Source: Streptomyces sp. TS71-3 (GTDB lineage: Bacteria; Actinomycetota; Actinomycetes; Streptomycetales; Streptomycetaceae). From it: 64,000 nucleotides of DNA. Below the pieces are notes generated by a model. The model saw only the letters and a program-made list of their open reading frames with translations. It was not told the DNA's origin and did not search any database. Made by a program: the position numbers and the translations under genes. The stretch is from assembly GCF_018327685.1 (NCBI RefSeq), contig NZ_BNEL01000003.1, positions 3,712,947-3,776,946 on the forward strand, in the 5' to 3' direction. Shown here piece by piece: positions 1-64,000 of the stretch. Position 1 is the first letter of the stretch, and each line of letters begins with the position of its first letter.

Positions 1-284
1 ACGCCGGCGTCGACAGCTTCTTCATCTTCCTCGGCCTCGCCGGCAACGCCTGGTGCGTCGTCACCAACTGGACGCTGCTGCACAGCCTGATGCCGACGCG
101 CCAGTCCGAGTACTCCAGCAGTGTCTTCTCCTCGCTGACCAACCTGGTCGGCGCCGCGCTCCCCGGCCTGATGGGCACCCTGCTGACGGCCACCGGCTCC
201 TACACGGCCGGCTTCGGCGTGCTGTTCTTCTCGGTCGTGGTGTCCCTCGGCTGCTGCCTGGTGCTGCGCCCGCAGGGCTACTGA
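1..284 (+). CDS. MFS transporter, C-terminal fragment
   Basis: The frame is open from the left window edge (first full codon at base 3) to TGA at 282-284, giving about 93 residues. Two hydrophobic helices are separated by a short polar loop containing MPTRQSEYSSS. The second loop and helix, with LVGAALPGLMGTLL and a small-residue-rich final helix, look like the last two transmembrane segments of a 12-helix major facilitator superfamily exporter. The substrate cannot be told from this fragment. The rest of the gene lies outside the window. Confidence 0.7.
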   Translation, partial: AGVDSFFIFLGLAGNAWCVVTNWTLLHSLMPTRQSEYSSSVFSSLTNLVGAALPGLMGTLLTATGSYTAGFGVLFFSVVVSLGCCLVLRPQGY

Positions 285-674
285 CGCCGGCGCCCCCGGA
301 CTGATCGGGGCGGAGCCCCGTCTTGAAGGGGCGCGGGGAACGGCGCGCCCAGCCACGACGCGACCTGCGGGTCGCCACCGGCCGATAGCGGCAGTCTCTG
401 CCGTCTTCGGACCACCGGCAGGTGCGGATCACCGGCAGGTGGTGGGTTGCGCGCGCAGTTCCCCGCGCCCCTTGACCGGGCCCAGCCCCGCCCTTCAGGG
501 GCGCGGAGCTGGGCCGATATGCGACTCCGCCGCGTCGGCGCGACAAGCCCTGACGAGGCCGCCAGGTTGTCACCGGCGGAAGGGGCTGTCCCGGTCCCGT
601 CCGGGGCACCGGAGCGTGGGCACGCCGACGCGAGGGGACGCCCAGCGCGACGGGACGGTCAGCCCGCGGGATGG
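285..674. repeat. Intergenic region with a long GC-rich inverted repeat
   Basis: No gene is supported here. Two 23-base arms at 326-348 and 450-472 are inverted copies (22 of 23 match) built on GGGGCGCGGGGAAC, a sequence repeated between genes in many Streptomyces genomes. The loop carries CACCGGCAGGTG twice. A further partial copy lies near 496 and another at 7436-7458. The arms could form a stem at the 3' ends of the convergent MFS and GntR genes and so act in termination. Confidence 0.6.
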
Positions 675-1466
675 TCAGCCCCGGGTCACGGTGTCGGCGA
701 CTTCAGCGCCCTGCTCCGGCTCGTCCAGGCAGAGCCGGTCGGCCGTGCGCGTCAGGTGCTCCCGCATGATCCGCGCACCGCTCTCCGCGTCACCGGACTT
801 GATGGCCGCCAGGATCGCGCGGTGCTCCTCCAGACCCCGGTGGCCCATCTCGGGGGCCGTGCTCTTCGCCGTGCGCAGCGACATCAGCAGCGGGCCGTGG
901 AAGGAGCGCACCAGCATCTCGAACGCGGTGTTGTGCGTGGCCGCGGCGAGCCGGGTGTGGAACTCGGCGGAGAGCGACACGTCGTACTCCCCGCTGGCCA
1001 GGGCCGCCTCCTGGCGGTCGCAGATGGACGTCAGGGCGGCGATGTCCGCCTCGTCCGCGTGGGCGCAGAGGTTCGGGATGATGCCGACCTCCAGCACCAG
1101 GCGTACCTCGGTGACCTCGGTGGCCGTCACCGACGACAGGGTGAGCAGGTCGACGATGCTGGCGCCCACCCGGTCGCTGGTGGGCTGGGTGACGAAGGCG
1201 CCGCCGTGGGCGCCGACGCGGATCTCCACGAGGCCGCCGGCCTCCAGGACCCGCAGGGCCTCGCGCACGGTGACTCGGCTGACCCCGAACCGCTCGCACA
1301 TCTCGCGCTCCGGGGGGAGGCGGTCGCCCGGTGAGAGCTTGCCCTCGTGGATGAGCGTGCGCACCTGGTCCACGATCAGCGCGGAGATCCGCCGGTCGTT
1401 CACGGGACTCAGCAGGCGGCCGGACTGGCCGTCCGCACTGTTCGCGGAGGCTCGGCGGGGCGGCAT
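675..1466 (-). CDS. GntR family regulator, FadR/FCD subfamily
   Basis: The protein has 263 residues. A winged-helix domain occupies roughly residues 24-95, with helix-turn-helix around 57-76 (CERFGVSRVTVREALRVLEA) and the GntR wing GGLVEIRVGAHGGAF. The C-terminal half is an all-helical FCD domain with the conserved metal-binding histidines in EFHTRLAAATH and in the last two helices. Such proteins bind short GGTNNNACC palindromes and are released by organic acid ligands. GAAAGGA lies 8 bases before the start. It is divergent from the dehydrogenase and importer genes, and a matching operator sits in its own promoter at 1515-1524. Function as local regulator is inferred. Confidence 0.9.
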   Translation of the reverse strand: MPPRRASANSADGQSGRLLSPVNDRRISALIVDQVRTLIHEGKLSPGDRLPPEREMCERFGVSRVTVREALRVLEAGGLVEIRVGAHGGAFVTQPTSDRVGASIVDLLTLSSVTATEVTEVRLVLEVGIIPNLCAHADEADIAALTSICDRQEAALASGEYDVSLSAEFHTRLAAATHNTAFEMLVRSFHGPLLMSLRTAKSTAPEMGHRGLEEHRAILAAIKSGDAESGARIMREHLTRTADRLCLDEPEQGAEVADTVTRG

Positions 1467-1514
1467 AAAAGGGTCCTTTCGTTACGCGTTGACGAGTCTA
1501 GCTTAGCGGAATAG

Positions 1515-1524
1515 GGTATGACCA
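1515..1524. promoter_or_regulatory. Candidate GntR/FadR operator in the regulator promoter
   Basis: The minus strand reads TGGTCATACC, a GGT-N3-ACC palindrome as expected for FadR-type regulators. The identical 10-mer occurs at 2958-2967 upstream of the ABC importer. For the regulator gene it overlaps a possible -35 (TTGGTC), with a possible -10 (TAGACT) 19 bases downstream, suggesting autorepression. This is inferred from sequence only. Confidence 0.55.
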
Positions 1525-1712
1525 ATAGTCCCTGGGTGTGTTCTACCCTCCGCCCGCCGGCCGACTCGTCCCCACAGTGACATCCACGCGCGCGTGCGCG
1601 CGCGAGAACAGGGAAACCCGCGGCAGCCGCTGCGGCGCTGCGGCCCGGCCTCCGGCCGCGGTCGCCACCCGGCGGTGGGTAAGTATCGGCGATCCCCCGA
1701 CGAGGTGCCAGC

Positions 1713-2819
1713 GTGGACGAAGGACTGCCCGAGCGAGCCCGTGCCGCGGTGGCCGAGGAGCCCTGCACGACACGGCTGCGCGATCTCCCGCTGCCCAGGC
1801 CCGGGGCGGACGAGGGCCTGCTGAAGGTGGAGGCCACCGGTGTCTGCGCGGCCGACTGGGAGAGCTACCTCCGCGGGCCGGGTGGTGTCATCCTCGGCCA
1901 CGAGACGGTCGGGAGGGTGTCGGCGCTGGGGGAGCGGGCCGCCGAGCGCTGGGGGGTGGCGGTCGGCGACCGGGTCGCCGTGGAGGAGTTCCTGCCGTGC
2001 GGCGCCTGCCGCCCCTGCCGCCGGGGCGACTACCGGCTGTGCCGGGCCGCCGGCGAGGGCGGAGCACCCCCGCCCCCGGGCTACGGCCGCACACCGGTGG
2101 ACGCCCGGCCCGGCCTGTACGGCGGTTTCAGTGAGTACCTCTACCTGCATCCGCGCGCCGTCGTGCACCCGGTGGGCGATGCCGTCGACGCCCGTGCGGC
2201 CACCCTCTTCGCGCCGCTGTCGAGCGGTATCCGCTGGGTCAGGCGGCAGGCGCGGCTGCGCGCCGGGGACACCGTCGTGGTCGCCGGCACGGGCAGGCGG
2301 GGCCTGGGGTGCGTGCTGGCCGCCCATGACGCGGGCGCCGGCACCGTCGTCGCGGTGGGCCCGGCCGCCCACTGGCAGCAGCTCCACCTCGCCAAGCATC
2401 TCGGCGCCGGCCACGTGGTCTTCTGCGACGAGGAGGACGCGGTGGACGGTGTGCTGGAGCTGACCGGCGGGCGCGGCGCGGACATCGTCGTGCACCTCAT
2501 GCCCGAGGCCGGCACCGTCGCCGACGCCGTCGCGATGTCCGCCGCCCGTGGCGCGGTCGTGCTTGCGGCGCCGGACGTGGGCCGGCCGGCGGCCGGCTTC
2601 CCCTACGAGACCGTGGTGCGGCGCGAGCTGCGCCTCGTCGGCGCGCAGGGGCACGACCACCGGTCGGTGGAGCGCGCGCTCGACATCATCAGGTCCGGGC
2701 GCTACCCGCTGCACCTCCTGACGACCCATCACTTCCCGGTGGCCGAGACCGACTTGGCGCTGCGCACCGCGGCTGGACGCACCGGCGTGCACGCCCTGCA
2801 CGTCAGCGTGGGGATGTAA
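1713..2819 (+). CDS. Zinc-dependent medium-chain alcohol dehydrogenase
   Basis: The 368-residue protein starts at GTG with GAGGTG just upstream. The N-terminal GroES-like domain has Cys45 and the GHE motif at 62-64 as catalytic zinc ligands, and the structural zinc lobe Cys96, Cys99, Cys102 and Cys110 in classical spacing. The Rossmann fold follows, with VVVAGTGRRGLG as the nucleotide-binding loop; arginine replaces the usual proline or alanine. It probably oxidises a sugar alcohol, threonine-like or other secondary alcohol, but the substrate cannot be read from sequence. It lies between the divergent GntR gene and the ABC importer on the same strand as the importer, so a joint catabolic role for the imported ligand is plausible. 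Confidence 0.88.
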   Translation: MDEGLPERARAAVAEEPCTTRLRDLPLPRPGADEGLLKVEATGVCAADWESYLRGPGGVILGHETVGRVSALGERAAERWGVAVGDRVAVEEFLPCGACRPCRRGDYRLCRAAGEGGAPPPPGYGRTPVDARPGLYGGFSEYLYLHPRAVVHPVGDAVDARAATLFAPLSSGIRWVRRQARLRAGDTVVVAGTGRRGLGCVLAAHDAGAGTVVAVGPAAHWQQLHLAKHLGAGHVVFCDEEDAVDGVLELTGGRGADIVVHLMPEAGTVADAVAMSAARGAVVLAAPDVGRPAAGFPYETVVRRELRLVGAQGHDHRSVERALDIIRSGRYPLHLLTTHHFPVAETDLALRTAAGRTGVHALHVSVGM

Positions 2820-2951
2820 GCGCCGGTTCCCGCGGGGCGCCATAGCGGTGGCACCACGTCGTACCACTCCCGGCACACCTCCCGCCGTGCCCCGTGCGGA
2901 CGCATACGCTCCGTAATCGCAGGAGTGTTGAAGAAAAGCGTGCCGCTTCTA

Positions 2952-2980
2952 TTGCAATGGTCATACCGTCAGCCCAGAAT
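2952..2980 (+). promoter_or_regulatory. Probable promoter of the ABC importer with embedded GntR operator
   Basis: TTGCAA at 2952-2957 and CAGAAT at 2975-2980 are spaced by 17 bases and fit a housekeeping sigma promoter. The 10-mer TGGTCATACC at 2958-2967, identical to the site in the GntR promoter, lies exactly between them. Binding there should block polymerase. The assignment is inferred; no transcript start is known. Confidence 0.5.
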
Positions 2981-3063
2981 GACAGGGATTTTTCGCGGCG
3001 GTAACCCATCGATATCAGCCACTGCCCGGTCTTCCCCGTGGGCCTCTACCGGAAGTTGACCGC

Positions 3064-4218
3064 ATGCACCATGAGCGTGAAGCGCAAGAGCAGTACCAGC
3101 GGCAGGAACAGCGGGAGCCGCACGGGTCACGGCACCCGGGCGCCCGCCGCAGACGGCGCATTCCGGCCAAGTCGGCGGGAGCGGCGCTGCTGGCCGTGAT
3201 GCTGACCGCCTGTTCCAGCGGTCTGGCCGCCACCACCACCGAGGTGGCCCCGGCCCAGCAACCCGAGAACCTGCTGCCCAAGGCGTCCGAGGAGGGCAAG
3301 GTCCTCTGGTACACCACCTTCGCCGACGACGACGTGGACGGCATGATCGCCGCCTTCCAGAAGAAGTACCCGAAGGTCAAGGTGGAGGCGCTGCGGCTGA
3401 GCGCCGACAAGCTCCCCTCCCGCCTGGTCACCGAGCAGCGCGGCGGCAAGTACAACGCGGACGTCATCACCGCGGACAGCGAGCCCGTCTACCAGCTCAT
3501 CAAGGTGGGCACGCTCGCCCCGTACCGCGTTCCGGAGACGCCCGACCTGCCCAAGGAGCTGAAGAGCCTCCCGGACGGCTACGGCAACGTCGTGTACGTC
3601 AACACCAGCGCCATCGCATACAACCCGAAGTCGGTTGCCTCCCAGCACCTGCCGGTCCCCAGCTCCATCGAGGACCTCACCAAGCCGGTGTGGAAGGGCC
3701 GCTTCTCGATCGACCCCAACGCCATCAACTGGTACGAGGGCCTGATCACGGCCATGGGCCACGACAAGGCCCTCGCCCTGGTGAAGAAGCTCGGCGACAA
3801 CGCGCCCCGGCTGGTGGAGAGCCACACCCAGTCCCTGACGGAGGTCCAGTCGGGCGAACCGGCCGCCGTGGCCAACGCCTACGGCTACAAGGCCGCGAAG
3901 CTGGCCAAGAAGACGCCCGATCGGATCGCGTTCGCCAACACGGACCCGCTCCCGTCGGCCGCGGTCCTCGCGGAGATGGCGAACAAACCGCCGCACCCGG
4001 CCGCGGCCAAGCTCTTCATCGACTGGATCATGTCGAAGGCCGGCCAGCAGCAGGTCGTGAGCATCAGCAACCACGTGTCGCTGAGCGACCAGGAGCACAA
4101 CGACGACTCGGTGTGGAACCCGGGCAAGTGGAAGCCCGCGTGGTCGACGCCGGTCATCCCCGCGGACACGTACGACCGCTACCTGGACGAGTACCAGAAG
4201 GCGCTGCACGCCGCCTGA
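3064..4218 (+). CDS. Iron-type ABC transporter substrate-binding lipoprotein
   Basis: The protein has 384 residues. A basic, unusually long n-region of about 32 residues precedes the hydrophobic segment and the lipobox LTAC with Cys50, so the mature protein is lipid-anchored outside the membrane. The fold is that of extracellular solute-binding proteins related to Fe3+, 2-aminoethylphosphonate and thiamine binders, with the early strand VLWYTTFADDDVDGMI and a later NWYEGL segment near the ligand cleft. No earlier or later in-frame start fits better. It opens an operon with the permease (133 bases downstream) and ATPase. The ligand is unknown; iron is only one possibility. Confidence 0.85.
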   Translation: MHHEREAQEQYQRQEQREPHGSRHPGARRRRRIPAKSAGAALLAVMLTACSSGLAATTTEVAPAQQPENLLPKASEEGKVLWYTTFADDDVDGMIAAFQKKYPKVKVEALRLSADKLPSRLVTEQRGGKYNADVITADSEPVYQLIKVGTLAPYRVPETPDLPKELKSLPDGYGNVVYVNTSAIAYNPKSVASQHLPVPSSIEDLTKPVWKGRFSIDPNAINWYEGLITAMGHDKALALVKKLGDNAPRLVESHTQSLTEVQSGEPAAVANAYGYKAAKLAKKTPDRIAFANTDPLPSAAVLAEMANKPPHPAAAKLFIDWIMSKAGQQQVVSISNHVSLSDQEHNDDSVWNPGKWKPAWSTPVIPADTYDRYLDEYQKALHAA

Positions 4219-4351
4219 CGTGCCCACGCGGCGGCACCCACCACACGGCCCGCCGCGCCGGGCACACCCCCTTCACTCCCGTTCCCGACTCGCCCCGTCA
4301 CCCCCGCCCTGACACCAGCCCTACCCACCGACCTCCCAGGACGGCCACGCC

Positions 4352-6133
4352 ATGAGCCTGATCAGCCGCTCCCGCCCCGGTGCACCACCGGCCCGAGCCC
4401 CGCTGCGCCCCGCCCGCACCACCCGACTGAGCACCGCCCTGGAGTGGTTCCGCGACCCCCGCCACATCCTGCTGGCCCTGGTGGCCCTCGTGGTCGCCTA
4501 CCTGGCACTGGTGCCGGCCGCCACCATGCTGGTCGCCAGCCTCCAGTCGTCCTTCCTCAACACCGGGCCGGTCGAGTGGACCCTGCGCCACTACACGGAG
4601 ACGCTGGGCAGCTCCGACTTCTGGGTGCTGGTGGGCAACTCCTTCGCCTATGCCGCGGCCACGGCCGTCCTGTGCACCGTCATCGGCTTCGGGCTCGCCT
4701 ACCTGGTGACCCGGACCAACACCCCGGCGAAGTTCTTCGCCCAGGTCGCCGCGCTGGTCCCGCTGATCATCCCGGGCATCCTCAACACCGTCGCCTGGGC
4801 CCTGCTGTTCGCACCGAACACCGGCGCGCTGAACGTTCTGCTGCGCGACCTGCACCTGCCGACGTTCGACATCTACTCGCTGGCCGGCATGGTGCTGGTG
4901 CAGTCCATGCACGTCACGCCCGTGGCCTTCCTGATGGGCACCGCTGCCTTCACCTCCATGGACTCCTCCCTGGAGGAGGCCGCCCTGAGCTCGGGAGCAC
5001 CGCCCTTCCGCGTCTTCCGCACCATCACCGCCCGGCTCATCAGGCCGGCCATCATGTCGGCGGCCCTGCTGATGTTCGTGCAGACCATCTCGACGTTCGA
5101 GGTGCCGCAGCTCATCGGCGTTCCCGGGCACACGTTCGTGTTCGTCAGCCGGATCTACAAGGCCCTGCAGACCTTCCCGACCGACTACGGAACCGTCGGT
5201 GTCATCGGCATCTTCATCCTCGTCGTGGCCACCCTCGGGCTGTGGCTCTCGCGGCGGATGAGCGGGTCGGGCGCCGCCGCGCAGACCATCACCGGCAAGG
5301 GCTTCAGGCCCACCGTGACCGACCTCGGCCGGTGGCGGTGGCTGGGCTTCGCCATCTTCGTGCTGTTCTTCATCGCGGCCGTGGTGCTGCCGCTGCTGAT
5401 GCTGCTCTGGTCGTCGCTGCTGCCCGGCTACGAGCCGCCGTCGCTGTCGGCGCTGCACCACCTCACCCTGGCCAACTACCGTGAGCTCCTCGACACCCCC
5501 GCCCTCACCTCCTCGGTCCGCAACAGCCTGATCACCGCCGTGCTCGCCGGTGCCATCGTCACCGTGCTCAGCTCGCTCGTCGCCTACATCACCGTCAAGA
5601 CCAAGGTGCGCGGCAGGGGCGTGCTCGACGCGCTCGCCACGGTCCCGCTCGCGGTGCCCAGCGTCGTGATGGGCGTCGGCATCCTGTACTGGTACCTGAC
5701 CGTCCCGATGCCCTTCCAGATGTACGGCACGCTGACGATCCTGGTGATCGCCTTCGTGACGATCGGGCTGCCCTACGGGCTGCGGTACATCGTGCCCGGC
5801 ATGTCCCAGATCAAGGACGAGTTGGAGGAGGCCGCGGCCGCCAGCGGCGCGACGTGGCTGCGCACCTTCCGGCGCATCTACGTGCCGCTGCTGGTGCCCT
5901 CGCTGCTGGCCGCCTTCCTGTACACGGTCATCGTCGCGTTCCGCGAGATCTCGGCCGCCATCTTCCTCTACACCCAGGACACCCAAGTGGTGTCGGTGAC
6001 GATCTACCAGGAGTGGTCCAACGGCAGTTACCCGATCGTGGCCGCCCTCGGCGTCGCCATCGTCGTCTTCCTCGCCGTGATCGTCGCACTGGTCCGCCTG
6101 CTGGGCAGCAGGACCGGGCTGAACCGTCAATGA
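4352..6133 (+). CDS. ABC transporter permease, fused double domain (FbpB-like)
   Basis: At 593 residues this is a single-chain permease in which two binding-protein-dependent transport domains are joined, as in iron and related importers. Each half has about six membrane helices. The first half carries the cytoplasmic EAA loop as EEAALSSGAPPFRVFRTI, the second as EEAAAASGATWLRTFRRI; these contact the ATPase. It therefore forms the whole channel without a second permease. The ATPase gene starts 25 bases downstream, so the two are cotranscribed. Confidence 0.9.
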   Translation: MSLISRSRPGAPPARAPLRPARTTRLSTALEWFRDPRHILLALVALVVAYLALVPAATMLVASLQSSFLNTGPVEWTLRHYTETLGSSDFWVLVGNSFAYAAATAVLCTVIGFGLAYLVTRTNTPAKFFAQVAALVPLIIPGILNTVAWALLFAPNTGALNVLLRDLHLPTFDIYSLAGMVLVQSMHVTPVAFLMGTAAFTSMDSSLEEAALSSGAPPFRVFRTITARLIRPAIMSAALLMFVQTISTFEVPQLIGVPGHTFVFVSRIYKALQTFPTDYGTVGVIGIFILVVATLGLWLSRRMSGSGAAAQTITGKGFRPTVTDLGRWRWLGFAIFVLFFIAAVVLPLLMLLWSSLLPGYEPPSLSALHHLTLANYRELLDTPALTSSVRNSLITAVLAGAIVTVLSSLVAYITVKTKVRGRGVLDALATVPLAVPSVVMGVGILYWYLTVPMPFQMYGTLTILVIAFVTIGLPYGLRYIVPGMSQIKDELEEAAAASGATWLRTFRRIYVPLLVPSLLAAFLYTVIVAFREISAAIFLYTQDTQVVSVTIYQEWSNGSYPIVAALGVAIVVFLAVIVALVRLLGSRTGLNRQ

Positions 6134-6158
6134 GCCTGAGTACTCAAAGGAGAGTGTC

Positions 6159-7334
6159 GTGATCGAGGTACGCGGCCTGGTCAAGCGTTTCGAGGGACGG
6201 GCGGTGTCACGCAACGCCGTCGACGGTATCGACCTGGAGGTCCCCGAGGGAAAACTCGTCACCTTGCTCGGCCCGAGCGGCTGCGGCAAGACCACCACCC
6301 TGCGTCTGATCGCCGGGCTGGAACGGCCCGACGCGGGCCGGATCACCATCGGCGGCAAGCTGGTGTGCGCGCCCGAGGAGGGGGTGTTCGTGGGCGCGCA
6401 CCAGCGGCCCATCGGCGTGGTCTTCCAGTCGTACGCGGTCTGGCCCCATATGACCGCCATCGAGAACGTGATGTTCCCGCTGCGGTCCGGGCAGAAGCGG
6501 CTGCCGCGCGCCGAGGCGCGCCGCCGTGCCATGGAGGCCCTCGACCTGGTCGGCCTCGCCGACCTCGCCGACCGGCCGTCGCCCGCGCTCTCCGGCGGCC
6601 AGCAGCAGCGCATCTCCCTGGCCCGCGCCCTGACCAGAGAGCCCGAGGTCCTGCTGCTGGACGAGCCGCTGAGCAACCTGGACGCCGGCCTCCGTGACCG
6701 GGTCCGCGACGAGATCCGGGGGGTGCAGCAGCGCCTCGGCATCACCACCGTCTTCGTCACCCACGACCAGGACGAGGCGCTCGCGGTCTCCGACGAGGTG
6801 ATCGTCATGGACCGCGGCCGGATCGTGGAGCGCGGCGCGGCCCAGGAGATCTACGCCGCGCCCCGCGAGGAGTTCACCGCGCGCTTCATGGGGATCTCCA
6901 ACAGCCTGCCCGGCACGGTCCTGTCCCTGGGCGGCAAGACCGTCGAGATCGACCTCCCTCAGGGCAGGCTGAGCTGCCTGCCCACGGGCACGCTGAGCGA
7001 GGGCACTAGCGTCAACGTCTTCCTGCGCCCGGAGAGCCTGGTGCTCTCCCGCAAGGACCCGTCGGGTCGCGGCTGGAAGGGCACCGTCGAGTTCAGCATC
7101 TACCACGGCGACTGCTGGGACTACCACGTGCGCGTCGGCGACACCCTGCTGCGCTCGCGCATGTACCGGGAGAAGATCGGCCTCGCGCACGGCGACCCGG
7201 TCTTCGTGGTCCCCGAGGAGGAGAGCGCCATCGCGATCGCGGTGAGCGAGGACTCCACCGGCGCCGCTCCCTCGGACCCTGACGCGGCGACGTCGCTCTC
7301 GGCCACCGGTGCGAAAGGCGGCACCGTTCGGTGA
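6159..7334 (+). CDS. ABC transporter ATP-binding protein with TOBE domain
   Basis: The 391-residue ATPase starts at GTG with AAAGGAGAG upstream. It has Walker A GPSGCGKT at 38-45, Q-loop Gln90, signature LSGGQ at 144-148, Walker B ending DEP at 168-170 and switch His202. A C-terminal TOBE_2-like beta domain follows from about residue 270, typical of iron, sulfate and sugar importers. It powers the permease encoded just upstream. A low-complexity tail rich in Asp, Ala and Ser ends the protein. Confidence 0.92.
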   Translation: MIEVRGLVKRFEGRAVSRNAVDGIDLEVPEGKLVTLLGPSGCGKTTTLRLIAGLERPDAGRITIGGKLVCAPEEGVFVGAHQRPIGVVFQSYAVWPHMTAIENVMFPLRSGQKRLPRAEARRRAMEALDLVGLADLADRPSPALSGGQQQRISLARALTREPEVLLLDEPLSNLDAGLRDRVRDEIRGVQQRLGITTVFVTHDQDEALAVSDEVIVMDRGRIVERGAAQEIYAAPREEFTARFMGISNSLPGTVLSLGGKTVEIDLPQGRLSCLPTGTLSEGTSVNVFLRPESLVLSRKDPSGRGWKGTVEFSIYHGDCWDYHVRVGDTLLRSRMYREKIGLAHGDPVFVVPEEESAIAIAVSEDSTGAAPSDPDAATSLSATGAKGGTVR

Positions 7335-7335
7335 C

Positions 7336-7460
7336 GGCCGGGGCCCCGGCCATGGACCGGTGGGGGGCCGGGGCCCCGGCGCTGCCCGCCTGCCTGTGAA
7401 GGGGCCGGGGGGCGGATCGGGCTGACCCCGCGTCGAGGGGCGCGGGGAACTGCGCGAACG
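7336..7460. terminator. Two GC palindromes followed by a Streptomyces intergenic repeat
   Basis: Perfect palindromes occur at 7336-7351 (GGCCGGGGCCCCGGCC) and 7367-7380, starting just after the ATPase stop. A copy of the GGGGCGCGGGGAAC repeat follows at 7436-7458. The importer operon and the convergent NADP oxidoreductase gene meet here, so a bidirectional terminator role is likely. Self-complementary repeats of this kind form short-loop hairpins only poorly, so the exact terminator is uncertain. Confidence 0.45.
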
Positions 7461-7565
7461 GCCCCCCACCGGTGGTTGGCCGGGCTCGTACCGCAAGCGG
7501 CAGGCTGGACCGGATCTGGCGAAGCCCTAAGGCACATCCGTGGCGCGACCCGGCCGGGGGCTTCC

Positions 7566-8189
7566 TCACACGTGCAGCAGGCCGCTCAGCTCATCCGCGT
7601 GCAGCGGGACCGCGTAGACGTTGGTGCCCGGCTGGTACTTGCGGCCGCCCTCGCCGAGGTCGCCCACGTCCACCGGGTCGAACCCGATGTCCCGGATCAG
7701 CCCGGACACCACCGCCTTGGCCTCGGAGTCGGTGCCGGCGACGGGGATCGCCAGCCGCTCGGGGTCGCCCTTCGGGCGGACGGCGTCGCGCAGGGTGTCC
7801 CAGTAGATCGCGTTGAACGCCTTCACCAGGTTCGCGCCGGTGTACTCCCTGATCTTCTCGCTGGACGTGGTGGCCTCGCCGTCCAGGTCGGAGTCGTGCC
7901 CGTCCCGCTCGGGGTAGTAGTTGACGGTGTCGATGACGAGCTTGCCGCGGAGCTGCGCGGCGGGCAGTTCCCGGTAGCGGCCGTACGGGATCGACACGAC
8001 GACGACCTGGCCGAACTCGGCCGCCTCTCGCGGCGTCATCGCCTGCACGGACCCGCCCATGCGGGCCGCCAGATCCTCGAGCGTCTCGGGGCCGCGTGAG
8101 TTGCTGATGGCCACCTCGTGGCCGATCCGGGCGAAATGCCGGGCGAGGGTGGCGCCGATGCGCCCCGCCCCGATGATGCCGATCCTCAT
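7566..8189 (-). CDS. NADPH-dependent F420 reductase-like / NADP-binding oxidoreductase
   Basis: The 207-residue protein starts at MRIGIIGAGRIG, a dinucleotide-binding GxGxxG loop at the very N-terminus; GGAGGGAGG lies just upstream, which decides this start over a longer open frame. The NSRG motif after the second strand suits NADP binding. The Rossmann domain is followed by a short helical tail. It resembles the family of F420-dependent NADP reductases and the small NAD(P)-binding proteins derived from them. Whether it uses F420 cannot be told. It stands alone, facing the importer operon. Confidence 0.8.
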   Translation of the reverse strand: MRIGIIGAGRIGATLARHFARIGHEVAISNSRGPETLEDLAARMGGSVQAMTPREAAEFGQVVVVSIPYGRYRELPAAQLRGKLVIDTVNYYPERDGHDSDLDGEATTSSEKIREYTGANLVKAFNAIYWDTLRDAVRPKGDPERLAIPVAGTDSEAKAVVSGLIRDIGFDPVDVGDLGEGGRKYQPGTNVYAVPLHADELSGLLHV

Positions 8190-8409
8190 ACTGCCTCCCT
8201 CCGTGGCCGGGCGGCCGGAGCGCTGCTCAGGCATGTGCCGTCCCCGGCGCCCTCGTGCCGGCACCGGCGAGTGCCCTTCGGCGGCTCCGCCGAAACGCCG
8301 CGGAGAGCGCCCGCGCGCCTCTCACCCGTACGCCGGTCACATGCACCCGCGCACCGGACCGGTGACCCCTCGTAGCCGCCACCGGCCGTACCCGCACCGG
8401 TGGAACGGG

Positions 8410-8799
8410 TCACCTGGTGGGGGTGCTCGCGCAGGCGATGCAGATCCGGGTGCTGAGGCGGGCGGCGAGCCGCTCCGCGGAGATGGGACCTCCGCAGCGC
8501 TCGCAGGTGAAGTACGTGCCCGCGCGGATCCGCTCTGCTGCGAGGTCCAGGTCGGCGAGCTCGGAGCGTGCCCGCGTCAGCGCGTCACGGAGCTGCGCGC
8601 GCTCGAACGCGACCGTCTGCCCTTCCGGATCGTGCTCGTCGTCGTCCGCGGCCATCGCCGAGGTCTCCACGACGTTGTCCCACACCCGCGTCAGGGACGC
8701 GATGAGCCGTTCCGTGTCCGCACGGGCTTGCCCGACCACGTCCGTCAGGGCGCGCACGCCCGCCGCCGCGTGTTCGCTGCCGTCGCTGGAGTGGTCCAT
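8410..8799 (-). CDS. TraR/DksA family C4 zinc-finger protein
   Basis: From the ATG at 8799 the protein has 129 residues. A helical coiled region (about residues 1-85) precedes a C-terminal zinc finger with CERC and CIAC pairs, the DksA/TraR signature. Members bind the RNA polymerase secondary channel or act as general stress proteins. The region upstream of 8799 stays open for 77 codons but has no family resemblance. No good Shine-Dalgarno sequence sits directly before ATG 8799; GTG at 8805 is an alternative start. Monocistronic. Confidence 0.78.
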   Translation of the reverse strand: MDHSSDGSEHAAAGVRALTDVVGQARADTERLIASLTRVWDNVVETSAMAADDDEHDPEGQTVAFERAQLRDALTRARSELADLDLAAERIRAGTYFTCERCGGPISAERLAARLSTRICIACASTPTR

Positions 8800-9143
8800 G
8801 GACACCGCAAGAGGAGAGGGGATCCTTCCATCCCCGAGTCTGCCTCGCCGGCCCGGTATATCGCCAATCATCCTCCCTCTCCCCGCCGCGAACGGGTCCC
8901 TCGCCCGTCGACCCGGTGCACGCCCTGGGGATGCTCCGGAGAAAGTGGCCTGACCAATACGTCGATTCGATGTCGAATTCGATGGCCCCGACGCCGGGCG
9001 GTCGGGCCGGATCTGCCCGGACGGAGGCACGTCCGCCGCGCGTCAACGGCTCCGAAATCCCCGCGCAACCTGGTGGTTCAGGCATGCAACGCGTGATGGG
9101 TTTCCATGTCCTCGTCGAGCCGTTAGCATCCGAGCTGTCGATA
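8800..9143. other. Intergenic region, no gene found
   Basis: Open frames here are GC-rich antisense artefacts without recognisable products. The stretch holds the promoter of the TraR-like gene and, around 8960-8985, repeated ATTCGAT words. Nothing else is evident before the CebR-like box. Confidence 0.5.
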
Positions 9144-9165
9144 ATATGGGAGCGCTCCCATATTA
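9144..9165. promoter_or_regulatory. CebR-like operator, perfect 22-base palindrome
   Basis: The core TGGGAGCGCTCCCA at 9148-9161 is the palindrome described as the binding site of CebR, the LacI-family repressor of cellulose and cello-oligosaccharide use in Streptomyces. Here the palindrome extends perfectly to 22 bases through AT-rich arms. It lies 52 bases upstream of the start codon of the decayed GH74 gene, the normal place for such an operator. CebR itself is not in the window. Confidence 0.85.
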
Positions 9166-9216
9166 ATTGGTCTGAAGACTGTGCGGGTTCGGGTGGCAGG
9201 AGAGGAGAAGGGGCCC

Positions 9217-9549
9217 ATGCGAAGAAGTCCTTACCTACGGCCTGTGGCACTCGACCGACGCGGTGCCACGTTCACCGAGGCCAAGGGCGTCGATGCCGCA
9301 GACTCCATCGGATTCGGCAAGGCTGCCCCGGGCGCGGCATATCCCGCTCTACTCCAGCGCCAAGAGCGTCGGGATGCGCGCCATCCACCGCTCCGGCGAC
9401 GTCGGCACGGCCTGGCCGCGCATCAACGAGGTCGCCTGCCAGTGGGGTTGGACCGGCGCCTCCACAACCAGTGACCCTCGGGTCTACGGGCGGGTGCATG
9501 TGTCGACGCGAACGGTGGCGGCTTCCAGTACGGCGACCTGGCCGGCTGA
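9217..9549 (+). pseudogene. GH74 xyloglucanase/endoglucanase remnant
   Basis: Pieces of a GH74 beta-propeller C-terminus can be read in three frames: YGLWHSTDA, then ATFTEAKGVDAADSIGFGKAAPG, then YSSAKSVGMRAIHRSGDVG through WGWTGASTTSDPRVYGRVHV, then NGGGFQYGDLAG and stop at 9547-9549. Intact enzymes have more than 700 residues; here only about 110 codons remain. A ribosome site (AGGAGAGGAGA) and ATG at 9217 with MRRS survive and run directly into the C-terminal part, so an internal deletion joined the start to the end, followed by at least three frameshifts. The operator upstream is intact. Non-functional with high certainty. Confidence 0.8.
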
Positions 9550-10001
9550 CGGCAACAGGGCCGACGGACCGGTCAGGTCGGCGGGGCGCGGGCCTTCCTG
9601 GGGAGGCGGGCCCGCATCTGGCCCCGTACGCCCGGGCGGTGCGTACGGGGCCGCCGGCACCCGAAGCGTGCGCGGACGCGGGCAGCCGGAGAAGGTGCTC
9701 GGAGCAGACGCCGGAGAGGGCGCTCGCCGCGGCCAGGGGGCTGCCAGGCATGGCGATAGGGGCGCCTGACGCGGCGCCGGGGCGCTGAAGGGGGCGTCGG
9801 GGCGCGGCGCCGGTGGTGCGGTGATCGTGCGTGCGGCGTGCCGGGAACCGGAGGCCGCGCGCGAAGGGTGGGGCCGCTGACTTGCCAGCACTGTGACGGT
9901 AATGGAGCGTCCTACCAGGACACCGGCGCACACTGGCAGGCCAGCGGCCCGTCCGCCGCCCCGGTGAACCGCCGGCCGGCACGGTCGCACGGGGAGGAAT
10001 C
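9550..10001. other. Intergenic region, no gene found
   Basis: After the GH74 remnant stop there is GC-rich sequence without a credible coding frame. It ends with GGGGAGGAA in front of the small gene at 10002. Further eroded pieces of the GH74 region may be hidden here but none was recognised. Confidence 0.4.
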
Positions 10002-10490
10002 ATGTCATCACCACATACATCCCACCCCTCGCGCCAGCAGCCCCACCCCGCGGCGATCGCGCGCATCGCCCCGGCCTGCCGCCAGGCCGCAGCAGGGCGG
10101 CACACCGGCACATCCGGGCGCGCCCTCGTGCCCGCGCGGACCTCCACGCCTTCGGACCGACGGGATTCCCCGAGGAGAGGCGCGTCCGCCGGAGCCAGGG
10201 CGCTTCCGCCCGCCTCACCGTCCTCCGCGCCGCGCCGGTCGCGCCCCGCTTCGGCCGCCGTGCCGGCCGGGGTGGCCCCGCCGGCTGAGGAGCCGGAAAC
10301 AGCGACCGGTAGAGGCCTGTCGCCACAAGACCCGGAAACGGTGGCCGAGCCCGACTCGCGGCCGCCCGTCGTGGGCTGGCTGCTGGTGCCCGCCGGGCTC
10401 TGGACCGAGTTCGACGCCCCGCAGGTGCGGAGGCTGCACAGCCTCGGCCTGAAGAACATCTCCGGCCCGCCGCCGGCCCCGACCGCGTAG
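10002..10490 (+). CDS. Hypothetical protein, 162 residues
   Basis: ATG is preceded at good distance by GGGGAGGAA, the main support for translation. The first 110 residues are rich in Pro, Ala, Arg and Ser and look disordered. The last 40 (VGWLLVPAGLWTEFDAPQV then a short helix) look more ordered. No family was recognised, and no signal peptide is present. It converges with the acetyltransferase gene 26 bases away. It could be an accidental frame, since open frames are common in such GC-rich DNA. Confidence 0.4.
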   Translation: MSSPHTSHPSRQQPHPAAIARIAPACRQAAAGRHTGTSGRALVPARTSTPSDRRDSPRRGASAGARALPPASPSSAPRRSRPASAAVPAGVAPPAEEPETATGRGLSPQDPETVAEPDSRPPVVGWLLVPAGLWTEFDAPQVRRLHSLGLKNISGPPPAPTA

Positions 10491-10516
10491 CAACCGCCCC
10501 GGCGGCTCCCGCGGTT

Positions 10517-11092
10517 TCAGCGCGTGGCGGTCCCGCGCCGGGCATCCGGGCCGGGGGCCGTGGTGGCGGGCGTCGTGGTGGCGGGTGCCGTAGTCGGCCC
10601 GGGCACCGCGGCGGTCACGAGGGGCTTCGCGTAGCAGCGGCTGAGCTCGTCGAAGCGGTAGGGCCCGAACCTGGCGCACAGCTGGTAGCCGCTGGAGACA
10701 TACAGGGCGATGGCCTCTGGCAGCCTGACGCCGGTCTCCAGCACCATGCGGGTACGGCCGGCCGTGCGGGCGTCGTCCTCCAGCGCGGCCAGGACCAGCC
10801 GGGACAGGCCACGGCGGCGCGCCTCGGGGACCACGTACATGCGTTTGACCTCGGCGTCGCCGTCGGTGTACCCCTCGGCGTTCGCGTCCTGCGCGCGCCA
10901 GCCGCCGGTGGAGAGCGGGGTGCCCAGGTCGTCGTAGACGATCAGGTACAGGCCCGACGGCGGCTCGAACATGGCCGGTTCGAGCGGCGTGACATCACCC
11001 TCGTCCCCGTACCGCACGGCGTACTCGCGCTGCACGCGGTCGTTCAGCGCGACGGCGTCGGGGTGAGCGAAGGACACACGGCGGATATCCAT
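10517..11092 (-). CDS. GNAT family N-acetyltransferase
   Basis: The 191-residue protein has a GNAT domain over residues 1-155. The acetyl-CoA site is in VKRMYVVPEARRRGLSRLVL, with RRRGLS as the variant of the (Q/R)xxGx(G/A) loop. MVLETG and ALYVSSGY match the later strands and the typical YxxxGF-like segment. The last 30 residues are a low-complexity Ala/Pro/Thr tail. The substrate is unknown. It lies just downstream of the TetR gene on the same strand, about 50 bases apart, and may share its transcript. Confidence 0.85.
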   Translation of the reverse strand: MDIRRVSFAHPDAVALNDRVQREYAVRYGDEGDVTPLEPAMFEPPSGLYLIVYDDLGTPLSTGGWRAQDANAEGYTDGDAEVKRMYVVPEARRRGLSRLVLAALEDDARTAGRTRMVLETGVRLPEAIALYVSSGYQLCARFGPYRFDELSRCYAKPLVTAAVPGPTTAPATTTPATTAPGPDARRGTATR

Positions 11093-11143
11093 ACGGGGGA
11101 CTGTACATCCATGCAGTCTTTTCTGATCGCGTCGCGGACCGCC

Positions 11144-11881
11144 TCACGTGCGAGCGTCCGGCGCCGGCTCGTGCGATGCGGGCGGACTCGGCTCCTGCTG
11201 AAGGTGCAGGAACTCCTCCAGCGCGGCGTCGACTCCGGCCCGGTCGCCCGTGGCGAGGAGGTCCAGCAGCAGTCCCCGTACGACGGCGAGCCCGAGTCGG
11301 GCGCGGGCGCGGGCCGTTGCGGGGTCGGTGCCGTGCGCCGCATCCACCGCGGCCGGCGGCTCCAGCCAGTCGGTGACGATCCCGTCGAGTACCGGCACCG
11401 CCTCCGGTCGTCCTTGCAGGGCCTGCCCGCAGATCTCGAAGAACAGTCGCTCCTGGGCCGCCAGTCCGGGGTCGGCGAGCCGCTGCCACAGGCGGCGGGC
11501 CGCATCGGTGGGGGAGAGGTCCGGATCGCTCCGCAGCCGCGCCAGCAGGTCGCGCTGGCGCTCCTCGGCGGCCCGCACGATCTCGACGAACAGCCGCTCC
11601 TTCGAGCCGAAGTGGTGGATCAGCATCCGGTGGCTGGTGCCGATCGCCGCCCCCAGGCGTCGCAGGCTCAGCTCCGCGATGCCGTGCTCGGCCACGTAGT
11701 CGGTGGCCGCCTCCAGCAGTTCACTCCGGCGGTCGGCGCCCTCGCCGCCGCCCCGGACCTCCCGCTCGCGCCCCGGGCCGGGCTCGCCGCGCCGCTCCTG
11801 CGGGACCCGCTCGCGTCCTGGGGCCTCGGGCCGGGAGCCCTTGCCGTTCCCGCCCCCGTTCTCCTCGCGTGCTTGCGTCAC
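11144..11881 (-). CDS. TetR family transcriptional regulator
   Basis: The protein has 245 residues from a GTG start. A disordered charged N-terminal extension of about 50 residues precedes the DNA-binding domain (RRSELLEAATDYVAEHGI to MLIHHFGSKERLFVEI). The C-terminal helical domain is a generic ligand pocket. TACAGT lies 6 bases before the start codon, suggesting leaderless transcription. It is divergent from the SRPBCC gene, and two copies of a GTACC-N5-GGTTCA word occupy the shared promoter. Confidence 0.88.
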   Translation of the reverse strand: MTQAREENGGGNGKGSRPEAPGRERVPQERRGEPGPGREREVRGGGEGADRRSELLEAATDYVAEHGIAELSLRRLGAAIGTSHRMLIHHFGSKERLFVEIVRAAEERQRDLLARLRSDPDLSPTDAARRLWQRLADPGLAAQERLFFEICGQALQGRPEAVPVLDGIVTDWLEPPAAVDAAHGTDPATARARARLGLAVVRGLLLDLLATGDRAGVDAALEEFLHLQQEPSPPASHEPAPDART

Positions 11882-11890
11882 GCCGTGACT

Positions 11891-11928
11891 GTACCAACTG
11901 GTTCACGGCGGGTGTACCGTGTGGTTCA
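11891..11928. promoter_or_regulatory. Divergent promoter region with two direct operator-like repeats
   Basis: GTACCAACTGGTTCA (11891-11905) and GTACCGTGTGGTTCA (11914-11928) are direct repeats 23 bases apart, and each contains an ACC-N4-GGT dyad. The first covers the TetR-gene -10 (TACAGT on the minus strand), the second the possible -10 (TACCGT) of the SRPBCC gene, whose ATG ends the repeat. The TetR protein probably binds both; this is inference. Confidence 0.5.
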
Positions 11929-12392
11929 TGAGGCCCGTCACCGTGTCGATCGACGTACCGCAGGCGCCCGAGGCGGTCTATGACTTCCTCGACGTCATGG
12001 CCAACCACGAGCGCTTCACCGACCACTACCTGACCCGCTGGCGGTACGAAGGCCCGGCGAGCGGCGTGGGCTCGCGCGTCACGGTCGCGGCCTCGCTGGC
12101 CGGTGCGAAGGCCGACGTCGACATCGAGGTCGTCGAGGCCGAGCGTCCCGTCCGCATCGTCGAGCGGAACACCAGCGCGGGCGGGCGGCGCCGCGCCCGG
12201 GGCACCTACCGCGTCACGCCGTCGCCGTCCGGGGGCAGCCGTGTCTCGTTCGAGTACGCCTGGCTTCAGGCCCCGCTCGCCGACCGCCTGCTGGCCCCGC
12301 TCGTAAGGGCCGCGATCCTGAGGGCCAACCGCGTGGGCATGCGGCGCATGGCCGAGGAACTGACCCGCAGCGGCTCGGCCACCGCCCCCTGA
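11928..12392 (+). CDS. SRPBCC family protein (polyketide cyclase/dehydrase-like)
   Basis: The 154-residue protein begins MRPVTVSIDVPQAPEAVYDFL, the usual start of START/Bet v1-like helix-grip proteins, and continues with alternating beta strands and a long C-terminal helix (MRRMAEELTRS). These proteins bind hydrophobic ligands in a cavity; many of unknown role are coexpressed with a regulator as here. TACCGT lies 7 bases upstream with no Shine-Dalgarno sequence, so the message is probably leaderless. It is divergent from the TetR gene that likely controls it. Confidence 0.8.
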   Translation: MRPVTVSIDVPQAPEAVYDFLDVMANHERFTDHYLTRWRYEGPASGVGSRVTVAASLAGAKADVDIEVVEAERPVRIVERNTSAGGRRRARGTYRVTPSPSGGSRVSFEYAWLQAPLADRLLAPLVRAAILRANRVGMRRMAEELTRSGSATAP

Positions 12393-12425
12393 CGGCCTCG
12401 GCCTGACCGCTCACTTCGCCCCGGC

Positions 12426-12461
12426 CCCGGGCCGCCCGGCCGTACCGCCGGCCGGCCCGGG
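12426..12461. terminator. Hairpin between convergent genes
   Basis: Arms 12426-12440 and 12447-12461 pair over 15 bases with one mismatch around a 6-base loop (CGTACC). It separates the SRPBCC gene from the convergent beta-propeller gene and probably serves both. There is no U-tract, as usual in this genus. Confidence 0.65.
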
Positions 12462-12469
12462 AAGGCGCC

Positions 12470-13729
12470 TCATCCGCCGGCCGGCCCCGTCCAGCCCGCC
12501 CGCACATGGCCCAGCCGCACGCGCTGCGGGTGGTCGCCGACCGGCACGGACACCCGCTTCTGCCCGGTGGCGAAATCGATGGCGGTGACCTGGTCGGCGC
12601 CGCTCTCGGAGATGACGCAGTCCTTGCCGTCGCCGCTGACGGTGGCCCAGTAGGGCTTGGACGCTGCGACGAGCGGGCCCTCCTGGAGGGTGCCGCGGTC
12701 GACCACCGTCGCGTAGTCGTCCATCGTGCCCGCGACGCACAGCTTGCCGCCGTCCGGGCTCATCGAGATGCCGTGGTCGCGCGAGTCGTTGACCATCGTC
12801 GTGCGGTCGTCGCTGGTGGCCGGGTTCTTGGGGAGCGCCTTCACCCGGGTGATGGTGTCCTTGGCGACGTCGTACTCCAGGAAGCCGTTGAAGAACGAGA
12901 CCTGGAAGTAGAACATCGACTCGTCGGGCGAGAACGCGGCGGGCCGCACGGCGTCCGAGAGGCCGCTCAGCCCGGCGGCGTCCAGCCGTTCGCGCATGTC
13001 GATCACCTTGACCTGCCGGAAGGTGGCGGCGTCCACGACGGTGATGTGCCGGTCGCCCTTCGTCCAGTCCAGCCAGGGGGCGTCGAGGTCGGTGTTCACC
13101 TCGCCGATGGACATGTTCCAGAGGTACGCCCCGTCCCTGGTGAAGATGTTCTCGTGCGGCTTGTCGCCGGTCGCGAACTCGCCCAGCTCCTTTCCGGTGG
13201 CGATGTCCAGGACCTGCACCTCGTTCGCGGTGGAGGCCGAGACGGCGACCCGGGTGCCGTCGGGGGACAGGGCCATGTGGTCGGCGCGGTAACCCGCCAC
13301 GGAAAAGCGCCAGTTGAGGCGTCCGGTGGCCAGGTCGATGGAGACCACGTCGGCGAAGCTCGGCCGGGAGACGACCACCGAGGAGCCGTCGGGGGTGGAG
13401 TACATGTCGTCGACGAACTGGTCGTGGCCCTCGCCGACGGTCTCCCGGATGGCCTGGAAGTAGATCCACTTGATGGGGTCGGCCTGGATCTCCGCGAGGC
13501 GTTCCTCCTCGTCGGGAACGACATCGATCCGGCCGACCTTCGCGAAGTCGCCGGTGGACCCGATGACGTCCGCGGTGCCTTCCCAGTTGTTGCCCACGAA
13601 CATCACCTCCTGGAGGTCCCCGGCGGCGTGCCGGGCATCGGCGGCCGTGGCGGCGGTCGCGGGCGCGGTGGCGGTCAGAACGAGGGCGGCGGCCATGGAG
13701 CACAGGTACCTGGGGGCGAAGGCAGGCAT
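12470..13729 (-). CDS. Secreted YVTN/YncE-like beta-propeller protein
   Basis: The 419-residue protein starts with a Sec signal peptide (basic MPAFAPR, hydrophobic core LCSMAAALVLTA, cleavage near ATAAT). The rest is a chain of propeller blades with recurring segments such as VVSIDLATGRL, MALSPDGTRVAV, VQVLDIATGKEL, ISMSPDGGKLCV and VTAIDFATGQK. Such proteins bind or hydrolyse lactones, carry cofactors or act as scaffolds; no catalytic signature allows a choice. It is divergent from a TetR gene with a palindromic site between them. Confidence 0.8.
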   Translation of the reverse strand: MPAFAPRYLCSMAAALVLTATAPATAATAADARHAAGDLQEVMFVGNNWEGTADVIGSTGDFAKVGRIDVVPDEEERLAEIQADPIKWIYFQAIRETVGEGHDQFVDDMYSTPDGSSVVVSRPSFADVVSIDLATGRLNWRFSVAGYRADHMALSPDGTRVAVSASTANEVQVLDIATGKELGEFATGDKPHENIFTRDGAYLWNMSIGEVNTDLDAPWLDWTKGDRHITVVDAATFRQVKVIDMRERLDAAGLSGLSDAVRPAAFSPDESMFYFQVSFFNGFLEYDVAKDTITRVKALPKNPATSDDRTTMVNDSRDHGISMSPDGGKLCVAGTMDDYATVVDRGTLQEGPLVAASKPYWATVSGDGKDCVISESGADQVTAIDFATGQKRVSVPVGDHPQRVRLGHVRAGWTGPAGG

Positions 13730-13787
13730 GACTGCTCTCTCCTCTTCGGTGACAGCTGTGGTGGGGACATGTCAAGGTGCGGTGAAG

Positions 13788-13815
13788 AAATCTGAACAGC
13801 AACGCATTCAGATTT
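13788..13815. promoter_or_regulatory. Inverted repeat, candidate TetR operator
   Basis: AAATCTGAA (13788-13796) and TTCAGATTT (13807-13815) form a perfect 9-base inverted repeat with a 10-base spacer, in an AT-rich stretch between the divergent beta-propeller and TetR genes. The symmetry and location fit an operator of that TetR protein. No binding data exist here. Confidence 0.5.
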
Positions 13816-13920
13816 ACGTACTGAAAAGTAGGGAAGGGCCGCCTGCTCCACAAGACCGGGGACACGCCAAAATTGGCCACCGAGGCATGGGGAGAAGGCC
13901 GAGCAGACAGGGGGAGGCCC

Positions 13921-14655
13921 GTGGCGGGCAGACTCAGGGCGCCGACCCGCCGCTACGGCGGCAGGTCGGCCGAGGAGCGGCAGGCCGAGCGGCGCCGCCG
14001 CTTCCTGGACGCGGCACTCCAGCCTTTCGGCAGCGCCCCCGGCTACCGGGGCACGACCGTCGCGGCGCTCAGCGAGGCCGCGGGCCTGTCGACCCGGCAG
14101 TTCTACGAGCAGTTCCGCACCCTGGAAGACGTGCTCGCCGCGCTGCACCTCCAGGTCAACGACTGGGCGGAGCAGGCGGCACTGGCCGCCCTCGCAGGCG
14201 CCGGGGACCTGCCGCTTCAGGAGCGCGCCGCCGCTGTCTTCCGCGCCTACGCCGCCGACGTCACGGGTGATCCGCGCCGCATCCGCATCACCTTCGTCGA
14301 GATCATCGGCGTCAGCCCCCGGATGGAGCGCCGCCGCCTGGCGCGCCGCTCCCGCTGGGTCGACCTCATCTGCGCCGCGGCCGAGCAGGCCGCCGCCCAA
14401 GGGGAGGCCGCCCCCCGCGACTACCGGCTCGCGGCCACCGCCTTCATCGGCAGCGTCAACGGCCTGCTGCACGACTGGAGCGCGGGGTGGGTGGAGGCCA
14501 CGCTCGACGAGGTCGTCGACGAGCTGGTCCGCCAGCTCCTCGGCATCCTGCGCCCACCGGGCTGGCGGCCCCGCGCACCCCGGCCCGCCGCCCGCCCCGG
14601 AGCCGTTGCAGACTGTTCACCGAGTGCCCCGACCGGCAAGGACCCCCGCCCATGA
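13921..14655 (+). CDS. TetR family transcriptional regulator
   Basis: From GTG 13921, preceded by GGGGGAGG, the protein has 244 residues; an upstream TTG in the same frame lacks a ribosome site. The DNA-binding domain runs from ERRRRFLDAALQPFG to STRQFYEQFRTLEDVL, with FYEQF as the TetR recognition-helix signature. The C-terminal domain is a typical helical bundle. Its stop codon overlaps the ATG of the PLP enzyme (ATGA at 14652-14655), so translation is coupled. It probably controls the divergent beta-propeller gene and this operon. Confidence 0.88.
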   Translation: MAGRLRAPTRRYGGRSAEERQAERRRRFLDAALQPFGSAPGYRGTTVAALSEAAGLSTRQFYEQFRTLEDVLAALHLQVNDWAEQAALAALAGAGDLPLQERAAAVFRAYAADVTGDPRRIRITFVEIIGVSPRMERRRLARRSRWVDLICAAAEQAAAQGEAAPRDYRLAATAFIGSVNGLLHDWSAGWVEATLDEVVDELVRQLLGILRPPGWRPRAPRPAARPGAVADCSPSAPTGKDPRP

Positions 14656-15647
14656 ACACCGCACCCGCCGCCTCCGGATCCCCGTCCCGCGTACCGCTCG
14701 GCACCTGGCCGACGCCCGTGGAGCCGCTCCCGAGGCTCGCCGCCGAGCTCGGCCTCGGCCCCGAGGACCTGCTGGTCAAGCGTGACGACCTCACCGGCCT
14801 CGGCGGGGGAGGCAACAAGGTGCGCAAGCTGGAGTGGACCGTGGCCGCCGCGCTCACCGACGGCGCCGACACGCTGGTGACCACCGGGGCGCCGCAGAGC
14901 AACCACGCCCGGCTGACCGCGGCCGCCGCCGCGCGCCTCGGCCTCGCCTCCGTGCTCGTCTTCCCCGGGACCGCGGACGGCTCCCGGTCCGGCAACCTGG
15001 TCCTGGACGGCCTCTTCGGGGCCCGCATCGTCTGGTCCGGCGCATCCGGCCGGGAAGCCCACGACAGGGCCGCCGCGGACGTCTGCGAGCGGCTGCGGGA
15101 GGAGGGCGCGCGACCGGCGCTCATCCCCTTCGGCGGCTCCAGCGCACTCGGCGCGCGCGGATACGTGCGCTGCGGGCAGGAACTGCTGGAGCAGGTCCCC
15201 GACGCCCGGACGGCGGTCGTCGCCGTCGGCTCCGGCGGAACCATGGCCGGACTGGTGGCCTCCCTCGGAACGGAGCGCGTCCTCGGCGTCGACACCGGAG
15301 CCCTCGACGACCCGGTCGGCGTGATCCGGTCCTTCGCCGCCGGCCTGACCTCCGAGCCCCTCGGGCCCGACCGCATCCGGGTACGGGGCGACCAGGTGGG
15401 CGCCGGCTACGGCACCCTGACCGAGCCCGTCAAGGCCGCCCTCGAACTGGCGGCGCGCACCGAAGGCGTCGTACTGGACCCGATCTACACGGGGCGCGCC
15501 ATGGCGGGCCTGATCGCCGCCGTACGCGAGGGCGCGATCCGCCCCGGTGAGCGGACCGTCTTCGTCCACACCGGCGGCATGGCGGGCCTGTTCGGGCACC
15601 CGGACGCCGTCGCGTTCGGCGAGGGCCTCGTGCGGGCCGGCGGCTGA
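14652..15647 (+). CDS. PLP-dependent D-cysteine desulfhydrase / ACC deaminase family enzyme
   Basis: The 331-residue fold-type-II PLP enzyme has KRDDLTGLGGGGNKVRKLE with the Schiff-base Lys at about residue 56, then the TTGAPQSNHARLTAAAAARLG phosphate and substrate region and a late GSGGTMAGL loop. This order is that of D-cysteine desulfhydrase and ACC deaminase. Members break D-cysteine, ACC or related amino acids to ammonia and keto acids. Distinguishing among them needs active-site comparison. It overlaps the TetR gene by four bases and ends at a perfect terminator hairpin. Confidence 0.85.
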   Translation: MNTAPAASGSPSRVPLGTWPTPVEPLPRLAAELGLGPEDLLVKRDDLTGLGGGGNKVRKLEWTVAAALTDGADTLVTTGAPQSNHARLTAAAAARLGLASVLVFPGTADGSRSGNLVLDGLFGARIVWSGASGREAHDRAAADVCERLREEGARPALIPFGGSSALGARGYVRCGQELLEQVPDARTAVVAVGSGGTMAGLVASLGTERVLGVDTGALDDPVGVIRSFAAGLTSEPLGPDRIRVRGDQVGAGYGTLTEPVKAALELAARTEGVVLDPIYTGRAMAGLIAAVREGAIRPGERTVFVHTGGMAGLFGHPDAVAFGEGLVRAGG

Positions 15648-15674
15648 ACGGGCGGCCGGTCCACGGCCGCCCGT
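15648..15674. terminator. Perfect 11-bp terminator hairpin
   Basis: ACGGGCGGCCG and CGGCCGCCCGT pair perfectly around loop GTCCA, starting at the base after the PLP enzyme stop. It lies between convergent genes and can serve the PLP operon and the oppositely oriented ABC operon. Confidence 0.75.
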
Positions 15675-15692
15675 CCGCCGCACGCGCGGGGG

Positions 15693-16844
15693 CTACCCGG
15701 CCGGTACCAGCGTGACCTTCGACGGGTCCACCGACAGATGCACCGCGGTACCGGGCTCGATGGAGCGCGTCGGATGGCACCGGATGCGCATCTCCCGCTT
15801 GCCGACGCGGACCACATGGTCGACGGCGTCTCCGAGGTACGCCCGGGTCAGCACCTCGCCCTTCCACTGGTTGACCGCCTCGGCGCTCTCCTCGGTGGCG
15901 ATGTCCAGGGCCTCGGGCCGTATGGACAGCAGCACGTCGGTGCCGGAACCGGGTGGTACGGCGGGCCCGCTGGTCCCGCTCTCCGTCCGGCAGACCAGCC
16001 GGCCGTCCGGGGTGTCCACGGCCACCTCGTAGCCGCGCACCGAACTGACCACGCCGGCCACGAAGTTGGAGGTGCCGATGAACTCGGCGACGAATTTCGT
16101 CGCCGGCCTGGTGTAGATCTCCCGCGGGCTGCCGATCTGCTCGATCGCGCCCTCGTTCATCACCGCGATCCGGCTCGACATCACCAGCGCCTCGGACTGG
16201 TCGTGCGTGACGTACACGGCGGTCAGGCCGAGTTCGCGTTGCAGCCGCTTCAGCTCGAAGCGCATGCTCTCCCGCAGCTTGGCGTCGAGGTTGGACAGCG
16301 GCTCGTCGAGCAGCAGCAGTTCCGGCTGCACGACCAGCGCCCGGGCGAGTGCCAGACGCTGCTGCTGGCCGCCGGAGAGCTTGGTGGCGGGGCGGGACGC
16401 GTAGGCCGACAGCTCCGTGACCTCCAGCAGCCGCGCCACCCGCTCCCCGATCTCCGAGCGGCCGGGCCTGCGCCCGCGCGGCAGCACGTCCAGCGGGAAC
16501 GACACGTTCTTCGCGACGGTCATGTGCGGCCAGATGGCGTACGACTGGAACACCATGCCCAGCGCACGGCGGTTCGCGGGGACGCTCACCCGTCTCACCG
16601 CATCGAAGAGGACCCGGTCGGAGAGGGTGATCCGGCCGCGGTCCGGCATCTCCAGTCCCGCCACCGAGCGCAGGGTCGTGGTCTTGCCGCACCCCGAGGG
16701 ACCGAGCAGCGTGAACAGCTCGCCGTCCCGCACCTCGAAACTCGCGCCCCCGACCGCGTGGACGCGGGCGCCCTCCGTACCGGACCCCCGCCGTCCGCGC
16801 GCGGCGGAGCCGTAGCTCTTCACCAGGTTGTCCACGATCAGCAT
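15693..16844 (-). CDS. ABC transporter ATP-binding protein (iron-type)
   Basis: The 383-residue ATPase has Walker A GPSGCGKT at 48-55, Q-loop Gln100, LSGGQ at 156-160, Walker B ending DEP at 180-182, and YVTHDQSEA as the switch. A TOBE_2-like C-terminal domain follows. A Gly/Arg-rich insertion (residues 12-25) interrupts the first strands. It is the last gene of a three-gene operon, 16 bases after the permease, and is the functional counterpart of the ATPase at 6159-7334. Confidence 0.92.
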   Translation of the reverse strand: MLIVDNLVKSYGSAARGRRGSGTEGARVHAVGGASFEVRDGELFTLLGPSGCGKTTTLRSVAGLEMPDRGRITLSDRVLFDAVRRVSVPANRRALGMVFQSYAIWPHMTVAKNVSFPLDVLPRGRRPGRSEIGERVARLLEVTELSAYASRPATKLSGGQQQRLALARALVVQPELLLLDEPLSNLDAKLRESMRFELKRLQRELGLTAVYVTHDQSEALVMSSRIAVMNEGAIEQIGSPREIYTRPATKFVAEFIGTSNFVAGVVSSVRGYEVAVDTPDGRLVCRTESGTSGPAVPPGSGTDVLLSIRPEALDIATEESAEAVNQWKGEVLTRAYLGDAVDHVVRVGKREMRIRCHPTRSIEPGTAVHLSVDPSKVTLVPAG

Positions 16845-16860
16845 GTCCCGTTCCTCCGGG

Positions 16861-18618
16861 CTAGTTGGCGGTGTCGGACTTCAGGCCCGTACGGGCACCG
16901 AGGCGCTGGGCGAACAGGACCAGGACGACGAGGATCAGCACCATGCAGACGCCGAGCGCCGCGAGCGTGGTGAGCTGCCCGTTCTCGAACTGCTCCCAGA
17001 TGAGCACGGAGAGGACCTCCGTGCCGGGGCTGTACAGCAGGATCGTGCTGGACAGCTCGCGGAAGGACACGACGAGGATGTAGATCCATCCGGCGATCAG
17101 CCCGCTGCTCGCCAGCGGCACCAGGATCCGCCGGAACGTCTGCCACCACGACGCGCCGAACACGGTGGCCGACTCCTCCAGCTCGCCCGACATCTGGGTC
17201 ATGGCGGCCGTCGCGTACCGCATGCCGTAGGGCAGGTAGCGGGTGCAGTACGAGATCAGCAGGATCAGGAGCGTCCCGTAGATCGGCAGCGGGACCCTCA
17301 GATAGACGAACGCGAGCGCGAGGCCCAGCACGAGTCCGGGGATGACGATCGGGGTGAACGCCAGCAGGTCCAGCAGCCGCCTGCCGGGGATCCGGGTGCG
17401 CACCACGGCCCAGGAGACCACGGCGGCCAGCGCCATGACGATGGTGGCCGCGCCGACGCCGAGGATGAGCGAGTTCTTCAGCGCGGTGGCGGCGAGCGGC
17501 AGGTGGAGCACCGTCGAGTAGTTCTCCAGCGACATGCCGCGCAGCGCCTTCATCGACGGGGTCGTGTACGTCTTCAGCAGCGACGCGTAGACGAGGACCG
17601 CGACCGGCAGCACCACCGTCAGCAGGAAGTACAGCACCACACCGGCGCCCACCCAGGGCCGGGCCCGCCCGAGGGCCACCGGCTGCGGGCGGAACGCCTT
17701 GCCGGTCACCGTCTGGAACGAGCGCCCGCCGCGCCCCAGCCACGACGACAGCAGCACCCCGACGACCGCGATGGCGAGCAGACCCACCGCATACGCTCCG
17801 GCGCTGCCGTAGTCGATGGGATACGACCGCAGCACGAAGTAGATCCGGCTGGTGAACACGTAGATGCCGTTCTGGAGCCCGAGCAGGCCCGGCACCTCGA
17901 AGCTCTCCAGGGACTGCACGAACATCAGCAGCGCCGCCGACATCAGCGCGGGCCGCATCAGCGGCAGGGTGACCCGGCGCAGCACGGTCAGCCGGGACGC
18001 CCCCGACATCGCGGCGGACTCCTCCAGGGAGGGGTCCATGCCCCGGAACGCGGCCACCATCAGCAGGAACGCCACCGGGGCGAGATGCAGCCCCTGCACC
18101 CAGACCATGCCCCAGACGGTGTACACGTCGAAGGGGCTCGCTCCGAACAGCGGCTTGAAGAAGAGGGTGTTGACGAGCCCGATGGACGGGTCGCCGAGGA
18201 AGATCCAGGCAGCCGCGTACAGGATGCCCGGCACGATCAGCGGGACCAGGGACGCCGCGAAGAGCAGCCCCTTGAACGGCAGGTCGGTGCGGACCTGGAG
18301 GTAGGCCAGCACGGTTCCCACGACGAGGGCGAACGCGGCCGCGCCCACGGCGAATTCCAGGGAGTCCAGCATCATCCGGCCGGCCTGGGCGTTGCCGCCG
18401 TATGCGCGTCTGAACGCGTTGAGCGACAGGCCGTGGTCGCCGACGAAGGTGTCGTGCAGGAGGTAGCCGAGCGGGACGAGGGCGAGGAAGCCGACGACCA
18501 GCATGGCACCGCCCACGACGAGGATCTGGGGCGAGAGCAGCCGGCGCAGGCGGGCCGGCTCGTCGGACACCGGAACCGGCATCGAGGGCCCGGCGGACAG
18601 GTCGGTCGTGACGGTCAC
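16861..18618 (-). CDS. ABC transporter permease, fused double domain (FbpB-like)
   Basis: This 585-residue permease carries two transport domains, each with about six helices, and two EAA loops: EESAAMSGASRLTVLRRV in the first half and EESATVFGASWWQTFRRI in the second. The design equals that of the permease at 4352-6133, but the sequences differ widely, so it is a distinct system and not a recent copy. It lies 64 bases downstream of the binding-protein gene. Confidence 0.9.
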   Translation of the reverse strand: MTVTTDLSAGPSMPVPVSDEPARLRRLLSPQILVVGGAMLVVGFLALVPLGYLLHDTFVGDHGLSLNAFRRAYGGNAQAGRMMLDSLEFAVGAAAFALVVGTVLAYLQVRTDLPFKGLLFAASLVPLIVPGILYAAAWIFLGDPSIGLVNTLFFKPLFGASPFDVYTVWGMVWVQGLHLAPVAFLLMVAAFRGMDPSLEESAAMSGASRLTVLRRVTLPLMRPALMSAALLMFVQSLESFEVPGLLGLQNGIYVFTSRIYFVLRSYPIDYGSAGAYAVGLLAIAVVGVLLSSWLGRGGRSFQTVTGKAFRPQPVALGRARPWVGAGVVLYFLLTVVLPVAVLVYASLLKTYTTPSMKALRGMSLENYSTVLHLPLAATALKNSLILGVGAATIVMALAAVVSWAVVRTRIPGRRLLDLLAFTPIVIPGLVLGLALAFVYLRVPLPIYGTLLILLISYCTRYLPYGMRYATAAMTQMSGELEESATVFGASWWQTFRRILVPLASSGLIAGWIYILVVSFRELSSTILLYSPGTEVLSVLIWEQFENGQLTTLAALGVCMVLILVVLVLFAQRLGARTGLKSDTAN

Positions 18619-18682
18619 ATGATCACCTCAGGGTGCGCAGGAGCGTGCGGAAGGAACGTGGGGGCGGGAGGGGGGAACCGGG

Positions 18683-19807
18683 TTACGAGCCGTCCGCCAG
18701 GACCCCGCGCAGTTGCTCGTCGTACCGCTTGTCCCAGGAGCCGCTGGAGGTGGCGAGGGTCTTCACGTCGAAGGGCACGAGGTTGAGGCCCTTGAGGCTG
18801 GTGTCGCCCGGCACCTTCGTCGACGGCGTCATGCGCTGGGAGACCAGGACCTTCTGGCCCTCGTTCAGCATCCAGTCGTAGAACAGCCAGGCGGCCGCCG
18901 GGTGCTGGGCGCCCTTGAGCATGCCGACGCCGTTGGGGCGCGGGAAGGCGGGGATCGGGTTGGTGCCGTCCGGCAGCCGGTACGAGACCGGGGCGCCCTT
19001 CGCCTCGGCCTGCTGGGTGATGTACGTGTAGTTCATCGAGTCCAGCGGCGTCTGGCCCGCCCCCAGCAGCGACATGATCGTGGTGTGGCCCTTGGTCACC
19101 TTGCCGTTGGCGACGATGCCCTTCCAGAGCGCGTCGACCTGCTGCCGGGACTTGCCGTGCGTCAGCCAGTAGTGCGAGACGTTCTCGTACCAGTCGCTGT
19201 CCGTGGGCTCGAGGGTGAGCTTGCCCCGGTACTTCGGGTCCGCCAGGTCCTCCCAGCTGTGCGGGATGTCGGCGCTCTTGACGAGGTCGGTGTCCCAGGC
19301 CGGCAGGAAGACGTTGAACCGGTCGGCGGTCCAGCCCTTGAAGCGGCCCGAGAAGGGGACCTTGGCGAGGCCCGGTCCGCTGTAGTCGGCCAGGATGTTC
19401 TGCTCGCCGAGCTCGGTCATCTCCAGGAAGTCGCTCTCCACCGCGTCGGCGTCCAGCTTCCTCGCCTGCGACTCCTGGAAGATGCGCTGGAGGATCGTCT
19501 CGGAGTTGGCCCGGAACATCGAGATCTTGAGTCCGAACTGCTTCTGGAACTTCTTCTGGACGACGGCGGCGACGTTGTCGGTCAGCGATGTGTAGACCTT
19601 CAGCGTCCCCTCGTCCTTGGCCAGTTGCACGGCTTTGGCACGCTGCTGCGCCCGCGGTCGTGACTGGATGTCGTCGTACACCTTCTGCGCCGCCTGGGAG
19701 GAGACGTCGGCCACTCGGATCTGGCCCGAGTCGGCCGCGCCCGCCCCGCAGCCGGTCACGAGCAGAAGAGAGAAAACGCAGGCCACGCCGCACGTTCGGG
19801 TCCGCAT
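18683..19807 (-). CDS. Iron-type ABC transporter substrate-binding lipoprotein
   Basis: From MRTRTCGVACVF, with GAAAGGAAGG upstream, the protein has 374 residues; a longer frame exists but lacks a ribosome site. The signal peptide ends in lipobox VTGC. The mature part has VYTSLTDNVAAVVQKKFQKQ near the start and SDWYENVSHYW in the ligand region, features of the Fe3+/phosphonate binding-protein family. It opens the second importer operon. The ligand is unknown. A weak GGT-N3-AC word lies about 45 bases upstream, only loosely like the GntR site. Confidence 0.85.
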   Translation of the reverse strand: MRTRTCGVACVFSLLLVTGCGAGAADSGQIRVADVSSQAAQKVYDDIQSRPRAQQRAKAVQLAKDEGTLKVYTSLTDNVAAVVQKKFQKQFGLKISMFRANSETILQRIFQESQARKLDADAVESDFLEMTELGEQNILADYSGPGLAKVPFSGRFKGWTADRFNVFLPAWDTDLVKSADIPHSWEDLADPKYRGKLTLEPTDSDWYENVSHYWLTHGKSRQQVDALWKGIVANGKVTKGHTTIMSLLGAGQTPLDSMNYTYITQQAEAKGAPVSYRLPDGTNPIPAFPRPNGVGMLKGAQHPAAAWLFYDWMLNEGQKVLVSQRMTPSTKVPGDTSLKGLNLVPFDVKTLATSSGSWDKRYDEQLRGVLADGS

Positions 19808-20073
19808 TGCCCTTCCTTTCGGCCAGATCTGCTGTCGCGCGTCTAGCTGTCTTACCATTTGCCCTTTCAGGCGGGAAGGGGGTGCGCACGGCCTTTGCCG
19901 CCGGAAGGGGGCGGTGGAAGGGCCCTGGCGGCGTCAGGCGCCAGGGTGGACGGCCGGGAGTCGGTGGGCGGGCAGATGGCGCCGGGACGGGCGCCGGCCC
20001 CGTCCGCTCGCGTCGGTGACGGAGCGGGCGGGGCCGGTGCGGGGAACGGGCCGGTAGGGGCGGTGCGTGCAGG

Positions 20074-20862
20074 TCAGTCGCGAGGGCGGTGGTGGAGGTC
20101 AGAGCCGGCCGCGCCGGGCGTCTCCGCGCCGGCCCGCAGCCGCATGTCATGGCCGTAGTCACCGCCGTCGAGCCGCCGGAACGGCACCGGCTCGTCGGTG
20201 AACAGCCCCTGGAGCCGGGCGCGGTACGCCTCCTTGGCCGCCGCGAATCGCTCGCCGGACATGTCGGCGGTCTCGTACAGCACGAACGGCTGAAGGGGCG
20301 CCATGCCGGTGAACCAGAACAGGCCGTGCTGGAGGGGGTGGAGGAGGTCCTGGAGCCGGCCGTGGATGCCCCGGTCGGAGAACGCGGTCCCCCGGGCGCC
20401 CGCGGTCATCGACACCAGGGCGCGCCGACCGGCCAGCGTCCCCTCGCTGTACGGCGGGGGCAGCGTCGGACCGTGGGCGAACCCGAAGGTGAAGACCCGG
20501 TCGATCCAGCCCTTCAGCAGCGCGGGCACCGAGAACCACCACATCGGGAACTGCAGGATCACCGCGTCCGACCACAGCAGCTTCTCCTGCTCCGCCGCGA
20601 TGTCCGGCGCCAGCCGCCCGGACAGGGTGGCCGCGCTCTGCGCCGCCAGCACGTCCAGCCGCCGGTCCGGGGCGTGGCCGGAGAAGTCGTCGGCGTCCAC
20701 GGCCGCCTTCCACTTCATCGCGTACAGGTCGGAGACCTGCACCTGGTGGCCGGCCGCACGCAGTTCGCCGGCGGCGAAGGCGGTCAGGGCGGCGTTGAGC
20801 GAACGGGGTTCCGGGTGGACCGAGACGAGAAGGACGTTCTTCCTCGGTGTGGCTTCTGTCAT
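20074..20862 (-). CDS. NAD(P)H quinone oxidoreductase, flavodoxin fold (MdaB/NQO1-like)
   Basis: The 262-residue protein starts at MTEATPRKNVLLVSVHPEPRS, where HPEPRSLN is the FMN/FAD phosphate loop of this family. ILQFPMWWFSVPALLKGWID is the second hallmark motif. Such enzymes reduce quinones by two electrons and lower quinone toxicity. It is divergent from the XRE/MmyB regulator, a common pairing for reductases in actinobacteria. The last 25 residues are poorly conserved in type. Confidence 0.88.
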   Translation of the reverse strand: MTEATPRKNVLLVSVHPEPRSLNAALTAFAAGELRAAGHQVQVSDLYAMKWKAAVDADDFSGHAPDRRLDVLAAQSAATLSGRLAPDIAAEQEKLLWSDAVILQFPMWWFSVPALLKGWIDRVFTFGFAHGPTLPPPYSEGTLAGRRALVSMTAGARGTAFSDRGIHGRLQDLLHPLQHGLFWFTGMAPLQPFVLYETADMSGERFAAAKEAYRARLQGLFTDEPVPFRRLDGGDYGHDMRLRAGAETPGAAGSDLHHRPRD

Positions 20863-20961
20863 GGCGTCACGCTCTCCCGGGCGCCGAGGGGGGAGCCAGA
20901 ACCCCGTTCGACCGGTGGAACCCGGATCCTGGTACTGCGCGGACCACCCATACTGGAGCTC
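20863..20961. promoter_or_regulatory. Divergent promoter region of quinone reductase and XRE regulator
   Basis: These 99 bases separate two divergent genes and must hold both promoters and the regulator's site. No clear -10/-35 pair or strong palindrome was recognised. Confidence 0.4.
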
Positions 20962-21975
20962 ATGGAGACCGTGGACCGCCTCGAACGCACGACAGGCCCG
21001 GGTGGCCGCGGCCCGAACGCCGACGGCGGCGGAGCGGCGGGCACCGGGAGTACCGGCGCCGACGACCGGGCCCCGCGGACGCCGGGCCACGGCGGCACGC
21101 CGGCGGTCGACGGGTTCGGCGACGCCCGGCGCGCGCTCGGCAGCTTCCTGAAGGCCCGCCGCGGACGGGTCGCGCCGGAGCACGTGGGGCTCACGGGCGG
21201 CCGCCGCCGGCGGGTGCGGGGCCTGCGCCGCGAGGAGCTCGCCCAGCTCGCCGGGATCAGCGTGGACTACTACGTGCGCCTCGAACAGGGCCGCGCCACC
21301 CAGCCGTCCCACGAGGTGCTGGAGGCACTGGCCGGGGCGCTCGGACTGGACGCGGCCGAGCGCCGGCACCTCGCCACGCTGACCGCCGACCGCAGCGGCC
21401 CCACGCCCAGCGCCCGCGTGAGCCCGCTGCTGCGGCGGCTGATGGCCGCCATGACGGGCTTGCCCGCGTTCGCCACCAACCACCGGCTCGACGTGGTGGC
21501 CTGGAACGCGCTGGGCGCCGAGCTGATAGGCGGCCTGACCGAGCCGGTCCGCCGCGACTCCAACCAGGCCAGGTTCCTCTTCCTCGACCCTGCCTCCCGG
21601 AGCCTGTTCCCCGACTGGCCGGAGAGGGCGGCGGAGGCCGTCGGCATGCTGCGGGTCTCGGCGGGCCGCTTCCCCGACGACGCCGAGCTGGCGGCGCTCC
21701 TCACCGAGCTGTCCGCGCGGAGCGCCGAGTTCCGGCGGATCTGGGACACCGGCGAGGTCGTGATGTGCGGCGCGGGCCGCAAGCGGCTGCGGCACCCCGT
21801 GGCCGGGCTGCTGCACCTGGACTTCGAGACCCTGCACGTGCCGGTCGCGCCCGGGGAGACCGGCCTCGTCGTGCACGTCTTCAGCGCCGAGGAGGGCAGC
21901 GCGGAGGCCGCCGCCCTCGCCCGCCTGGCCGCGACGGCACCGGAGCCGCCCGGCCCCGGGCCCGGTGCCGGCTGA
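20962..21975 (+). CDS. XRE family regulator with MmyB-like ligand domain
   Basis: The 337-residue protein begins MELMETVDRL-like at the ATG closest to GGAGCTC; a disordered Gly/Thr-rich segment runs to about residue 55. The helix-turn-helix then follows: RVRGLRREELAQLAGISVDYYVRLEQG, the family signature, and RATQPSHEVLEALAGALGL. The C-terminal half (FATNHRLDVVAWNALG onward) is the MmyB-like PAS-type domain that binds a fatty-acid-like ligand in related proteins. It probably controls the divergent reductase. Confidence 0.88.
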   Translation: METVDRLERTTGPGGRGPNADGGGAAGTGSTGADDRAPRTPGHGGTPAVDGFGDARRALGSFLKARRGRVAPEHVGLTGGRRRRVRGLRREELAQLAGISVDYYVRLEQGRATQPSHEVLEALAGALGLDAAERRHLATLTADRSGPTPSARVSPLLRRLMAAMTGLPAFATNHRLDVVAWNALGAELIGGLTEPVRRDSNQARFLFLDPASRSLFPDWPERAAEAVGMLRVSAGRFPDDAELAALLTELSARSAEFRRIWDTGEVVMCGAGRKRLRHPVAGLLHLDFETLHVPVAPGETGLVVHVFSAEEGSAEAAALARLAATAPEPPGPGPGAG

Positions 21976-22117
21976 GGCGGCGGCCGCCGCGGACCCGGGC
22001 CGGGGTCCTGGCGTGCCCCGTACCTGCACTCAAGTGCCCCTGAACGGCGGACCGGCGCGGCGAGCCCGGGCGCGACCGGCACCTGCACGCGCCGAACCGC
22101 CCGGGCGCTCCCGGCGT

Positions 22118-23743
22118 TCACGCGTGCAGGCTCTCCCAGTACTTCTCGTACTCGGCACGCATCTTGTCGCCGACGGTCCTCCGCCAGTTGCGCACCGCGT
22201 CCTGGAACTCGCCCCAGTCCGTGTTGCCCCGCATGTAGCCCTTCAGCGGCCCCTCGATGAGGTTGTCCTTCGCCGTGCCGCCCAGCGTGACGTCCGTCTC
22301 CGAGTAGAGGCCCTCGGCGGCGTTCGGCACCAGCACGGCGACGGCCCGTTTCTGGAAGTCGTGCTGCCGGCGCACGACGCCGGGATCCTGGGGGTAGTAG
22401 AGGCTCTGCGGGGCGTCGGTGGTGAACGCGGTCGGCAGGCCGGAGTCGAGGGTGCCGGAGGGAGTCGGGATCGGGTCGGAGCCCTTGTAGGCGAAGTCGT
22501 GGCCCCGCACACCGAACTTGCGCAGCAGGTAGTGGTCAGTGCCGAACGGCGAGGCCAGCAGGTTGAACGCGCGGAGTATCTGCTCGATCCGCTCCTTGGG
22601 TGCCTTCTTGACGGCCAGGATCGCGTAGTTGGAGAGGCCGGACCAGTGGCTGCCGGGCCCGCCGTCGAAGCCCGGCGCGACCATCGCGTCGACGTCGAAC
22701 TTAGGGCTGGTGGCACCGTACTGCGTCAGGTAGCCGTTCCAGCCGGTCTGGCCGTCGTAGTTGATGGCGATCTGGCCGTTGCCGAACCAGTCCTTGAACT
22801 TTCCCTGGGTCGTGAAGCCGTCGGGGTGCACCGTCTCGGCCCTGACCAGCTGGCGCATGGCGTCCAGGGCCCGGTGCATGATGTCGCTCTCCTCCATCCA
22901 CCAGGTGAACCGACCGCCCCGCTCACGCCAGAGGTTGGCGCCGTGCAGCATCTCCAGGACGAAGTACAGGGTCACGACCGGATCGCCGTTGGCGTACCTG
23001 GCGTGCCGCGGATCGGAGAGGTCCTTGCACAGCTTCAGGAACTCCCGGAAGTCGGCCGGATGCGGGTCGAGGCCCTTCTGCCGGAGGATGTCGGCCCGGT
23101 AGAACATCGCGGAGCCGCTGTTGAGCCGCGGCATCGGCAGCCCGTACAGCCCGCCCGCGTAGACGGTGGTGCGCCAGGAGGCGGGCGGGATGTTGGCGAG
23201 GTACGGGTACTCGCGCACCGCGCCGCCTGACAGGTACGGGGACAGGTCCTCGCAGAGCGCGTGGAGCATCGGCGGCTGCTCGGGGGCCGTGGGCAGGACG
23301 AGCATGGCGTCGGGCAGCTGCCCGCCGGCGACCGTCAGCGAGAACTTGGTGGGGTAGTCCGCGACGGGCACGATCTCGTAGTCGAGCTCCGTGCCCACGC
23401 TCTCGTTGAGCCCCCGCCAGAGCGGGTTCTTCGCGGCCGGCGGCGGCACCGGCAGGAACGTCAGCGTCATGATCCGGATCGGCGGGCCCTCGGCGGGCGG
23501 GCCGCCGGGGGACGCCGGCACCGGATCCCGGGGGTAGTGGTAGTACCCGGCGAGCACGCCCGCGTCGGTGGCGGGCAGGTCGGCGTGGACGCCCCTGTAC
23601 GGGACGTGGTCGGGCAGCCGCACGTCCTTGTTGTCGGCGAGGGGCACCGCGGGCCCCCCGTCGCCGCACGAGGCGAGGCCTGCCGCGGCTGCTGCCCCGA
23701 GCCCCGCGCCGAGCAGGTTTCTGCGGGTGAGGTACGCACCCAT
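22118..23743 (-). CDS. LplA-like extracellular solute-binding lipoprotein
   Basis: From MGAYLTRRNLLGAG, with AAGGAG upstream, the protein has 541 residues. Twin arginines followed by lipobox LASC (Cys26) suggest export by Tat and lipid anchoring. The length and the motifs EIVPVADYPTKFSLTVAGG and YGLPMPRLNSGSAMFYR fit the large binding proteins of LplABC/YtcQ-type oligosaccharide importers. It is the last gene of a three-gene operon, 35 bases after the second permease. The ligand is probably an oligosaccharide, perhaps acidic given the divergent lyase. Confidence 0.85.
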   Translation of the reverse strand: MGAYLTRRNLLGAGLGAAAAAGLASCGDGGPAVPLADNKDVRLPDHVPYRGVHADLPATDAGVLAGYYHYPRDPVPASPGGPPAEGPPIRIMTLTFLPVPPPAAKNPLWRGLNESVGTELDYEIVPVADYPTKFSLTVAGGQLPDAMLVLPTAPEQPPMLHALCEDLSPYLSGGAVREYPYLANIPPASWRTTVYAGGLYGLPMPRLNSGSAMFYRADILRQKGLDPHPADFREFLKLCKDLSDPRHARYANGDPVVTLYFVLEMLHGANLWRERGGRFTWWMEESDIMHRALDAMRQLVRAETVHPDGFTTQGKFKDWFGNGQIAINYDGQTGWNGYLTQYGATSPKFDVDAMVAPGFDGGPGSHWSGLSNYAILAVKKAPKERIEQILRAFNLLASPFGTDHYLLRKFGVRGHDFAYKGSDPIPTPSGTLDSGLPTAFTTDAPQSLYYPQDPGVVRRQHDFQKRAVAVLVPNAAEGLYSETDVTLGGTAKDNLIEGPLKGYMRGNTDWGEFQDAVRNWRRTVGDKMRAEYEKYWESLHA

Positions 23744-23778
23744 GGACCAGCACTCCTTACTCTTCCGCCGGACGCGGA

Positions 23779-24717
23779 TCAGCCCTTGACCGCGCCGATC
23801 ATCACGCCCTTGCCCATGTGCCGCTGGAGGAAGGGGTAGATGACGACGATCGGGAGGATGGACAGGACGAGGATGGCAGCCTGGAGGGAGACCGTCGGCG
23901 GGAGGACGGCCCCCGGGTCGGCGGTCTGGCCCTGGCTGATCGCGGCGTTGTTGACGACGTAGGTGCGCAGCACGAGCTGCATCGGCCACTTGGCGGAGTC
24001 GTTGATGTAGACCATCGCGTTGAAGAACGCGTTCCAGTACGACACCGCGTAGAACAGTCCGATCACCGCGACGGACGCCTTCGACAGCGGCAGCACCACC
24101 CGCGTCAGGATCCGCCACTCGCCGGCGCCGTCGATGCGCGCCGCGTCGATCAGTTCGGCGGGCAGGCTCGTGAAGAACGACCGCAGCACGATCACGTTGA
24201 AGGCGTTGATCATGGTGGGCAGGATCAGCGACCAGTAGCTGTCGATCAGGCCGAGCTCCTTGACCAGCAGATAGCTCGGGATCACACCGGGCACGAACAG
24301 CAGCGAAAGGACGAGCAGCAGCAGGACCGGCCGGTGCCCCCAGCTCCCCGGCCTGCTGAGGCCGTAGGCGAGGGAGATCGACGCGGCCAGGCTGAGCGCG
24401 GTGCCGACGACGGTGATGCCGACGCTGACCAGCATGGCCCGCGAGACCAGGCCGCCGCCGAGGATGGCCCGGTAGGCTTCGAACGTGGGGTGGTCCGGCC
24501 ACAGCACGTACCCGCCCGTCTCGTTGATCTGCGCCGCGCCGGCGAGCGAGGTCGCGAGCACCGCCAGGAACGGGATGGCCACCAGCAGCACGCACGCCAG
24601 CAGGATCAGGGACTTCAGCGCACGCCAGGGCGCCGATCCCGGCGTCTCGCCGGGTATCGAGCTGTACGCGCGCCGGGGCTTTCGGCGCACCGGGTGCGCG
24701 GGGGACAGGGTGGTCAT
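23779..24717 (-). CDS. Carbohydrate ABC permease, LplC/YtcP-like
   Basis: The 312-residue protein has six membrane helices and the EAA loop ELIDAARIDGAGEWRILTRVVLPLSK. The C-terminus FLQRHMGKGVMIGAVKG is characteristic of LplC/YtcP. Its ATG overlaps the stop of the upstream permease (ATGA), so the two subunits are translated together. No ATPase gene lies in the operon; such systems commonly use a shared ATPase encoded elsewhere (MsiK in Streptomyces). Confidence 0.9.
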   Translation of the reverse strand: MTTLSPAHPVRRKPRRAYSSIPGETPGSAPWRALKSLILLACVLLVAIPFLAVLATSLAGAAQINETGGYVLWPDHPTFEAYRAILGGGLVSRAMLVSVGITVVGTALSLAASISLAYGLSRPGSWGHRPVLLLLVLSLLFVPGVIPSYLLVKELGLIDSYWSLILPTMINAFNVIVLRSFFTSLPAELIDAARIDGAGEWRILTRVVLPLSKASVAVIGLFYAVSYWNAFFNAMVYINDSAKWPMQLVLRTYVVNNAAISQGQTADPGAVLPPTVSLQAAILVLSILPIVVIYPFLQRHMGKGVMIGAVKG

Positions 24718-25694
24718 GCGCGGTAGACACCTTCCTCGCCGAAGAGATGGGCGACCTTGTTGGCGCCGAGCACCAGCGCCACGCCGACCAGGCCCTTCAC
24801 CAGGCCGACGGCCGCGCTGACGCCCCACTGACCGGCGACGAGGCCGTTGTTGTACACGTAGGTGTCGAGCACCTCGGTGGTGCTCTTGTCGAGCCCGGTC
24901 TGCTGGAGCACGATCTGCTCGAAGCCGACGCTCAGCGCGTCGCCGAGGCGGAGGATGAGCAGCAGGACCACCAGGCCCCGCAGGGCCGGCAGCGTGACGT
25001 GCCAGGTCTGCCGCAGGCGGCTCGCGCCGTCCACGGCCGCGGCCTCGTAGAGGTCGGTGTCGACGCGGGAGAGCGCGGCGAGGAACAGGATCGTGCCCCA
25101 GCCGGTGTCCTTCCAGATGACCTGGGAGGTCAGCACCTGCTTGAACAGGTCCGGGTTGCCGATGATGCTCCACTCGCCCAGCTGGTGTGCCTGGAGGAAG
25201 ACGTTGAGCAGTCCGCCGTTGCCGAGCATCTGCTGGAAGACGGCGACCACCACCACCCAGGACAGGAAGTGCGGCAGGTAGAGGATGTTCTGGATGCTCC
25301 GCTTGATCCGCTCGCTGACCAGGCTGTTCAGCGCCAGCGCCAGCAGGATCGGGGCGGGGAAGACGAACACCACCTGGATGAGCGTCAGCTCCAGGGTGTT
25401 GACCAGCGCGTGGAGGAACGCGGGGTCGCCGTCGAACAGGATCCGGAAGTTGTCGAACCCGCTCCAGCGGCTGTGCATGATGCCGACGAACGGCTGGTAG
25501 TCCTGGAACGCGATGACGTTGCCCAGCAGCGGCACGTAGTGGAAGAGCAGCACCACCACGGTGCCGGGCAGCGCGAACCAGAACAGCGCCTTGTCCCTGC
25601 GACCGCGTTTCGCCTTCCGGGCACGCCGGCGGCCGCCGCCCTCGGGCGGGCCCGCTGTGTCCGGTCGGGGGACCGGATGGTCGAGCGTCGTCAT
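24714..25694 (-). CDS. Carbohydrate ABC permease, LplB-like
   Basis: The 326-residue permease starts at ATG 25694 with an AAGGG-type site upstream. After a basic cytoplasmic N-terminus there are six helices, FHYVPLLGNVIAFQDYQPF as the LplB signature near helix 1, and the EAA loop LYEAAAVDGASRLRQTWHVTLPALRG. It is the first gene of the importer operon, divergent from the lyase gene. Confidence 0.9.
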   Translation of the reverse strand: MTTLDHPVPRPDTAGPPEGGGRRRARKAKRGRRDKALFWFALPGTVVVLLFHYVPLLGNVIAFQDYQPFVGIMHSRWSGFDNFRILFDGDPAFLHALVNTLELTLIQVVFVFPAPILLALALNSLVSERIKRSIQNILYLPHFLSWVVVVAVFQQMLGNGGLLNVFLQAHQLGEWSIIGNPDLFKQVLTSQVIWKDTGWGTILFLAALSRVDTDLYEAAAVDGASRLRQTWHVTLPALRGLVVLLLILRLGDALSVGFEQIVLQQTGLDKSTTEVLDTYVYNNGLVAGQWGVSAAVGLVKGLVGVALVLGANKVAHLFGEEGVYRA

Positions 25695-26019
25695 CGTGAA
25701 AGCCCTTTCGCAGAGACACGGGCGTCTCCGGCCGCAAGCGGCCCGGCGGGGGTCATGTAAATCCAATGGATTGCGATACGTCAATGCTTCTGGCACGTAA
25801 ACGCGTTCGCGCGATCCATTGCGAACGGCCCTCTGGCCGGAGAGTATGTGGAAAGCGCGTTCTTCCGGAGTGTGGCCGGCGTGGCGGCGACGGCTGGGCG
25901 ACGCCCCGCAGCGGCGTCCGGCACCCACTTGTTGGCCATTAAATACATTTACAGTTGGCCGCCTGCTATGCCCGCCCGTCCCCGGAGCCCACGATCCGAC
26001 CCCGCATCAGGGAGGACAG
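25695..26019. promoter_or_regulatory. Divergent control region of LplABC-like operon and heparinase-like gene
   Basis: The 325-base region is AT-richer than its surroundings. AATCCA-A-TGGATT (25760-25772) is a palindrome; GTTCGC (25805-25810) and GCGAAC (25821-25826) form an inverted repeat; the word ATTGCGA follows both. An AT-rich block at 25932-25956 with TTGGCC repeated may hold the lyase promoter. LacI- or GntR-type operators are likely, but no regulator gene is adjacent. Confidence 0.5.
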
Positions 26020-27975
26020 ATGCAGCCGTCCCAGGCTCCCGCACCCGACCATCCCGGCTCCGCATCCGGCGGCCGGCTGGCCGGCTTCTTCCCGCCCGAG
26101 CTCGTGGCGGCCCGCATGCCGGCGATCGGGAAGTGGACCCCCGTGCCGCCGGCCGGGGACCGGGACGCCTGGCGGCCGGCGGACGGGGTGCGCGAGCGGG
26201 TCCTTGGCGCCGCGGCGGCCCCGCTCGGCGAGCCCTGGCCCGCCCTTCCGGCCGGCCTGTTCGCCCGGTTCGCGCGCGACGGCGACCGCTCCGCCCACCA
26301 GAGCCCGGTGGCCGCCCGCCGCGCCCGGCTCGCGAGGGCCGTGCTCGCCGCCGCGGTGGCCGGCGACGGCGCGGAGCCGTTCCTCGAAGAAGTGATGGAC
26401 GGCGTCTGGGCGCTCTGCGAGGAGACCACCTGGTGCTGGCCGGCCCACGACTTCCGCGTGCTCGGCGAGCCGGGCACCCTGCTCCCGGACCCCGAACGGC
26501 CCACCCTGGACCTGGGAGCAGCGGGCACCTGCGGCCTGCTCGCGCTCACCGACGCGATCACCGGAGACGCACTCGACCGGCTCGACCCGATGGTCCGCCG
26601 CCGGCTGCGCCACGAGGTCTCCGACCGCGTCCTGCGCCCCTACATGGAACGCGCCGAATGGGGCTGGTTCGACGGCAGCACCGCCAAACTGAACAACTGG
26701 AACCCCTGGATCCACTCGGACCTGCTGCTCGGCACCGCGCTCACCGTTAAGTCCCCGGAACGCCGCCTCGCGCTGGTGGGCCGCATCATCGAGGGCCTGG
26801 ACAACTACCTCGCCGCACAGCCGGCGGACGGCGGGTGCGACGAGGGCCCGCACTACTGGTGGCGGGCCGGCGCCAGCCTCTTCGAGTGCCTGGAGACCCT
26901 CACCTCGATGCTCGGCACCGACGCGGGCGTGTTCGGCCATCCGCTGATCCGTGCCATGGCGCGCTACCCGCTGGCCATGGGGATCGGCGACGGCTGGGTC
27001 GTGAACTTCGCGGACGGCCCCGCCCGGCTGAGGGAGACCACCCCCGCGGTGCTGCACCGCTACGGCCGGCGCACCGGACAGCCCGACGTGAGCGCCCACG
27101 CCCGAGCCCTGCGCGGTGACGACGACGCCGTCCTGCCCGGCGAGGGAGCCCCGTTCGACCTCCGCCGGGTCCTCGACGCCCTCTTCGACCCCGAGTGGCG
27201 CACCGCGCCGCGGACCGGCTTCCCGCTGCCCGCGGGCACCTGGCTGCCCGACACCCAGGTCCTCGTCTCCCGGGCCGCGGGCGGCTCCCGCAAGGGCCTG
27301 CTGCTGGCCGCCAAGGGAGGCACCAACGACGAGAGCCACAACCACAACGACGTCGGCTCCTTCATCGTGGCGCTCGACGCCCGGCCGCTGATCGTCGACG
27401 CCGGCGTCGGCACCTACCGCAAGGAGACCTTCAACCGCGACCGGTACACCATCTGGTCGATGACCAGCCCCTACCACAACCTGCCCGTCGTGAACGGCGT
27501 GGCGCAGGCCGCCGGACCACCGTTCCGGGCCGCCGAGGTGGCGGCACGCACCGGCGCCGGAGCCGACGAGCTCACCCTCGACATCGCCGGGGCCTATCCG
27601 GACGAGGCCCGCCTGCGTTCCTGGACCAGGACGCTCCGGCTGGTGCGCGGCCCGGACGAGCACGTGACCGTCGACGACGCCTGGTCCAGCGAGGGCACGC
27701 CGTCGTCCCTCGCACTTCACCTCCTCGTGAGCGGCGACCTCACCCTCGACGGCACCGGCTCGGCGACGGTCACTCCCGCCCGCGGCCGGGGCGTCGGCGT
27801 CGCCTGGGACGCCACCGCCTTCAGCGCCAGCGCCGAGGCCGTCGCCCTGGACGACCCGGTGTTCACGCGGGTCTGGGGGCCGGCGCTGCACAGGCTGGTC
27901 CTCACCGCGCTCCGCCCGCCCCGCGACGGGAACCACCGGCTCACCGTGCGCCCGCTGCCCCCGGGCGACGGGTGA
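26020..27975 (+). CDS. Heparinase II/III family protein, putative polysaccharide lyase
   Basis: ATG 26020 follows GGGAGGACAG. The 651-residue protein has an N-terminal helical toroid (WNPWIHSDLLLGTAL, DEGPHYWWRAGASLFECLE) and a C-terminal beta-sandwich domain starting with SHNHNDVGSFIV, His440-Asp444, the heparinase II/III signature. GTYR and SPYHN provide further candidate active-site residues. No signal peptide is visible, so it likely acts inside the cell on imported oligosaccharides. Members cleave uronic-acid polymers such as heparan, alginate or ulvan-like chains; the exact substrate is open. The divergent importer probably supplies it. Confidence 0.8.
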   Translation: MQPSQAPAPDHPGSASGGRLAGFFPPELVAARMPAIGKWTPVPPAGDRDAWRPADGVRERVLGAAAAPLGEPWPALPAGLFARFARDGDRSAHQSPVAARRARLARAVLAAAVAGDGAEPFLEEVMDGVWALCEETTWCWPAHDFRVLGEPGTLLPDPERPTLDLGAAGTCGLLALTDAITGDALDRLDPMVRRRLRHEVSDRVLRPYMERAEWGWFDGSTAKLNNWNPWIHSDLLLGTALTVKSPERRLALVGRIIEGLDNYLAAQPADGGCDEGPHYWWRAGASLFECLETLTSMLGTDAGVFGHPLIRAMARYPLAMGIGDGWVVNFADGPARLRETTPAVLHRYGRRTGQPDVSAHARALRGDDDAVLPGEGAPFDLRRVLDALFDPEWRTAPRTGFPLPAGTWLPDTQVLVSRAAGGSRKGLLLAAKGGTNDESHNHNDVGSFIVALDARPLIVDAGVGTYRKETFNRDRYTIWSMTSPYHNLPVVNGVAQAAGPPFRAAEVAARTGAGADELTLDIAGAYPDEARLRSWTRTLRLVRGPDEHVTVDDAWSSEGTPSSLALHLLVSGDLTLDGTGSATVTPARGRGVGVAWDATAFSASAEAVALDDPVFTRVWGPALHRLVLTALRPPRDGNHRLTVRPLPPGDG

Positions 27976-28000
27976 CGGCCACCGGGTTCCGGGACCCCGC

Positions 28001-28044
28001 GGCGCCGGGCCCCGGCCCGCACGACGCTCCGGGGCCCCGGCGCC
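28001..28044. terminator. Bidirectional terminator candidate
   Basis: GGCGCCGGGCCCCGG (28001-28015) and CCGGGGCCCCGGCGCC (28029-28044) are nearly perfect inverted arms (one base bulge). They lie between the convergent lyase and beta-mannosidase genes. Confidence 0.6.
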
Positions 28045-28048
28045 ATGC

Positions 28049-30559
28049 TCAGCCCCGAGAGGCAGGCTCCGCCGCCTCGCCCACCGTGAACAGCGCCGCC
28101 CGCACCGCCTCGGCATCCGGCGCCGGCCAGCCCGTCACCCTGATCACGGCGCTCTCGCCGGGCAGCAGGGTCAGCACGCCGCGATCGGCCGCGGCCGTGG
28201 GCGCCAGCCGGTCGGCCTGGAGCAGCAGGTCCCGCAGCAGGGTGTGCGCCCGCACGACCACGACGGCAGCGCCCTCCGCCGTGTCCTCCGCGTACGTCGC
28301 GTCGGCCTCCACCAGCTCGACGTCGTAGCGGGGCTCCGGGTAGGCGAACGCCAGGTCCCGTACGGGGAAGTGGACGGCGCGCAGCCCTTCGGCGTCGGCC
28401 ACCAGGTACTCGGCGCCTGACGCGGCGTCCGGGACGGTGGCCGCGGGGAGCGGCGCCACGCCGACGGTGCGGGCCGCGGCCGGCACCGTCAGCTCCTCGT
28501 CGGCGATCAGCGCCCCGTCCGCGGAGAGGCGCCGCAGGCGCACCCGCGGCTCCCAGTCCCGCCCGGACTGGTTGACGGCGCACACCACCGGGCGCCCCTC
28601 GCGTACCTGCACCGTCAGCAACCGGTCCGCGTACAGCCGGCGCAGCTCGTGCCAGAGCGGCTTGAGCCGGCCGTCGCCGTCGACGGCGGCCCACGAGGTC
28701 ACCGGCCAGCAGTCGTTGAGCTGCCAGACGACGGCTCCGGCACACGTCGGCCAGTGGGAGCGCCAGTGCTCCACGCCGGTGGCCACCGCACGGACCTGGT
28801 TCACCTGCATGAGGTAGTGCCAGCGGTCGAAGTCGTCGTGGGGCACCTCGAAGTGGCGGGCGAGGCCGCGCTCCAGCTTGCCGTTGCCGTCCTCCGCCTT
28901 CTGGTGGTGCAGCATCCCCGGCGAGTCGGAAGCCGGCTCCTCACCGGGCAGGGCACGGCGCAGCGTCGCGTACGCGGGCGGGGCCTGCCAGCCGAACTCC
29001 GCCACGAACCTCGGGGCGCTGTCCAGGTAGTCGGTGTAGTCGGTCTGGTTCCACACCTCCCACAGGTGGGTGCAGCCGTGCGCCGGGTCGTCGGGCTCGT
29101 GGTCCCAGGAGCCGGACCACGGGCTGCCGGCCCAGTAGGGGCGGGTCGGGTCGGTCTCGGCGACGACGCGGGGGAGCAGGGCCAGGTAGTAGCCCTCTCC
29201 CCAGGTGTCGCCGGCGAGTTGCTCCTCCCAGTCCCAGAGGCGGTAGACCCACAGGTTCTCGTTGTTGCCGCACCACAGCACCAGGCTCGGATGCGGCATG
29301 AGACGGGCGACGTTCTCGCGCGCCTCGGCCTCCACCTCGGAGCGCAGCGGCTGCTGCTCGGGATAGGGCGCACAGGCGAAGAGGAAGTCCTGCCACACCA
29401 TCAGGCCGAGCTCGTCGCAGACGTCGTAGAAGTCGTCGCTCTCGTAGATGCCGCCGCCCCACACCCGCACCAGGTCCACCCCGGCCCGAGCGGCCTGCGT
29501 GAGCCGGTCGCGGTAGCGCTCCGGGGTGAGACGGGACGGGAAGACGTCGTCGGGGATCCAGTTGACGCCGCGGGCGAAGACGCGCTCGCCGTTGACGGCG
29601 AACGTGAACGCGGTGCCGTGCTCGTCGGCGGAGGTGTCCAGCAGGGCCGTGCGGAAGCCGATCCGCCGGGACCAGGTGTCGAGCGCGACCCCGCGGTCGT
29701 CGAGGAGCGTGACCCCGCAGTCGTACAGCGGCTGCTCGCCGTACCCGCGCGGCCACCACAGGTCCACCGAGGGCACGTCGACCACCGCCACCGCCGTGTC
29801 ACCGTCGAAGGCGACCTCCGCGGTGTGCTCTCCGCCGACCTGCACAAGAGCCCTCAGCGGCGCCCCGGTGGCCGAGGAGGTCCGCTCCACGTCGAGCCGC
29901 ACCTCCACGCGGCCCGCCGACCCGTCCACCGTGACGAGGGGCCGCACCCGTGCCAGCCGGGCGGTCGACCAGTGCTCCAGGCGCACCGGGCGCCAGATGC
30001 CGGCGGTGGGCAGGGACGGGCCCCAGTCCCAGCCGAACGAGCAGGCCATCTTCCGCAGCACGGACGGCGGCTTCGGATACGCCTCCAGCCGGGCACCGAG
30101 CCGTTCGCGCGCGGCCTCGGCCGCGGAGTGGGCGGAGGTGAAGCGCACGCAGAGCGCGGCGCCGGCGTCCAGGCGCCCGGTCACGTCGAACCGGTACCCG
30201 CGGTGCATGTTCTCCGTCCGGCCGATCAGGCGGTCGCCGAGGCGGATCTCGGCGACCGTGTCGAGCCCGTCGAAGACCAGGTCGGTGCGCTCGTGCGGGC
30301 TCTCCTGGGCCGGCACGGCCAGGTCGTACTGCCAGTCGGACCGCGCGACCCACTCCACCAGCAGCTCGTTCTGCCCGATGAACGGGTCCGGTATCCGGTC
30401 CGCGGCCAGCAGGTCGGTGTGGACGCATCCGGGGACCTGCGCCGGCAGGGCCTCTGCTCCGTGGCGCAGCGTCCATCCGTCGGCGAGCGGGACGACGTGC
30501 TTCCCGCCGGCGAGCGGGACGGCGTGCTTTATGGGTCCGGTGTGGTTCTGCGTGCTCAT
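28049..30559 (-). CDS. GH2 beta-mannosidase
   Basis: The 836-residue enzyme has the GH2 order: sugar-binding jelly roll (FDGLDTVAEIRLGDRLIG, FGWDWGPSLPTAGIWRPV), immunoglobulin-like domain, then TIM barrel with RVWGGGIYESDDFYD. The acid/base is Glu434 in WCGNNENLW, and the nucleophile is probably Glu521 in VAEFGWQ. This pattern is specific for beta-mannosidases among GH2. No signal peptide is present, so it works in the cytoplasm on imported manno-oligosaccharides or mannosylated glycans. It is the last gene of the operon, 120 bases after the sugar-binding protein. Confidence 0.92.
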   Translation of the reverse strand: MSTQNHTGPIKHAVPLAGGKHVVPLADGWTLRHGAEALPAQVPGCVHTDLLAADRIPDPFIGQNELLVEWVARSDWQYDLAVPAQESPHERTDLVFDGLDTVAEIRLGDRLIGRTENMHRGYRFDVTGRLDAGAALCVRFTSAHSAAEAARERLGARLEAYPKPPSVLRKMACSFGWDWGPSLPTAGIWRPVRLEHWSTARLARVRPLVTVDGSAGRVEVRLDVERTSSATGAPLRALVQVGGEHTAEVAFDGDTAVAVVDVPSVDLWWPRGYGEQPLYDCGVTLLDDRGVALDTWSRRIGFRTALLDTSADEHGTAFTFAVNGERVFARGVNWIPDDVFPSRLTPERYRDRLTQAARAGVDLVRVWGGGIYESDDFYDVCDELGLMVWQDFLFACAPYPEQQPLRSEVEAEARENVARLMPHPSLVLWCGNNENLWVYRLWDWEEQLAGDTWGEGYYLALLPRVVAETDPTRPYWAGSPWSGSWDHEPDDPAHGCTHLWEVWNQTDYTDYLDSAPRFVAEFGWQAPPAYATLRRALPGEEPASDSPGMLHHQKAEDGNGKLERGLARHFEVPHDDFDRWHYLMQVNQVRAVATGVEHWRSHWPTCAGAVVWQLNDCWPVTSWAAVDGDGRLKPLWHELRRLYADRLLTVQVREGRPVVCAVNQSGRDWEPRVRLRRLSADGALIADEELTVPAAARTVGVAPLPAATVPDAASGAEYLVADAEGLRAVHFPVRDLAFAYPEPRYDVELVEADATYAEDTAEGAAVVVVRAHTLLRDLLLQADRLAPTAAADRGVLTLLPGESAVIRVTGWPAPDAEAVRAALFTVGEAAEPASRG

Positions 30560-30679
30560 ACCTGTCCGTGTGTGGTCGGGGTGGTGCTCATGGTGTCCGT
30601 CGTGCGGCGGGGTGGCGCTCGTGCCGCCGGGGGCGTCGTGGCGGTGGCGTCGTGTGCTGCCGCAGGCCGCCGGCGCGCG

Positions 30680-32050
30680 CTACTGCTGTGCCGTGAGGAG
30701 TTTCCGGCTCTCCTTCGCCATCTGGGGGAAGACGTCGTCGTCCCGGTCGTGCGCGAAGAACTGCTGGAGCAGCGGGAGAAGGCTGCCCTGCAGGGCGGTT
30801 CCGTTGGCGTAGGGGATGTTCGGGAGGAGCTGCCCGCCCTGTTCCTGGGCCTGGAAGACCGACAGGTCGACGCCCTGCCCGGCCATCGCCCGTACCGAAG
30901 AGTTCACCGCGGACGGGATGGACGGCAGGAAGGTGCCGGTGCGGGACGCCGGGGTCTGGCACGCGGCGGATCCCATGTAGGAGACCCACTCCCAGGTGAG
31001 CTCGGGGTGTCTGGTACCGGACCAGATGGTGTTGCCGTTGGCGTTGCTGACCTCCGCGCGCCGGCCGGTGGGACCCTGCACGAGCGGCCCGACCCCGACC
31101 TTGGTGCCCGGCAGCTTCAGGAGGGTCCCCGCCTCCCAGGAACCGCCCTCGTAGACCGCGATCTTCCGGGAGCCGAGGAGCTGCGACCCGCTCGGCGCGT
31201 TCCCCGCGGAGGTGAACTGGCCCGCGGTGGGCGCGAACCCCTTGTCGGTCAGCCGCCGGAAGTAGTTCATGGTCGCCACGAAGCGCGGATCGTCGTACGT
31301 GAACTCGGTCGGCCAGTTCCCGGTGTTGCCGATCCGCCACCCCAGCGACGACGCGAACGGACGCCAGGTGGTGAGCCCGTTGAAGTCCTGCCCGAGCGGC
31401 CCCATGGCGCCGATCCCGTACACGGCGACGTGCCGCTTGTCGAAGCCGGCCTGATCGCCGCGGACCCCGCGCCGGTCGACGGTGAGGTGGGCGACCAGCT
31501 TCTCGAAGGTGCCGCCGTCCTTCGGGTTCCAGGTGAGGTGCTCGACGTCGGCGGGTGTGTAACCCGCCTTCCTGAGCATGTCCTCGTTGTAGTACATGGC
31601 CGCGGACGCCCAGTCCATCGGCAGCCCGTACTGCTGCCCGTCGCTGTACTTCCAGTCGTTCACGCCGACGGAGAACCTGCTCATGTCGAACCCGGACTTC
31701 CTGATCAACGGGTCGAGCGGCATGAGCTGCTTCAGGGACGCGTACTGCTGGAGGTACTGGACGCTGTTCATGAACGCGTCCGGTGCCGTGTCGGCGACGA
31801 AGCCGGAGAGCAGCTTGGTGAAGTAGTCCGTGGAGTCGTACTGCGTGATCTTCACCGTGACACCCGGGTGCTGCTTCTCGAAGGCGTCCGCGCACTCCTG
31901 GTACGCCACGGCCTGCTTGTCGTCCCAGGTCCACCAGTTGACGGTGGTGCCGCCGCCCGAGCCGGCGCCGGCACCGCAGCCGCTCGCCACCGCCGTACAG
32001 GCGAAGGCTGCTGCTGCGGCGGCCAGCCGGCGGCGGAGCCGTGTCGTCAT
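30680..32050 (-). CDS. Sugar ABC transporter substrate-binding lipoprotein
   Basis: The 456-residue protein has a basic N-terminus, hydrophobic core and lipobox VASGC (Cys25). TTVNWWTWDDKQAVAYQ begins the mature fold, and FEKQHPGVTVKITQYDSTDY and YGLPMDWASAAMYYNEDML are typical of CUT1 sugar-binding proteins. The ligand is probably a mannoside, judged from the adjoining beta-mannosidase. It lies 112 bases downstream of the second permease gene. Confidence 0.88.
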   Translation of the reverse strand: MTTRLRRRLAAAAAAFACTAVASGCGAGAGSGGGTTVNWWTWDDKQAVAYQECADAFEKQHPGVTVKITQYDSTDYFTKLLSGFVADTAPDAFMNSVQYLQQYASLKQLMPLDPLIRKSGFDMSRFSVGVNDWKYSDGQQYGLPMDWASAAMYYNEDMLRKAGYTPADVEHLTWNPKDGGTFEKLVAHLTVDRRGVRGDQAGFDKRHVAVYGIGAMGPLGQDFNGLTTWRPFASSLGWRIGNTGNWPTEFTYDDPRFVATMNYFRRLTDKGFAPTAGQFTSAGNAPSGSQLLGSRKIAVYEGGSWEAGTLLKLPGTKVGVGPLVQGPTGRRAEVSNANGNTIWSGTRHPELTWEWVSYMGSAACQTPASRTGTFLPSIPSAVNSSVRAMAGQGVDLSVFQAQEQGGQLLPNIPYANGTALQGSLLPLLQQFFAHDRDDDVFPQMAKESRKLLTAQQ

Positions 32051-32162
32051 GGTCGTCCCTTCTCAGTGGGTCGAGCGATGGGGGCGGGATCCGGGCGCGA
32101 CCGGTGCCGGACGGCGGGATCGGCCGGGCCGGATGGCCGCGCCGGGGGCGCCCGGTGGCCCG

Positions 32163-33092
32163 CTATTTGATGCCGGTGAAACCGATGGAATCGACGATGC
32201 GCCGGCCGAACGCCATGAAGAGGGCCAGCATCGGCAGCGCCGCGATCAGCGTCGCCGCCATCAGGCCGGCCCAGTCGGGCGCGGCCTGCGGGGAGGACTG
32301 CTTGAACACGCCGAGGGCCAGCGTGAGGGGCCGGGCGTGGTCGTTGTTGCTGACGAGCAGCGGCCAGAAGTACTCGTTCCAGGTGTTGATGAACGTCAGC
32401 AGCGACAGCGTCGCGATCGGCGCCGCCGACATCGGCAGCGTGATCCTGAAGAAGATCCGCAGCCGGCCGGCGCCGTCCATGATCGCGGCCTCTTCCGTCT
32501 CGCGGCTCAGCCCGAGCATGAACTGCCGCAGGAAGAAGACGTTGAACGCGGAGAAGAAGGCGCCGGGCAGGATCAGGCCGGTGAACCCGTTCAGCTGGTG
32601 GACGTCGCGGATGAAGACGAAGTTCGGCAGCAGCGTGAGGATGGTCGGCACCATCAGCGCGCTCAGCAGCACGTTGAAGACGGCGTCGCGACCCCTCCAG
32701 CGCAGCCGCGCGAAGGCGTACGCGGCGGCGGCCGAGCAGGAGACCACCAGCACCGTCTGGACGGTCGCGTAGATGATCGAGTTCCGCAGGTACAGCGGAG
32801 TGTCCAGGGAGGCGCCGGAGCCGCCCTGCGCCTGGGCCTGCGCCCGCGAGGCCAGCCCCAGGGCGCGTTCGAAGGCGCCCCAGGTGAAGTCGACCGGCAG
32901 CAGCGACGAGGGGCTGCTCGGCAGTTGGAGGTTGTTGGACAGGGCGGTGCGCAGGATCCAGTAGAACGGGAAGACGGTGACGGCGAGCACGACGACGAGG
33001 TACGCCCAGGCGAGCACGCGGCCCGGGGCGGGGCGCCGCCGGCGGCCGGCTATCGCGGCGGGGCGCGGCAGGGGTGTGGTGGCGGAGGTCAT
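32163..33092 (-). CDS. Carbohydrate ABC permease (MalG-like)
   Basis: ATG 33092 with GAGGAG upstream gives 309 residues and six membrane helices. The EAA loop reads EEAAIMDGAGRLRIFFRITLP, as in MalG-type subunits, and the C-terminus IVDSIGFTGIK is typical of them. It follows the MalF-like permease by 11 bases. The loop containing SRAQAQAQGGSG is Gln/Gly-rich and variable. Confidence 0.9.
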   Translation of the reverse strand: MTSATTPLPRPAAIAGRRRRPAPGRVLAWAYLVVVLAVTVFPFYWILRTALSNNLQLPSSPSSLLPVDFTWGAFERALGLASRAQAQAQGGSGASLDTPLYLRNSIIYATVQTVLVVSCSAAAAYAFARLRWRGRDAVFNVLLSALMVPTILTLLPNFVFIRDVHQLNGFTGLILPGAFFSAFNVFFLRQFMLGLSRETEEAAIMDGAGRLRIFFRITLPMSAAPIATLSLLTFINTWNEYFWPLLVSNNDHARPLTLALGVFKQSSPQAAPDWAGLMAATLIAALPMLALFMAFGRRIVDSIGFTGIK

Positions 33093-33103
33093 GGACGGGC
33101 TCC

Positions 33104-34060
33104 TCAACTGAGGTCGGACTCGCCGGCGCGCGCCAGCCGCATCTGGGCGTAGGTGACGGCGACGAGCAGCACGAAGAGCGCGAGCGACATCGTCGAGGCG
33201 TAGCCGAAGTCCAGCTCGCCGAAGCCCTTGCGGTAGATGTACATCTGCAGCACCAGCGACGCGTTCGCGGGCCCGCCCTGCGTGGTGACCTGCACGATGT
33301 CGAAGACCTGGAACGATCCGACGACGGTCAGCACCACGACCATGACCAGGATCGGCCGGAGCAGCGGCACGGTCAGCCTGCGGAACATCTGCATCTCACT
33401 CGCGCCGTCCAGGCGGCCGGCCTCGTAGACGGTGGGGGGTATCGTGCCGAGCCCGGCGAAGATCAGAACCGCGTTGTACCCGAGGGACTTCCACACGCTG
33501 ACGGCCGCCAGCGACGGCACGGCCCAGGCGCCGTCACCGAAGAACAGCGGATGCAGCCCGGTGACCTTCTCGATGACCTGGCTGACGATGCCGAGTTGGG
33601 GATCGAGCATCCACTGCCACACCAGCGCGGTGACGACTCCGGAGATCAGGAACGGAAGCAGGATCAGGCCGCGCACGACGGTCGACCGCGTCAGCCGGTG
33701 CATGACGACGGCCGTGAGCAGCGACAGCAGCACGCCGAAGACCACGGACAGTGCGACGAAGTAGACGGTGACGCCCAACGAGTGCCAGAACACGCCGTCG
33801 TGGAGCAGCTCGTCCCAGTTGGCGAGGCCGACCCAGCGCGCGGGGACGAGGATGTGGAACGACGTGAAGCTGTAGTACACGCCGCGTGCGGCCGGGTAGG
33901 CGAAGAACACCAGGAATCCGGCGACCGCGGGAGTGATGAGCAGCCAGGCCAGCCGCGCGTCACCCCGGTGGTGGACGGCCGGCGGGGCGGAGCGCCCTCG
34001 TCTTCGGCCCGGAGCCGCACCACCCGGGCCCGCCTGCCGGTCGTTCACGATCTGCGCCAC
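33104..34060 (-). CDS. Carbohydrate ABC permease (MalF-like)
   Basis: A GTG start at 34060 with GGGAGAG upstream gives 318 residues. Six helices and the EAA loop YEAGRLDGASEMQMFRRLTVPLLR identify a MalF-like subunit. It is the first gene of the mannoside operon (permease, permease, binding protein, beta-mannosidase). A longer frame upstream of the GTG consists of repetitive Arg/Pro/Thr sequence and is not coding. Confidence 0.88.
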   Translation of the reverse strand: MAQIVNDRQAGPGGAAPGRRRGRSAPPAVHHRGDARLAWLLITPAVAGFLVFFAYPAARGVYYSFTSFHILVPARWVGLANWDELLHDGVFWHSLGVTVYFVALSVVFGVLLSLLTAVVMHRLTRSTVVRGLILLPFLISGVVTALVWQWMLDPQLGIVSQVIEKVTGLHPLFFGDGAWAVPSLAAVSVWKSLGYNAVLIFAGLGTIPPTVYEAGRLDGASEMQMFRRLTVPLLRPILVMVVVLTVVGSFQVFDIVQVTTQGGPANASLVLQMYIYRKGFGELDFGYASTMSLALFVLLVAVTYAQMRLARAGESDLS

Positions 34061-34672
34061 AGCACACTCTCCCGGATGGCTACCTGACGGCGTGAGGGTG
34101 CTCCACCGGGTTCGCGGTGCACGGCGCGTGGCGCCGGGCCGGTCCACCGTGGTGGCGGCTCGGGGGTGCGGGAGCCGGGTGCCAGCACGGCGCGGTAGCC
34201 GTCGTGCGGCGGCGCGCCGGCGCGAGCGGCCCGTCAGGGACCCTCGCCTCGGGGAAGCAGGGTGACCGTATGCAGGGGCTCTTGGGCTGGTCAATCCATC
34301 GGCCCGTTTTTATTAGTAAATTACTGTCAGAGGTGGAGGGGTGGGCGGCGGGGGAGTGGATCTCCCGCTGTCGCCGGTCGCCGGTCGCCGGTCCCCGGTC
34401 GCCGGTCGCCGGTCGCCGGTCGATGCCGGGGCTGGGGCTGAGGTGTCGAGTCCTGATGGGCCATTCGGGTGATGGGATGGCCGGCGCACGGGAAACGAAG
34501 GGCCCGAGTTGCCGCGGTGGTGGGCAGGGGCGAGCCTGCTGGAGGGGCCAGAGCAGGTCCGGCACGGGGGCGGGGCGGCGAGGCGACGATGCCGGGCCTC
34601 TGTCACGCGACACTGGCCGGGGCCCCTCCCCGGGGCCGGAGCAGCGACGACGTCGGCTCAGGAGGCAGACCG
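34061..34672. promoter_or_regulatory. Control region of mannoside operon with AT-rich dyad and GTCGCCG tandem repeats
   Basis: No gene is supported. An AT-rich island at 34303-34327, rare in this window, contains the dyad AGTAAATTACT (34315-34325) and is a likely operator. At 34371-34422 about seven tandem copies of a 7-base unit (GTCGCCG, one variant GTCCCCG) occur. AGGAGG at its end serves the DUF5996 gene. No regulator gene is adjacent to the operon. Confidence 0.5.
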
Positions 34673-35656
34673 GTGACATCCCAGACCATGTCCACGAGTC
34701 AACCGTGGCCCCGGCTCCGCGTAGCGGACTGGACCGCCACACGGGACACCCTGCACATGTGGACGCAGATCGTCGGCAAGATCCGGCTGGCCCACGCACC
34801 CCTGGTCAACCACTGGTGGCAGGTCACCCTGTACGTCAGTCCCCGGGGACTGACCACCTCCGCCATCCCCCACCGCGGCGGAGCCTTCGACGTCGAGTTC
34901 GACTTCGTCGACCACCGGCTGCGCATCCGCAGCAGCGACGGTGCGGCCCGTGAGATCCCCCTGGAGTCCAAGACGGTGGCCAGGTTCTACCGGCAGACGA
35001 TGCACGCCCTCGACGAGCTTGGCATCGAGACACCCATCCGGGCCCGGCCGAACGAGGTGGAGCCGGCGATTCCCTTCGCGGAGGACGACCGGCACGCCTC
35101 CTACGATCCCGAGGCCGCCCAGCTGTTCTGGCGCCAGCTCGTGGACGCCAACCGTGTCATGGGGCATTTCCGCTCCCGTTTCGTCGGCAAGGTCAGTCCC
35201 GTGCACTTCTTCTGGGGCGCCATGGACCTGGCCTGCAGCCGCTTCTCAGGCCGCTCCGCCCCGCGCCACCCCGGCGGCGCGCCCCACTGCGGGGAGTGGG
35301 TGATGGTGGAGGGCTACTCGCAGGAACTGAGCAGCTGCGGCTTCTGGCCCGGCGGGGGCGACGAGGGAGCCTTCTACGCCTACGCCTACCCGGAGCCCGA
35401 GGGCTTCGCCGAGAGCCCCGTCACCCCGTCCGAGGCCTTCTACAGCAGGGAGAACGGGCAGTTCCTGCTGCCGTACGAGGCGGTCCGCACCGCGAGCGAT
35501 CCCGACGGCGCGCTCATGGGGTTCCTGCAGTCCACCTACGAGGCGGCCGCGGAACGAGGGCACTGGGACCGGTCGGCGCTGGAGGACGACCCGCGGCGGT
35601 GGGACCACGTGGACCCCGTGCGGCGGTGGGAGTACCGGCGCGAGGAGGTGGGTTGA
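34673..35656 (+). CDS. DUF5996 family protein
   Basis: A GTG start 8 bases after AGGAGG gives 327 residues; an ATG five codons later is possible. The protein is soluble and rich in Trp, His and Tyr: WPRLRVADWTATRDTLHMW near the start, LVNHWWQVTLYVSPRGLTT, and HFFWGAMDLACSRFSGR. These match the conserved DUF5996 family, whose function is unknown. It stands alone on the plus strand, with no operon partner. Confidence 0.8.
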   Translation: MTSQTMSTSQPWPRLRVADWTATRDTLHMWTQIVGKIRLAHAPLVNHWWQVTLYVSPRGLTTSAIPHRGGAFDVEFDFVDHRLRIRSSDGAAREIPLESKTVARFYRQTMHALDELGIETPIRARPNEVEPAIPFAEDDRHASYDPEAAQLFWRQLVDANRVMGHFRSRFVGKVSPVHFFWGAMDLACSRFSGRSAPRHPGGAPHCGEWVMVEGYSQELSSCGFWPGGGDEGAFYAYAYPEPEGFAESPVTPSEAFYSRENGQFLLPYEAVRTASDPDGALMGFLQSTYEAAAERGHWDRSALEDDPRRWDHVDPVRRWEYRREEVG

Positions 35657-36144
35657 CGGGGCTCGGGCGGGGCGGTGCGCTCGGTTCCCGGCGGCTCATC
35701 GGGCTTCCGTGCCTTGCGAGTCGGGGGGGCGAGCCGGGTGGAGGAGTTCGGCGCCGAGGCGGTCGACGTGGTCGCGGCGATGGGTGAAGGGCGCCCGGTC
35801 CGGCCTGCGTTCGACTTGAGGCGTGGACGCCCTTCAAGAGGTACTTTACGTAGGTACTGCTGCTGATATGACGTCTTGTTACCCGATCGGGTGATCATCG
35901 GATCGAGTGATTGTGGTGTCAGGAATGCTGTCGATCCATGACCCCATGGCGGGATGGTCGGCCATCGAAGGACGGGCGAAAGGATCCGTGAGCCGCTGAC
36001 AAGGCATCGGTTCGACGCGGGGCAGGGCGTCCTGGACGGAGATCGCTCTCGGGCGCCGCCGCGTGTGAACCCGGTTCAAGTGAGCGCTGAGGGTGGCCGT
36101 TTCTCGCTCTCCTCGGAGGCGGGGTACGACGCTACCGTAATCGC
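35657..36144. other. Intergenic region, no gene found
   Basis: Open frames here are short and without family features. A perfect palindrome ACCCGATCGGGT at 35881-35892 sits in AT-richer sequence. The right end holds a probable leaderless promoter: TACCGT at 36133-36138, seven bases before the methyltransferase ATG. Confidence 0.45.
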
Positions 36145-37041
36145 ATGGTAGCGGACGAATTCCCTGTAAGCGCACAGACCGTCCCTTCACAGACCGCCCC
36201 CACACCCGAGGAAGTCGGCAAGTCGTACGACCTGTTCGGCGACCTCTATGGCTTGATTCTCGGTGACTCGGCCATCCACGTCGGCATGTGGGTGCCTCCG
36301 GGGGCGCGCACTTCGACCTCGACTCTCCGTGATCTGGCCAACCTTGCGATGGACCGCCAGACCGACCACTACATCGGTGCTCTGGGCCTCGGCCCGGAGG
36401 ATCACCTGCTCGACATCGGCTGCGGTACCGGCGGGCCCGCGGTCCGGCTCGGCCGTGCGAGCGGCGCACGGGCGAGCGGGATCACCGTGAGCGGTTCACA
36501 GATCGCCCTCTGCGCTCAGAGAGCCCGGGAGGCGGGTCTCGCGCAGCGGGTGTCCTTCGCCCTGGGCGACGCGATGGATCTGGGCGCGGAGCATGCCGAC
36601 GGGGCGTACGACGCGGCCTGGGCCATCGACTCGTTCGCCCACATGTCCGACCAGCCGGCCGCGTTCCGCGGCGCCTGGCGCGTGCTGCGTCCCGGCGGAC
36701 GGCTGCTGGTCACGGAGTTCACGCGGCGCGGCGAGCCGAGTGCCGAGCAGCTCGCGGTCTGGCGCGCGGTGTGGACGTCGCTGCCGCCCGAGACACCTGC
36801 CACTGTCCTGGAGTGGACGGAGCAGGCAGGTTTCGAGCTGGAGGGCCTGGAGAACCACAGCCGGAGCATGGGGGTCACCGGCGACATCATGGATCTGCTC
36901 TACCACGACCACCACGAGCGGATCCTGGCCCGCTACGGACCCGAGGCGACGGCGGAGATGGACGCCGTCATGCCCCAACTGCGCGAGTTCATCCGCGACC
37001 ACGTCGGCTACCACGTCTTCCTGCTGCGCAAGCCGGAGTGA
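36145..37041 (+). CDS. SAM-dependent class I methyltransferase
   Basis: The 298-residue protein has motif I HLLDIGCGTGG at about 88-98, motif II AYDAAWAIDSFAHM and the post-motif WRVLRPGGRLLVTEF. The N-terminal part SYDLFGDLYGLILGDSAIHVGMW is like small-molecule O- and C-methyltransferases of the tocopherol/macrolide group. The target is unknown. The start is probably leaderless, as TACCGT lies seven bases upstream and no Shine-Dalgarno sequence is visible. Confidence 0.88.
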   Translation: MVADEFPVSAQTVPSQTAPTPEEVGKSYDLFGDLYGLILGDSAIHVGMWVPPGARTSTSTLRDLANLAMDRQTDHYIGALGLGPEDHLLDIGCGTGGPAVRLGRASGARASGITVSGSQIALCAQRAREAGLAQRVSFALGDAMDLGAEHADGAYDAAWAIDSFAHMSDQPAAFRGAWRVLRPGGRLLVTEFTRRGEPSAEQLAVWRAVWTSLPPETPATVLEWTEQAGFELEGLENHSRSMGVTGDIMDLLYHDHHERILARYGPEATAEMDAVMPQLREFIRDHVGYHVFLLRKPE

Positions 37042-37216
37042 GCGACGCGCCGAGAGCAGGCGTGCGCCGGCACGGAACCGATCACCGGGCCCCAGGGGCC
37101 ATCGAGGCGACGGCGGGATGCGCACCCGGAAGCCGGGATCGGCGCCGTCGGGCGCAGGTAACGGGCGGATGGCTGGGACGATGGAGATCTTGTTCTCGTC
37201 ATCCGGGGGTGTACCT

Positions 37217-38269
37217 GTGAAGGTCGGAGAGGCACGTTCCGCTGCGGTCCGTTGGGTCGTGCAAGAGGCGCGGCCGGCGATGGCGTACCGGGGCGCGTAC
37301 TTCAGCGGCTCAACCGTCGGGCTGTCGGAGGAGGACGAGCTGCCGCCCTCCTCCGATGTCGACGTGGTCGTCGTCACGGCCTCGGATGCCCCGCCGGTCA
37401 AACCGGGGAAGTTCCGCTACGAGGGCGTCCTGCTGGAGGTCACCTACCAGCCCTGGGCCGAGGTGGACTCCGTGGAGAACGTCCTCGCCTCCTATCACCT
37501 GGCCGGACCGTTCCGCACCGACACGGTCATCGACGACCCGACCGGCGGTCTCGGTGAGCTGCGGACATACATCGCACCGCGGTTCGCCCTTCGGCCCTGG
37601 GCTCGCCGCCGATGCCTGGATGCCCGCCAGCGGATCGAGACCCGCTTGGCGGCGCTCGATACGTCGGCACCGTTTCACGAACAGGTGACGGGGTGGCTGT
37701 TTCCCACTGGTGTGACATGCCACGTGCTGCTCGTCGCGGCCTTGCGCAATCCCACGATCCGGTTGCGCTATCCGGCCGCGCGCAAGGTCCTGACCGACTA
37801 CGGCCATCTCGACCTCTACCCCGAGCTCCTCGACCTCCTGGGCTGTGGGCACCTGCCCGCACGACGCGTGCAGCATCATCTGCGCGAACTGGCCGCGACG
37901 TTCGACGCCACCACCCAGGTGGCGAGGACACCGTTCTTCTTCAGCAGCGACATCACCGCCGCCGCACGTCCCATTGCCGTGGCCGGAAGCCAGGCCCTGA
38001 TCGATGCCGGCGACCACCGGGAGGCGGTCTTCTGGATCATCGCGACCTTCGCTCGCTGCCACACCATCCTGGCCACCGACGCTCCCCGGCTGCATGAGTC
38101 CCTCGCTCCGGCCTTTCATGCGGCACTCGCCGACCTCGGCATCAGCGGTACCCGCGACCTGCTCGACCGGGCCGAAGCGGTCGCCCGGTTCCTGCCCCGG
38201 CTGTGGCTCGTCACCGAGGAGATCCTGGCCGGCAACCCGGAGATCACCGAAGAGCGGCAAGAGCCGTGA
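37217..38269 (+). CDS. Nucleotidyltransferase-like protein
   Basis: With GTG 37217 and GGGGGTG upstream it has 350 residues; ATG 37181 and 37169 are in-frame alternatives. AYFSGSTVGLSEEDE and then SSDVDVVVVTA give the GS...DxD signature of the polymerase-beta-like nucleotidyltransferase fold, although the spacing between GS and DxD is longer than usual. The rest is helical, without a recognised domain. Relatives include aminoglycoside nucleotidyltransferases and uncharacterised proteins, so no resistance role is claimed. Confidence 0.65.
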   Translation: MKVGEARSAAVRWVVQEARPAMAYRGAYFSGSTVGLSEEDELPPSSDVDVVVVTASDAPPVKPGKFRYEGVLLEVTYQPWAEVDSVENVLASYHLAGPFRTDTVIDDPTGGLGELRTYIAPRFALRPWARRRCLDARQRIETRLAALDTSAPFHEQVTGWLFPTGVTCHVLLVAALRNPTIRLRYPAARKVLTDYGHLDLYPELLDLLGCGHLPARRVQHHLRELAATFDATTQVARTPFFFSSDITAAARPIAVAGSQALIDAGDHREAVFWIIATFARCHTILATDAPRLHESLAPAFHAALADLGISGTRDLLDRAEAVARFLPRLWLVTEEILAGNPEITEERQEP

Positions 38270-38465
38270 GCGGGCTGACCGAGGTCGCTTGCCGGACTGA
38301 CGCGTTGTCGGGGGTTGTTCGGTTGCTGGCTCGGCCAGGAAGTAGTCGGGACCATGATCCGTGAGGAAGGCGGCCGGCCGGCGCACATACCCCCTCCACC
38401 GGGCACGGTGGGTGTCCGCTGGAGGTGGATGTGCGCCGGAGGCGTGAACAGGGTTTTGGCGCGGG

Positions 38466-41400
38466 CTAGTTGATGGTGAGGAGCATGCCGGCGCCGTTCG
38501 GATAGCCGATGTAGGCCGTGGCGGGGCCGCTCGTGTCGACGCCCGTCCACGACGCGTCGACCGTCAGGGGGATTCCCGGGGCCTTCGGCGGGTGGGTCGG
38601 CGAGATGGTGAGGGTCCCGGAGGGGGTGGAGCCGGTGCCCACGAGGTTCGACTGGAACGTGAACGGCGTGGACGTGGTTCCGGTGGCGTCACCGAGGTCG
38701 ACGACGATGGCGACGTAGTCACCCGGTGGCAGCTGGGGCAGGCTGACTCGGGCCTGGTGGGCGTTGTCGCTGATGTCGCCGATGAGTTCGAGCGGCTGTC
38801 CGTTGCCGGGGTCCCGGGCCATGAGCATGGTGAGCCTGGCGTCGGGGTTGTCGGTCGTGGTGAAGAACTCGCCGGCCTTGGTGCCCTCGGGAGCGGTGAT
38901 GCGGATGTCACGTTCCGCGGTGCCGGAGGCGGAGAGTTCCGCGGTGAGTTTCGGACCCGCGACGGGGCCGTAGCCCGTGATCGTGAGGTCGAGGTTGCCC
39001 GGGGTCACCTGGAACGACGTGCTGCCCTCGGCACCGTTGCCCGTCACGCGGTCAGGGGCGAGCAGCGTCAGCGGGGTGATCGCAAGGGCGCTGCGCACCG
39101 TGGTGTGGCCGCTGCCCTGCCAGGTGAGTGACCCGGTGACGAGTTTGCCGGAGGCCGCGGTGGTCTGCTCGAAGGTGATGCGGACCTTCGCCGTCTGGCC
39201 GGCGTGCGTGAAGTGCAGGGTGGCCGGTTCGACCGTCGCCCGGATGCCGGGCAGGTCGACGGAGGCGCTGTAGGTGCCGGGCTGCTCGGCGGTGAGGGTA
39301 CGTGTCACCGTCTGCGTGCCCAGGAGGCGGCCGATCGCGATGGAGGGATAGTTGAGATCGCTGGGATCGACGGCTTTGACACCGGAACCGGTGTCTATGC
39401 CCTGCCCCTCCTCGTAGGCCAGCCAGTCCGTGCGGGAGGAGTCGTATACGAGACCCGGCTGGAGCATCCGGGCCGGGTCGACCTCGCCGGAGCCCTGCGC
39501 GAACACGTCGGTGTTGGCGGTGCCGGCGGCGGTCTTGGTGTCCACCGCCGTCGTCATCATGGCCGACTTGACGGCCATCGGCGACCACGTGGGGTGCAGT
39601 CCGAGATAGAGCGCGGCCAGACCGGAGATGTGCGGGGCGGCCATCGACGTGCCGGACAGGAAGTCGAACGGGTAGCCGGGGTGGTTCGCCGTGGGCGGCG
39701 CGATCGCGGCGAGTATGCCGACGCCGGGCGCCGCGATGTCCGGCTTGATGAGGTCGCCCTGATTCTGCGTCGAGGGACCCCGGGAGGAGAAGCCGGCGAT
39801 CTGCGGGTAGGGCTCACCTGACGAGCCGCCCGGCACCAGGGTGGCCGTGGCGCCCTCGGTGGCCGCGTAGGTGCGCACGGTGGTCGCGTCGGGGGTGTTG
39901 AGGTGCACGGTCGGCACGGCGTGCGTGTCGGCGTCGGTGTCGAGGTCGGAGGTGTTCACGAGGACCATGCCGGCGCCACCGGCGCGGGCCACCTCCTGCG
40001 ACTTGCTCACCCGGGCGTTGACCCCGCGGTCGCACACCACGATGGTGCCCGCCGTCTTGGCCGGGTCGAGGGTGCCGTCCATGCAGAGTTGCGCGTCGCT
40101 GATGTCCGCGTCCGCCGTCCTGAGGTTCTCCGCGAGGACCAGGGGCTTGGGGCCGACCTGCGCCGCCACGCTGGTGCTGACGCCGACGAAGCCGCGCCCG
40201 TCGCCGAGCTTCACGGTGGCTTCCAGGGGCTTGATGGTGCTGGCCGCCACCGTGGTGGTCCAGGGAGCGGTGTTGTCCAGACTGCCGGCGTCAGGGCCCG
40301 CGTTGCCGGCCGCCGCGGACACGAAGATCCCGGCTGCGGCCGCGGCCTGGAAGGCCTGCTGGACGGGTGAGTCGAGCGCGGTCTCGCTGGTGAAGCCGAC
40401 CGAGTAGTTGATGACGTCGACGCCGTCGGCGACGGCCTGGTCGATGGCGGCGACGATGTCGGAGTCGTACCCGCCCGCATTGCCGCTGGTGTCGGTCCAC
40501 AGGGCCTTGTAGACGGCGATCTTCGCCGCGGGCGCCACACCGCTGACCTTGCCGAAGTTGGTGCCGTTGACGGTGGCATCCACGTCGGCGTCGCCCGCGG
40601 CCGTGGAGGCGGTGTGCGTGCCGTGGCCCTCACCGTCGCGCGCGGAGAGGTAGTCCGCCCGCTTCTCCGGCGGGAAGACCGACAGCCAGGTGTCACCGTA
40701 GTACCGGGCACCGATGATCTTCGTGTTGCAGAGATCGGCCGTGAACCGCTCGCCGGCCTGGCAGGTTCCGGTGAACGTGCCGCCGTCGGCCTTGCGCATC
40801 ACGATGGACGAACCCCGGCGGTAGGGCCGGTAGGGGTCCTTCGCGGTGGGCGGCTGGGTGCCCAGCTTGGGCGCGGCGAACGAGGCGCTCTCGGGCCAGA
40901 TACCGGTGTCGAGGTCGGCGATCACCACGCCGCGCCCGGCTTTCGCGGTGCCGCCGAGGGCCGACCACAGGCCGTGTGCGCCGGAGAGGCCGAGGAAGTC
41001 GGTGGAGCGGGTGTCGTCGGCGACCTTGTTGAACCGGTCGGGGACGACGGAGAGGACGTCCTTGCGGGCCGACAGGCGCACCACCTGCGCCGCGGTCAGC
41101 GTGGCCGTGAAGCCGTCGGACGCCACGGAGTACCGCTTGGCGATCTTCGCTCCCACCGATGCGGCGGCCTGGTTCTGGCGTCCGGCGAGGTAGTCGCGGT
41201 AGCGGTGCGCGTCGGTGCTGGTGGTGTCCAGCTTCGCGCCGGGCGCGGGGGCGGTGGCGGGTATGCGGTCGGTGCCGCCTCTGTAGGTCGCCACTGGGGC
41301 GTCGGCCAGGTTGACGACGTAGCGACCGGTGGCGAGGTGGCCGGAGACCGGTACCGGGGTGCCCGGCCGGCCGGCGGCCTGGGCCGGCACGCCCGCCGCC

Positions 41401-41501
41401 AGGGTGAGCAGGACGGCTGCCGCCGCCACGACTGCCCGTCTGACGCCCTGTGCGGTGCTGCGGGCTCTTGCGGTGGGTCTGCTGTGTGACGTCGAGGTCA
41501 C
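38466..41501 (-). CDS. Secreted subtilisin-like serine protease (S8), multidomain
   Basis: GTG 41501 follows GAGGAGGA and gives 1011 residues. A signal peptide ends near AQAAG (residue 43). An inhibitor-like propeptide (YVVNLADAPVATYRGG to about 160) precedes the catalytic domain with Asp198 (DLDTG), His293 (GHGTH), oxyanion Asn400 (AAAGNAG) and Ser619 (SGTSMAAPH). A protease-associated domain is inserted at about 455-555 (DRGVNARVSKSQEVARAGGA). Fibronectin-like beta domains fill the C-terminus. It is divergent from a helix-turn-helix protein that probably controls it. Confidence 0.93.
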   Translation of the reverse strand: MTSTSHSRPTARARSTAQGVRRAVVAAAAVLLTLAAGVPAQAAGRPGTPVPVSGHLATGRYVVNLADAPVATYRGGTDRIPATAPAPGAKLDTTSTDAHRYRDYLAGRQNQAAASVGAKIAKRYSVASDGFTATLTAAQVVRLSARKDVLSVVPDRFNKVADDTRSTDFLGLSGAHGLWSALGGTAKAGRGVVIADLDTGIWPESASFAAPKLGTQPPTAKDPYRPYRRGSSIVMRKADGGTFTGTCQAGERFTADLCNTKIIGARYYGDTWLSVFPPEKRADYLSARDGEGHGTHTASTAAGDADVDATVNGTNFGKVSGVAPAAKIAVYKALWTDTSGNAGGYDSDIVAAIDQAVADGVDVINYSVGFTSETALDSPVQQAFQAAAAAGIFVSAAAGNAGPDAGSLDNTAPWTTTVAASTIKPLEATVKLGDGRGFVGVSTSVAAQVGPKPLVLAENLRTADADISDAQLCMDGTLDPAKTAGTIVVCDRGVNARVSKSQEVARAGGAGMVLVNTSDLDTDADTHAVPTVHLNTPDATTVRTYAATEGATATLVPGGSSGEPYPQIAGFSSRGPSTQNQGDLIKPDIAAPGVGILAAIAPPTANHPGYPFDFLSGTSMAAPHISGLAALYLGLHPTWSPMAVKSAMMTTAVDTKTAAGTANTDVFAQGSGEVDPARMLQPGLVYDSSRTDWLAYEEGQGIDTGSGVKAVDPSDLNYPSIAIGRLLGTQTVTRTLTAEQPGTYSASVDLPGIRATVEPATLHFTHAGQTAKVRITFEQTTAASGKLVTGSLTWQGSGHTTVRSALAITPLTLLAPDRVTGNGAEGSTSFQVTPGNLDLTITGYGPVAGPKLTAELSASGTAERDIRITAPEGTKAGEFFTTTDNPDARLTMLMARDPGNGQPLELIGDISDNAHQARVSLPQLPPGDYVAIVVDLGDATGTTSTPFTFQSNLVGTGSTPSGTLTISPTHPPKAPGIPLTVDASWTGVDTSGPATAYIGYPNGAGMLLTIN

Positions 41502-41907
41502 GCAGTCCTCCTCGGGGGTGGGCGCGGCCCGGCCCGCGCTTCGGCCGCTCGGTGACGCCCGCACACCCCGAGGGCGATCCAGTCACCGAGGGATGGGCAG
41601 GCGGCAGCGGACGCCGAGGGGCCGGGAAGGAAACGACAAGAAACGACAGGAAACAACCGGGAATGACGGGGAGACGGGAAACAGCGGGGGAGGGAAGGGG
41701 CTGCTGGCGGGTGCCACGGCCTCCTCGTCGCGGCGTGCAAAGTGAACATCCCTCCACCAAAAGCTGTCCAGATACGGTGATGGCGTTCTTGGTCAACTGG
41801 CGCAGATCGCCACCGCACGTCAGGCCCTCGCCTGGCGCGTGGACGGTGCCGGCTGCGTGCGACGGAAGGCTGCACCACATGGGCATGGGCGATGCGGAGG
41901 GCACGGC
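41502..41907. promoter_or_regulatory. Divergent control region with phased 10-base direct repeats
   Basis: From 41630 four to five 10-base units follow head to tail: GAAACGACAA, GAAACGACAG, GAAACAACCG, GGAATGACGG. One unit per helical turn puts all copies on one DNA face. They lie between the divergent subtilase and regulator genes and are a candidate binding array for that regulator. No gene is present. Confidence 0.5.
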
Positions 41908-42897
41908 GTGCTGAGAGCCCTCGGGATATCCCCGTCGGACGAGCGGATCTACCGCTTGTTCCTCGACGGCACCGACCTGACGGCGAGCCAGGTCGCGGAG
42001 CTGAGCGACCTGACACCCGGCCGGGTGCACGGTTGCCTGGCCCGCTTGAGTGACCTCGGGCTGCTGCGCATCACCCGCCCCGATACCTATCAGGCCGTGA
42101 ACCCGCAGACGGCACTGCTGCCACTGCTGAGCAGACGGCGCCTGGAGGCGGAGGCGACCTTCACCGCCGCCCGCGCACAGGTCGACGAGATCGCCGACAG
42201 CTACCGGGCGGGCCAGCTGCGCGCCGACCCGCGCAACCTGGTGGAGGTGCTCTCGGGCCGTGACGGGGTGACGGCCCGCGTGGAGGAGCTGACCCGGTCG
42301 GCGAGCAGCCACATATGGGTGCTGGACAGGCCGCCCTACCTCGGCCGGTCGGACGGAGCCCTCCACACCAACGACGACGAACGCGCCGTCACCCGCACCT
42401 GGCTGGCCCGTGGGATCGAGATCCGCTCCATCTACTGTCCCGCGTCCATGGAGCGGCCCGGGCGCTTCGAGACCCTGCTGGAACTGGCCGCCGAGGGCGA
42501 GCACTCCCGGATCCTGCCCACCCTGCCGTTCAAGCTGCACATCATCGACAAGCGCATCGCCCTGGTCTCGCTCATCGGCGGTGTCCACGACAGCCTGGCC
42601 GTGGTCCACCCCTCGGGCCTCCTGGACGCCCTGATGGAGCTGTACGAGGCCTACTGGGCACGGGCCGAGCCCCTTGGCCCCCCGTCCCCGGGCACGCCGG
42701 GCGGTGAAGGCTTCAGCCGCGAGGAGGTCGTACTGCTCGCGATGCTGAAAGCCGGCCTGAAGGACCAGGCCATCGCCCACCAACTGGGCACGAGCACCCG
42801 CACGGCCACCCGCCGCATCGCCGCCGTCCTGGCCCGGCTGGGCGCCCAGACCCGCTTCCAGGCCGGCTACGAGGCCTCGGCCCGAGGCCTGGTCTGA
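41908..42897 (+). CDS. Two-HTH transcriptional regulator (TrmB-like N-terminus, LuxR-like C-terminus)
   Basis: GTG 41908, seven bases after GGAGGG, gives 329 residues. The N-terminal winged helix (LTASQVAELSDLTPGRVHGCLARLSDLGLL) is TrmB/MarR-like. The middle part (VEELTRSASSHIWVLDRPPY onward) resembles the phospholipase-D-like sensor region of TrmB-type proteins. The C-terminal helix-turn-helix (LKDQAIAHQLGTSTRTATRRIAAVLARLGAQTRFQAGY) is LuxR-like. Actinobacterial proteins of this design often sit beside secreted protease genes, as here. Confidence 0.82.
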   Translation: MLRALGISPSDERIYRLFLDGTDLTASQVAELSDLTPGRVHGCLARLSDLGLLRITRPDTYQAVNPQTALLPLLSRRRLEAEATFTAARAQVDEIADSYRAGQLRADPRNLVEVLSGRDGVTARVEELTRSASSHIWVLDRPPYLGRSDGALHTNDDERAVTRTWLARGIEIRSIYCPASMERPGRFETLLELAAEGEHSRILPTLPFKLHIIDKRIALVSLIGGVHDSLAVVHPSGLLDALMELYEAYWARAEPLGPPSPGTPGGEGFSREEVVLLAMLKAGLKDQAIAHQLGTSTRTATRRIAAVLARLGAQTRFQAGYEASARGLV

Positions 42898-42918
42898 CCG
42901 GCACGTGAGCGAGCCTCG

Positions 42919-42933
42919 GGCGGCCGGGCCGCC
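42919..42933 (+). terminator. Short GC hairpin after the regulator gene
   Basis: GGCGGCC and GGCCGCC are perfect complements separated by one base, 21 bases after the stop codon. The minimal loop makes it a weak terminator candidate. Confidence 0.35.
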
Positions 42934-43108
42934 ATGAACCCGGGCAAGTCCTGCTGAACGGCCCTGCACCTCGGACAGTCCTTTCAGGATTTTTAGGCGA
43001 CTTTGGTACATTTCTCGCCGGAACGTTCAAGGTGGCTGATCTGATGGAGGGGCCGAGGTCCCGGATGGCACGCCGGCCATATGCCCTCGCACACAGGAAG
43101 GCCTCGAG

Positions 43109-43930
43109 ATGACGCGAGAGCCGCTCAAGGTCGATATCGTGTCTCCCGAACTGTGGCGCGCGACATTCGACAATCCGCCGCTCAACTGCTCGATCCCGAA
43201 ATGACACGGTCCCTGTGGGCCCTGGTCGACCGTGCCGAGCGCGACGAGCGTCTCCAGGTGATTGTTTTCGACAGCGCCGACCCTGACTACTTCATCGCGC
43301 ACTTCGATGTGGCACGCGCCGCCGAACTCCCCACCGAACCCGGGCCGACCGGACTTCCCGTGATCGCTGACATCGCCGTCCGCATGACCAAGGCCCCCTT
43401 CATCACCATCGCCTCGATCCGCGGTCGGGCGCGGCGTCGGAAGCGAGTTCGCGCTCTGGTGCGACATGCGGTTCGCCAGCCGTGAGAAGGCGGTGCTCGC
43501 ACAGCTCGAAGTCGGGGCCGGAGTGGTCCCGGGCGGCGGCTGCCTGGAAGTGCTGCCGCAGGTGACGGGGCGCTCACGGGCGCTGGAGATCGTGCTCGGT
43601 GGCCAGGACTTCGACGCGGACACCGCGGAACGGTACGGCTGGATCAACCGGAGCATCCCCGACGACCAGCTCGACGCGTTCGTCGACGACCTGGCCGGCC
43701 GGATCGCCTCCTTCAACCGCTCCGCCGTCGCCGCGGCCAAACGCCTCATCAACCAGCGCTCCGGGATCCTGGGCGGTGCGGACATGGTCGAGTCGGCCGA
43801 GGCCTTCCAGGGCCTGCTCGGATCGCCCGAGGGGCAGCGCAGGATCACCGAGTTGATGGACAGAGGGTTCCAGACCCGCGGGGATCTGGAATGGGACCTG
43901 GCTCGACACCTGGGGCCCACCGGTTCGTGA
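43109..43930 (+). pseudogene. Enoyl-CoA hydratase/isomerase family gene with two frameshifts
   Basis: The product would begin MTREPLKVDIVSPELWRATF and NPPLN, then shift near 43190 to LLDPEMTRSLWALVDRAE and FDSADPDYFIAHFDVAR, and shift again near 43436 to GVGSEFALWCDMRFASREKAV, ending with AERYGWINRSIPD. Both shifts look like loss of one base. Order and content are those of the crotonase fold, and the CoA-binding loop IRGRARG is present. It is either decayed or affected by base-calling error. A ribosome site (CAGGAAGG) precedes the ATG. Confidence 0.75.
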
Positions 43931-44418
43931 GCCGGCCCCCACCCGGAGTGCTCCGATCAGACGGGAAGAGATCCGAGAAAGACGAGACTCCCTCTCTTGC
44001 GAACACCCACGAACTGGTCGGGATCCCTGCCGGACTCATCAACAGCAGCCACCTCATCGGCACCCCGCCCCCGCACAGGGCGGCATGAGGGTGGGCGAGG
44101 ACCTGGCCACACGCGCGGCGCCACATCATCAAGGGCTCCGGGCGCTCAGAGTGCTCCAATCATTCCGGGAGCGGCGTTCACACCGAGAGCGGATATCCGT
44201 CGAGCATTCAGGAACCCCCAGACGGTGTTGTAGGCCGTCGCAGTTCGTCGTCCCAACACCAAACGGGACATCACACTCGGCGGGAAATCGGCCAGTTCCG
44301 AGGTGCGAGTATCACGCTATCCCCAAGTGCTAGCACCCGCCGGACAGGTAGGCTCCATAAGACTTCTGCTAACGACCGTTCGTTTCGCCCCCACACCCCG
44401 AACGAGTAGGAGCCCTCC
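43931..44418. other. Intergenic region upstream of snapalysin, no gene found
   Basis: No coding frame is convincing. A perfect palindrome GTGCTAGCAC lies at 44327-44336, about 80 bases before the protease start, and could be a regulator site. Snapalysin genes usually have a divergent LysR gene (snpR) in this position; none is seen. Confidence 0.5.
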
Positions 44419-45096
44419 ATGTCCCGCAAGAAGCTGTCCAAGAGACTTGCTGCCCTGGCGGTCGGCCTCGGCCTCGTCTCCGCGGGGTTCTCGACCGCCG
44501 GTCCCGCCGTCGCGCAGCCGGGTGCGCCGGCCGCCGGTACCGCACCCTCGTATGCGCAGTACGCCGGCTCGGCGGAGGATGCCGCGGGCACCAGGGCGTT
44601 CTTCGAGGCCGTGGTCAAGTCGGTGGCCGAGAAGCGGGCCGAGAACCCGAGCCTGAAGGCCGTCACCGTCACCTACAACGCGTCCGGGGCGCCGACGTTC
44701 CGGTCGCAGATTTCCAGCGCGGTGCAGATCTGGAACGGCTCGGTGTCCAACGTGCGGCTCGCCGCGGGTGGCAGTGGCTCGGACTTCTCCTACCGGGAGG
44801 GCAACGACCCGCGTGGCTCCTACGCGTCCACGGACGGTCACGGCAGGGGCTTCATCTTCATCGACTACGCCCAGAGCCAGCAGTACGACCAGGTCCGGAT
44901 CGTGGCGCACGAGACCGGTCACGTGCTCGGGCTGCCGGACCACTACGAGGGTCCGTGCAGCGAGCTGATGTCCGGTCATGGGCCCGGCACGTCGTGCACC
45001 AACCGGTATCCGAACGCCGCCGAGCGGGCCCGCGTCGACCAGCTGTGGGCCAACGGGTTGGCGAAGGCGCTGCACAAGGGGAACAAGGTCCACTGA
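44419..45096 (+). CDS. snpA: Snapalysin, small secreted zinc metalloprotease (M7)
   Basis: The 225-residue precursor has a signal peptide (basic MSRKKLSKR, hydrophobic core, cleavage near AVAQP at residue 33) and a propeptide to about 90. The catalytic zinc site is [11 protein letters not shown] at 164-174, ligands His164, His168 and Asp174, with the [13 protein letters not shown] turn that identifies snapalysin. Two cysteines (CSELM and CTNRY) can form the known disulfide. It degrades milk and other proteins outside the cell. It is monocistronic. Confidence 0.93.
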
Positions 45097-45484
45097 CCAG
45101 CCACCGGGCCGGTTCGCGGGGGAGTCGCACCAGGGCGTCCCGCGTGCCGGCCGGCGGAGCCTCGCAGGTCCGACATCACGCCGGCACCACCACCGACGCC
45201 TACGGCCCTGTGGCCGACGACGTGCAGGTAACCACCTGCACCGCCCCTGCCCCTACCCCTGCTGACCCGGGAACCGCCCCGGGCCCTCGACCGCCTACCG
45301 CGTTCGAACGCCGGAGACGACCGCTGGTCCCACCGCCGCCGTGTGCAGGACCCCGGCACGCTGGACTCGCTGCCCGAAACGCGTGCCGGGGCTGGGGACG
45401 CGGCGAGGAACCGGCGCCGTCCCATGACACGACAGGCCGAGTCGGCATGGTGACGAGCGCGTCCCTCGACGCCCCTACCCGTGC
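45097..45484. other. Intergenic region, with a candidate hairpin
   Basis: No gene is supported between the convergent snapalysin and carbonic anhydrase genes. A perfect 10-base inverted repeat (CCCCGGCACG at 45351-45360, CGTGCCGGGG at 45382-45391) with a 21-base loop may terminate one or both. Confidence 0.45.
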
Positions 45485-46207
45485 TCAGCCGACCCGGTGC
45501 ACCTTCTGGGTCTTCAGCTCGTAGAGCGACCCGACGATGTCGAGCTTGCCCGTTCGCAGCCGCTCCGCCAGCTCGGGCTCGGACACCAGTTGCCTTCTGA
45601 CCAGCCGCACATTGGCGGAGATGGCCGCGTCGATGCGGGCCTGACCGTGCAGCCGGTGGTCGATGGCGGGACGGATCCTCCGAGCCACGTACGAGATGTG
45701 CGCGGGCAGCGGCTCTCCGGTCTCGTCGGCCTCCACGGCCGCGGTGACCGCGCCGCACGAGGCATGGCCGAGGACCACGACCAGCGGAATGTCGAGCTCG
45801 AGCACGCCGTAGGCGACGCTGCCGAGGACCGCCTCATCCAGTACCTCGCCGGCACTGCGGACGGTCATGAGATCCCCGAGCCCCTGGTCGTAGACCAGCT
45901 CCGGGGGCACCCGGGAGTCTATGCAGCCCAGTATCAGCGCGAAGGGATGCTGGCTGGAGAGCAGGGAGGTGCGCACCTGCTGGTCCTCGTCCGGGTGCGT
46001 CTCGTGCAGGGTCAGCCAGCGCTCGTTGCCGGCGGCCAACGTGCGCAGCGCGGCCGCCGGGGTGGTCGGGCGTTCCGGCGTCCCGGGGACGGCCGTCCGG
46101 CTGCGGAGGGCGGCTGATGCGGAGGATGCCGTTGCCAGGGCCGCCATGGCCGCGGTGCCGCCGACGGCGGCGCGGAGTAGGGAACGGCGATGCGTGGTGA
46201 GGGTCAC
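45485..46207 (-). CDS. Beta-class carbonic anhydrase with Tat signal
   Basis: GTG 46207, seven bases after AGGAG, gives 240 residues. THRRSLLRAAVGGTAAMAAL is a twin-arginine signal with cleavage near ASA. The enzyme core has CIDSRVPPELVYDQGLGDL (zinc Cys plus the Asp-Arg pair) and LGHASCGAVTAAV (zinc His and Cys). It interconverts carbon dioxide and bicarbonate outside the membrane. No partner gene is adjacent on the same transcript. Confidence 0.9.
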   Translation of the reverse strand: MTLTTHRRSLLRAAVGGTAAMAALATASSASAALRSRTAVPGTPERPTTPAAALRTLAAGNERWLTLHETHPDEDQQVRTSLLSSQHPFALILGCIDSRVPPELVYDQGLGDLMTVRSAGEVLDEAVLGSVAYGVLELDIPLVVVLGHASCGAVTAAVEADETGEPLPAHISYVARRIRPAIDHRLHGQARIDAAISANVRLVRRQLVSEPELAERLRTGKLDIVGSLYELKTQKVHRVG

Positions 46208-46527
46208 GTTGTCGCTCCTAGTGAGATGCGCCCGTGCCGAAAACACGGGCTGTGACGCGTGACGCTAGGGCGAGGCACGACCGCCATACCGGCCATTTGC
46301 GCTGAGTTGACCACCACTTGAACGGTCTATGGAAAAGCAATTCCGCATCACGAAATCCAAGGAATGGCGCCTCGGACGGCGTACCCCCGGTGCGAGCGCA
46401 CTCACGGTGCACGAGCCCGACCCCCGACTGCGGCCGTCTCGGCCATGGACGGGCCGTCTTGAACAAGGACGGGCCATCTCGATCAAGGACCGGCCGCCTC
46501 GGCCGCGGACCGCCTCTGCGACGACGA
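46208..46527. repeat. Intergenic region with imperfect direct repeats
   Basis: No gene is supported in this stretch upstream of the carbonic anhydrase. At 46440-46500 a word close to GGACGGGCCRTCT recurs about every 27 bases, three times, with AACAAGG or ATCAAGG between. Its role is unknown. Confidence 0.4.
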
Positions 46528-46563
46528 CGGCCGCCGCACCGGAGGGAACCGGTACGGCGGCCG
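46528..46563. terminator. Strong hairpin terminator after the peptidase-like gene
   Basis: CGGCCGCCG pairs with CGGCGGCCG and, after one mismatch, ACCGG pairs with CCGGT around loop AGGGAA, giving a 14-bp stem. It lies 41 bases downstream of the minus-strand peptidase-like gene. Confidence 0.7.
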
Positions 46564-46603
46564 CGACGATCGACGTGCCTCTGGCCGTGCTCGCGCCAAG
46601 CGC

Positions 46604-48112
46604 TCAGGAGCTGTCGGCGACCACGTGGATGAGGTTGCCGGCCTGCGCGACGATGGCGAGGCGCCAGGCGTCGAAGGTGGTGTCGCTCACGTCGAACGGC
46701 CTCTCGAAGCGCTGCATGTCCGGTGTGTGGATGTGGCCGGCCGGGATCTTCAGGCCCATGCGGTCCCGGAGCAGGGTGTTGCGGTAGGCGCTCTCGTTGG
46801 AGAGGTAGTTGCCGCCGCCACCGCTGTAGGAGCACGAGCCGGCGTCCGGCGGCGTCGGGGTGGTCGTCGGCGGATAGTCGGTAGGCGGCGGGTTGTTGCG
46901 GGTCACCTGCTGGGTCGAGGAGCAGTCCGGGAACTCGGTGTAGTTGGTGTGCCAGACCACGCCGAACGCCACGGACTGGTCGGGCCACTCGTCGCCGGGC
47001 GGACGGGGAATCGAGGCACCGGTGTTCGCCTTGATCATCTGCGCGATCGGCAGCGTCGTGGTGGTCCACTGCGGCGGATCGGTCAGGCTGAACTCCTTCG
47101 GCCCGCCCCAGCGGTCGACGACCGCGGAGTCGCAGCCGTGGTTGTCGACGGCCAGCTGCGGGGCGCCGTTCACCGTCGGGCAGGGCTGGCTGTGGTCGTT
47201 GCCCGGCGAGACTCCGTGATAGCGGCCGTTCCACTGCTCGAGGTCGAACACCGAGTCACCGGCCTGGCTCACCGTGATCGACGCGTCGACACGCTGAGCA
47301 CCCGGACGCATGAGCGGCCCGACGGTGTCCTCCAGGTAACCCGCCTGGAATTCCGTGTAGTTGACCGGGAGCGTGTACGCCTGGATGTAGGCGGTCTGGC
47401 CATCCTCGGTCTTGTACGTGGTGCCATCGAGCGCGAGTGCGGTGGCACCTGACGGGTTGCCATGGCGGATGTTGTTGCCGACCGTCCCCGCCGCGCTGCC
47501 GGTGGTGCCGCCGTCCAGCGTGTACGGGTCGAAGCCGCTCATGATGACGCGCTTGACGCCCTTGCCGCTGGGAAAGCGGATGTCGGACATTCCCCGCGAG
47601 GCCCGGTCGAACGCCGTGATGAGCGTGGAGCGTTGCGCGTCGGACAGCGAGAAGTCCGGTGTCCAGCGGCGCAGCGTGGCGGTCGACTGCAGGCGGGTCC
47701 AGTAGAGCGGCCGGTCGTCGCTGTAAGGAAGGTCGCCGGTGACCTGGCCGCGCCGTTGGGCCCGTTTCACGGCTGCCTGCCAGAGGTCCTGACCCTCCCG
47801 TTTCACCAATGCCGTCGCGGCCGCCAGGCTCGGCGTACGGCACAGGGCCTGCGTGAACGCCGGGCCGTAGTCCTGCAACCCGCCGCCCTCGATCATCTGC
47901 TGGGCGAACGACGCCGGGGCGGGAGTCGTGGGGTCGGCGTCGTCGGGCAGGACCCAGCTCAGCCTGCTCTCCTCGACCGACAGGGGTGCGGTGGAGCCGG
48001 CGCACGGAGGCCCGGCGCTCCGCGCCGAAGCCGGCCCGACCGCCCACAGGGGAGTCGTCGCCGACAGCACGGCAAGGACCACCGCGGCGGCCTTGAACTT
48101 GGAACGGAACAC
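46604..48112 (-). CDS. Secreted pyroglutamyl-peptidase-like protein
   Basis: GTG 48112 follows GAGGTGGAAAG and gives 502 residues; ATG 48133 lacks a ribosome site. A signal peptide (basic MFRSKFK, core AAAVVLAVLSATTPLWAV) ends near ASA. VIMSGFDPYTLDG, NNIRHGNPSGATAL and QAYTLPVNYTEF match the start of peptidase family C15, and AGHIHTPDM its catalytic His region. The segment GGNYLSNESAY aligns with the C15 nucleophile motif, but has Ser where Cys is expected. It may be a secreted variant with altered chemistry or a binding protein. Pro/Thr-rich and insert segments make it more than twice the usual 215 residues. Confidence 0.7.
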   Translation of the reverse strand: MFRSKFKAAAVVLAVLSATTPLWAVGPASARSAGPPCAGSTAPLSVEESRLSWVLPDDADPTTPAPASFAQQMIEGGGLQDYGPAFTQALCRTPSLAAATALVKREGQDLWQAAVKRAQRRGQVTGDLPYSDDRPLYWTRLQSTATLRRWTPDFSLSDAQRSTLITAFDRASRGMSDIRFPSGKGVKRVIMSGFDPYTLDGGTTGSAAGTVGNNIRHGNPSGATALALDGTTYKTEDGQTAYIQAYTLPVNYTEFQAGYLEDTVGPLMRPGAQRVDASITVSQAGDSVFDLEQWNGRYHGVSPGNDHSQPCPTVNGAPQLAVDNHGCDSAVVDRWGGPKEFSLTDPPQWTTTTLPIAQMIKANTGASIPRPPGDEWPDQSVAFGVVWHTNYTEFPDCSSTQQVTRNNPPPTDYPPTTTPTPPDAGSCSYSGGGGNYLSNESAYRNTLLRDRMGLKIPAGHIHTPDMQRFERPFDVSDTTFDAWRLAIVAQAGNLIHVVADSS

Positions 48113-48497
48113 AGAACTTTCCACCTCACTCATGGGTGACGTGATCGCGCCAATCTTTTGTCCGTTCGCCATGCACGTCAAGGCAGCCGCTTCGACGGAG
48201 AACGTGCCCGGCCGGCGCGGCGACGTCGGGGAGGGAGTGGCTGGGGAGCAGGGTGGGCCATCTCCGCAGTTGTCCCGGACCAGCACGTTCGGGCTGCGCA
48301 GTTGGATGTGGACCCGGACGATCGGGTCGCGAAGGTCCCGCCCCGACGCCCTTCGGCTCCCCTCTGCGACCTCGGTACGACCCGCGACCCCGCGACCCGC
48401 GACAGGTGCCCTGCGATCTGCGACAGGCGTCCGCGACCCGCGACCCGGGAGCGCCATGCGCCGTGGTGTGGCTCAGCTCACGGCAAAAGCCCTCCCT
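48113..48497. repeat. Intergenic region with GCGAC repeats
   Basis: No gene is supported. At 48364-48447 the words GCGACC and CGCGACC recur in irregular tandem, similar in nature to the GTCGCCG repeats near 34.4 kb. The left part holds the promoter of the peptidase-like gene. Confidence 0.45.
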
Positions 48498-48535
48498 CTC
48501 CTTAATCGGACGGACTAGTCTGTCTGATTAAGGAG
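48498..48535. promoter_or_regulatory. TetR operator, 38-base inverted repeat over the ribosome site
   Basis: The inverted repeat is centred between 48516 and 48517 with 17 of 19 pairs matching, including CTTAATC on the left and GATTAAG on the right. Its right edge contains the AAGGAGG ribosome site of the TetR gene, whose ATG follows at 48542. Such a site should give tight autorepression. Confidence 0.75.
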
Positions 48536-48541
48536 GTCGTC

Positions 48542-49120
48542 ATGGTGACACGGGTACGAAGGACCGCGTCGGTCGAGAAGATCCTCGATGCGGCACGTTC
48601 GCTGTTCTACGCCCATGGACTGCGAGGTGTGGGCATGGACCAGGTCATCGCCGAAGCCGGCGTGGCGAAGTCCACCATGTATGCGCATTTCCCGACCAAG
48701 GGCGATCTCGTGGCTGCCTACCTGACCGCCACCGACGACTCCTGGATGGACCAGCTCCAGACCGCGGCGGAGCAGGCGGGCCCGGATCCGGCCGAGCAAC
48801 TGGTGGGGCTCTTCGACGCCCTCCTGAATGCCTTCGAGCGGCACGGCTTCTTCGGCTGCCCGTTCATCAGCGCCGCGGTCGAGACCTCCCTCGACTCCCA
48901 GGCTCGGGAGATCGCCATTGCGCACACCCGACGCCGCCAGGAGTGGCTGACAACACTGGCCGCCGCTACGGGCGCTCCGGAGCCGGAGCGCCTGGCGTGG
49001 CACATCGGCCTCCTCGTCGACGGTGCAATGGCCGCCGGCCGCCTGCTGCAGGACCGGGCGGTGGTGGAGGAGGCCAAGGGCGCCGCCCGCCGTCTCGTCG
49101 ACGAGCACACCGCGGCCTGA
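48542..49120 (+). CDS. TetR family transcriptional regulator
   Basis: The 192-residue protein has the DNA-binding domain EKILDAARSLFYAHGLRGVGMDQV to KSTMYAHFPTKGDLVAAYL. The C-terminal part, with GFFGCPFISAAVE, resembles TetR proteins that sense electrophiles or quinones, and the cysteine there could react directly. It lies 117 bases upstream of a quinone reductase gene on the same strand. The long palindrome over its own ribosome site indicates autoregulation and control of the reductase. Confidence 0.9.
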   Translation: MVTRVRRTASVEKILDAARSLFYAHGLRGVGMDQVIAEAGVAKSTMYAHFPTKGDLVAAYLTATDDSWMDQLQTAAEQAGPDPAEQLVGLFDALLNAFERHGFFGCPFISAAVETSLDSQAREIAIAHTRRRQEWLTTLAAATGAPEPERLAWHIGLLVDGAMAAGRLLQDRAVVEEAKGAARRLVDEHTAA

Positions 49121-49237
49121 ACCTCCGGCGCTGGCCGCTCCCCACCACAGCCGGGTCCCCACCCACAGCCGGAACCCGTCCACACCCTCGGCGGGCGGTG
49201 TGCCGGTGCGCGCCCCCGCACATACCGGAGGTATCCC

Positions 49238-49792
49238 TTGACCACGCGAGCCCCTCGCACCCTCGTCGTCGTCGGCCACCCCGACCTGTCCCGCTCACGC
49301 ATCAACGCGGCCATGACCGAGGCCATCCGGGACCTGGACAACGTCACCGTGCGGGACATCAGCCGCACCTACCCCGACCGGATCATCGACGTCGCGGCGG
49401 AACAGCAACTGGTGAGCGCGCACGACCTGATCGTCTGGCAGTTCCCGCTGCACTGGTACTCCCTGCCCGCGGTCCTCAAGCAGTGGCTGGACGAGGTCAT
49501 GACGCGTGACTTCGCCTACGACACCGGTCCTCTCCTCACTGGCAAGACGCTGCTGACCGCCCTGTCCACGGGCGGTCTGGCCACGATGTACCGCCATGGC
49601 GGCTTCCACCGCTTGACCATCGAGGAACTGCTGCGGCCCGTCGAACAGACCGCTCACCGCATGGGCCTGGCATGGGCGGAACCCTTGGTCCTGCACGGCT
49701 CGCGAGGCGTCAGCGACGAAGAGCTGGCGCTGCATGCCAAGCGCTACCGGACTCTGCTGGAGAAGGGCCCCGCCGTTCCGGCAGCCGCATGA
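49238..49792 (+). CDS. NAD(P)H quinone oxidoreductase, flavodoxin fold (KefF-like)
   Basis: A TTG start eight bases after GGAGG gives 184 residues. LVVVGHPDLSRSRINAAM is the flavin phosphate loop, IVWQFPLHWYSLPAVLKQWLDEV the second motif, and LSTGG the third. The family reduces quinones and activates potassium efflux regulators. It probably shares control with the TetR gene upstream. It is a distant paralogue of the reductase at 20074-20862. Confidence 0.88.
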   Translation: MTTRAPRTLVVVGHPDLSRSRINAAMTEAIRDLDNVTVRDISRTYPDRIIDVAAEQQLVSAHDLIVWQFPLHWYSLPAVLKQWLDEVMTRDFAYDTGPLLTGKTLLTALSTGGLATMYRHGGFHRLTIEELLRPVEQTAHRMGLAWAEPLVLHGSRGVSDEELALHAKRYRTLLEKGPAVPAAA

Positions 49793-49989
49793 CCTTCACT
49801 GGCGGAGCAGAGGGTCGGCCGACGTTGATGTGGATGCCCCGGGCCGCGGTGCCGGTGGCCGGTGGCCGCGCAGGTCGTGCTGGTCTTGTAGTGAGGGCTC
49901 CGTCGACTCCCAAGACCACGCGCCGGCCGGGGCTGAGCTCCCACCCTGTCTGGCGTGGGGCGCGCCCCTCCGACCGTACGCTGCTGCTC

Positions 49990-50709
49990 TCAGGCCTTGT
50001 CTCGCGCGGCGAGCCCGGTGATGACCGCGCTGGCCACCTCGGCCGACGACGCGGGGTTCTGGCCGGTCACGAGGTTGCCGTCGACGACCACGTACGAGGA
50101 CCAGGCGTCCCCTGACTCGTAGCGGGCCCCGGCGAGCCTGAGGCGCTCGCCAAGCAGCCAGGGGGCGTTGGCCGCCAGGCCGGTCTGCGTCTCCTCCTCA
50201 TCCGTGAAGGACGTCAGACGGCGCCCCTTGAACAGCCACTGCCCCTCAGCGTCACCAGCCGACAGGAACGCCGCCGGGCCGTGGCAGAGCCCTGCCACGA
50301 TCTTCGAGGTGTCGGGGAGCATGGCCTGCAGCACGCGGGCGACGTCCTCGTTGACCGCCAGGTCCTGCATCGGCCCGTGCCCGCCCGGGATGAGTACGCC
50401 GTCGAACGCAGCCGGATCGATGTCCTCCAGCCGCTGCGGGTTCTTGAGGAGTTCCTGTTTCCCGTCCAGGTACGACCGCAGCTCGGCGGCCTTCTTCTCG
50501 TCTCCGCCGTTGGCCTGCGCGGTCAGGCTGAACTCGTCCACTACGGCAGGCCGGCCGCCCGGCGTGGCCAGGGTCAGGCTCACTCCGGCCTCGGTGAGCG
50601 CCTTGTGCGGCTCGACGAACTCTTCGCCCCAGAACCCGGTGGGACGCTGCGAGCCATCCTTCTGGCTCCACTTCGTCGCCCCGGTGAGGATCACGAGCAG
50701 TGATGGCAT
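49990..50709 (-). CDS. DJ-1/PfpI family protein, Hsp31-like (class I glutamine amidotransferase fold)
   Basis: The 239-residue protein has LIPGGHGPMQDLAVNEDV and the nucleophile elbow IVAGLCHGPAAFLSA with the reactive Cys followed by His, as in Hsp31-type glyoxalase III and chaperone proteins. GFWGEEFVEPHKALTEAGV near the start is also typical of this group. It may detoxify methylglyoxal or act as a redox-sensitive hydrolase. It is divergent from the CGNR regulator and convergent with the reductase gene. Confidence 0.88.
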   Translation of the reverse strand: MPSLLVILTGATKWSQKDGSQRPTGFWGEEFVEPHKALTEAGVSLTLATPGGRPAVVDEFSLTAQANGGDEKKAAELRSYLDGKQELLKNPQRLEDIDPAAFDGVLIPGGHGPMQDLAVNEDVARVLQAMLPDTSKIVAGLCHGPAAFLSAGDAEGQWLFKGRRLTSFTDEEETQTGLAANAPWLLGERLRLAGARYESGDAWSSYVVVDGNLVTGQNPASSAEVASAVITGLAARDKA

Positions 50710-50907
50710 GACTACCTCCGGATAGACAGGTGCTCCAACGGTGACCTGTGGGGTCTCAGCACCATATGACTATGACCGTAACATGTTAGATAGTGACGCC
50801 ATCGCCGTTCGATGGGCTAAAGTCATTGACTAACGAATGACGACAATGACGGACTAGGCTGCGGTGAGTGACGTGGGATGGCAGCCCGTGAAGGGAGGTG
50901 TGTGATC
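50710..50907. promoter_or_regulatory. Divergent promoter region of the DJ-1-like and CGNR genes
   Basis: The 198 bases are AT-richer than average. GTCATT (50822-50827) and AATGAC (50836-50841) are an inverted repeat, and AATGAC recurs at 50845-50850. GGGAGG before 50908 supports the GTG start of the CGNR gene. The repeat is a candidate operator. Confidence 0.45.
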
Positions 50908-51507
50908 GTGCAGCAGCCCGAGGCGGACACATGCCAGGCTCCCGTGTGCGAGAGTTCCGACCTGCTCCTCGGCTTCGTGAACACCAGGGCCCTGGCCGGC
51001 ACGGCGGACCTGCTGACCAGCCCAGAGGACCTGTCCGCGTGGCTGGACCGCACCGGCCTCGCCGGCGCCGGCAGCCCGGTGACCGGTGCCGACGTGCTGG
51101 CGGCGCGCGAACTACGTGACGCGTTCACGATGATCTTCCGAGCGCACTCGGGATGCGCGGACGGCGAGAGGGCCCTGCCCGCGGCCGAGGAGTACATCCA
51201 GCGCATCGCCGACCGCTACCCTCTCGTTCCGCGACTAAGCGCCGAGGGCTACCGACTGGTCCCGGCACACGGCGGAGTACTCGGTGGCTTCGCCGCGCTT
51301 TTCGCCGCCGCGGTCGACCTGGCCGCACGTGGCGGTTGGGCCCGCCTGAAGGTATGCAAGAACCCCTCGTGCTACACGGGGTTCTTCGACAAGACACGCA
51401 ATTCTTCCGGCTTGTATTGCAGTGCGGCGTGCAGCACCCGTATGGCCGCGCGCGCTTACCGCAGCCGCAACAAGAAGACCGGAGAACTCGACGCTCCTGC
51501 GGTCTGA
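50908..51507 (+). CDS. CGNR zinc-finger transcriptional regulator
   Basis: GTG 50908 is nine bases after GGGAGG and gives 199 residues; GTG 50902 or ATG 50878 are possible but less well placed. The N-terminal ABATE-like domain (DLLLGFVNTRALAG) precedes a C-terminal zinc finger with CKNPSC, YCSAAC and STRMAARAYRSR, the family pattern. These proteins are probably stress-responsive regulators. It is divergent from the DJ-1-like gene, its most likely target. Confidence 0.85.
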   Translation: MQQPEADTCQAPVCESSDLLLGFVNTRALAGTADLLTSPEDLSAWLDRTGLAGAGSPVTGADVLAARELRDAFTMIFRAHSGCADGERALPAAEEYIQRIADRYPLVPRLSAEGYRLVPAHGGVLGGFAALFAAAVDLAARGGWARLKVCKNPSCYTGFFDKTRNSSGLYCSAACSTRMAARAYRSRNKKTGELDAPAV

Positions 51508-51684
51508 GCGAACGTATGCTTCTGGCGCGACCGTAGCCACCAGCGAGTCCGGGCCCACTCGGATACGCGCAAGAGTGGAGTGGCCGGCGGCCCTGAACCC
51601 TGAGAGTGCCTCCGCTGCGCAGGCGTCCGCTCAGGAGTTCTGTCCGCTTTGCGCGTGCCGACGTCTGGATGATGGGGTGGCGCG

Positions 51685-52647
51685 GTGATCGACCACGATG
51701 GGGCGGGGTCCGTCCGTCCGTTGACCAGGGCTTGGGTGGGCCGGCATCTGAAGGGTGGCGAACGGATTGTCAAATCGGAGGTGCTGCACGGCGGCGTCAC
51801 CGCCGAGATGCGCAGGCTGACGATCCGCACGCTGGACGGAGATATCCGCGACCTGGTACTGCGGAGCTTCGTCGCACCGTTCTTCGTGGAGCACGCCGAG
51901 GACTGGCTGAACCGAGAGGCTTGCGCCCTGACCCTGCTTGCCGGTACCGGCGTGCCGGCTCCCGGACTGGTCGCGGTTGATCCGACCGCCGCGTATTGCG
52001 AGTATCCGTCGCTCCTGATGACACATCTGGCGGGCCGGACGGTCCTTGAGGAAGAGGGATTGGAGTCGCGTGTCCCTCTGCTGGCCCGTCAACTCGTGGC
52101 GATCCACGCGTTGCGACCCGCCGAGCGACCTCGGGAGTATGAGGCGTGGACGACCGCCGACACCGTCGTCGTTCCGAAGGGCGCCGACGCGGCGGTATGG
52201 GCGGCGGCGATCGCCGTGATCCGTAGGCCCGCGCCGCCGTATGAAGGGCGATTCCTGCACCGGGACTTCCACCCCGGCAACGTGCTGTTCGACGTGCTGC
52301 CCTCAAGGCCGGCAGGTGCCCGGATCACGGGCGTCGTCGACTGGGCGCAGCCTTCCTGGGGCCCGGCGGATCTCGATGTGGCGCACTGCTCCACCAATCT
52401 CGCGTTGCTGCACGGCCCGGCGTGGGGTCTGCGGTTCGCTGAGGCGTACGAGGAGGCCGGCGGGATGCTGGCCGCGACCGCGAGCGAGCGGCTGTACTGG
52501 CGGATCCGGGACGGGCTGGCGTTCTCGGAAGCAGTGCAGTGGGTGGCACGGCCGTGGCGGAAGGCGGGAAGGACGGAGCTGACCACGCGGGTTGTGGAGG
52601 AGCGGCTGGATGCCTATGTCACCGCCCTGATGGACGTGCTGGGCTGA
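51685..52647 (+). CDS. APH-like phosphotransferase family protein
   Basis: The 320-residue protein has a small-molecule kinase fold: the catalytic loop FLHRDFHPGNVLF and the metal site VVDWAQPSWGPADLDV. The family includes aminoglycoside, choline and homoserine kinases as well as many of unknown substrate. Nothing in the sequence points to a specific drug, so no resistance call is made. GTG 51685 has only a weak ribosome site. The IS1380-type element begins 41 bases downstream. Confidence 0.82.
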   Translation: MIDHDGAGSVRPLTRAWVGRHLKGGERIVKSEVLHGGVTAEMRRLTIRTLDGDIRDLVLRSFVAPFFVEHAEDWLNREACALTLLAGTGVPAPGLVAVDPTAAYCEYPSLLMTHLAGRTVLEEEGLESRVPLLARQLVAIHALRPAERPREYEAWTTADTVVVPKGADAAVWAAAIAVIRRPAPPYEGRFLHRDFHPGNVLFDVLPSRPAGARITGVVDWAQPSWGPADLDVAHCSTNLALLHGPAWGLRFAEAYEEAGGMLAATASERLYWRIRDGLAFSEAVQWVARPWRKAGRTELTTRVVEERLDAYVTALMDVLG

Positions 52648-52688
52648 GCCGAAGCAGCCCGTGGCGGCGGACGGGAGTGTCCAATTAA

Positions 52689-54347
52689 CCTGGCGCTTTC
52701 GCGGGGTGGGTTGTCCAAGGGTTGGTCAGAAACGCAGAAAGTGCTCTTGACCTGCAACGGTGGGACTTGCTGAGGGTCCTGTTGGCTGCGGGGGATAGAG
52801 CACTTTCCAGGTGAGCGAGCGTATCGCGTCCTACCCGCGTGTCTGTGTCCAGGGTGACGGCCGCCAGGTGGTCTCGCAGGCTGGTGCGGTCCTGCTGGTG
52901 GAAACGGTCCGCAAGATCGGCCTTGACCAGGCGGTATCCGTTGCGCTGGAGCCCTGGCGCAAGCCATGAGCCGTCCATGATCCCGGGGAGGTCCTCCTGG
53001 ACCTCGCGCTCATGGTCGCGATGGGCGGGGACTGTCTGGCCGATGTCGGCATGTTGCGGGCCGAGCCGGTCGTGTTCGGGACGGTCGCCTCCGACCCGAC
53101 CGTCTCCTGTCTGATCGAGGCCCTCGCTTCCAGCGGCGGCAAGGCCCTACGGGCCCTTCGCGCCGCGCGGGCCGAAGTCCGCGAAGGAGTCTGGCGACTG
53201 TCTGGTGACAGGGCGCCCCACGGGGGCGGGGCGGTGACCGTGGACCTGGACGGGGTGCTGGTGATCGCGCACTCCGACAAGGAAGATGCGGCCCCGACCT
53301 GGAAGCGGACCTTTGTGCCATCACCCGCTGATGGGGTTCGTCGACCACGGTGCGGGTGGGACCGGGGAGCCCGTTGCTGCCCTGCTACGGCCGGGCAACG
53401 CGGGATCAAACACCGCCGGCGATCACATGACGGTCACCCGTCTGGCCTTGGCCCAACTACCGAAGGAGTACCGGCGGGGACGCCGGACCCTGATCCGCAG
53501 CGATTCCGCGGGCGGGACACATGACTTCGTCGCCTGGCTCACCCAGCGGGGACGGTGGCTGTCCTACTCGGTCGCCATGGTGATCACCGAGGCGATCCAC
53601 CAGCACGTACTGAAGGTCCCCGCATCCGCTTGGACCCCGGCCGTCGAGGCGGACGGTGAGATGCGTGACGGGGCCTGGGTCGCCGAACTCACGGGCGACG
53701 TCCTTCACGGCTGGTCCAAGGGCATGCGGCTCATTGTCAGGAAAGAACGACCGTATCCTGGCGCCCAGTTGCGGCTGATCGACGCGGACGGCATGCGGCT
53801 GACGTGCTTCGCGACGAACACCACCGGCCGGCCGATCGCGGCACTCGAACTCCGCCACCGCCTGCGGGCCCGGGCGGAGGACCGGATCCGGGCCGCCCGC
53901 GCCACCGGACTGCGCAACCTCCCCCTGCACCACACCGCGCAGAACCGCATCTGGCTGGAGATCGTGCAGATCGCGCTGGACCTGCTGGCCTTGATGCCGA
54001 TGCTCGCGTTGGCCGGCAAGGCCAGATGCTGGGAGCCCCGCCGCCTGCGACTCCGTCTGTTCACCGCAGCCGGGCAACTCGTGACCACCAGCCGCCGCCG
54101 GATTCTCCGCCTGGCCCGACACTGGCCCTACACCAGCCACATCACCGCAGCCCTCGAACGCCTCAGCCAGCTTCCGAACCCCGGCTGACCAGCCGCTTTC
54201 GTCCCAACGACAGCACCACCCACCCCGGAGCAGTGGAACCCGGCGACCACCCGACACGACAGTCGGGCTCTCGGCCTACCCCTCACCCAGCACGCGATAC
54301 AAAACGGTCCACCGACTCCGTCGGCGGCCCGTCACGAAAGTTCGAGG
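52689..54347 (+). mobile_element. IS1380-family element, degenerate
   Basis: The ends are CCTGGCGCTTTCGCGG (52689-) and, inverted at the right, CCTCGAACTTTCGTGA (ending 54347); 11 of 16 bases agree, including the CTTTCG block. TTAA precedes the left end and CTAA follows the right, an imperfect 4-base target duplication. Length 1659 bp fits the family. The transposase is broken, so the element is inactive. Confidence 0.7.
52811..54188 (+). pseudogene. IS1380-family transposase, inactivated
   Basis: Reading from GTG 52811 (SERIASYPRVCVQGDG), an in-frame TGA at 52967 interrupts KP-stop-AVHDPGE, probably from CGA. The frame then continues with GDCLADVGMLRAEP and VTVDLDGVLVIAHSDKEDA until about 53310, where one base is gained and reading moves to the frame with HHPLMGFVDHGAGGTGEPVA and DSAGGTHDFVAWLTQRG. 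The DDE core is thus split over two frames. Typical intact length is about 460 residues. Confidence 0.8.
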
Positions 54348-55026
54348 CTAAGCAGAATCGCCTGTGGAATCGGATGCCCATGGTCCGTAACAGTGTTAGT
54401 GCGACGCCTTTCTCTTCCAGTTTCCGATGTGTCCACGGTCACCGTTTCTGGAAAACGGACGACAGGCTTCCACCATCTTAATTGCGACCTATGTCATATT
54501 GTTTTGGTCATCTCATAAGGCGCAGTCTTAGTTGATCAAGTTTGCGTGCAATGCTCACCGTATAGAACCCGCGTTCCATCGACGCGCTGCTTCACGACTG
54601 AGCGGTGCCCATTTCCTCGGCCGCGTCCAGGCGCTGACCCCGTGAACTCGATCACGAGGCTCCCAGGGAGCCATGGTGATCTCGCCCTTGCTGGGCCACC
54701 GCCTGGATGACCCACGCCAACGCCCGAAGGATGCTGATCATGGCTGCTTCGAGCTTCTGCCGACTCTGCGGGGAGGCCATGCCTGTTCCGGTCGGCAAGA
54801 AAGCTCCAGATCACAAGGCGCGTGGACACAAGGAGAAGTGCCCAGGCTCTCGGCAGGGCACTGTCCGTTTCTGAACGCGCGAGCAACGAAAAATCAATCG
54901 GGATCGGTGGGACGCCCGAGCATGATCTTCGTGCGTGTGGCCGAAGTGACACGGACAAACGTCTGGGCCGGTATAGCCTCAAGACGAGAGTCATTCGCCT
55001 CAGTGCGCCACGAACGGGAAGCCCCC
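54348..55026. other. Intergenic region of lower GC, no gene found
   Basis: Between the IS1380-type element and the HicB-like gene there is AT-richer sequence with only accidental frames. It may contain eroded foreign DNA, but no family was recognised. Confidence 0.4.
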
Positions 55027-55494
55027 ATGCCATTCGACGCGATCTTCGATCAGCCGGACATCACCGCGGATCCCGACGATCTTACATTCGAGCTCACCAC
55101 GTACCCCGCCACGGCCGTCCACACCGGATCCGCCTGGAACGTCAGCGTTCACGATCTCCCCGGTAAACACAGCCTGCAGGCCCAAGCAGGCACCTGGTTG
55201 GAAGCCGAAGACGAGATCCAAGAGCTCGTCGCCAAGTACCTGGAGGCCGACCGCACCAGCATCGTCGTTTCGGTGGAGCCGGCTGATCCCGAAGCTCGGG
55301 CTGCACTACGCGCGCTGACGAGTGCTCGGATCACTCGAGCCAAAGCAGAACAGGCAGAGCGAGATGCAGCACGCCACGCGTCCCGTCTCCTCTTGGGCCA
55401 GGGATGGACTACCGGAGATGTTGGAGCAGTGCTACGCCTGCCCGAGGCTCGCGTCGTACAACTTACAGTTCCTGCACCCGGGAAAGCGACCTAA
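55027..55494 (+). CDS. HicB-like domain protein, orphan
   Basis: ATG 55027 with GGGAAG upstream gives 155 residues. Residues 20-75 (SAWNVSVHDLPGKHSLQAQA to ELVAKYLEA) resemble the partial RNase-H-like fold of HicB antitoxins, with the DLPG turn. The C-terminal part (RHASRLLLGQGWTTGDVGAVL) looks like a helix-turn-helix. No HicA-type toxin gene is next to it. It may be an orphan antitoxin or a regulator; the assignment rests on fold-level pattern only. Confidence 0.5.
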   Translation: MPFDAIFDQPDITADPDDLTFELTTYPATAVHTGSAWNVSVHDLPGKHSLQAQAGTWLEAEDEIQELVAKYLEADRTSIVVSVEPADPEARAALRALTSARITRAKAEQAERDAARHASRLLLGQGWTTGDVGAVLRLPEARVVQLTVPAPGKAT

Positions 55495-55540
55495 AGGTGT
55501 CCTGTAACTCCTGGTCACAGTGAGATGATCTGGCTGTAGC

Positions 55541-55744
55541 GTGAGGAGCGAGACGGATCGGAATAGTCAGCCGGACAACGGCTCGAAGAACCACACGGCC
55601 CGGTCGTTCGCCATCGCGTTACGCGGCGTGGACGGTCATGACGGCCCCTTCCACTCCGTCGACACCAAGGGTCAGATGCTGCGGTTCAGCTGGAACGAGG
55701 CCGACGTGCTGAACTGGAGCACCAAGAAGCCGTACGACTTCTGA
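55541..55744 (+). CDS. Short hypothetical protein, probably truncated by insertion
   Basis: The frame of 67 codons starts at GTG 55541 and ends at a TGA (55742-55744) that belongs to the terminal repeat of the adjoining IS4-type element. It probably lost its original C-terminus to the insertion. It contains SFAIALRGVDGHDGPFHSVD and LRFSWNEADVLNWS; no family was recognised. Confidence 0.35.
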   Translation: MRSETDRNSQPDNGSKNHTARSFAIALRGVDGHDGPFHSVDTKGQMLRFSWNEADVLNWSTKKPYDF

Positions 55745-55812
55745 GCTTGTCGTTTAACCTCCGCCGAACCTTGCCGTTGTCTACGGTCTCCTCGATGGGC
55801 AGGATGGCGGCC

Positions 55813-56133
55813 ATGACCGTGTCACCTGCAACACGTCAGCTTTGCGACGCCACATTTCCGGACAATGACGCTGCGAGCGCCCTGTCACTCCTTGTTTTCT
55901 ACACAGGAGCGGAGTGTGAACGCGTGCATCAGGCTGCGGTCCGGTTGAGCGGAGGACGACTCGGCAAGCTTCGTATGTGGCTCGATGAAGCCAAGCGCAA
56001 CCCGGAGACCGTCTTGTGGTTCGGCGAGTCGCCCTCCGACGTCTCTCCGGACGCCCACGCCTTCGGAGTGGAGTTCATCAACAGCTTCCTCGACAAGCAC
56101 CTAGATACGCCCGCAGAGCCCATGAGCGAGTGA
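55813..56133 (+). CDS. Hypothetical protein, possible IS passenger
   Basis: ATG 55813 gives 106 residues; ATGs at 55795 and 55804 are in frame. The product (ATRQLCDATFPDNDAASALS, then RLGKLRMWLDEAKRNPETV and FGVEFINSFLDKHL) is helical and soluble. No family was recognised. It lies between the terminal repeat and transposase of the IS copy, in lower-GC DNA, and so may be carried by the element. Confidence 0.45.
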   Translation: MTVSPATRQLCDATFPDNDAASALSLLVFYTGAECERVHQAAVRLSGGRLGKLRMWLDEAKRNPETVLWFGESPSDVSPDAHAFGVEFINSFLDKHLDTPAEPMSE

Positions 56134-56282
56134 CAGCCGGCTGCCTGGAAAGAACCACGCAGCGACATCGAACAATCGTCTCGAACTTGATCAACTTTTT
56201 CGCAGTTCAGTGAACAAAAAGGCGGCCTTCGTCTGATCATGTGCTCCGACCAAGGTGCACCGATCGAGACGAAGGCCGTGAA

Positions 56283-57715
56283 GTGAGTCCGCTGCCTGCC
56301 GACGGTCCCGGGGAAGCGTTCGCGCAAGCGTCACGCTTCCGAGAGGACTTATTCGACTGCCTGGCCGTGCGCGGGGACGAACTGTTCGAGCTCGCCGATG
56401 CGCTGCTGTGCGCGGACGGTCCGGTGAGGACGCCGGTGGACCTGACGCTGGTGGCCGAGCACCGGCGCGGGCACGGCGCGATGTACAACGCGCTGAACAA
56501 CGGGACCATCGATGTGCCCCGGCTGCGGCAGGTGCTCGCCGGCCTGCCGATGCCGCAGGCCGCCGACGGGCGCCTGGTCCTGGCAGTCGACGTCAGCAAC
56601 TGGCTGCGCCCCGACGCGCCGACCAGCGCGGAGCGTCTGTTCTGCCACGTCTACGGCCGCAGCGGACGGACCTCGGACCAGTTCATTCCCGGTTGGCCCT
56701 ACTCCTTCGTCGCCGCGCTGGAGTCGGGCCGGACGTCCTGGTGCCAGCTCCTGGACGCTGTCCGTCTCGGGCCCGAGGACGACGTCGCCGAGGTCACTGC
56801 CGCCCAGGTCCGCCGGGTGATCACCGACCTGGTCGAGATGGGCCGCTGGCACGCGGGCGACCGCGACATCCTCATCGTGTTCGACGCCGGTTACGACGCC
56901 CCGCGCATGGCCCACCTCCTGGCCGGCCTCCCGGTCGAGGTCCTCGGGCGGATGCGCACGGACCGGGTCATGCGCCGCCCGGCGCCTTCCCGCGAGGAGT
57001 ACTACCGGGTCCACCCCCGCGGCGGTCACCCGCCGAAGCATGGCGGAGAGTTCCGCTTCGCCAAACCGGAGAGCCCGACGCGGCAACGGTGCAGGTCACC
57101 GACCGGTACGGCACCGCCCGCGCGATGGCCTGGGACCGCATCCACCCGAGGCTGACCTGGATCGACCACACCGGTGAACTCCCCGTCATCGAGGGCACAC
57201 TGATCCGCCTCCAGGTCGACCGCCTGCCCGGCGGAGGCGACCCGCTGCCCGTCTGGCTGTGGTCGTCGGCCACCGCTCTGAGCAGCGAGGATGTCGACGT
57301 CCGCTGGCAGGCGTTCCTGAGGCGCTTCGACCTGGAGCACACGTTCCGGCTGATGAAGCAGACCCTGGGCTGGACCCGGCCGAAGCTCCGTACCCCCGAG
57401 GCCGGCGAACGCTGGACCTGGATCGTCATCGCCGCGCACACCCAGCTCCGCCTCCTGCGCCAGGCCGCCACCGACCTGAGACGGCCATGGGAGAAACCGG
57501 CCGAGCCCGGCCGGCTTACCCCGGCCAGGGTCCGCCGGGGGTTCAGGAACCTCCGCCCGCACCTGCTCTGTCCGGCCCGTGCACCGAAACCCTCAACTCC
57601 CGGCCCTGGAAGGCCACTCGGCTCGAAGAACCGGCGACCCGCCGCCCACTACGACGTGGGCAAAACCGTGAAACGACCAGAAAGCATCATCGAACGAAAC
57701 CGACTCAGAGGATAA
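56283..57715 (+). pseudogene. IS4-type transposase, copy 1, frameshifted
   Basis: From GTG 56283 the protein reads SPLPADGPGEAF through LVLAVDVSNWLRPDA (first Asp), ILIVFDAGYDAP (second Asp) and RGGHPPKHGGEFRFAKPE. Near 57075 loss of one base moves it to the frame with ATVQVTDRYGTARAMAWDR, FDLEHTFRLMKQTLGWTRPK (catalytic Glu) and a GRPLGSKNRRPA tail. It would have about 477 residues if joined. A programmed frameshift is possible, but no slippery run is seen. Confidence 0.75.
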
Positions 57716-57769
57716 ATGCCAAGCTGAGCTTGGCTTTTAACGTTCATGTCCGTCGGGTCTGAGGATGGC

Positions 57770-58047
57770 GCTTAAAGGCGCTGCTCGTTGGTGGCTACCT
57801 ACCCCACCTATCCGAGCATGTGGCTGATTCCGCCCTGGCCGTCCGTGCCGTTCCAGACCGTAGCCGCCAGCCAGATCGGGAACCAGGACACCCGCTCCGG
57901 CAGGAACGGGGCGGTAAGGAGCCAGGCGACGGGCGGGGCGGCGAACAGCAGACAGCAGCACCAGCCCTTCCTGGAAGTAGCAGCGGGCTGTGGTGTCGAG
58001 TTCGTGGGCACCCGGCAGAAGGTAAGCGGTGCCCATGGCCTGCGCAT
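57770..58047 (-). pseudogene. Membrane-protein-like fragment
   Basis: Two overlapping minus-strand frames read GTAYLLPGAHELDTTARCYF and then, after a shift, AWLLTAPFLPERVSWFPIW with a hydrophobic stretch before it. The joined sequence looks like a piece of a membrane protein. No family was recognised, and chance coding in GC-rich DNA is possible. Confidence 0.3.
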
Positions 58048-58136
58048 GAGTATCTGTACCTACAACGCCGCCTGTCGCGGGTTCTGCCCCGTTCGTCGGG
58101 GTTTGGTGCCGACCTTGTGGTGAGTGGGCCGCTGGT

Positions 58137-58230
58137 GTGGCTGGCCGGTGGCCGGGGTTCAGGAACCTCCGTCCGACGGCAGCATCCCCAGCAGGTGCAC
58201 CGAAACCCTCCCAGCCGGAGCACTCTGCCC
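58137..58230 (+). pseudogene. Inverted transposase C-terminal relic
   Basis: The plus strand reads GFRNLRPTAASPAGAPKPSQP, the usual C-terminal segment of this transposase family, opposite in orientation to copy 2 beside it. It fits the piece missing from copy 2 or is a relic of a third insertion. Confidence 0.55.
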
Positions 58231-59549
58231 ACGTCGTGGCGGATTGCCCTGTGCCGGTTCTTCGTCCCCGGCGGTCGGCCGGGGCCCGCCGGACCCGGGC
58301 AGGGGTGAGTCGTTCGGGCGGGGCCGGCTTCTCCCAGGGATGCCGGAGGTCCTGGACGAGCGGACGGGCGAGGCGGAGCTGGGTGTGGGCGGCGATGGCG
58401 AGCCAGGTCCAGCGGTCGGCGGCATCAGGGCTGCGGAGCTTGGGGGGCGGTCCACCCGAGGGTCTGTTTCATCATGCGGAAGGTGTGCTCGACGTCGAAT
58501 CTTCGCAGGAACGCCTGCCAGCAACGGTTGATGTCCGCTGCGGTGGCGCCGGTCTTGGACCACCACAGCCACAACGGTTTCGGGTCGGCGCCGGACGGCA
58601 GGTGGGAGACCTCCAAGCGGGTCACCGTGCCTTCGATGATGGGCAACTCGGCATTGTGGTCGATCCAGGCGGCCCGGCGGGTCAACCGCGGGTGGAGCCG
58701 GTCCCAGGCCCGGACTGTGGCTGTGCCGTAGAGGCGGGTGTCGCAGACGGTCACCACGTGCTCCTCACCCCAGGTATCCGGCTGGCCGAAGACGAACTCT
58801 CCGCCGTGCTTGGGCGGTCGGCCACCTTTGGGGTCGTAGACACGTGGTGGTGTCGGCCGGCGCATCACGCGGTCCGACCGTGTCCGGCCCAGGATCTCAA
58901 TGGGCAGGTCCGCCAGCAGGTGAGCGAGCCGCGGAGCGTCATAGCCAGCGTCGACCACAATCAGGACGTCCGGGTCGCCGTCCTTCCACTGAGCCGAATC
59001 GACCAGCCGCTCGACGACTTCGCGGATCTGCGCGGTGGTGACAGCGGCGACGTCGGCGCCGGGCTGAAGCCGGACAGCGTCCAGAATCGCGGTCCACGAC
59101 GTCCGCCCCGTCTCCAGTGCGGCCACGACCGAGTAGGGCCACCCCGGAATCATCAAGTGCTTGTTGTCGCCGTACCCGTAGGTGTGGCAGAAGCACCGGT
59201 CAGGGGTGGTGTCCGCGTCCGGGCGGAGCCAGGGCGAGACGTCGACCGCGAGAACCAGGCGGCTGTCAGCCGCCTTCGGCAATGGCACGGAGACCAGCGC
59301 CCGCCGCAGTCGGCCCACGTCCATCCGCCCCCGGTTCAGACCCGCATAGAGAGAACCGTGCCCGCGGCGGTATTCCGGCACCAGAGCTAGGCTGACCAGC
59401 GTCTTCACAGGCCCGTCAGCGCATAGCATCGCGTCGGTGAGCTCGAACAGCGCATCCGCACGCGCGGTCAGCGACGCGTACAACTCCCTCCGGAAGTGTG
59501 ATAGCAAGCCGAACGGCTCCCGCTGAACATCGTGATGCAGCAGACTCAC
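58225..59549 (-). pseudogene. IS4-type transposase, copy 2, broken at the C-terminus
   Basis: An intact frame from ATG 59549 to the stop at 58425 gives 374 residues with LVLAVDVSPWLRPDA, VLIVVDAGYDAPRLAHLLAD and FDVEHTFRMMKQTLGW, so all three DDE residues are present. After that a frameshift moves reading to HPWEKPAPPERLTPARVRR, and then to another frame with PGRPPGTKNRHRAIRHDVG. The expected GFRNLRP segment between these two is missing here and lies inverted at 58150-58225. It is not closely similar to copy 1, so the two are separate insertions. Confidence 0.75.
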
Positions 59550-59690
59550 TTCTAGCTGCCTTCGATAGATCCCGTATCTCTGTGACGGAGCACAGGATCA
59601 GACGAGGGCCGCCTATACATCCGCCGAATTGCGAAAACTCTGATCAAGTTCGAGCCGTGTTCGATGTCGGACCTTAAACGACAAGCTGAG

Positions 59691-60171
59691 AGGTCGTTTT
59701 CGCCTCTGATGTACAGGCATTTTGTGTTTTACGCGGTGCGAATCAGCGGTGCTGGGAGGGCTGGGTATGCGGGTGGGTTTCGATGGCTGCGTGGGGTGAC
59801 TGCTGGGGCGGGATGTTGCTGGTGCCTGTCTCGTCGCAACGTGACTGGCGCGGGGGCGTGCCTGCGTGCTTCTGCAACCGTCTCCGCACGCCTGGGCGCC
59901 TCTGCTCGCCCGGTGGTACATCCGGGTCATGGCTGAGCGTCGCGCCTACCTCAGTGACCTGGCGGTGAGTGAGCCGGTGACGGCTCCGATGACGGCGTCG
60001 GTCGTGACCCGTACGTTGTACTTCCGTCAGGAGCGCGTCGGCCGGTACGGCTCATCGAGCCGCTTGAAGCACAGTCCCTCCAGTTCGGCTGTCCGTGCCC
60101 GCCCGGCGGATACCGGCCAGGGCACGGACACGCATGTCAGCGTCTGCTGCCCGTGGGTGTCAGGGGGTGTG
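59691..60171. other. Intergenic region, no gene found
   Basis: The sequence from the IS edge to the FAD oxidoreductase stop has only frames lacking recognisable content on either strand. No strong hairpin follows the oxidoreductase gene. Confidence 0.4.
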
Positions 60172-61782
60172 TCAGTAGGTGATGGACAGCGCGTGGTGGA
60201 AGACGTTCCCGGGGTCCCACTCGCCCTTGATCCGCTGGAGCCGCGGATAGTTGTCCTTGTAGTAGAGGGTCTGCCAGGGGGTGCCGGAGGCGTTCCACTC
60301 CGGGTCCTTCAGGTCCGTGTCCGGGTAGTTGATGTACGAGCCGTCGCTGTCGCCGTCGATGACCGGGACGCCGCCGGTCGCCGCGTACGTCTCCTTGTAG
60401 AGCCCTCGCATCCAGTCGACGTGCCGGGCGTCGTCGGCGGGGTCGGCCCAGTAGGTGATGAAGTTGGCCTTGAGGACCGAGTCCCGCTGCGGCATGGCGG
60501 TGTCGGCGGGGGCGGGCACGTTGGCGCGGCCGCCGTAGGTGTAGAGGAGGACGGAGGCGTGGCCGTCGTAGCCGGGGTCGGACAGCCGCCGGTACAGGGC
60601 GGCGATCTGGTCCTCGGAGTAGGCCCGGCGCAGGTAGGCGCCCTTGGACTTGGAGCGGTCGTAGGCCCCGGTCTCGTACGGGTTCTTGAGGGTCTCCTTC
60701 AGCCAGGGTCCCGTCGCCCGGGTCCTGGTGTGCGCCACGTCCACGCCGACGGTCACCGCGCCGATGTAGTCGTCCACCAAGTCGGCCGCGTTCGCCAGGG
60801 TGCCGTCGACCTGGACGTTGAGGCCCACCGTCCCGAGGGCCGCGTTGTGCAGCAGTAGGACGCTGTTCAGGCTGGCGTACGGCCCGCCGTCGCCGTCGTT
60901 GTCCGTGTGCCACTGGCCGTGGTTGCGCACGATGCGGGTGAACGCCTCCTCGGTGAGGTCGCTCCACTTCCAGCTGACGGACGCCTTCAGCAGCGCGCCG
61001 GGCGGCCTGGGCAGCAGGCCGGCCGGGTCCCCGGTGGCGCCGGGGGTCCTGAACCAGTACTTGGTGACCACGCCGAAGTTGCCGCCGCCCCCGCCGGTGT
61101 GGGCCCACCACAGGTCGCGGTGCGGGTCGTCCACGTCGCTGGTGGCGATCACCGCCCGCGCCTTCCCCGCGCCGTCGACGACCACCACCTCCACCCCGTA
61201 CAAGTGGTCGACGACCGCTCCGTACTGGCGGCACAGCGCCCCGTAGCCACCGCCCTGCACATGGCCGCCGACGCCCACGGTCGGGCAGGTGCCGCCGGGT
61301 ATCGTCACGCCCCAGTCCAGGTACAGCGTCCGGTACACGTGGCCGAGTTGGGCGCCCGCCTCGACGGCGAACGCCTGCCGCTCCTCGTCGAAGTACACGG
61401 CGTCCATCTCGGACACGTCGAGCAGCATCCGTACCTGCCCGTCGTCGACCAGCCCGTCCAGGCAGTGGCCGCCGCTGCGGACGGCGATCCGCGCGCCGTC
61501 CCGCACCGCCTCCGCGACGGCGGCCGTGACCTGCTCGGTCGTGTGGACGATCCGCACGGAGTCCGGCTTCCCGACGAAGCGGCCGTTGTACCCGCGGGCC
61601 GTCAGGTCGCCGTACCGGACGTCGTCCGAGGTGACGGTGACCGCGGGCGGGGCGCCCACCGCCCGGCCCGTCTCCCCGGCGGTGTCCGGCGCGCCCGCGT
61701 ACGCGGGTCCCACGGTGGTGAGCGCGGCGACCGTGCCGCCGGCTCCGGCGCCGAGGAACCCGCGGCGCGTCAGTGCTGACAT
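60172..61782 (-). CDS. Tat-exported FAD-linked oxidoreductase (BBE/PCMH family)
   Basis: ATG 61782, seven bases after GGGAG, gives 536 residues. LTRRGFLGAGAGG is a twin-arginine signal with cleavage near AYA. The PCMH FAD domain has IAVRSGGHCLDG, whose His can bind FAD covalently, and VGVGGHVQGGGYGALCRQYG, whose Cys suits a second covalent bond, so the flavin is probably bicovalent as in berberine-bridge-like enzymes. The BBE motif sits at the C-terminus (INYPDTDLKDPEWN then YYKDNYPRLQRIK). Substrates of relatives include oligosaccharides and antibiotics. Its start lies inside the end of the upstream TetR gene. Confidence 0.9.
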   Translation of the reverse strand: MSALTRRGFLGAGAGGTVAALTTVGPAYAGAPDTAGETGRAVGAPPAVTVTSDDVRYGDLTARGYNGRFVGKPDSVRIVHTTEQVTAAVAEAVRDGARIAVRSGGHCLDGLVDDGQVRMLLDVSEMDAVYFDEERQAFAVEAGAQLGHVYRTLYLDWGVTIPGGTCPTVGVGGHVQGGGYGALCRQYGAVVDHLYGVEVVVVDGAGKARAVIATSDVDDPHRDLWWAHTGGGGGNFGVVTKYWFRTPGATGDPAGLLPRPPGALLKASVSWKWSDLTEEAFTRIVRNHGQWHTDNDGDGGPYASLNSVLLLHNAALGTVGLNVQVDGTLANAADLVDDYIGAVTVGVDVAHTRTRATGPWLKETLKNPYETGAYDRSKSKGAYLRRAYSEDQIAALYRRLSDPGYDGHASVLLYTYGGRANVPAPADTAMPQRDSVLKANFITYWADPADDARHVDWMRGLYKETYAATGGVPVIDGDSDGSYINYPDTDLKDPEWNASGTPWQTLYYKDNYPRLQRIKGEWDPGNVFHHALSITY

Positions 61783-62526
61783 CTGCATCTCCCGTTCTCA
61801 GCGATCTTGTTTCTCAGGGCTCGTGCTTCCGGGCGGTCGTGCTTCCCAGGGGTCGTGCCGGGTGTGCCCGGTCCGTCTTCCGGCCGGCCGGGCGGGCACG
61901 CCGCCGGCACCTCGCGGGGCGGCCGGAGCGAGAAGGTACTGCCCTCCGCCAGCACCATCCGCAGCAGGGCGTCCCACAGCCTGCACAGCCGCGGGTCCAG
62001 GTCGGCCCACTCCACCGCGAGGGAGAGCAGCCGCATCCCGGTGAGCGCCTCCACGAAGACGTGGGCGATGTCCACGGGCAGCAGGTCCGCCCGTATCTCC
62101 CGCTGCCGCTGGGCCAGCGCGAGGAACTCCGTGACCAGGGAGAGCCACCGCAGTTCCGCGCCGTGCGTTGCCCTCGCCGTCGGGCTCGCCCTCCACCCGG
62201 AGGCGGAACCCGGCCCGGGCGACGGGGTCGTGCGCCATGCGGCACGCGGCCTCGTAGGAGAACTCGACGAGGCCCCGCAGCCCGCTGCGCTCCCGCACCC
62301 GGACGGCCATCGCCAGGGCCGGCCAGATGTCGTCCTCCAGTTCCAGGACGGCGGCGGCCAGCTGCTCCTTCGAGTCGAAGTGGAAGTAGAGCGCCCCGCC
62401 GGTCACGCCGGCTTCCCGCTGATGTCGGCGACGCTCGTCCTGTGGTACCCGTGTGCGCCGAAGCCTTCCGCGGCCGCGAGGAGGATTCGGCTCCGTGTGC
62501 TCTCGCCTCTCGACAGCAGAACGCAC
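61770..62526 (-). pseudogene. TetR regulator resembling gamma-butyrolactone receptors, frameshifted
   Basis: Pieces in three frames give RILLAAAEGFGAHGYHRTSV, then EAGVTGGALYFHFDSKEQLAAAV, then after about 62165 ELRWLSLVTEFLALAQRQRE and VDIAHVFVEALTGMRLLSLA. GALYFHFDSKEQLA is the recognition region of the ArpA/ScbR group. One base is lost near 62415 and another shift occurs near 62165; a further shift near the start is likely. Its last codons overlap the start of the FAD oxidoreductase, which it probably once controlled. Confidence 0.75.
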
Positions 62527-62586
62527 TCCTTCCGTTACGCCGTCCGGCCGGCCCGCGGTCGGCGCGGAACGCCGACCGGCGGACGG

Positions 62587-63432
62587 TCAGCGCGGAGAGG
62601 CGTCCGCGCCCACGGCCGGCATCGGGGTGCCCGTCAGCTCCTCGCTCAGCCGGCGCAGGCGGGCGCGCGCGCCCTCGTCGTGCGCCTGCGCGTGGGCGCG
62701 CGCCACCTGCGAGCGGTTCACGTAGAGGCCGCTGTTCCTGGCGTACTCGGGGTCCGTGACCAGGCGCGCGGTGTTCCGCACGCCCTCCGCGACCGTGCTC
62801 TGCGGGGTGAAGAGATGCGTGACGATCTTGGTCGGCATGTACGAGGCGGGGTGCAGGGAGTTGACCGTCACCCCGGTGCCGTCGAGCACGTCCGCCAGGT
62901 CCATGGTGAGCATGATCTGGGCGAGCTTGGCCTGGCAGTAGGCCTGGCCCCCGCTCCAGCCGCTGCGCAGCATGACGTCGTCGAAGTCGATGGGGGCCTG
63001 GCCCGCCGAGGTCACGTTGACGATCCTGGCGGGCGCGGAGTCGACCAGCAGCGGGGCCAGCCGGCAGCTCAGGATGTACGTGGAGAGGTAGTCGACCTGG
63101 AAGGTCAGCTCCAGCCCGTCCCGGCTCTCCCGGCGGTCGAGTTCGACCCCCATGCCCGCGTTGTTGACCAGGACGTCGATCCGGGGCCGGGACAGCAGCC
63201 GGTCGGCGAGCGACTGGATCTCGGCGAGCGAGGAGAAGTCGGCCCGCTCGTAGCTCAGCCGCTCGTTGCCCGTGGCGGCCCGCAGCTCCGCGAGAAGCTC
63301 CTGGCCCTTTTCCTCGCTGCGCCCGTGCAGGACGAGTTCGGGTCCCAGCGGGGCCAGTTCATGGGCGAGCGCACGGCCGAGCCCGTCGGTCGCGCCGGTG
63401 ATGACGATGGTCTGGTCCGCGATGGACGTCAT
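62587..63432 (-). CDS. Short-chain dehydrogenase/reductase
   Basis: ATG 63432 with GGAGG upstream gives 281 residues. IVITGATDGLGRALAHELA is the NADP-binding loop (TGxxxGxG), VNNAGMG the NNAG motif, and IVNVTSAGQ with QAYCQAKLA the catalytic Ser and Tyr-xxx-Lys. The LSTYILSCRLAPLL segment and length fit retinol-dehydrogenase-like proteins. It lies between two TetR genes on the same strand, so control by the upstream one is likely. Confidence 0.9.
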   Translation of the reverse strand: MTSIADQTIVITGATDGLGRALAHELAPLGPELVLHGRSEEKGQELLAELRAATGNERLSYERADFSSLAEIQSLADRLLSRPRIDVLVNNAGMGVELDRRESRDGLELTFQVDYLSTYILSCRLAPLLVDSAPARIVNVTSAGQAPIDFDDVMLRSGWSGGQAYCQAKLAQIMLTMDLADVLDGTGVTVNSLHPASYMPTKIVTHLFTPQSTVAEGVRNTARLVTDPEYARNSGLYVNRSQVARAHAQAHDEGARARLRRLSEELTGTPMPAVGADASPR

Positions 63433-63757
63433 GTCGTACCTCCGGTAACGGGCAGGACCCTGCCCGGTGGATGACGCGCCCCCACGCGGCCCGTACGGCC
63501 GCCAGGAGGTCGCGTGGTTCACGTGGTGCGAGTGGTACGTGTGGTGCGCCTCGGGCGCGTGATGCGAGTCGGGCGCGCGGTGCGAGTCGTACGTGTGGTG
63601 CGGGCCGTGCGGGTGCGAGGTGGTGGGCGCCCGGAACGCGATCCCCGGAAGGGGCGTCCCGGGCGGTGTCCCGGGCGGTGGGCGTCCCGGGCGGGGTGGC
63701 CGGGACGGGGACGTCCGGAGCCGGGGCCCGGAGGGGCGTCCGGAGCGCGGCGCGGGG
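63433..63757. repeat. Intergenic region with GTGCGAGT-type tandem repeats
   Basis: At 63519-63622 words such as GTGCGAGT, GTACGTGTGGTGCG and CGGGCGCG recur in tandem, giving a run of Val and Arg if translated. No gene is supported. The remainder is GC-rich and includes the promoter of the dehydrogenase. Confidence 0.45.
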
Positions 63758-64000
63758 TCAGGGGGCGAGGGCCGCTTCCCCGCCGTCGAGCCGCGCGGCC
63801 ACCGCGACGGTGTCGGCGATGGCCGCCGCGTACCCCCGGTCCAGCGATACGCGGTCGAAGAGCAGCCGGTACCACATCGGACCGAACACCAGATCGATGA
63901 GGAACTCCTCGTCGGGGTGGCTGACCTCACCGCGATCCCGGGCACGCCGGATGATCTTCGCCACCTCCTCGCGGCGCGGGCCGGTCAGCCGCTTCCAGAG
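63758..64000 (-). CDS. TetR family regulator, C-terminal part
   Basis: The frame runs from the right window edge to the stop at 63758, about 80 residues. LWKRLTGPRREEVAKIIRRA then FLIDLVFGPMWYRLLFDRVSL is the C-terminal helical domain typical of TetR/AcrR proteins. The DNA-binding half is outside the window. It may regulate the dehydrogenase downstream. Confidence 0.75.
   Translation of the reverse strand, partial: LWKRLTGPRREEVAKIIRRARDRGEVSHPDEEFLIDLVFGPMWYRLLFDRVSLDRGYAAAIADTVAVAARLDGGEAALAP

What the first reader, a model, noticed from the sequence alone, without database searches (positions are those of the whole stretch)
9144..9549. Intact CebR-like operator in front of a deleted GH74 glucanase
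The 22-base palindrome with core TGGGAGCGCTCCCA and the following ribosome site and ATG are preserved, but the coding sequence jumps from the first codons to the last about 110 residues of a GH74 enzyme, with at least three frameshifts. The operator has outlived its gene, so it may now only titrate repressor or drive a short RNA. It suggests loss of xyloglucan or cellulose use, or duplication elsewhere.
Basis: partly seen in the sequence, partly recalled or inferred. Interest (0 to 1): 0.7.

Follow-up and report, generated by a model that had tools for sequence, protein, structure and literature searches.

The report
Decayed xyloglucanase gene keeps its switch
A soil Streptomyces has lost all but the tail of a plant-polysaccharide enzyme gene while the DNA switch in front of it is still perfect; a related species carries the same dead gene with the same switch, so it looks like an old shared loss whose switch may survive partly by luck.

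Summary
Window 9147-9160 is TGGGAGCGCTCCCA, the published CebR box, inside a 24-bp palindrome (9142-9165). It is one of 10 perfect copies in the genome (0 for the reversed control); the other nine precede LPMO, GH5, GH6, GH9, GH12 and solute-binding-protein genes. Behind it lie a ribosome site, ATG (9217), a few codons, then only the last ~105 codons of a GH74 xyloglucanase (9233-9549) with -1, -2 and +2 frameshifts. No other GH74 was found in the genome, while GH48/GH6/GH9/GH12/LPMO genes remain: GH74 was lost, not cellulolysis as a whole. New: a syntenic locus taken to be Streptomyces sulfonofaciens holds a longer but also broken GH74 behind the same perfect core, sharing the -1 frameshift, so decay probably predates the split. 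60 of 60 other GH74 loci fetched are full-length; 21 of 60 have the perfect box. The core stayed 14/14 while the remnants diverged to 78% identity, but allowing for how it was found, chance gives ~0.13 (0.017 uncorrected), so selection is not shown. A hairpin (9620-9655) is 36/36 identical, leaving a CebR-controlled short transcript possible. Most likely a relic.

The parts
9142..9165 (.). 24-bp perfect palindrome; core 9147-9160 TGGGAGCGCTCCCA = published CebR box
   Evidence: consensus as printed in passages of PMC4898821 and PMC5332605
9198..9231 (+). purine-rich ribosome site, ATG (9217-9219) and first codons (MRRS...) of the lost GH74 gene
   Evidence: resembles leaders of intact box-bearing GH74 genes (by eye); against L104 28 of 31 aligned bases identical, 2 gap columns, over 9200-9231
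9233..9549 (+). remnant of the C-terminal ~105 codons of a GH74 xyloglucanase, old stop TGA 9547-9549; frameshifts near 9259/9260 (-1), 9343/9344 (-2), 9507/9508 (+2)
9217..9474 (+). 85-codon open frame left from the old start, mixed frames; the frame from the matching start in L104 reads differently
   Evidence: not evidence of a gene
9620..9655 (+). GC-rich hairpin after the remnant without a T-run, 36 of 36 bases identical in L104
   Evidence: the consensus terminator scan did not report it

Best explanation
The locus is the shell of a CebR-repressed GH74 endo-xyloglucanase gene that most simply died in a common ancestor of this strain and Streptomyces sulfonofaciens (shared -1 frameshift), and then lost most of its coding sequence (more in this strain) with further frameshifts. 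Operator, ribosome site, start codon and downstream hairpin are still there. Shown: box sequence and position, remnant, frameshifts, no other GH74 found, syntenic broken gene behind a perfect core in the second species. Inferred: CebR still binds here and is released by cello-oligosaccharides as at its other sites, so a roughly 0.5-kb transcript without a useful product may still be made; no function is needed to explain its survival.
For: 10 perfect boxes against 0 control, the other nine before cellulolytic or solute-binding-protein genes; box plus GH74 is a usual arrangement: 21 of 60 fetched full-length GH74 loci have a perfect core just upstream, about 48-58 nt before the first residue in the class whose leader resembles this one (56 nt here); three frameshifts; only remnants of GH74 in G000 and G045, full-length genes in G370, G177 and the query's own genome G359; synteny, perfect core and shared -1 in L104.
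Against: The codon-position pattern between the two remnants (19, 26, 36 differences at positions 1, 2, 3) lies between neutral (p=0.07 against 1:1:1) and five intact GH74 pairs (p=0.04), so part of the divergence may predate death, or the deaths may be partly independent. Core 14/14 and hairpin 36/36 in both are somewhat more than neutral decay predicts without correction (0.017; 0.04 after 1400 places). Only one other species with this locus was found.
Confidence: 0.8

Rival explanations
1. Box and hairpin are kept by selection because a CebR-controlled short RNA (about 9165-9655) or small product is still made and used.
For: Core 14/14, ribosome site and start 28/31, an 18-base run 9596-9613 and the hairpin 36/36 identical while the remnant is 240/306.
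Against: No identical 14-base window in the remnant itself (0 of 320); the frame from the old start reads differently in the two species; no Rfam match up to E=1 in 8800-10600; fold z-scores -1.8 here and 0.1 in L104; a 16-base identical run without known role also occurs upstream at 8996-9011, and downstream 48 of 997 windows are identical.
Confidence: 0.1
2. The box now works only as a decoy that titrates CebR.
For: Perfect consensus without a working gene.
Against: It is 1 of 10 perfect sites, so its removal should change free repressor little (inference); survival by chance is acceptable, ~0.13.
Confidence: 0.03
3. The box stays because it also controls the divergent DksA-like gene (minus strand, start about 8799) or the downstream 162-codon ORF (10002-10490).
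For: Both neighbours have counterparts in L104.
Against: Distances about 350 and 840 bp, with the hairpin in between for the second; of 23 named loci around the neighbouring reductase gene only the S. sulfonofaciens one has a perfect core, as far as the held flanks reach.
Confidence: 0.05
4. The frameshifts are sequencing errors in a gene that is merely truncated.
For: Another cellulase gene (GH6-CBM2, L080) also changes frame twice against L105, which could be errors.
Against: Loss of ~2 kb is not a base-calling error, and L104 has its own broken copy with one frameshift in common.
Confidence: 0.02

Closest known systems
CebR regulon of cellulolytic Streptomyces (box TGGGAGCGCTCCCA)
   Same: Identical 14-mer, same classes of target genes; GH74 is named among enzymes of strongly cellulolytic strains (passages of PMC4898821 and PMC5332605)
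   Different: Here one target gene is dead
GH74 xyloglucanases (for example the solved chain 6p2o_A, molecule name Xyloglucanase)
   Same: Remnant matches residues 672-765 of the L067 GH74, which matches 6p2o_A over 727 residues
   Different: Only the C-terminal ~105 codons, three frameshifts
Exocellulase pseudogenes Tcur_4566 (GH48) and Tcur_4570 (GH6) of T. curvata
   Same: Decay of cellulase genes in an actinomycete that keeps other genes with CelR sites (passages of PMC3377646)
   Different: There exocellulases; the passages seen do not speak of a box in front of the dead genes

Membership tests
CebR operator | 14-bp palindrome TGGGAGCGCTCCCA | tested here: met
CebR operator | Genome encodes the repressor and other target genes with the same box | tested here: met
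   LacI-family gene L078:6324-7379 beside a box-bearing solute-binding-protein gene and a GH1 gene with box TGGAAGCGCTCCCA. NCBIfam listed only LacI-family models below their cut-offs for it, so the name CebR rests on this arrangement
CebR operator | Binding by CebR, released by cellobiose | not testable with these tools
   needs ChIP, gel shift or RNA-seq
GH74 | Sequence similarity to the GH74 catalytic domain | tested here: met
   E=2.2e-21, C-terminal part only
GH74 | Complete open frame from signal peptide to C-terminus | tested here: not met
   truncation and three frameshifts
Ancestral pseudogene shared with S. sulfonofaciens | Synteny and a common disabling change | tested here: met
   collinear flanks, five blocks at 85-91% and three at 73-81% identity; -1 at the same codon. 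Codon-position test undecided
Functional non-coding RNA | Conserved RNA body or known family | tested here: inconclusive
   no Rfam match, remnant not conserved, but hairpin 36/36 and an 18-base run; only two sequences

The most novel reading that the evidence does not exclude
The promoter-operator and the hairpin of a dead xyloglucanase gene have been kept across two species as a CebR-controlled transcription unit with a new non-coding role (a short cellobiose-induced RNA or a shield for the next gene).
Probability: 0.1. Interest if true: 0.6.

Novelty: new member of a known kind. Interest (0 to 1): 0.33.

Why it matters
It gives a two-species example of a regulon losing a target gene while the operator persists, so the decay of an operator without its gene can be measured. 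Counts of perfect CebR boxes have been correlated with cellulolytic ability (PMC4898821, passages); orphan boxes such as this one are a small error in that count.

Tried and rejected
Pfam on four translations gave nothing. The plasmid collection gave one match, a GH74 region of Nonomuraea gerenzanensis, used as first query. A 24-base palindrome scan of genome contigs found nothing (records of this genome may be left out there). Rfam: nothing. Promoter and terminator consensus scan of 8850-10050: 0 and 0, so the promoter is not located. A search of 394 family genomes with window 8900-10000 at E<=1e-52 gave no further syntenic copy; a more decayed one could fall below that limit. Box-like sites with 2 mismatches were dropped as a class because they equal the control. 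Open-frame lengths of some GH74 loci were in a wrong frame; one search replaces them. Codon positions printed as 0, 1, 2 are third, first, second. The 3' end of the remnant alignment was poor and is replaced. The 1-mismatch box of L110 lies about 5 kb from the reductase gene and was not followed. Control pairs of other boxes between the two species were found through the box itself, so they cannot test its conservation.

Full report
Where it is. The window is the last 64 kb of contig C3 of a 9.79-Mb, three-contig genome. Its genus is taken to be Streptomyces because G045, listed as same genus, appears to be S. sulfonofaciens (see below; inference). Whether this contig end is a chromosome end was not tested; the DnaA C-terminal domain match lies on the same contig at 0.917 Mb.

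The box. 9147-9160 reads TGGGAGCGCTCCCA inside a 24-bp perfect palindrome, 9142-9165. The genome has 10 perfect copies and none of the reversed control; base composition of the window predicts about 0.14. With up to two mismatches there are 72 against 73 in the control. The string is the published CebR binding site (passages of PMC4898821 and PMC5332605). The other nine perfect copies stand before three LPMO_10 genes, two GH6, one GH9, one GH12, one GH5-CBM2 and one solute-binding-protein gene next to a LacI-family regulator. A GH1 beta-glucosidase gene has the one-mismatch box TGGAAGCGCTCCCA, the form listed for bglC in PMC5332605. So the box belongs to a CebR-type regulon.

The gene behind it. 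The ATG at 9217 is 56 nt behind the core. In full-length box-bearing GH74 genes with a leader of this kind the core lies about 48-58 nt before the first residue, and leader and first codons look alike (by eye). After a few codons the sequence jumps to the C-terminal end of GH74. A 775-aa GH74 (L067; it matches the solved xyloglucanase 6p2o_A over 727 residues) matches at residues 672-765 with E=2.2e-21. Against 20 intact genes the remnant has a one-base loss near 9259/9260, a two-base loss near 9343/9344 and a two-base gain near 9507/9508, and ends on TGA at 9547-9549. At 168 columns that are invariant in those 20 genes the remnant differs at 18, 11 of them among the 135 first and second codon positions; each intact gene left out in turn differs at 0 to 5 such positions.

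No other GH74 found. Two different GH74 queries find in this genome only the remnant and, with the query that carries a cellulose-binding module, three further matches confined to that module. The query finds full-length genes in G370 and G177, and in G359, its own source. Cellulolysis as such is not lost: GH48 is complete and GH6, GH9, GH12, GH5 and LPMO genes are present. One of the two box-bearing GH6 genes, with a CBM2, changes frame twice against its G045 relative; this may be decay or sequencing error.

How usual is box plus GH74. 181 of 392 genus genomes, this one included, have a DNA match to 9080-9580 at E<=1e-10. I fetched 60 of the listed places: 20 of the best 21 after the window itself and 40 chosen from the rest of the list, short partial matches included. 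60 of 60 are full-length open GH74 genes; 21 of 60 have a perfect core in front (from 60 nt inside to 500 nt before the estimated first residue) and none has only a one-mismatch core. The remaining matching places were not fetched. Some loci without a box follow what looks to me like the end of a GH48 gene (by recall, not tested); in S. scabies the GH74 gene is thought to be served by boxes of its neighbour (table note in PMC5332605).

A second species with the same dead gene. Of 392 genus genomes, 17 (this one included) match the upstream neighbours at E<=1e-40, and in the listed places only G045 has them next to a GH74 match. Its contig has the same length (259,938) and content as NZ_BNCD01000014.1 of Streptomyces sulfonofaciens JCM 5069, one of 23 named loci, so I take them to be the same genome (inference). 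The flanks are collinear, five blocks at 85-91% and three at 73-81% identity. Behind a perfect core (L104:10001-10014) and the start GTGCGAAGACGTCC it has a longer GH74 remnant in four pieces, about residues 577-769 of the 775-aa GH74, and no full-length GH74. The one-base loss near 9259 is shared, so the death is most simply ancestral; the -2 and +2 changes are not shared. As far as their held flanks reach, none of the other 22 named loci has a GH74 match or a perfect core; one has a one-mismatch core some 5 kb away. 394 family genomes, partly the same as before, gave no further syntenic copy at E<=1e-52.

Did selection keep the box? The remnants are 240/306 identical with 11 gap events; upstream DNA is 212/266 with 19. 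The core is 14/14. Taking the remnant as neutral, an unchanged core in both lineages has probability 0.017; but since the finding was picked for its perfect box in this strain, only the other branch counts, and the probability is 0.13 (0.12 with the upstream yardstick). So survival by luck is acceptable. A 16-base identical run without known role occurs upstream too, at 8996-9011. The hairpin at 9620-9655 is 36/36 identical (0.04 after 1400 places, a number I set by hand); it forms a long stem in both species but the stretches are not unusually stable (z -1.8 and 0.1). Hairpins of at least 9 pairs follow 13 of 17 scanned intact GH74 genes, three of 20 not being scored; there was no shuffled control. 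The codon-position test between the remnants is undecided: p=0.07 against equal positions, p=0.04 against five intact pairs.

Verdict. The best reading is an old relic of a CebR-controlled xyloglucanase gene, shared with S. sulfonofaciens; a working short RNA or decoy is possible but not supported. Paper searches for CebR with GH74 (4 papers), CebR with pseudogene (10 papers; passages of one read), pseudogene with decoy and titration, S. sulfonofaciens with cellulose and retained operators of pseudogenes showed in their listings and passages no report of this case; the library lacks most subscription papers.

Noticed in passing
L080:7253-9281 (G000:C1 about 4300252-4302280): Box-bearing GH6-CBM2 cellulase gene changes reading frame twice against its G045 relative: a second regulon gene in decay, or sequencing error.
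   Followed up: partly
window 10002-10490: Plus-strand ORF of 162 codons, no Pfam match, with a counterpart in L104 (43% identity) and a well conserved tail PPVVGWLLVP-GLWTEFDAPQ.
   Followed up: partly
window 3064-7334 and 15693-19858: Two ABC-transporter-like gene sets (named by eye from the ORF list); parts of the second match the counterpart of the first in L104 at 63-68% identity.
   Followed up: no
L104:10083-10400: In G045 the old signal-peptide region is followed by a low-complexity stretch with PDSATV repeats before the GH74 remnant.
   Followed up: no
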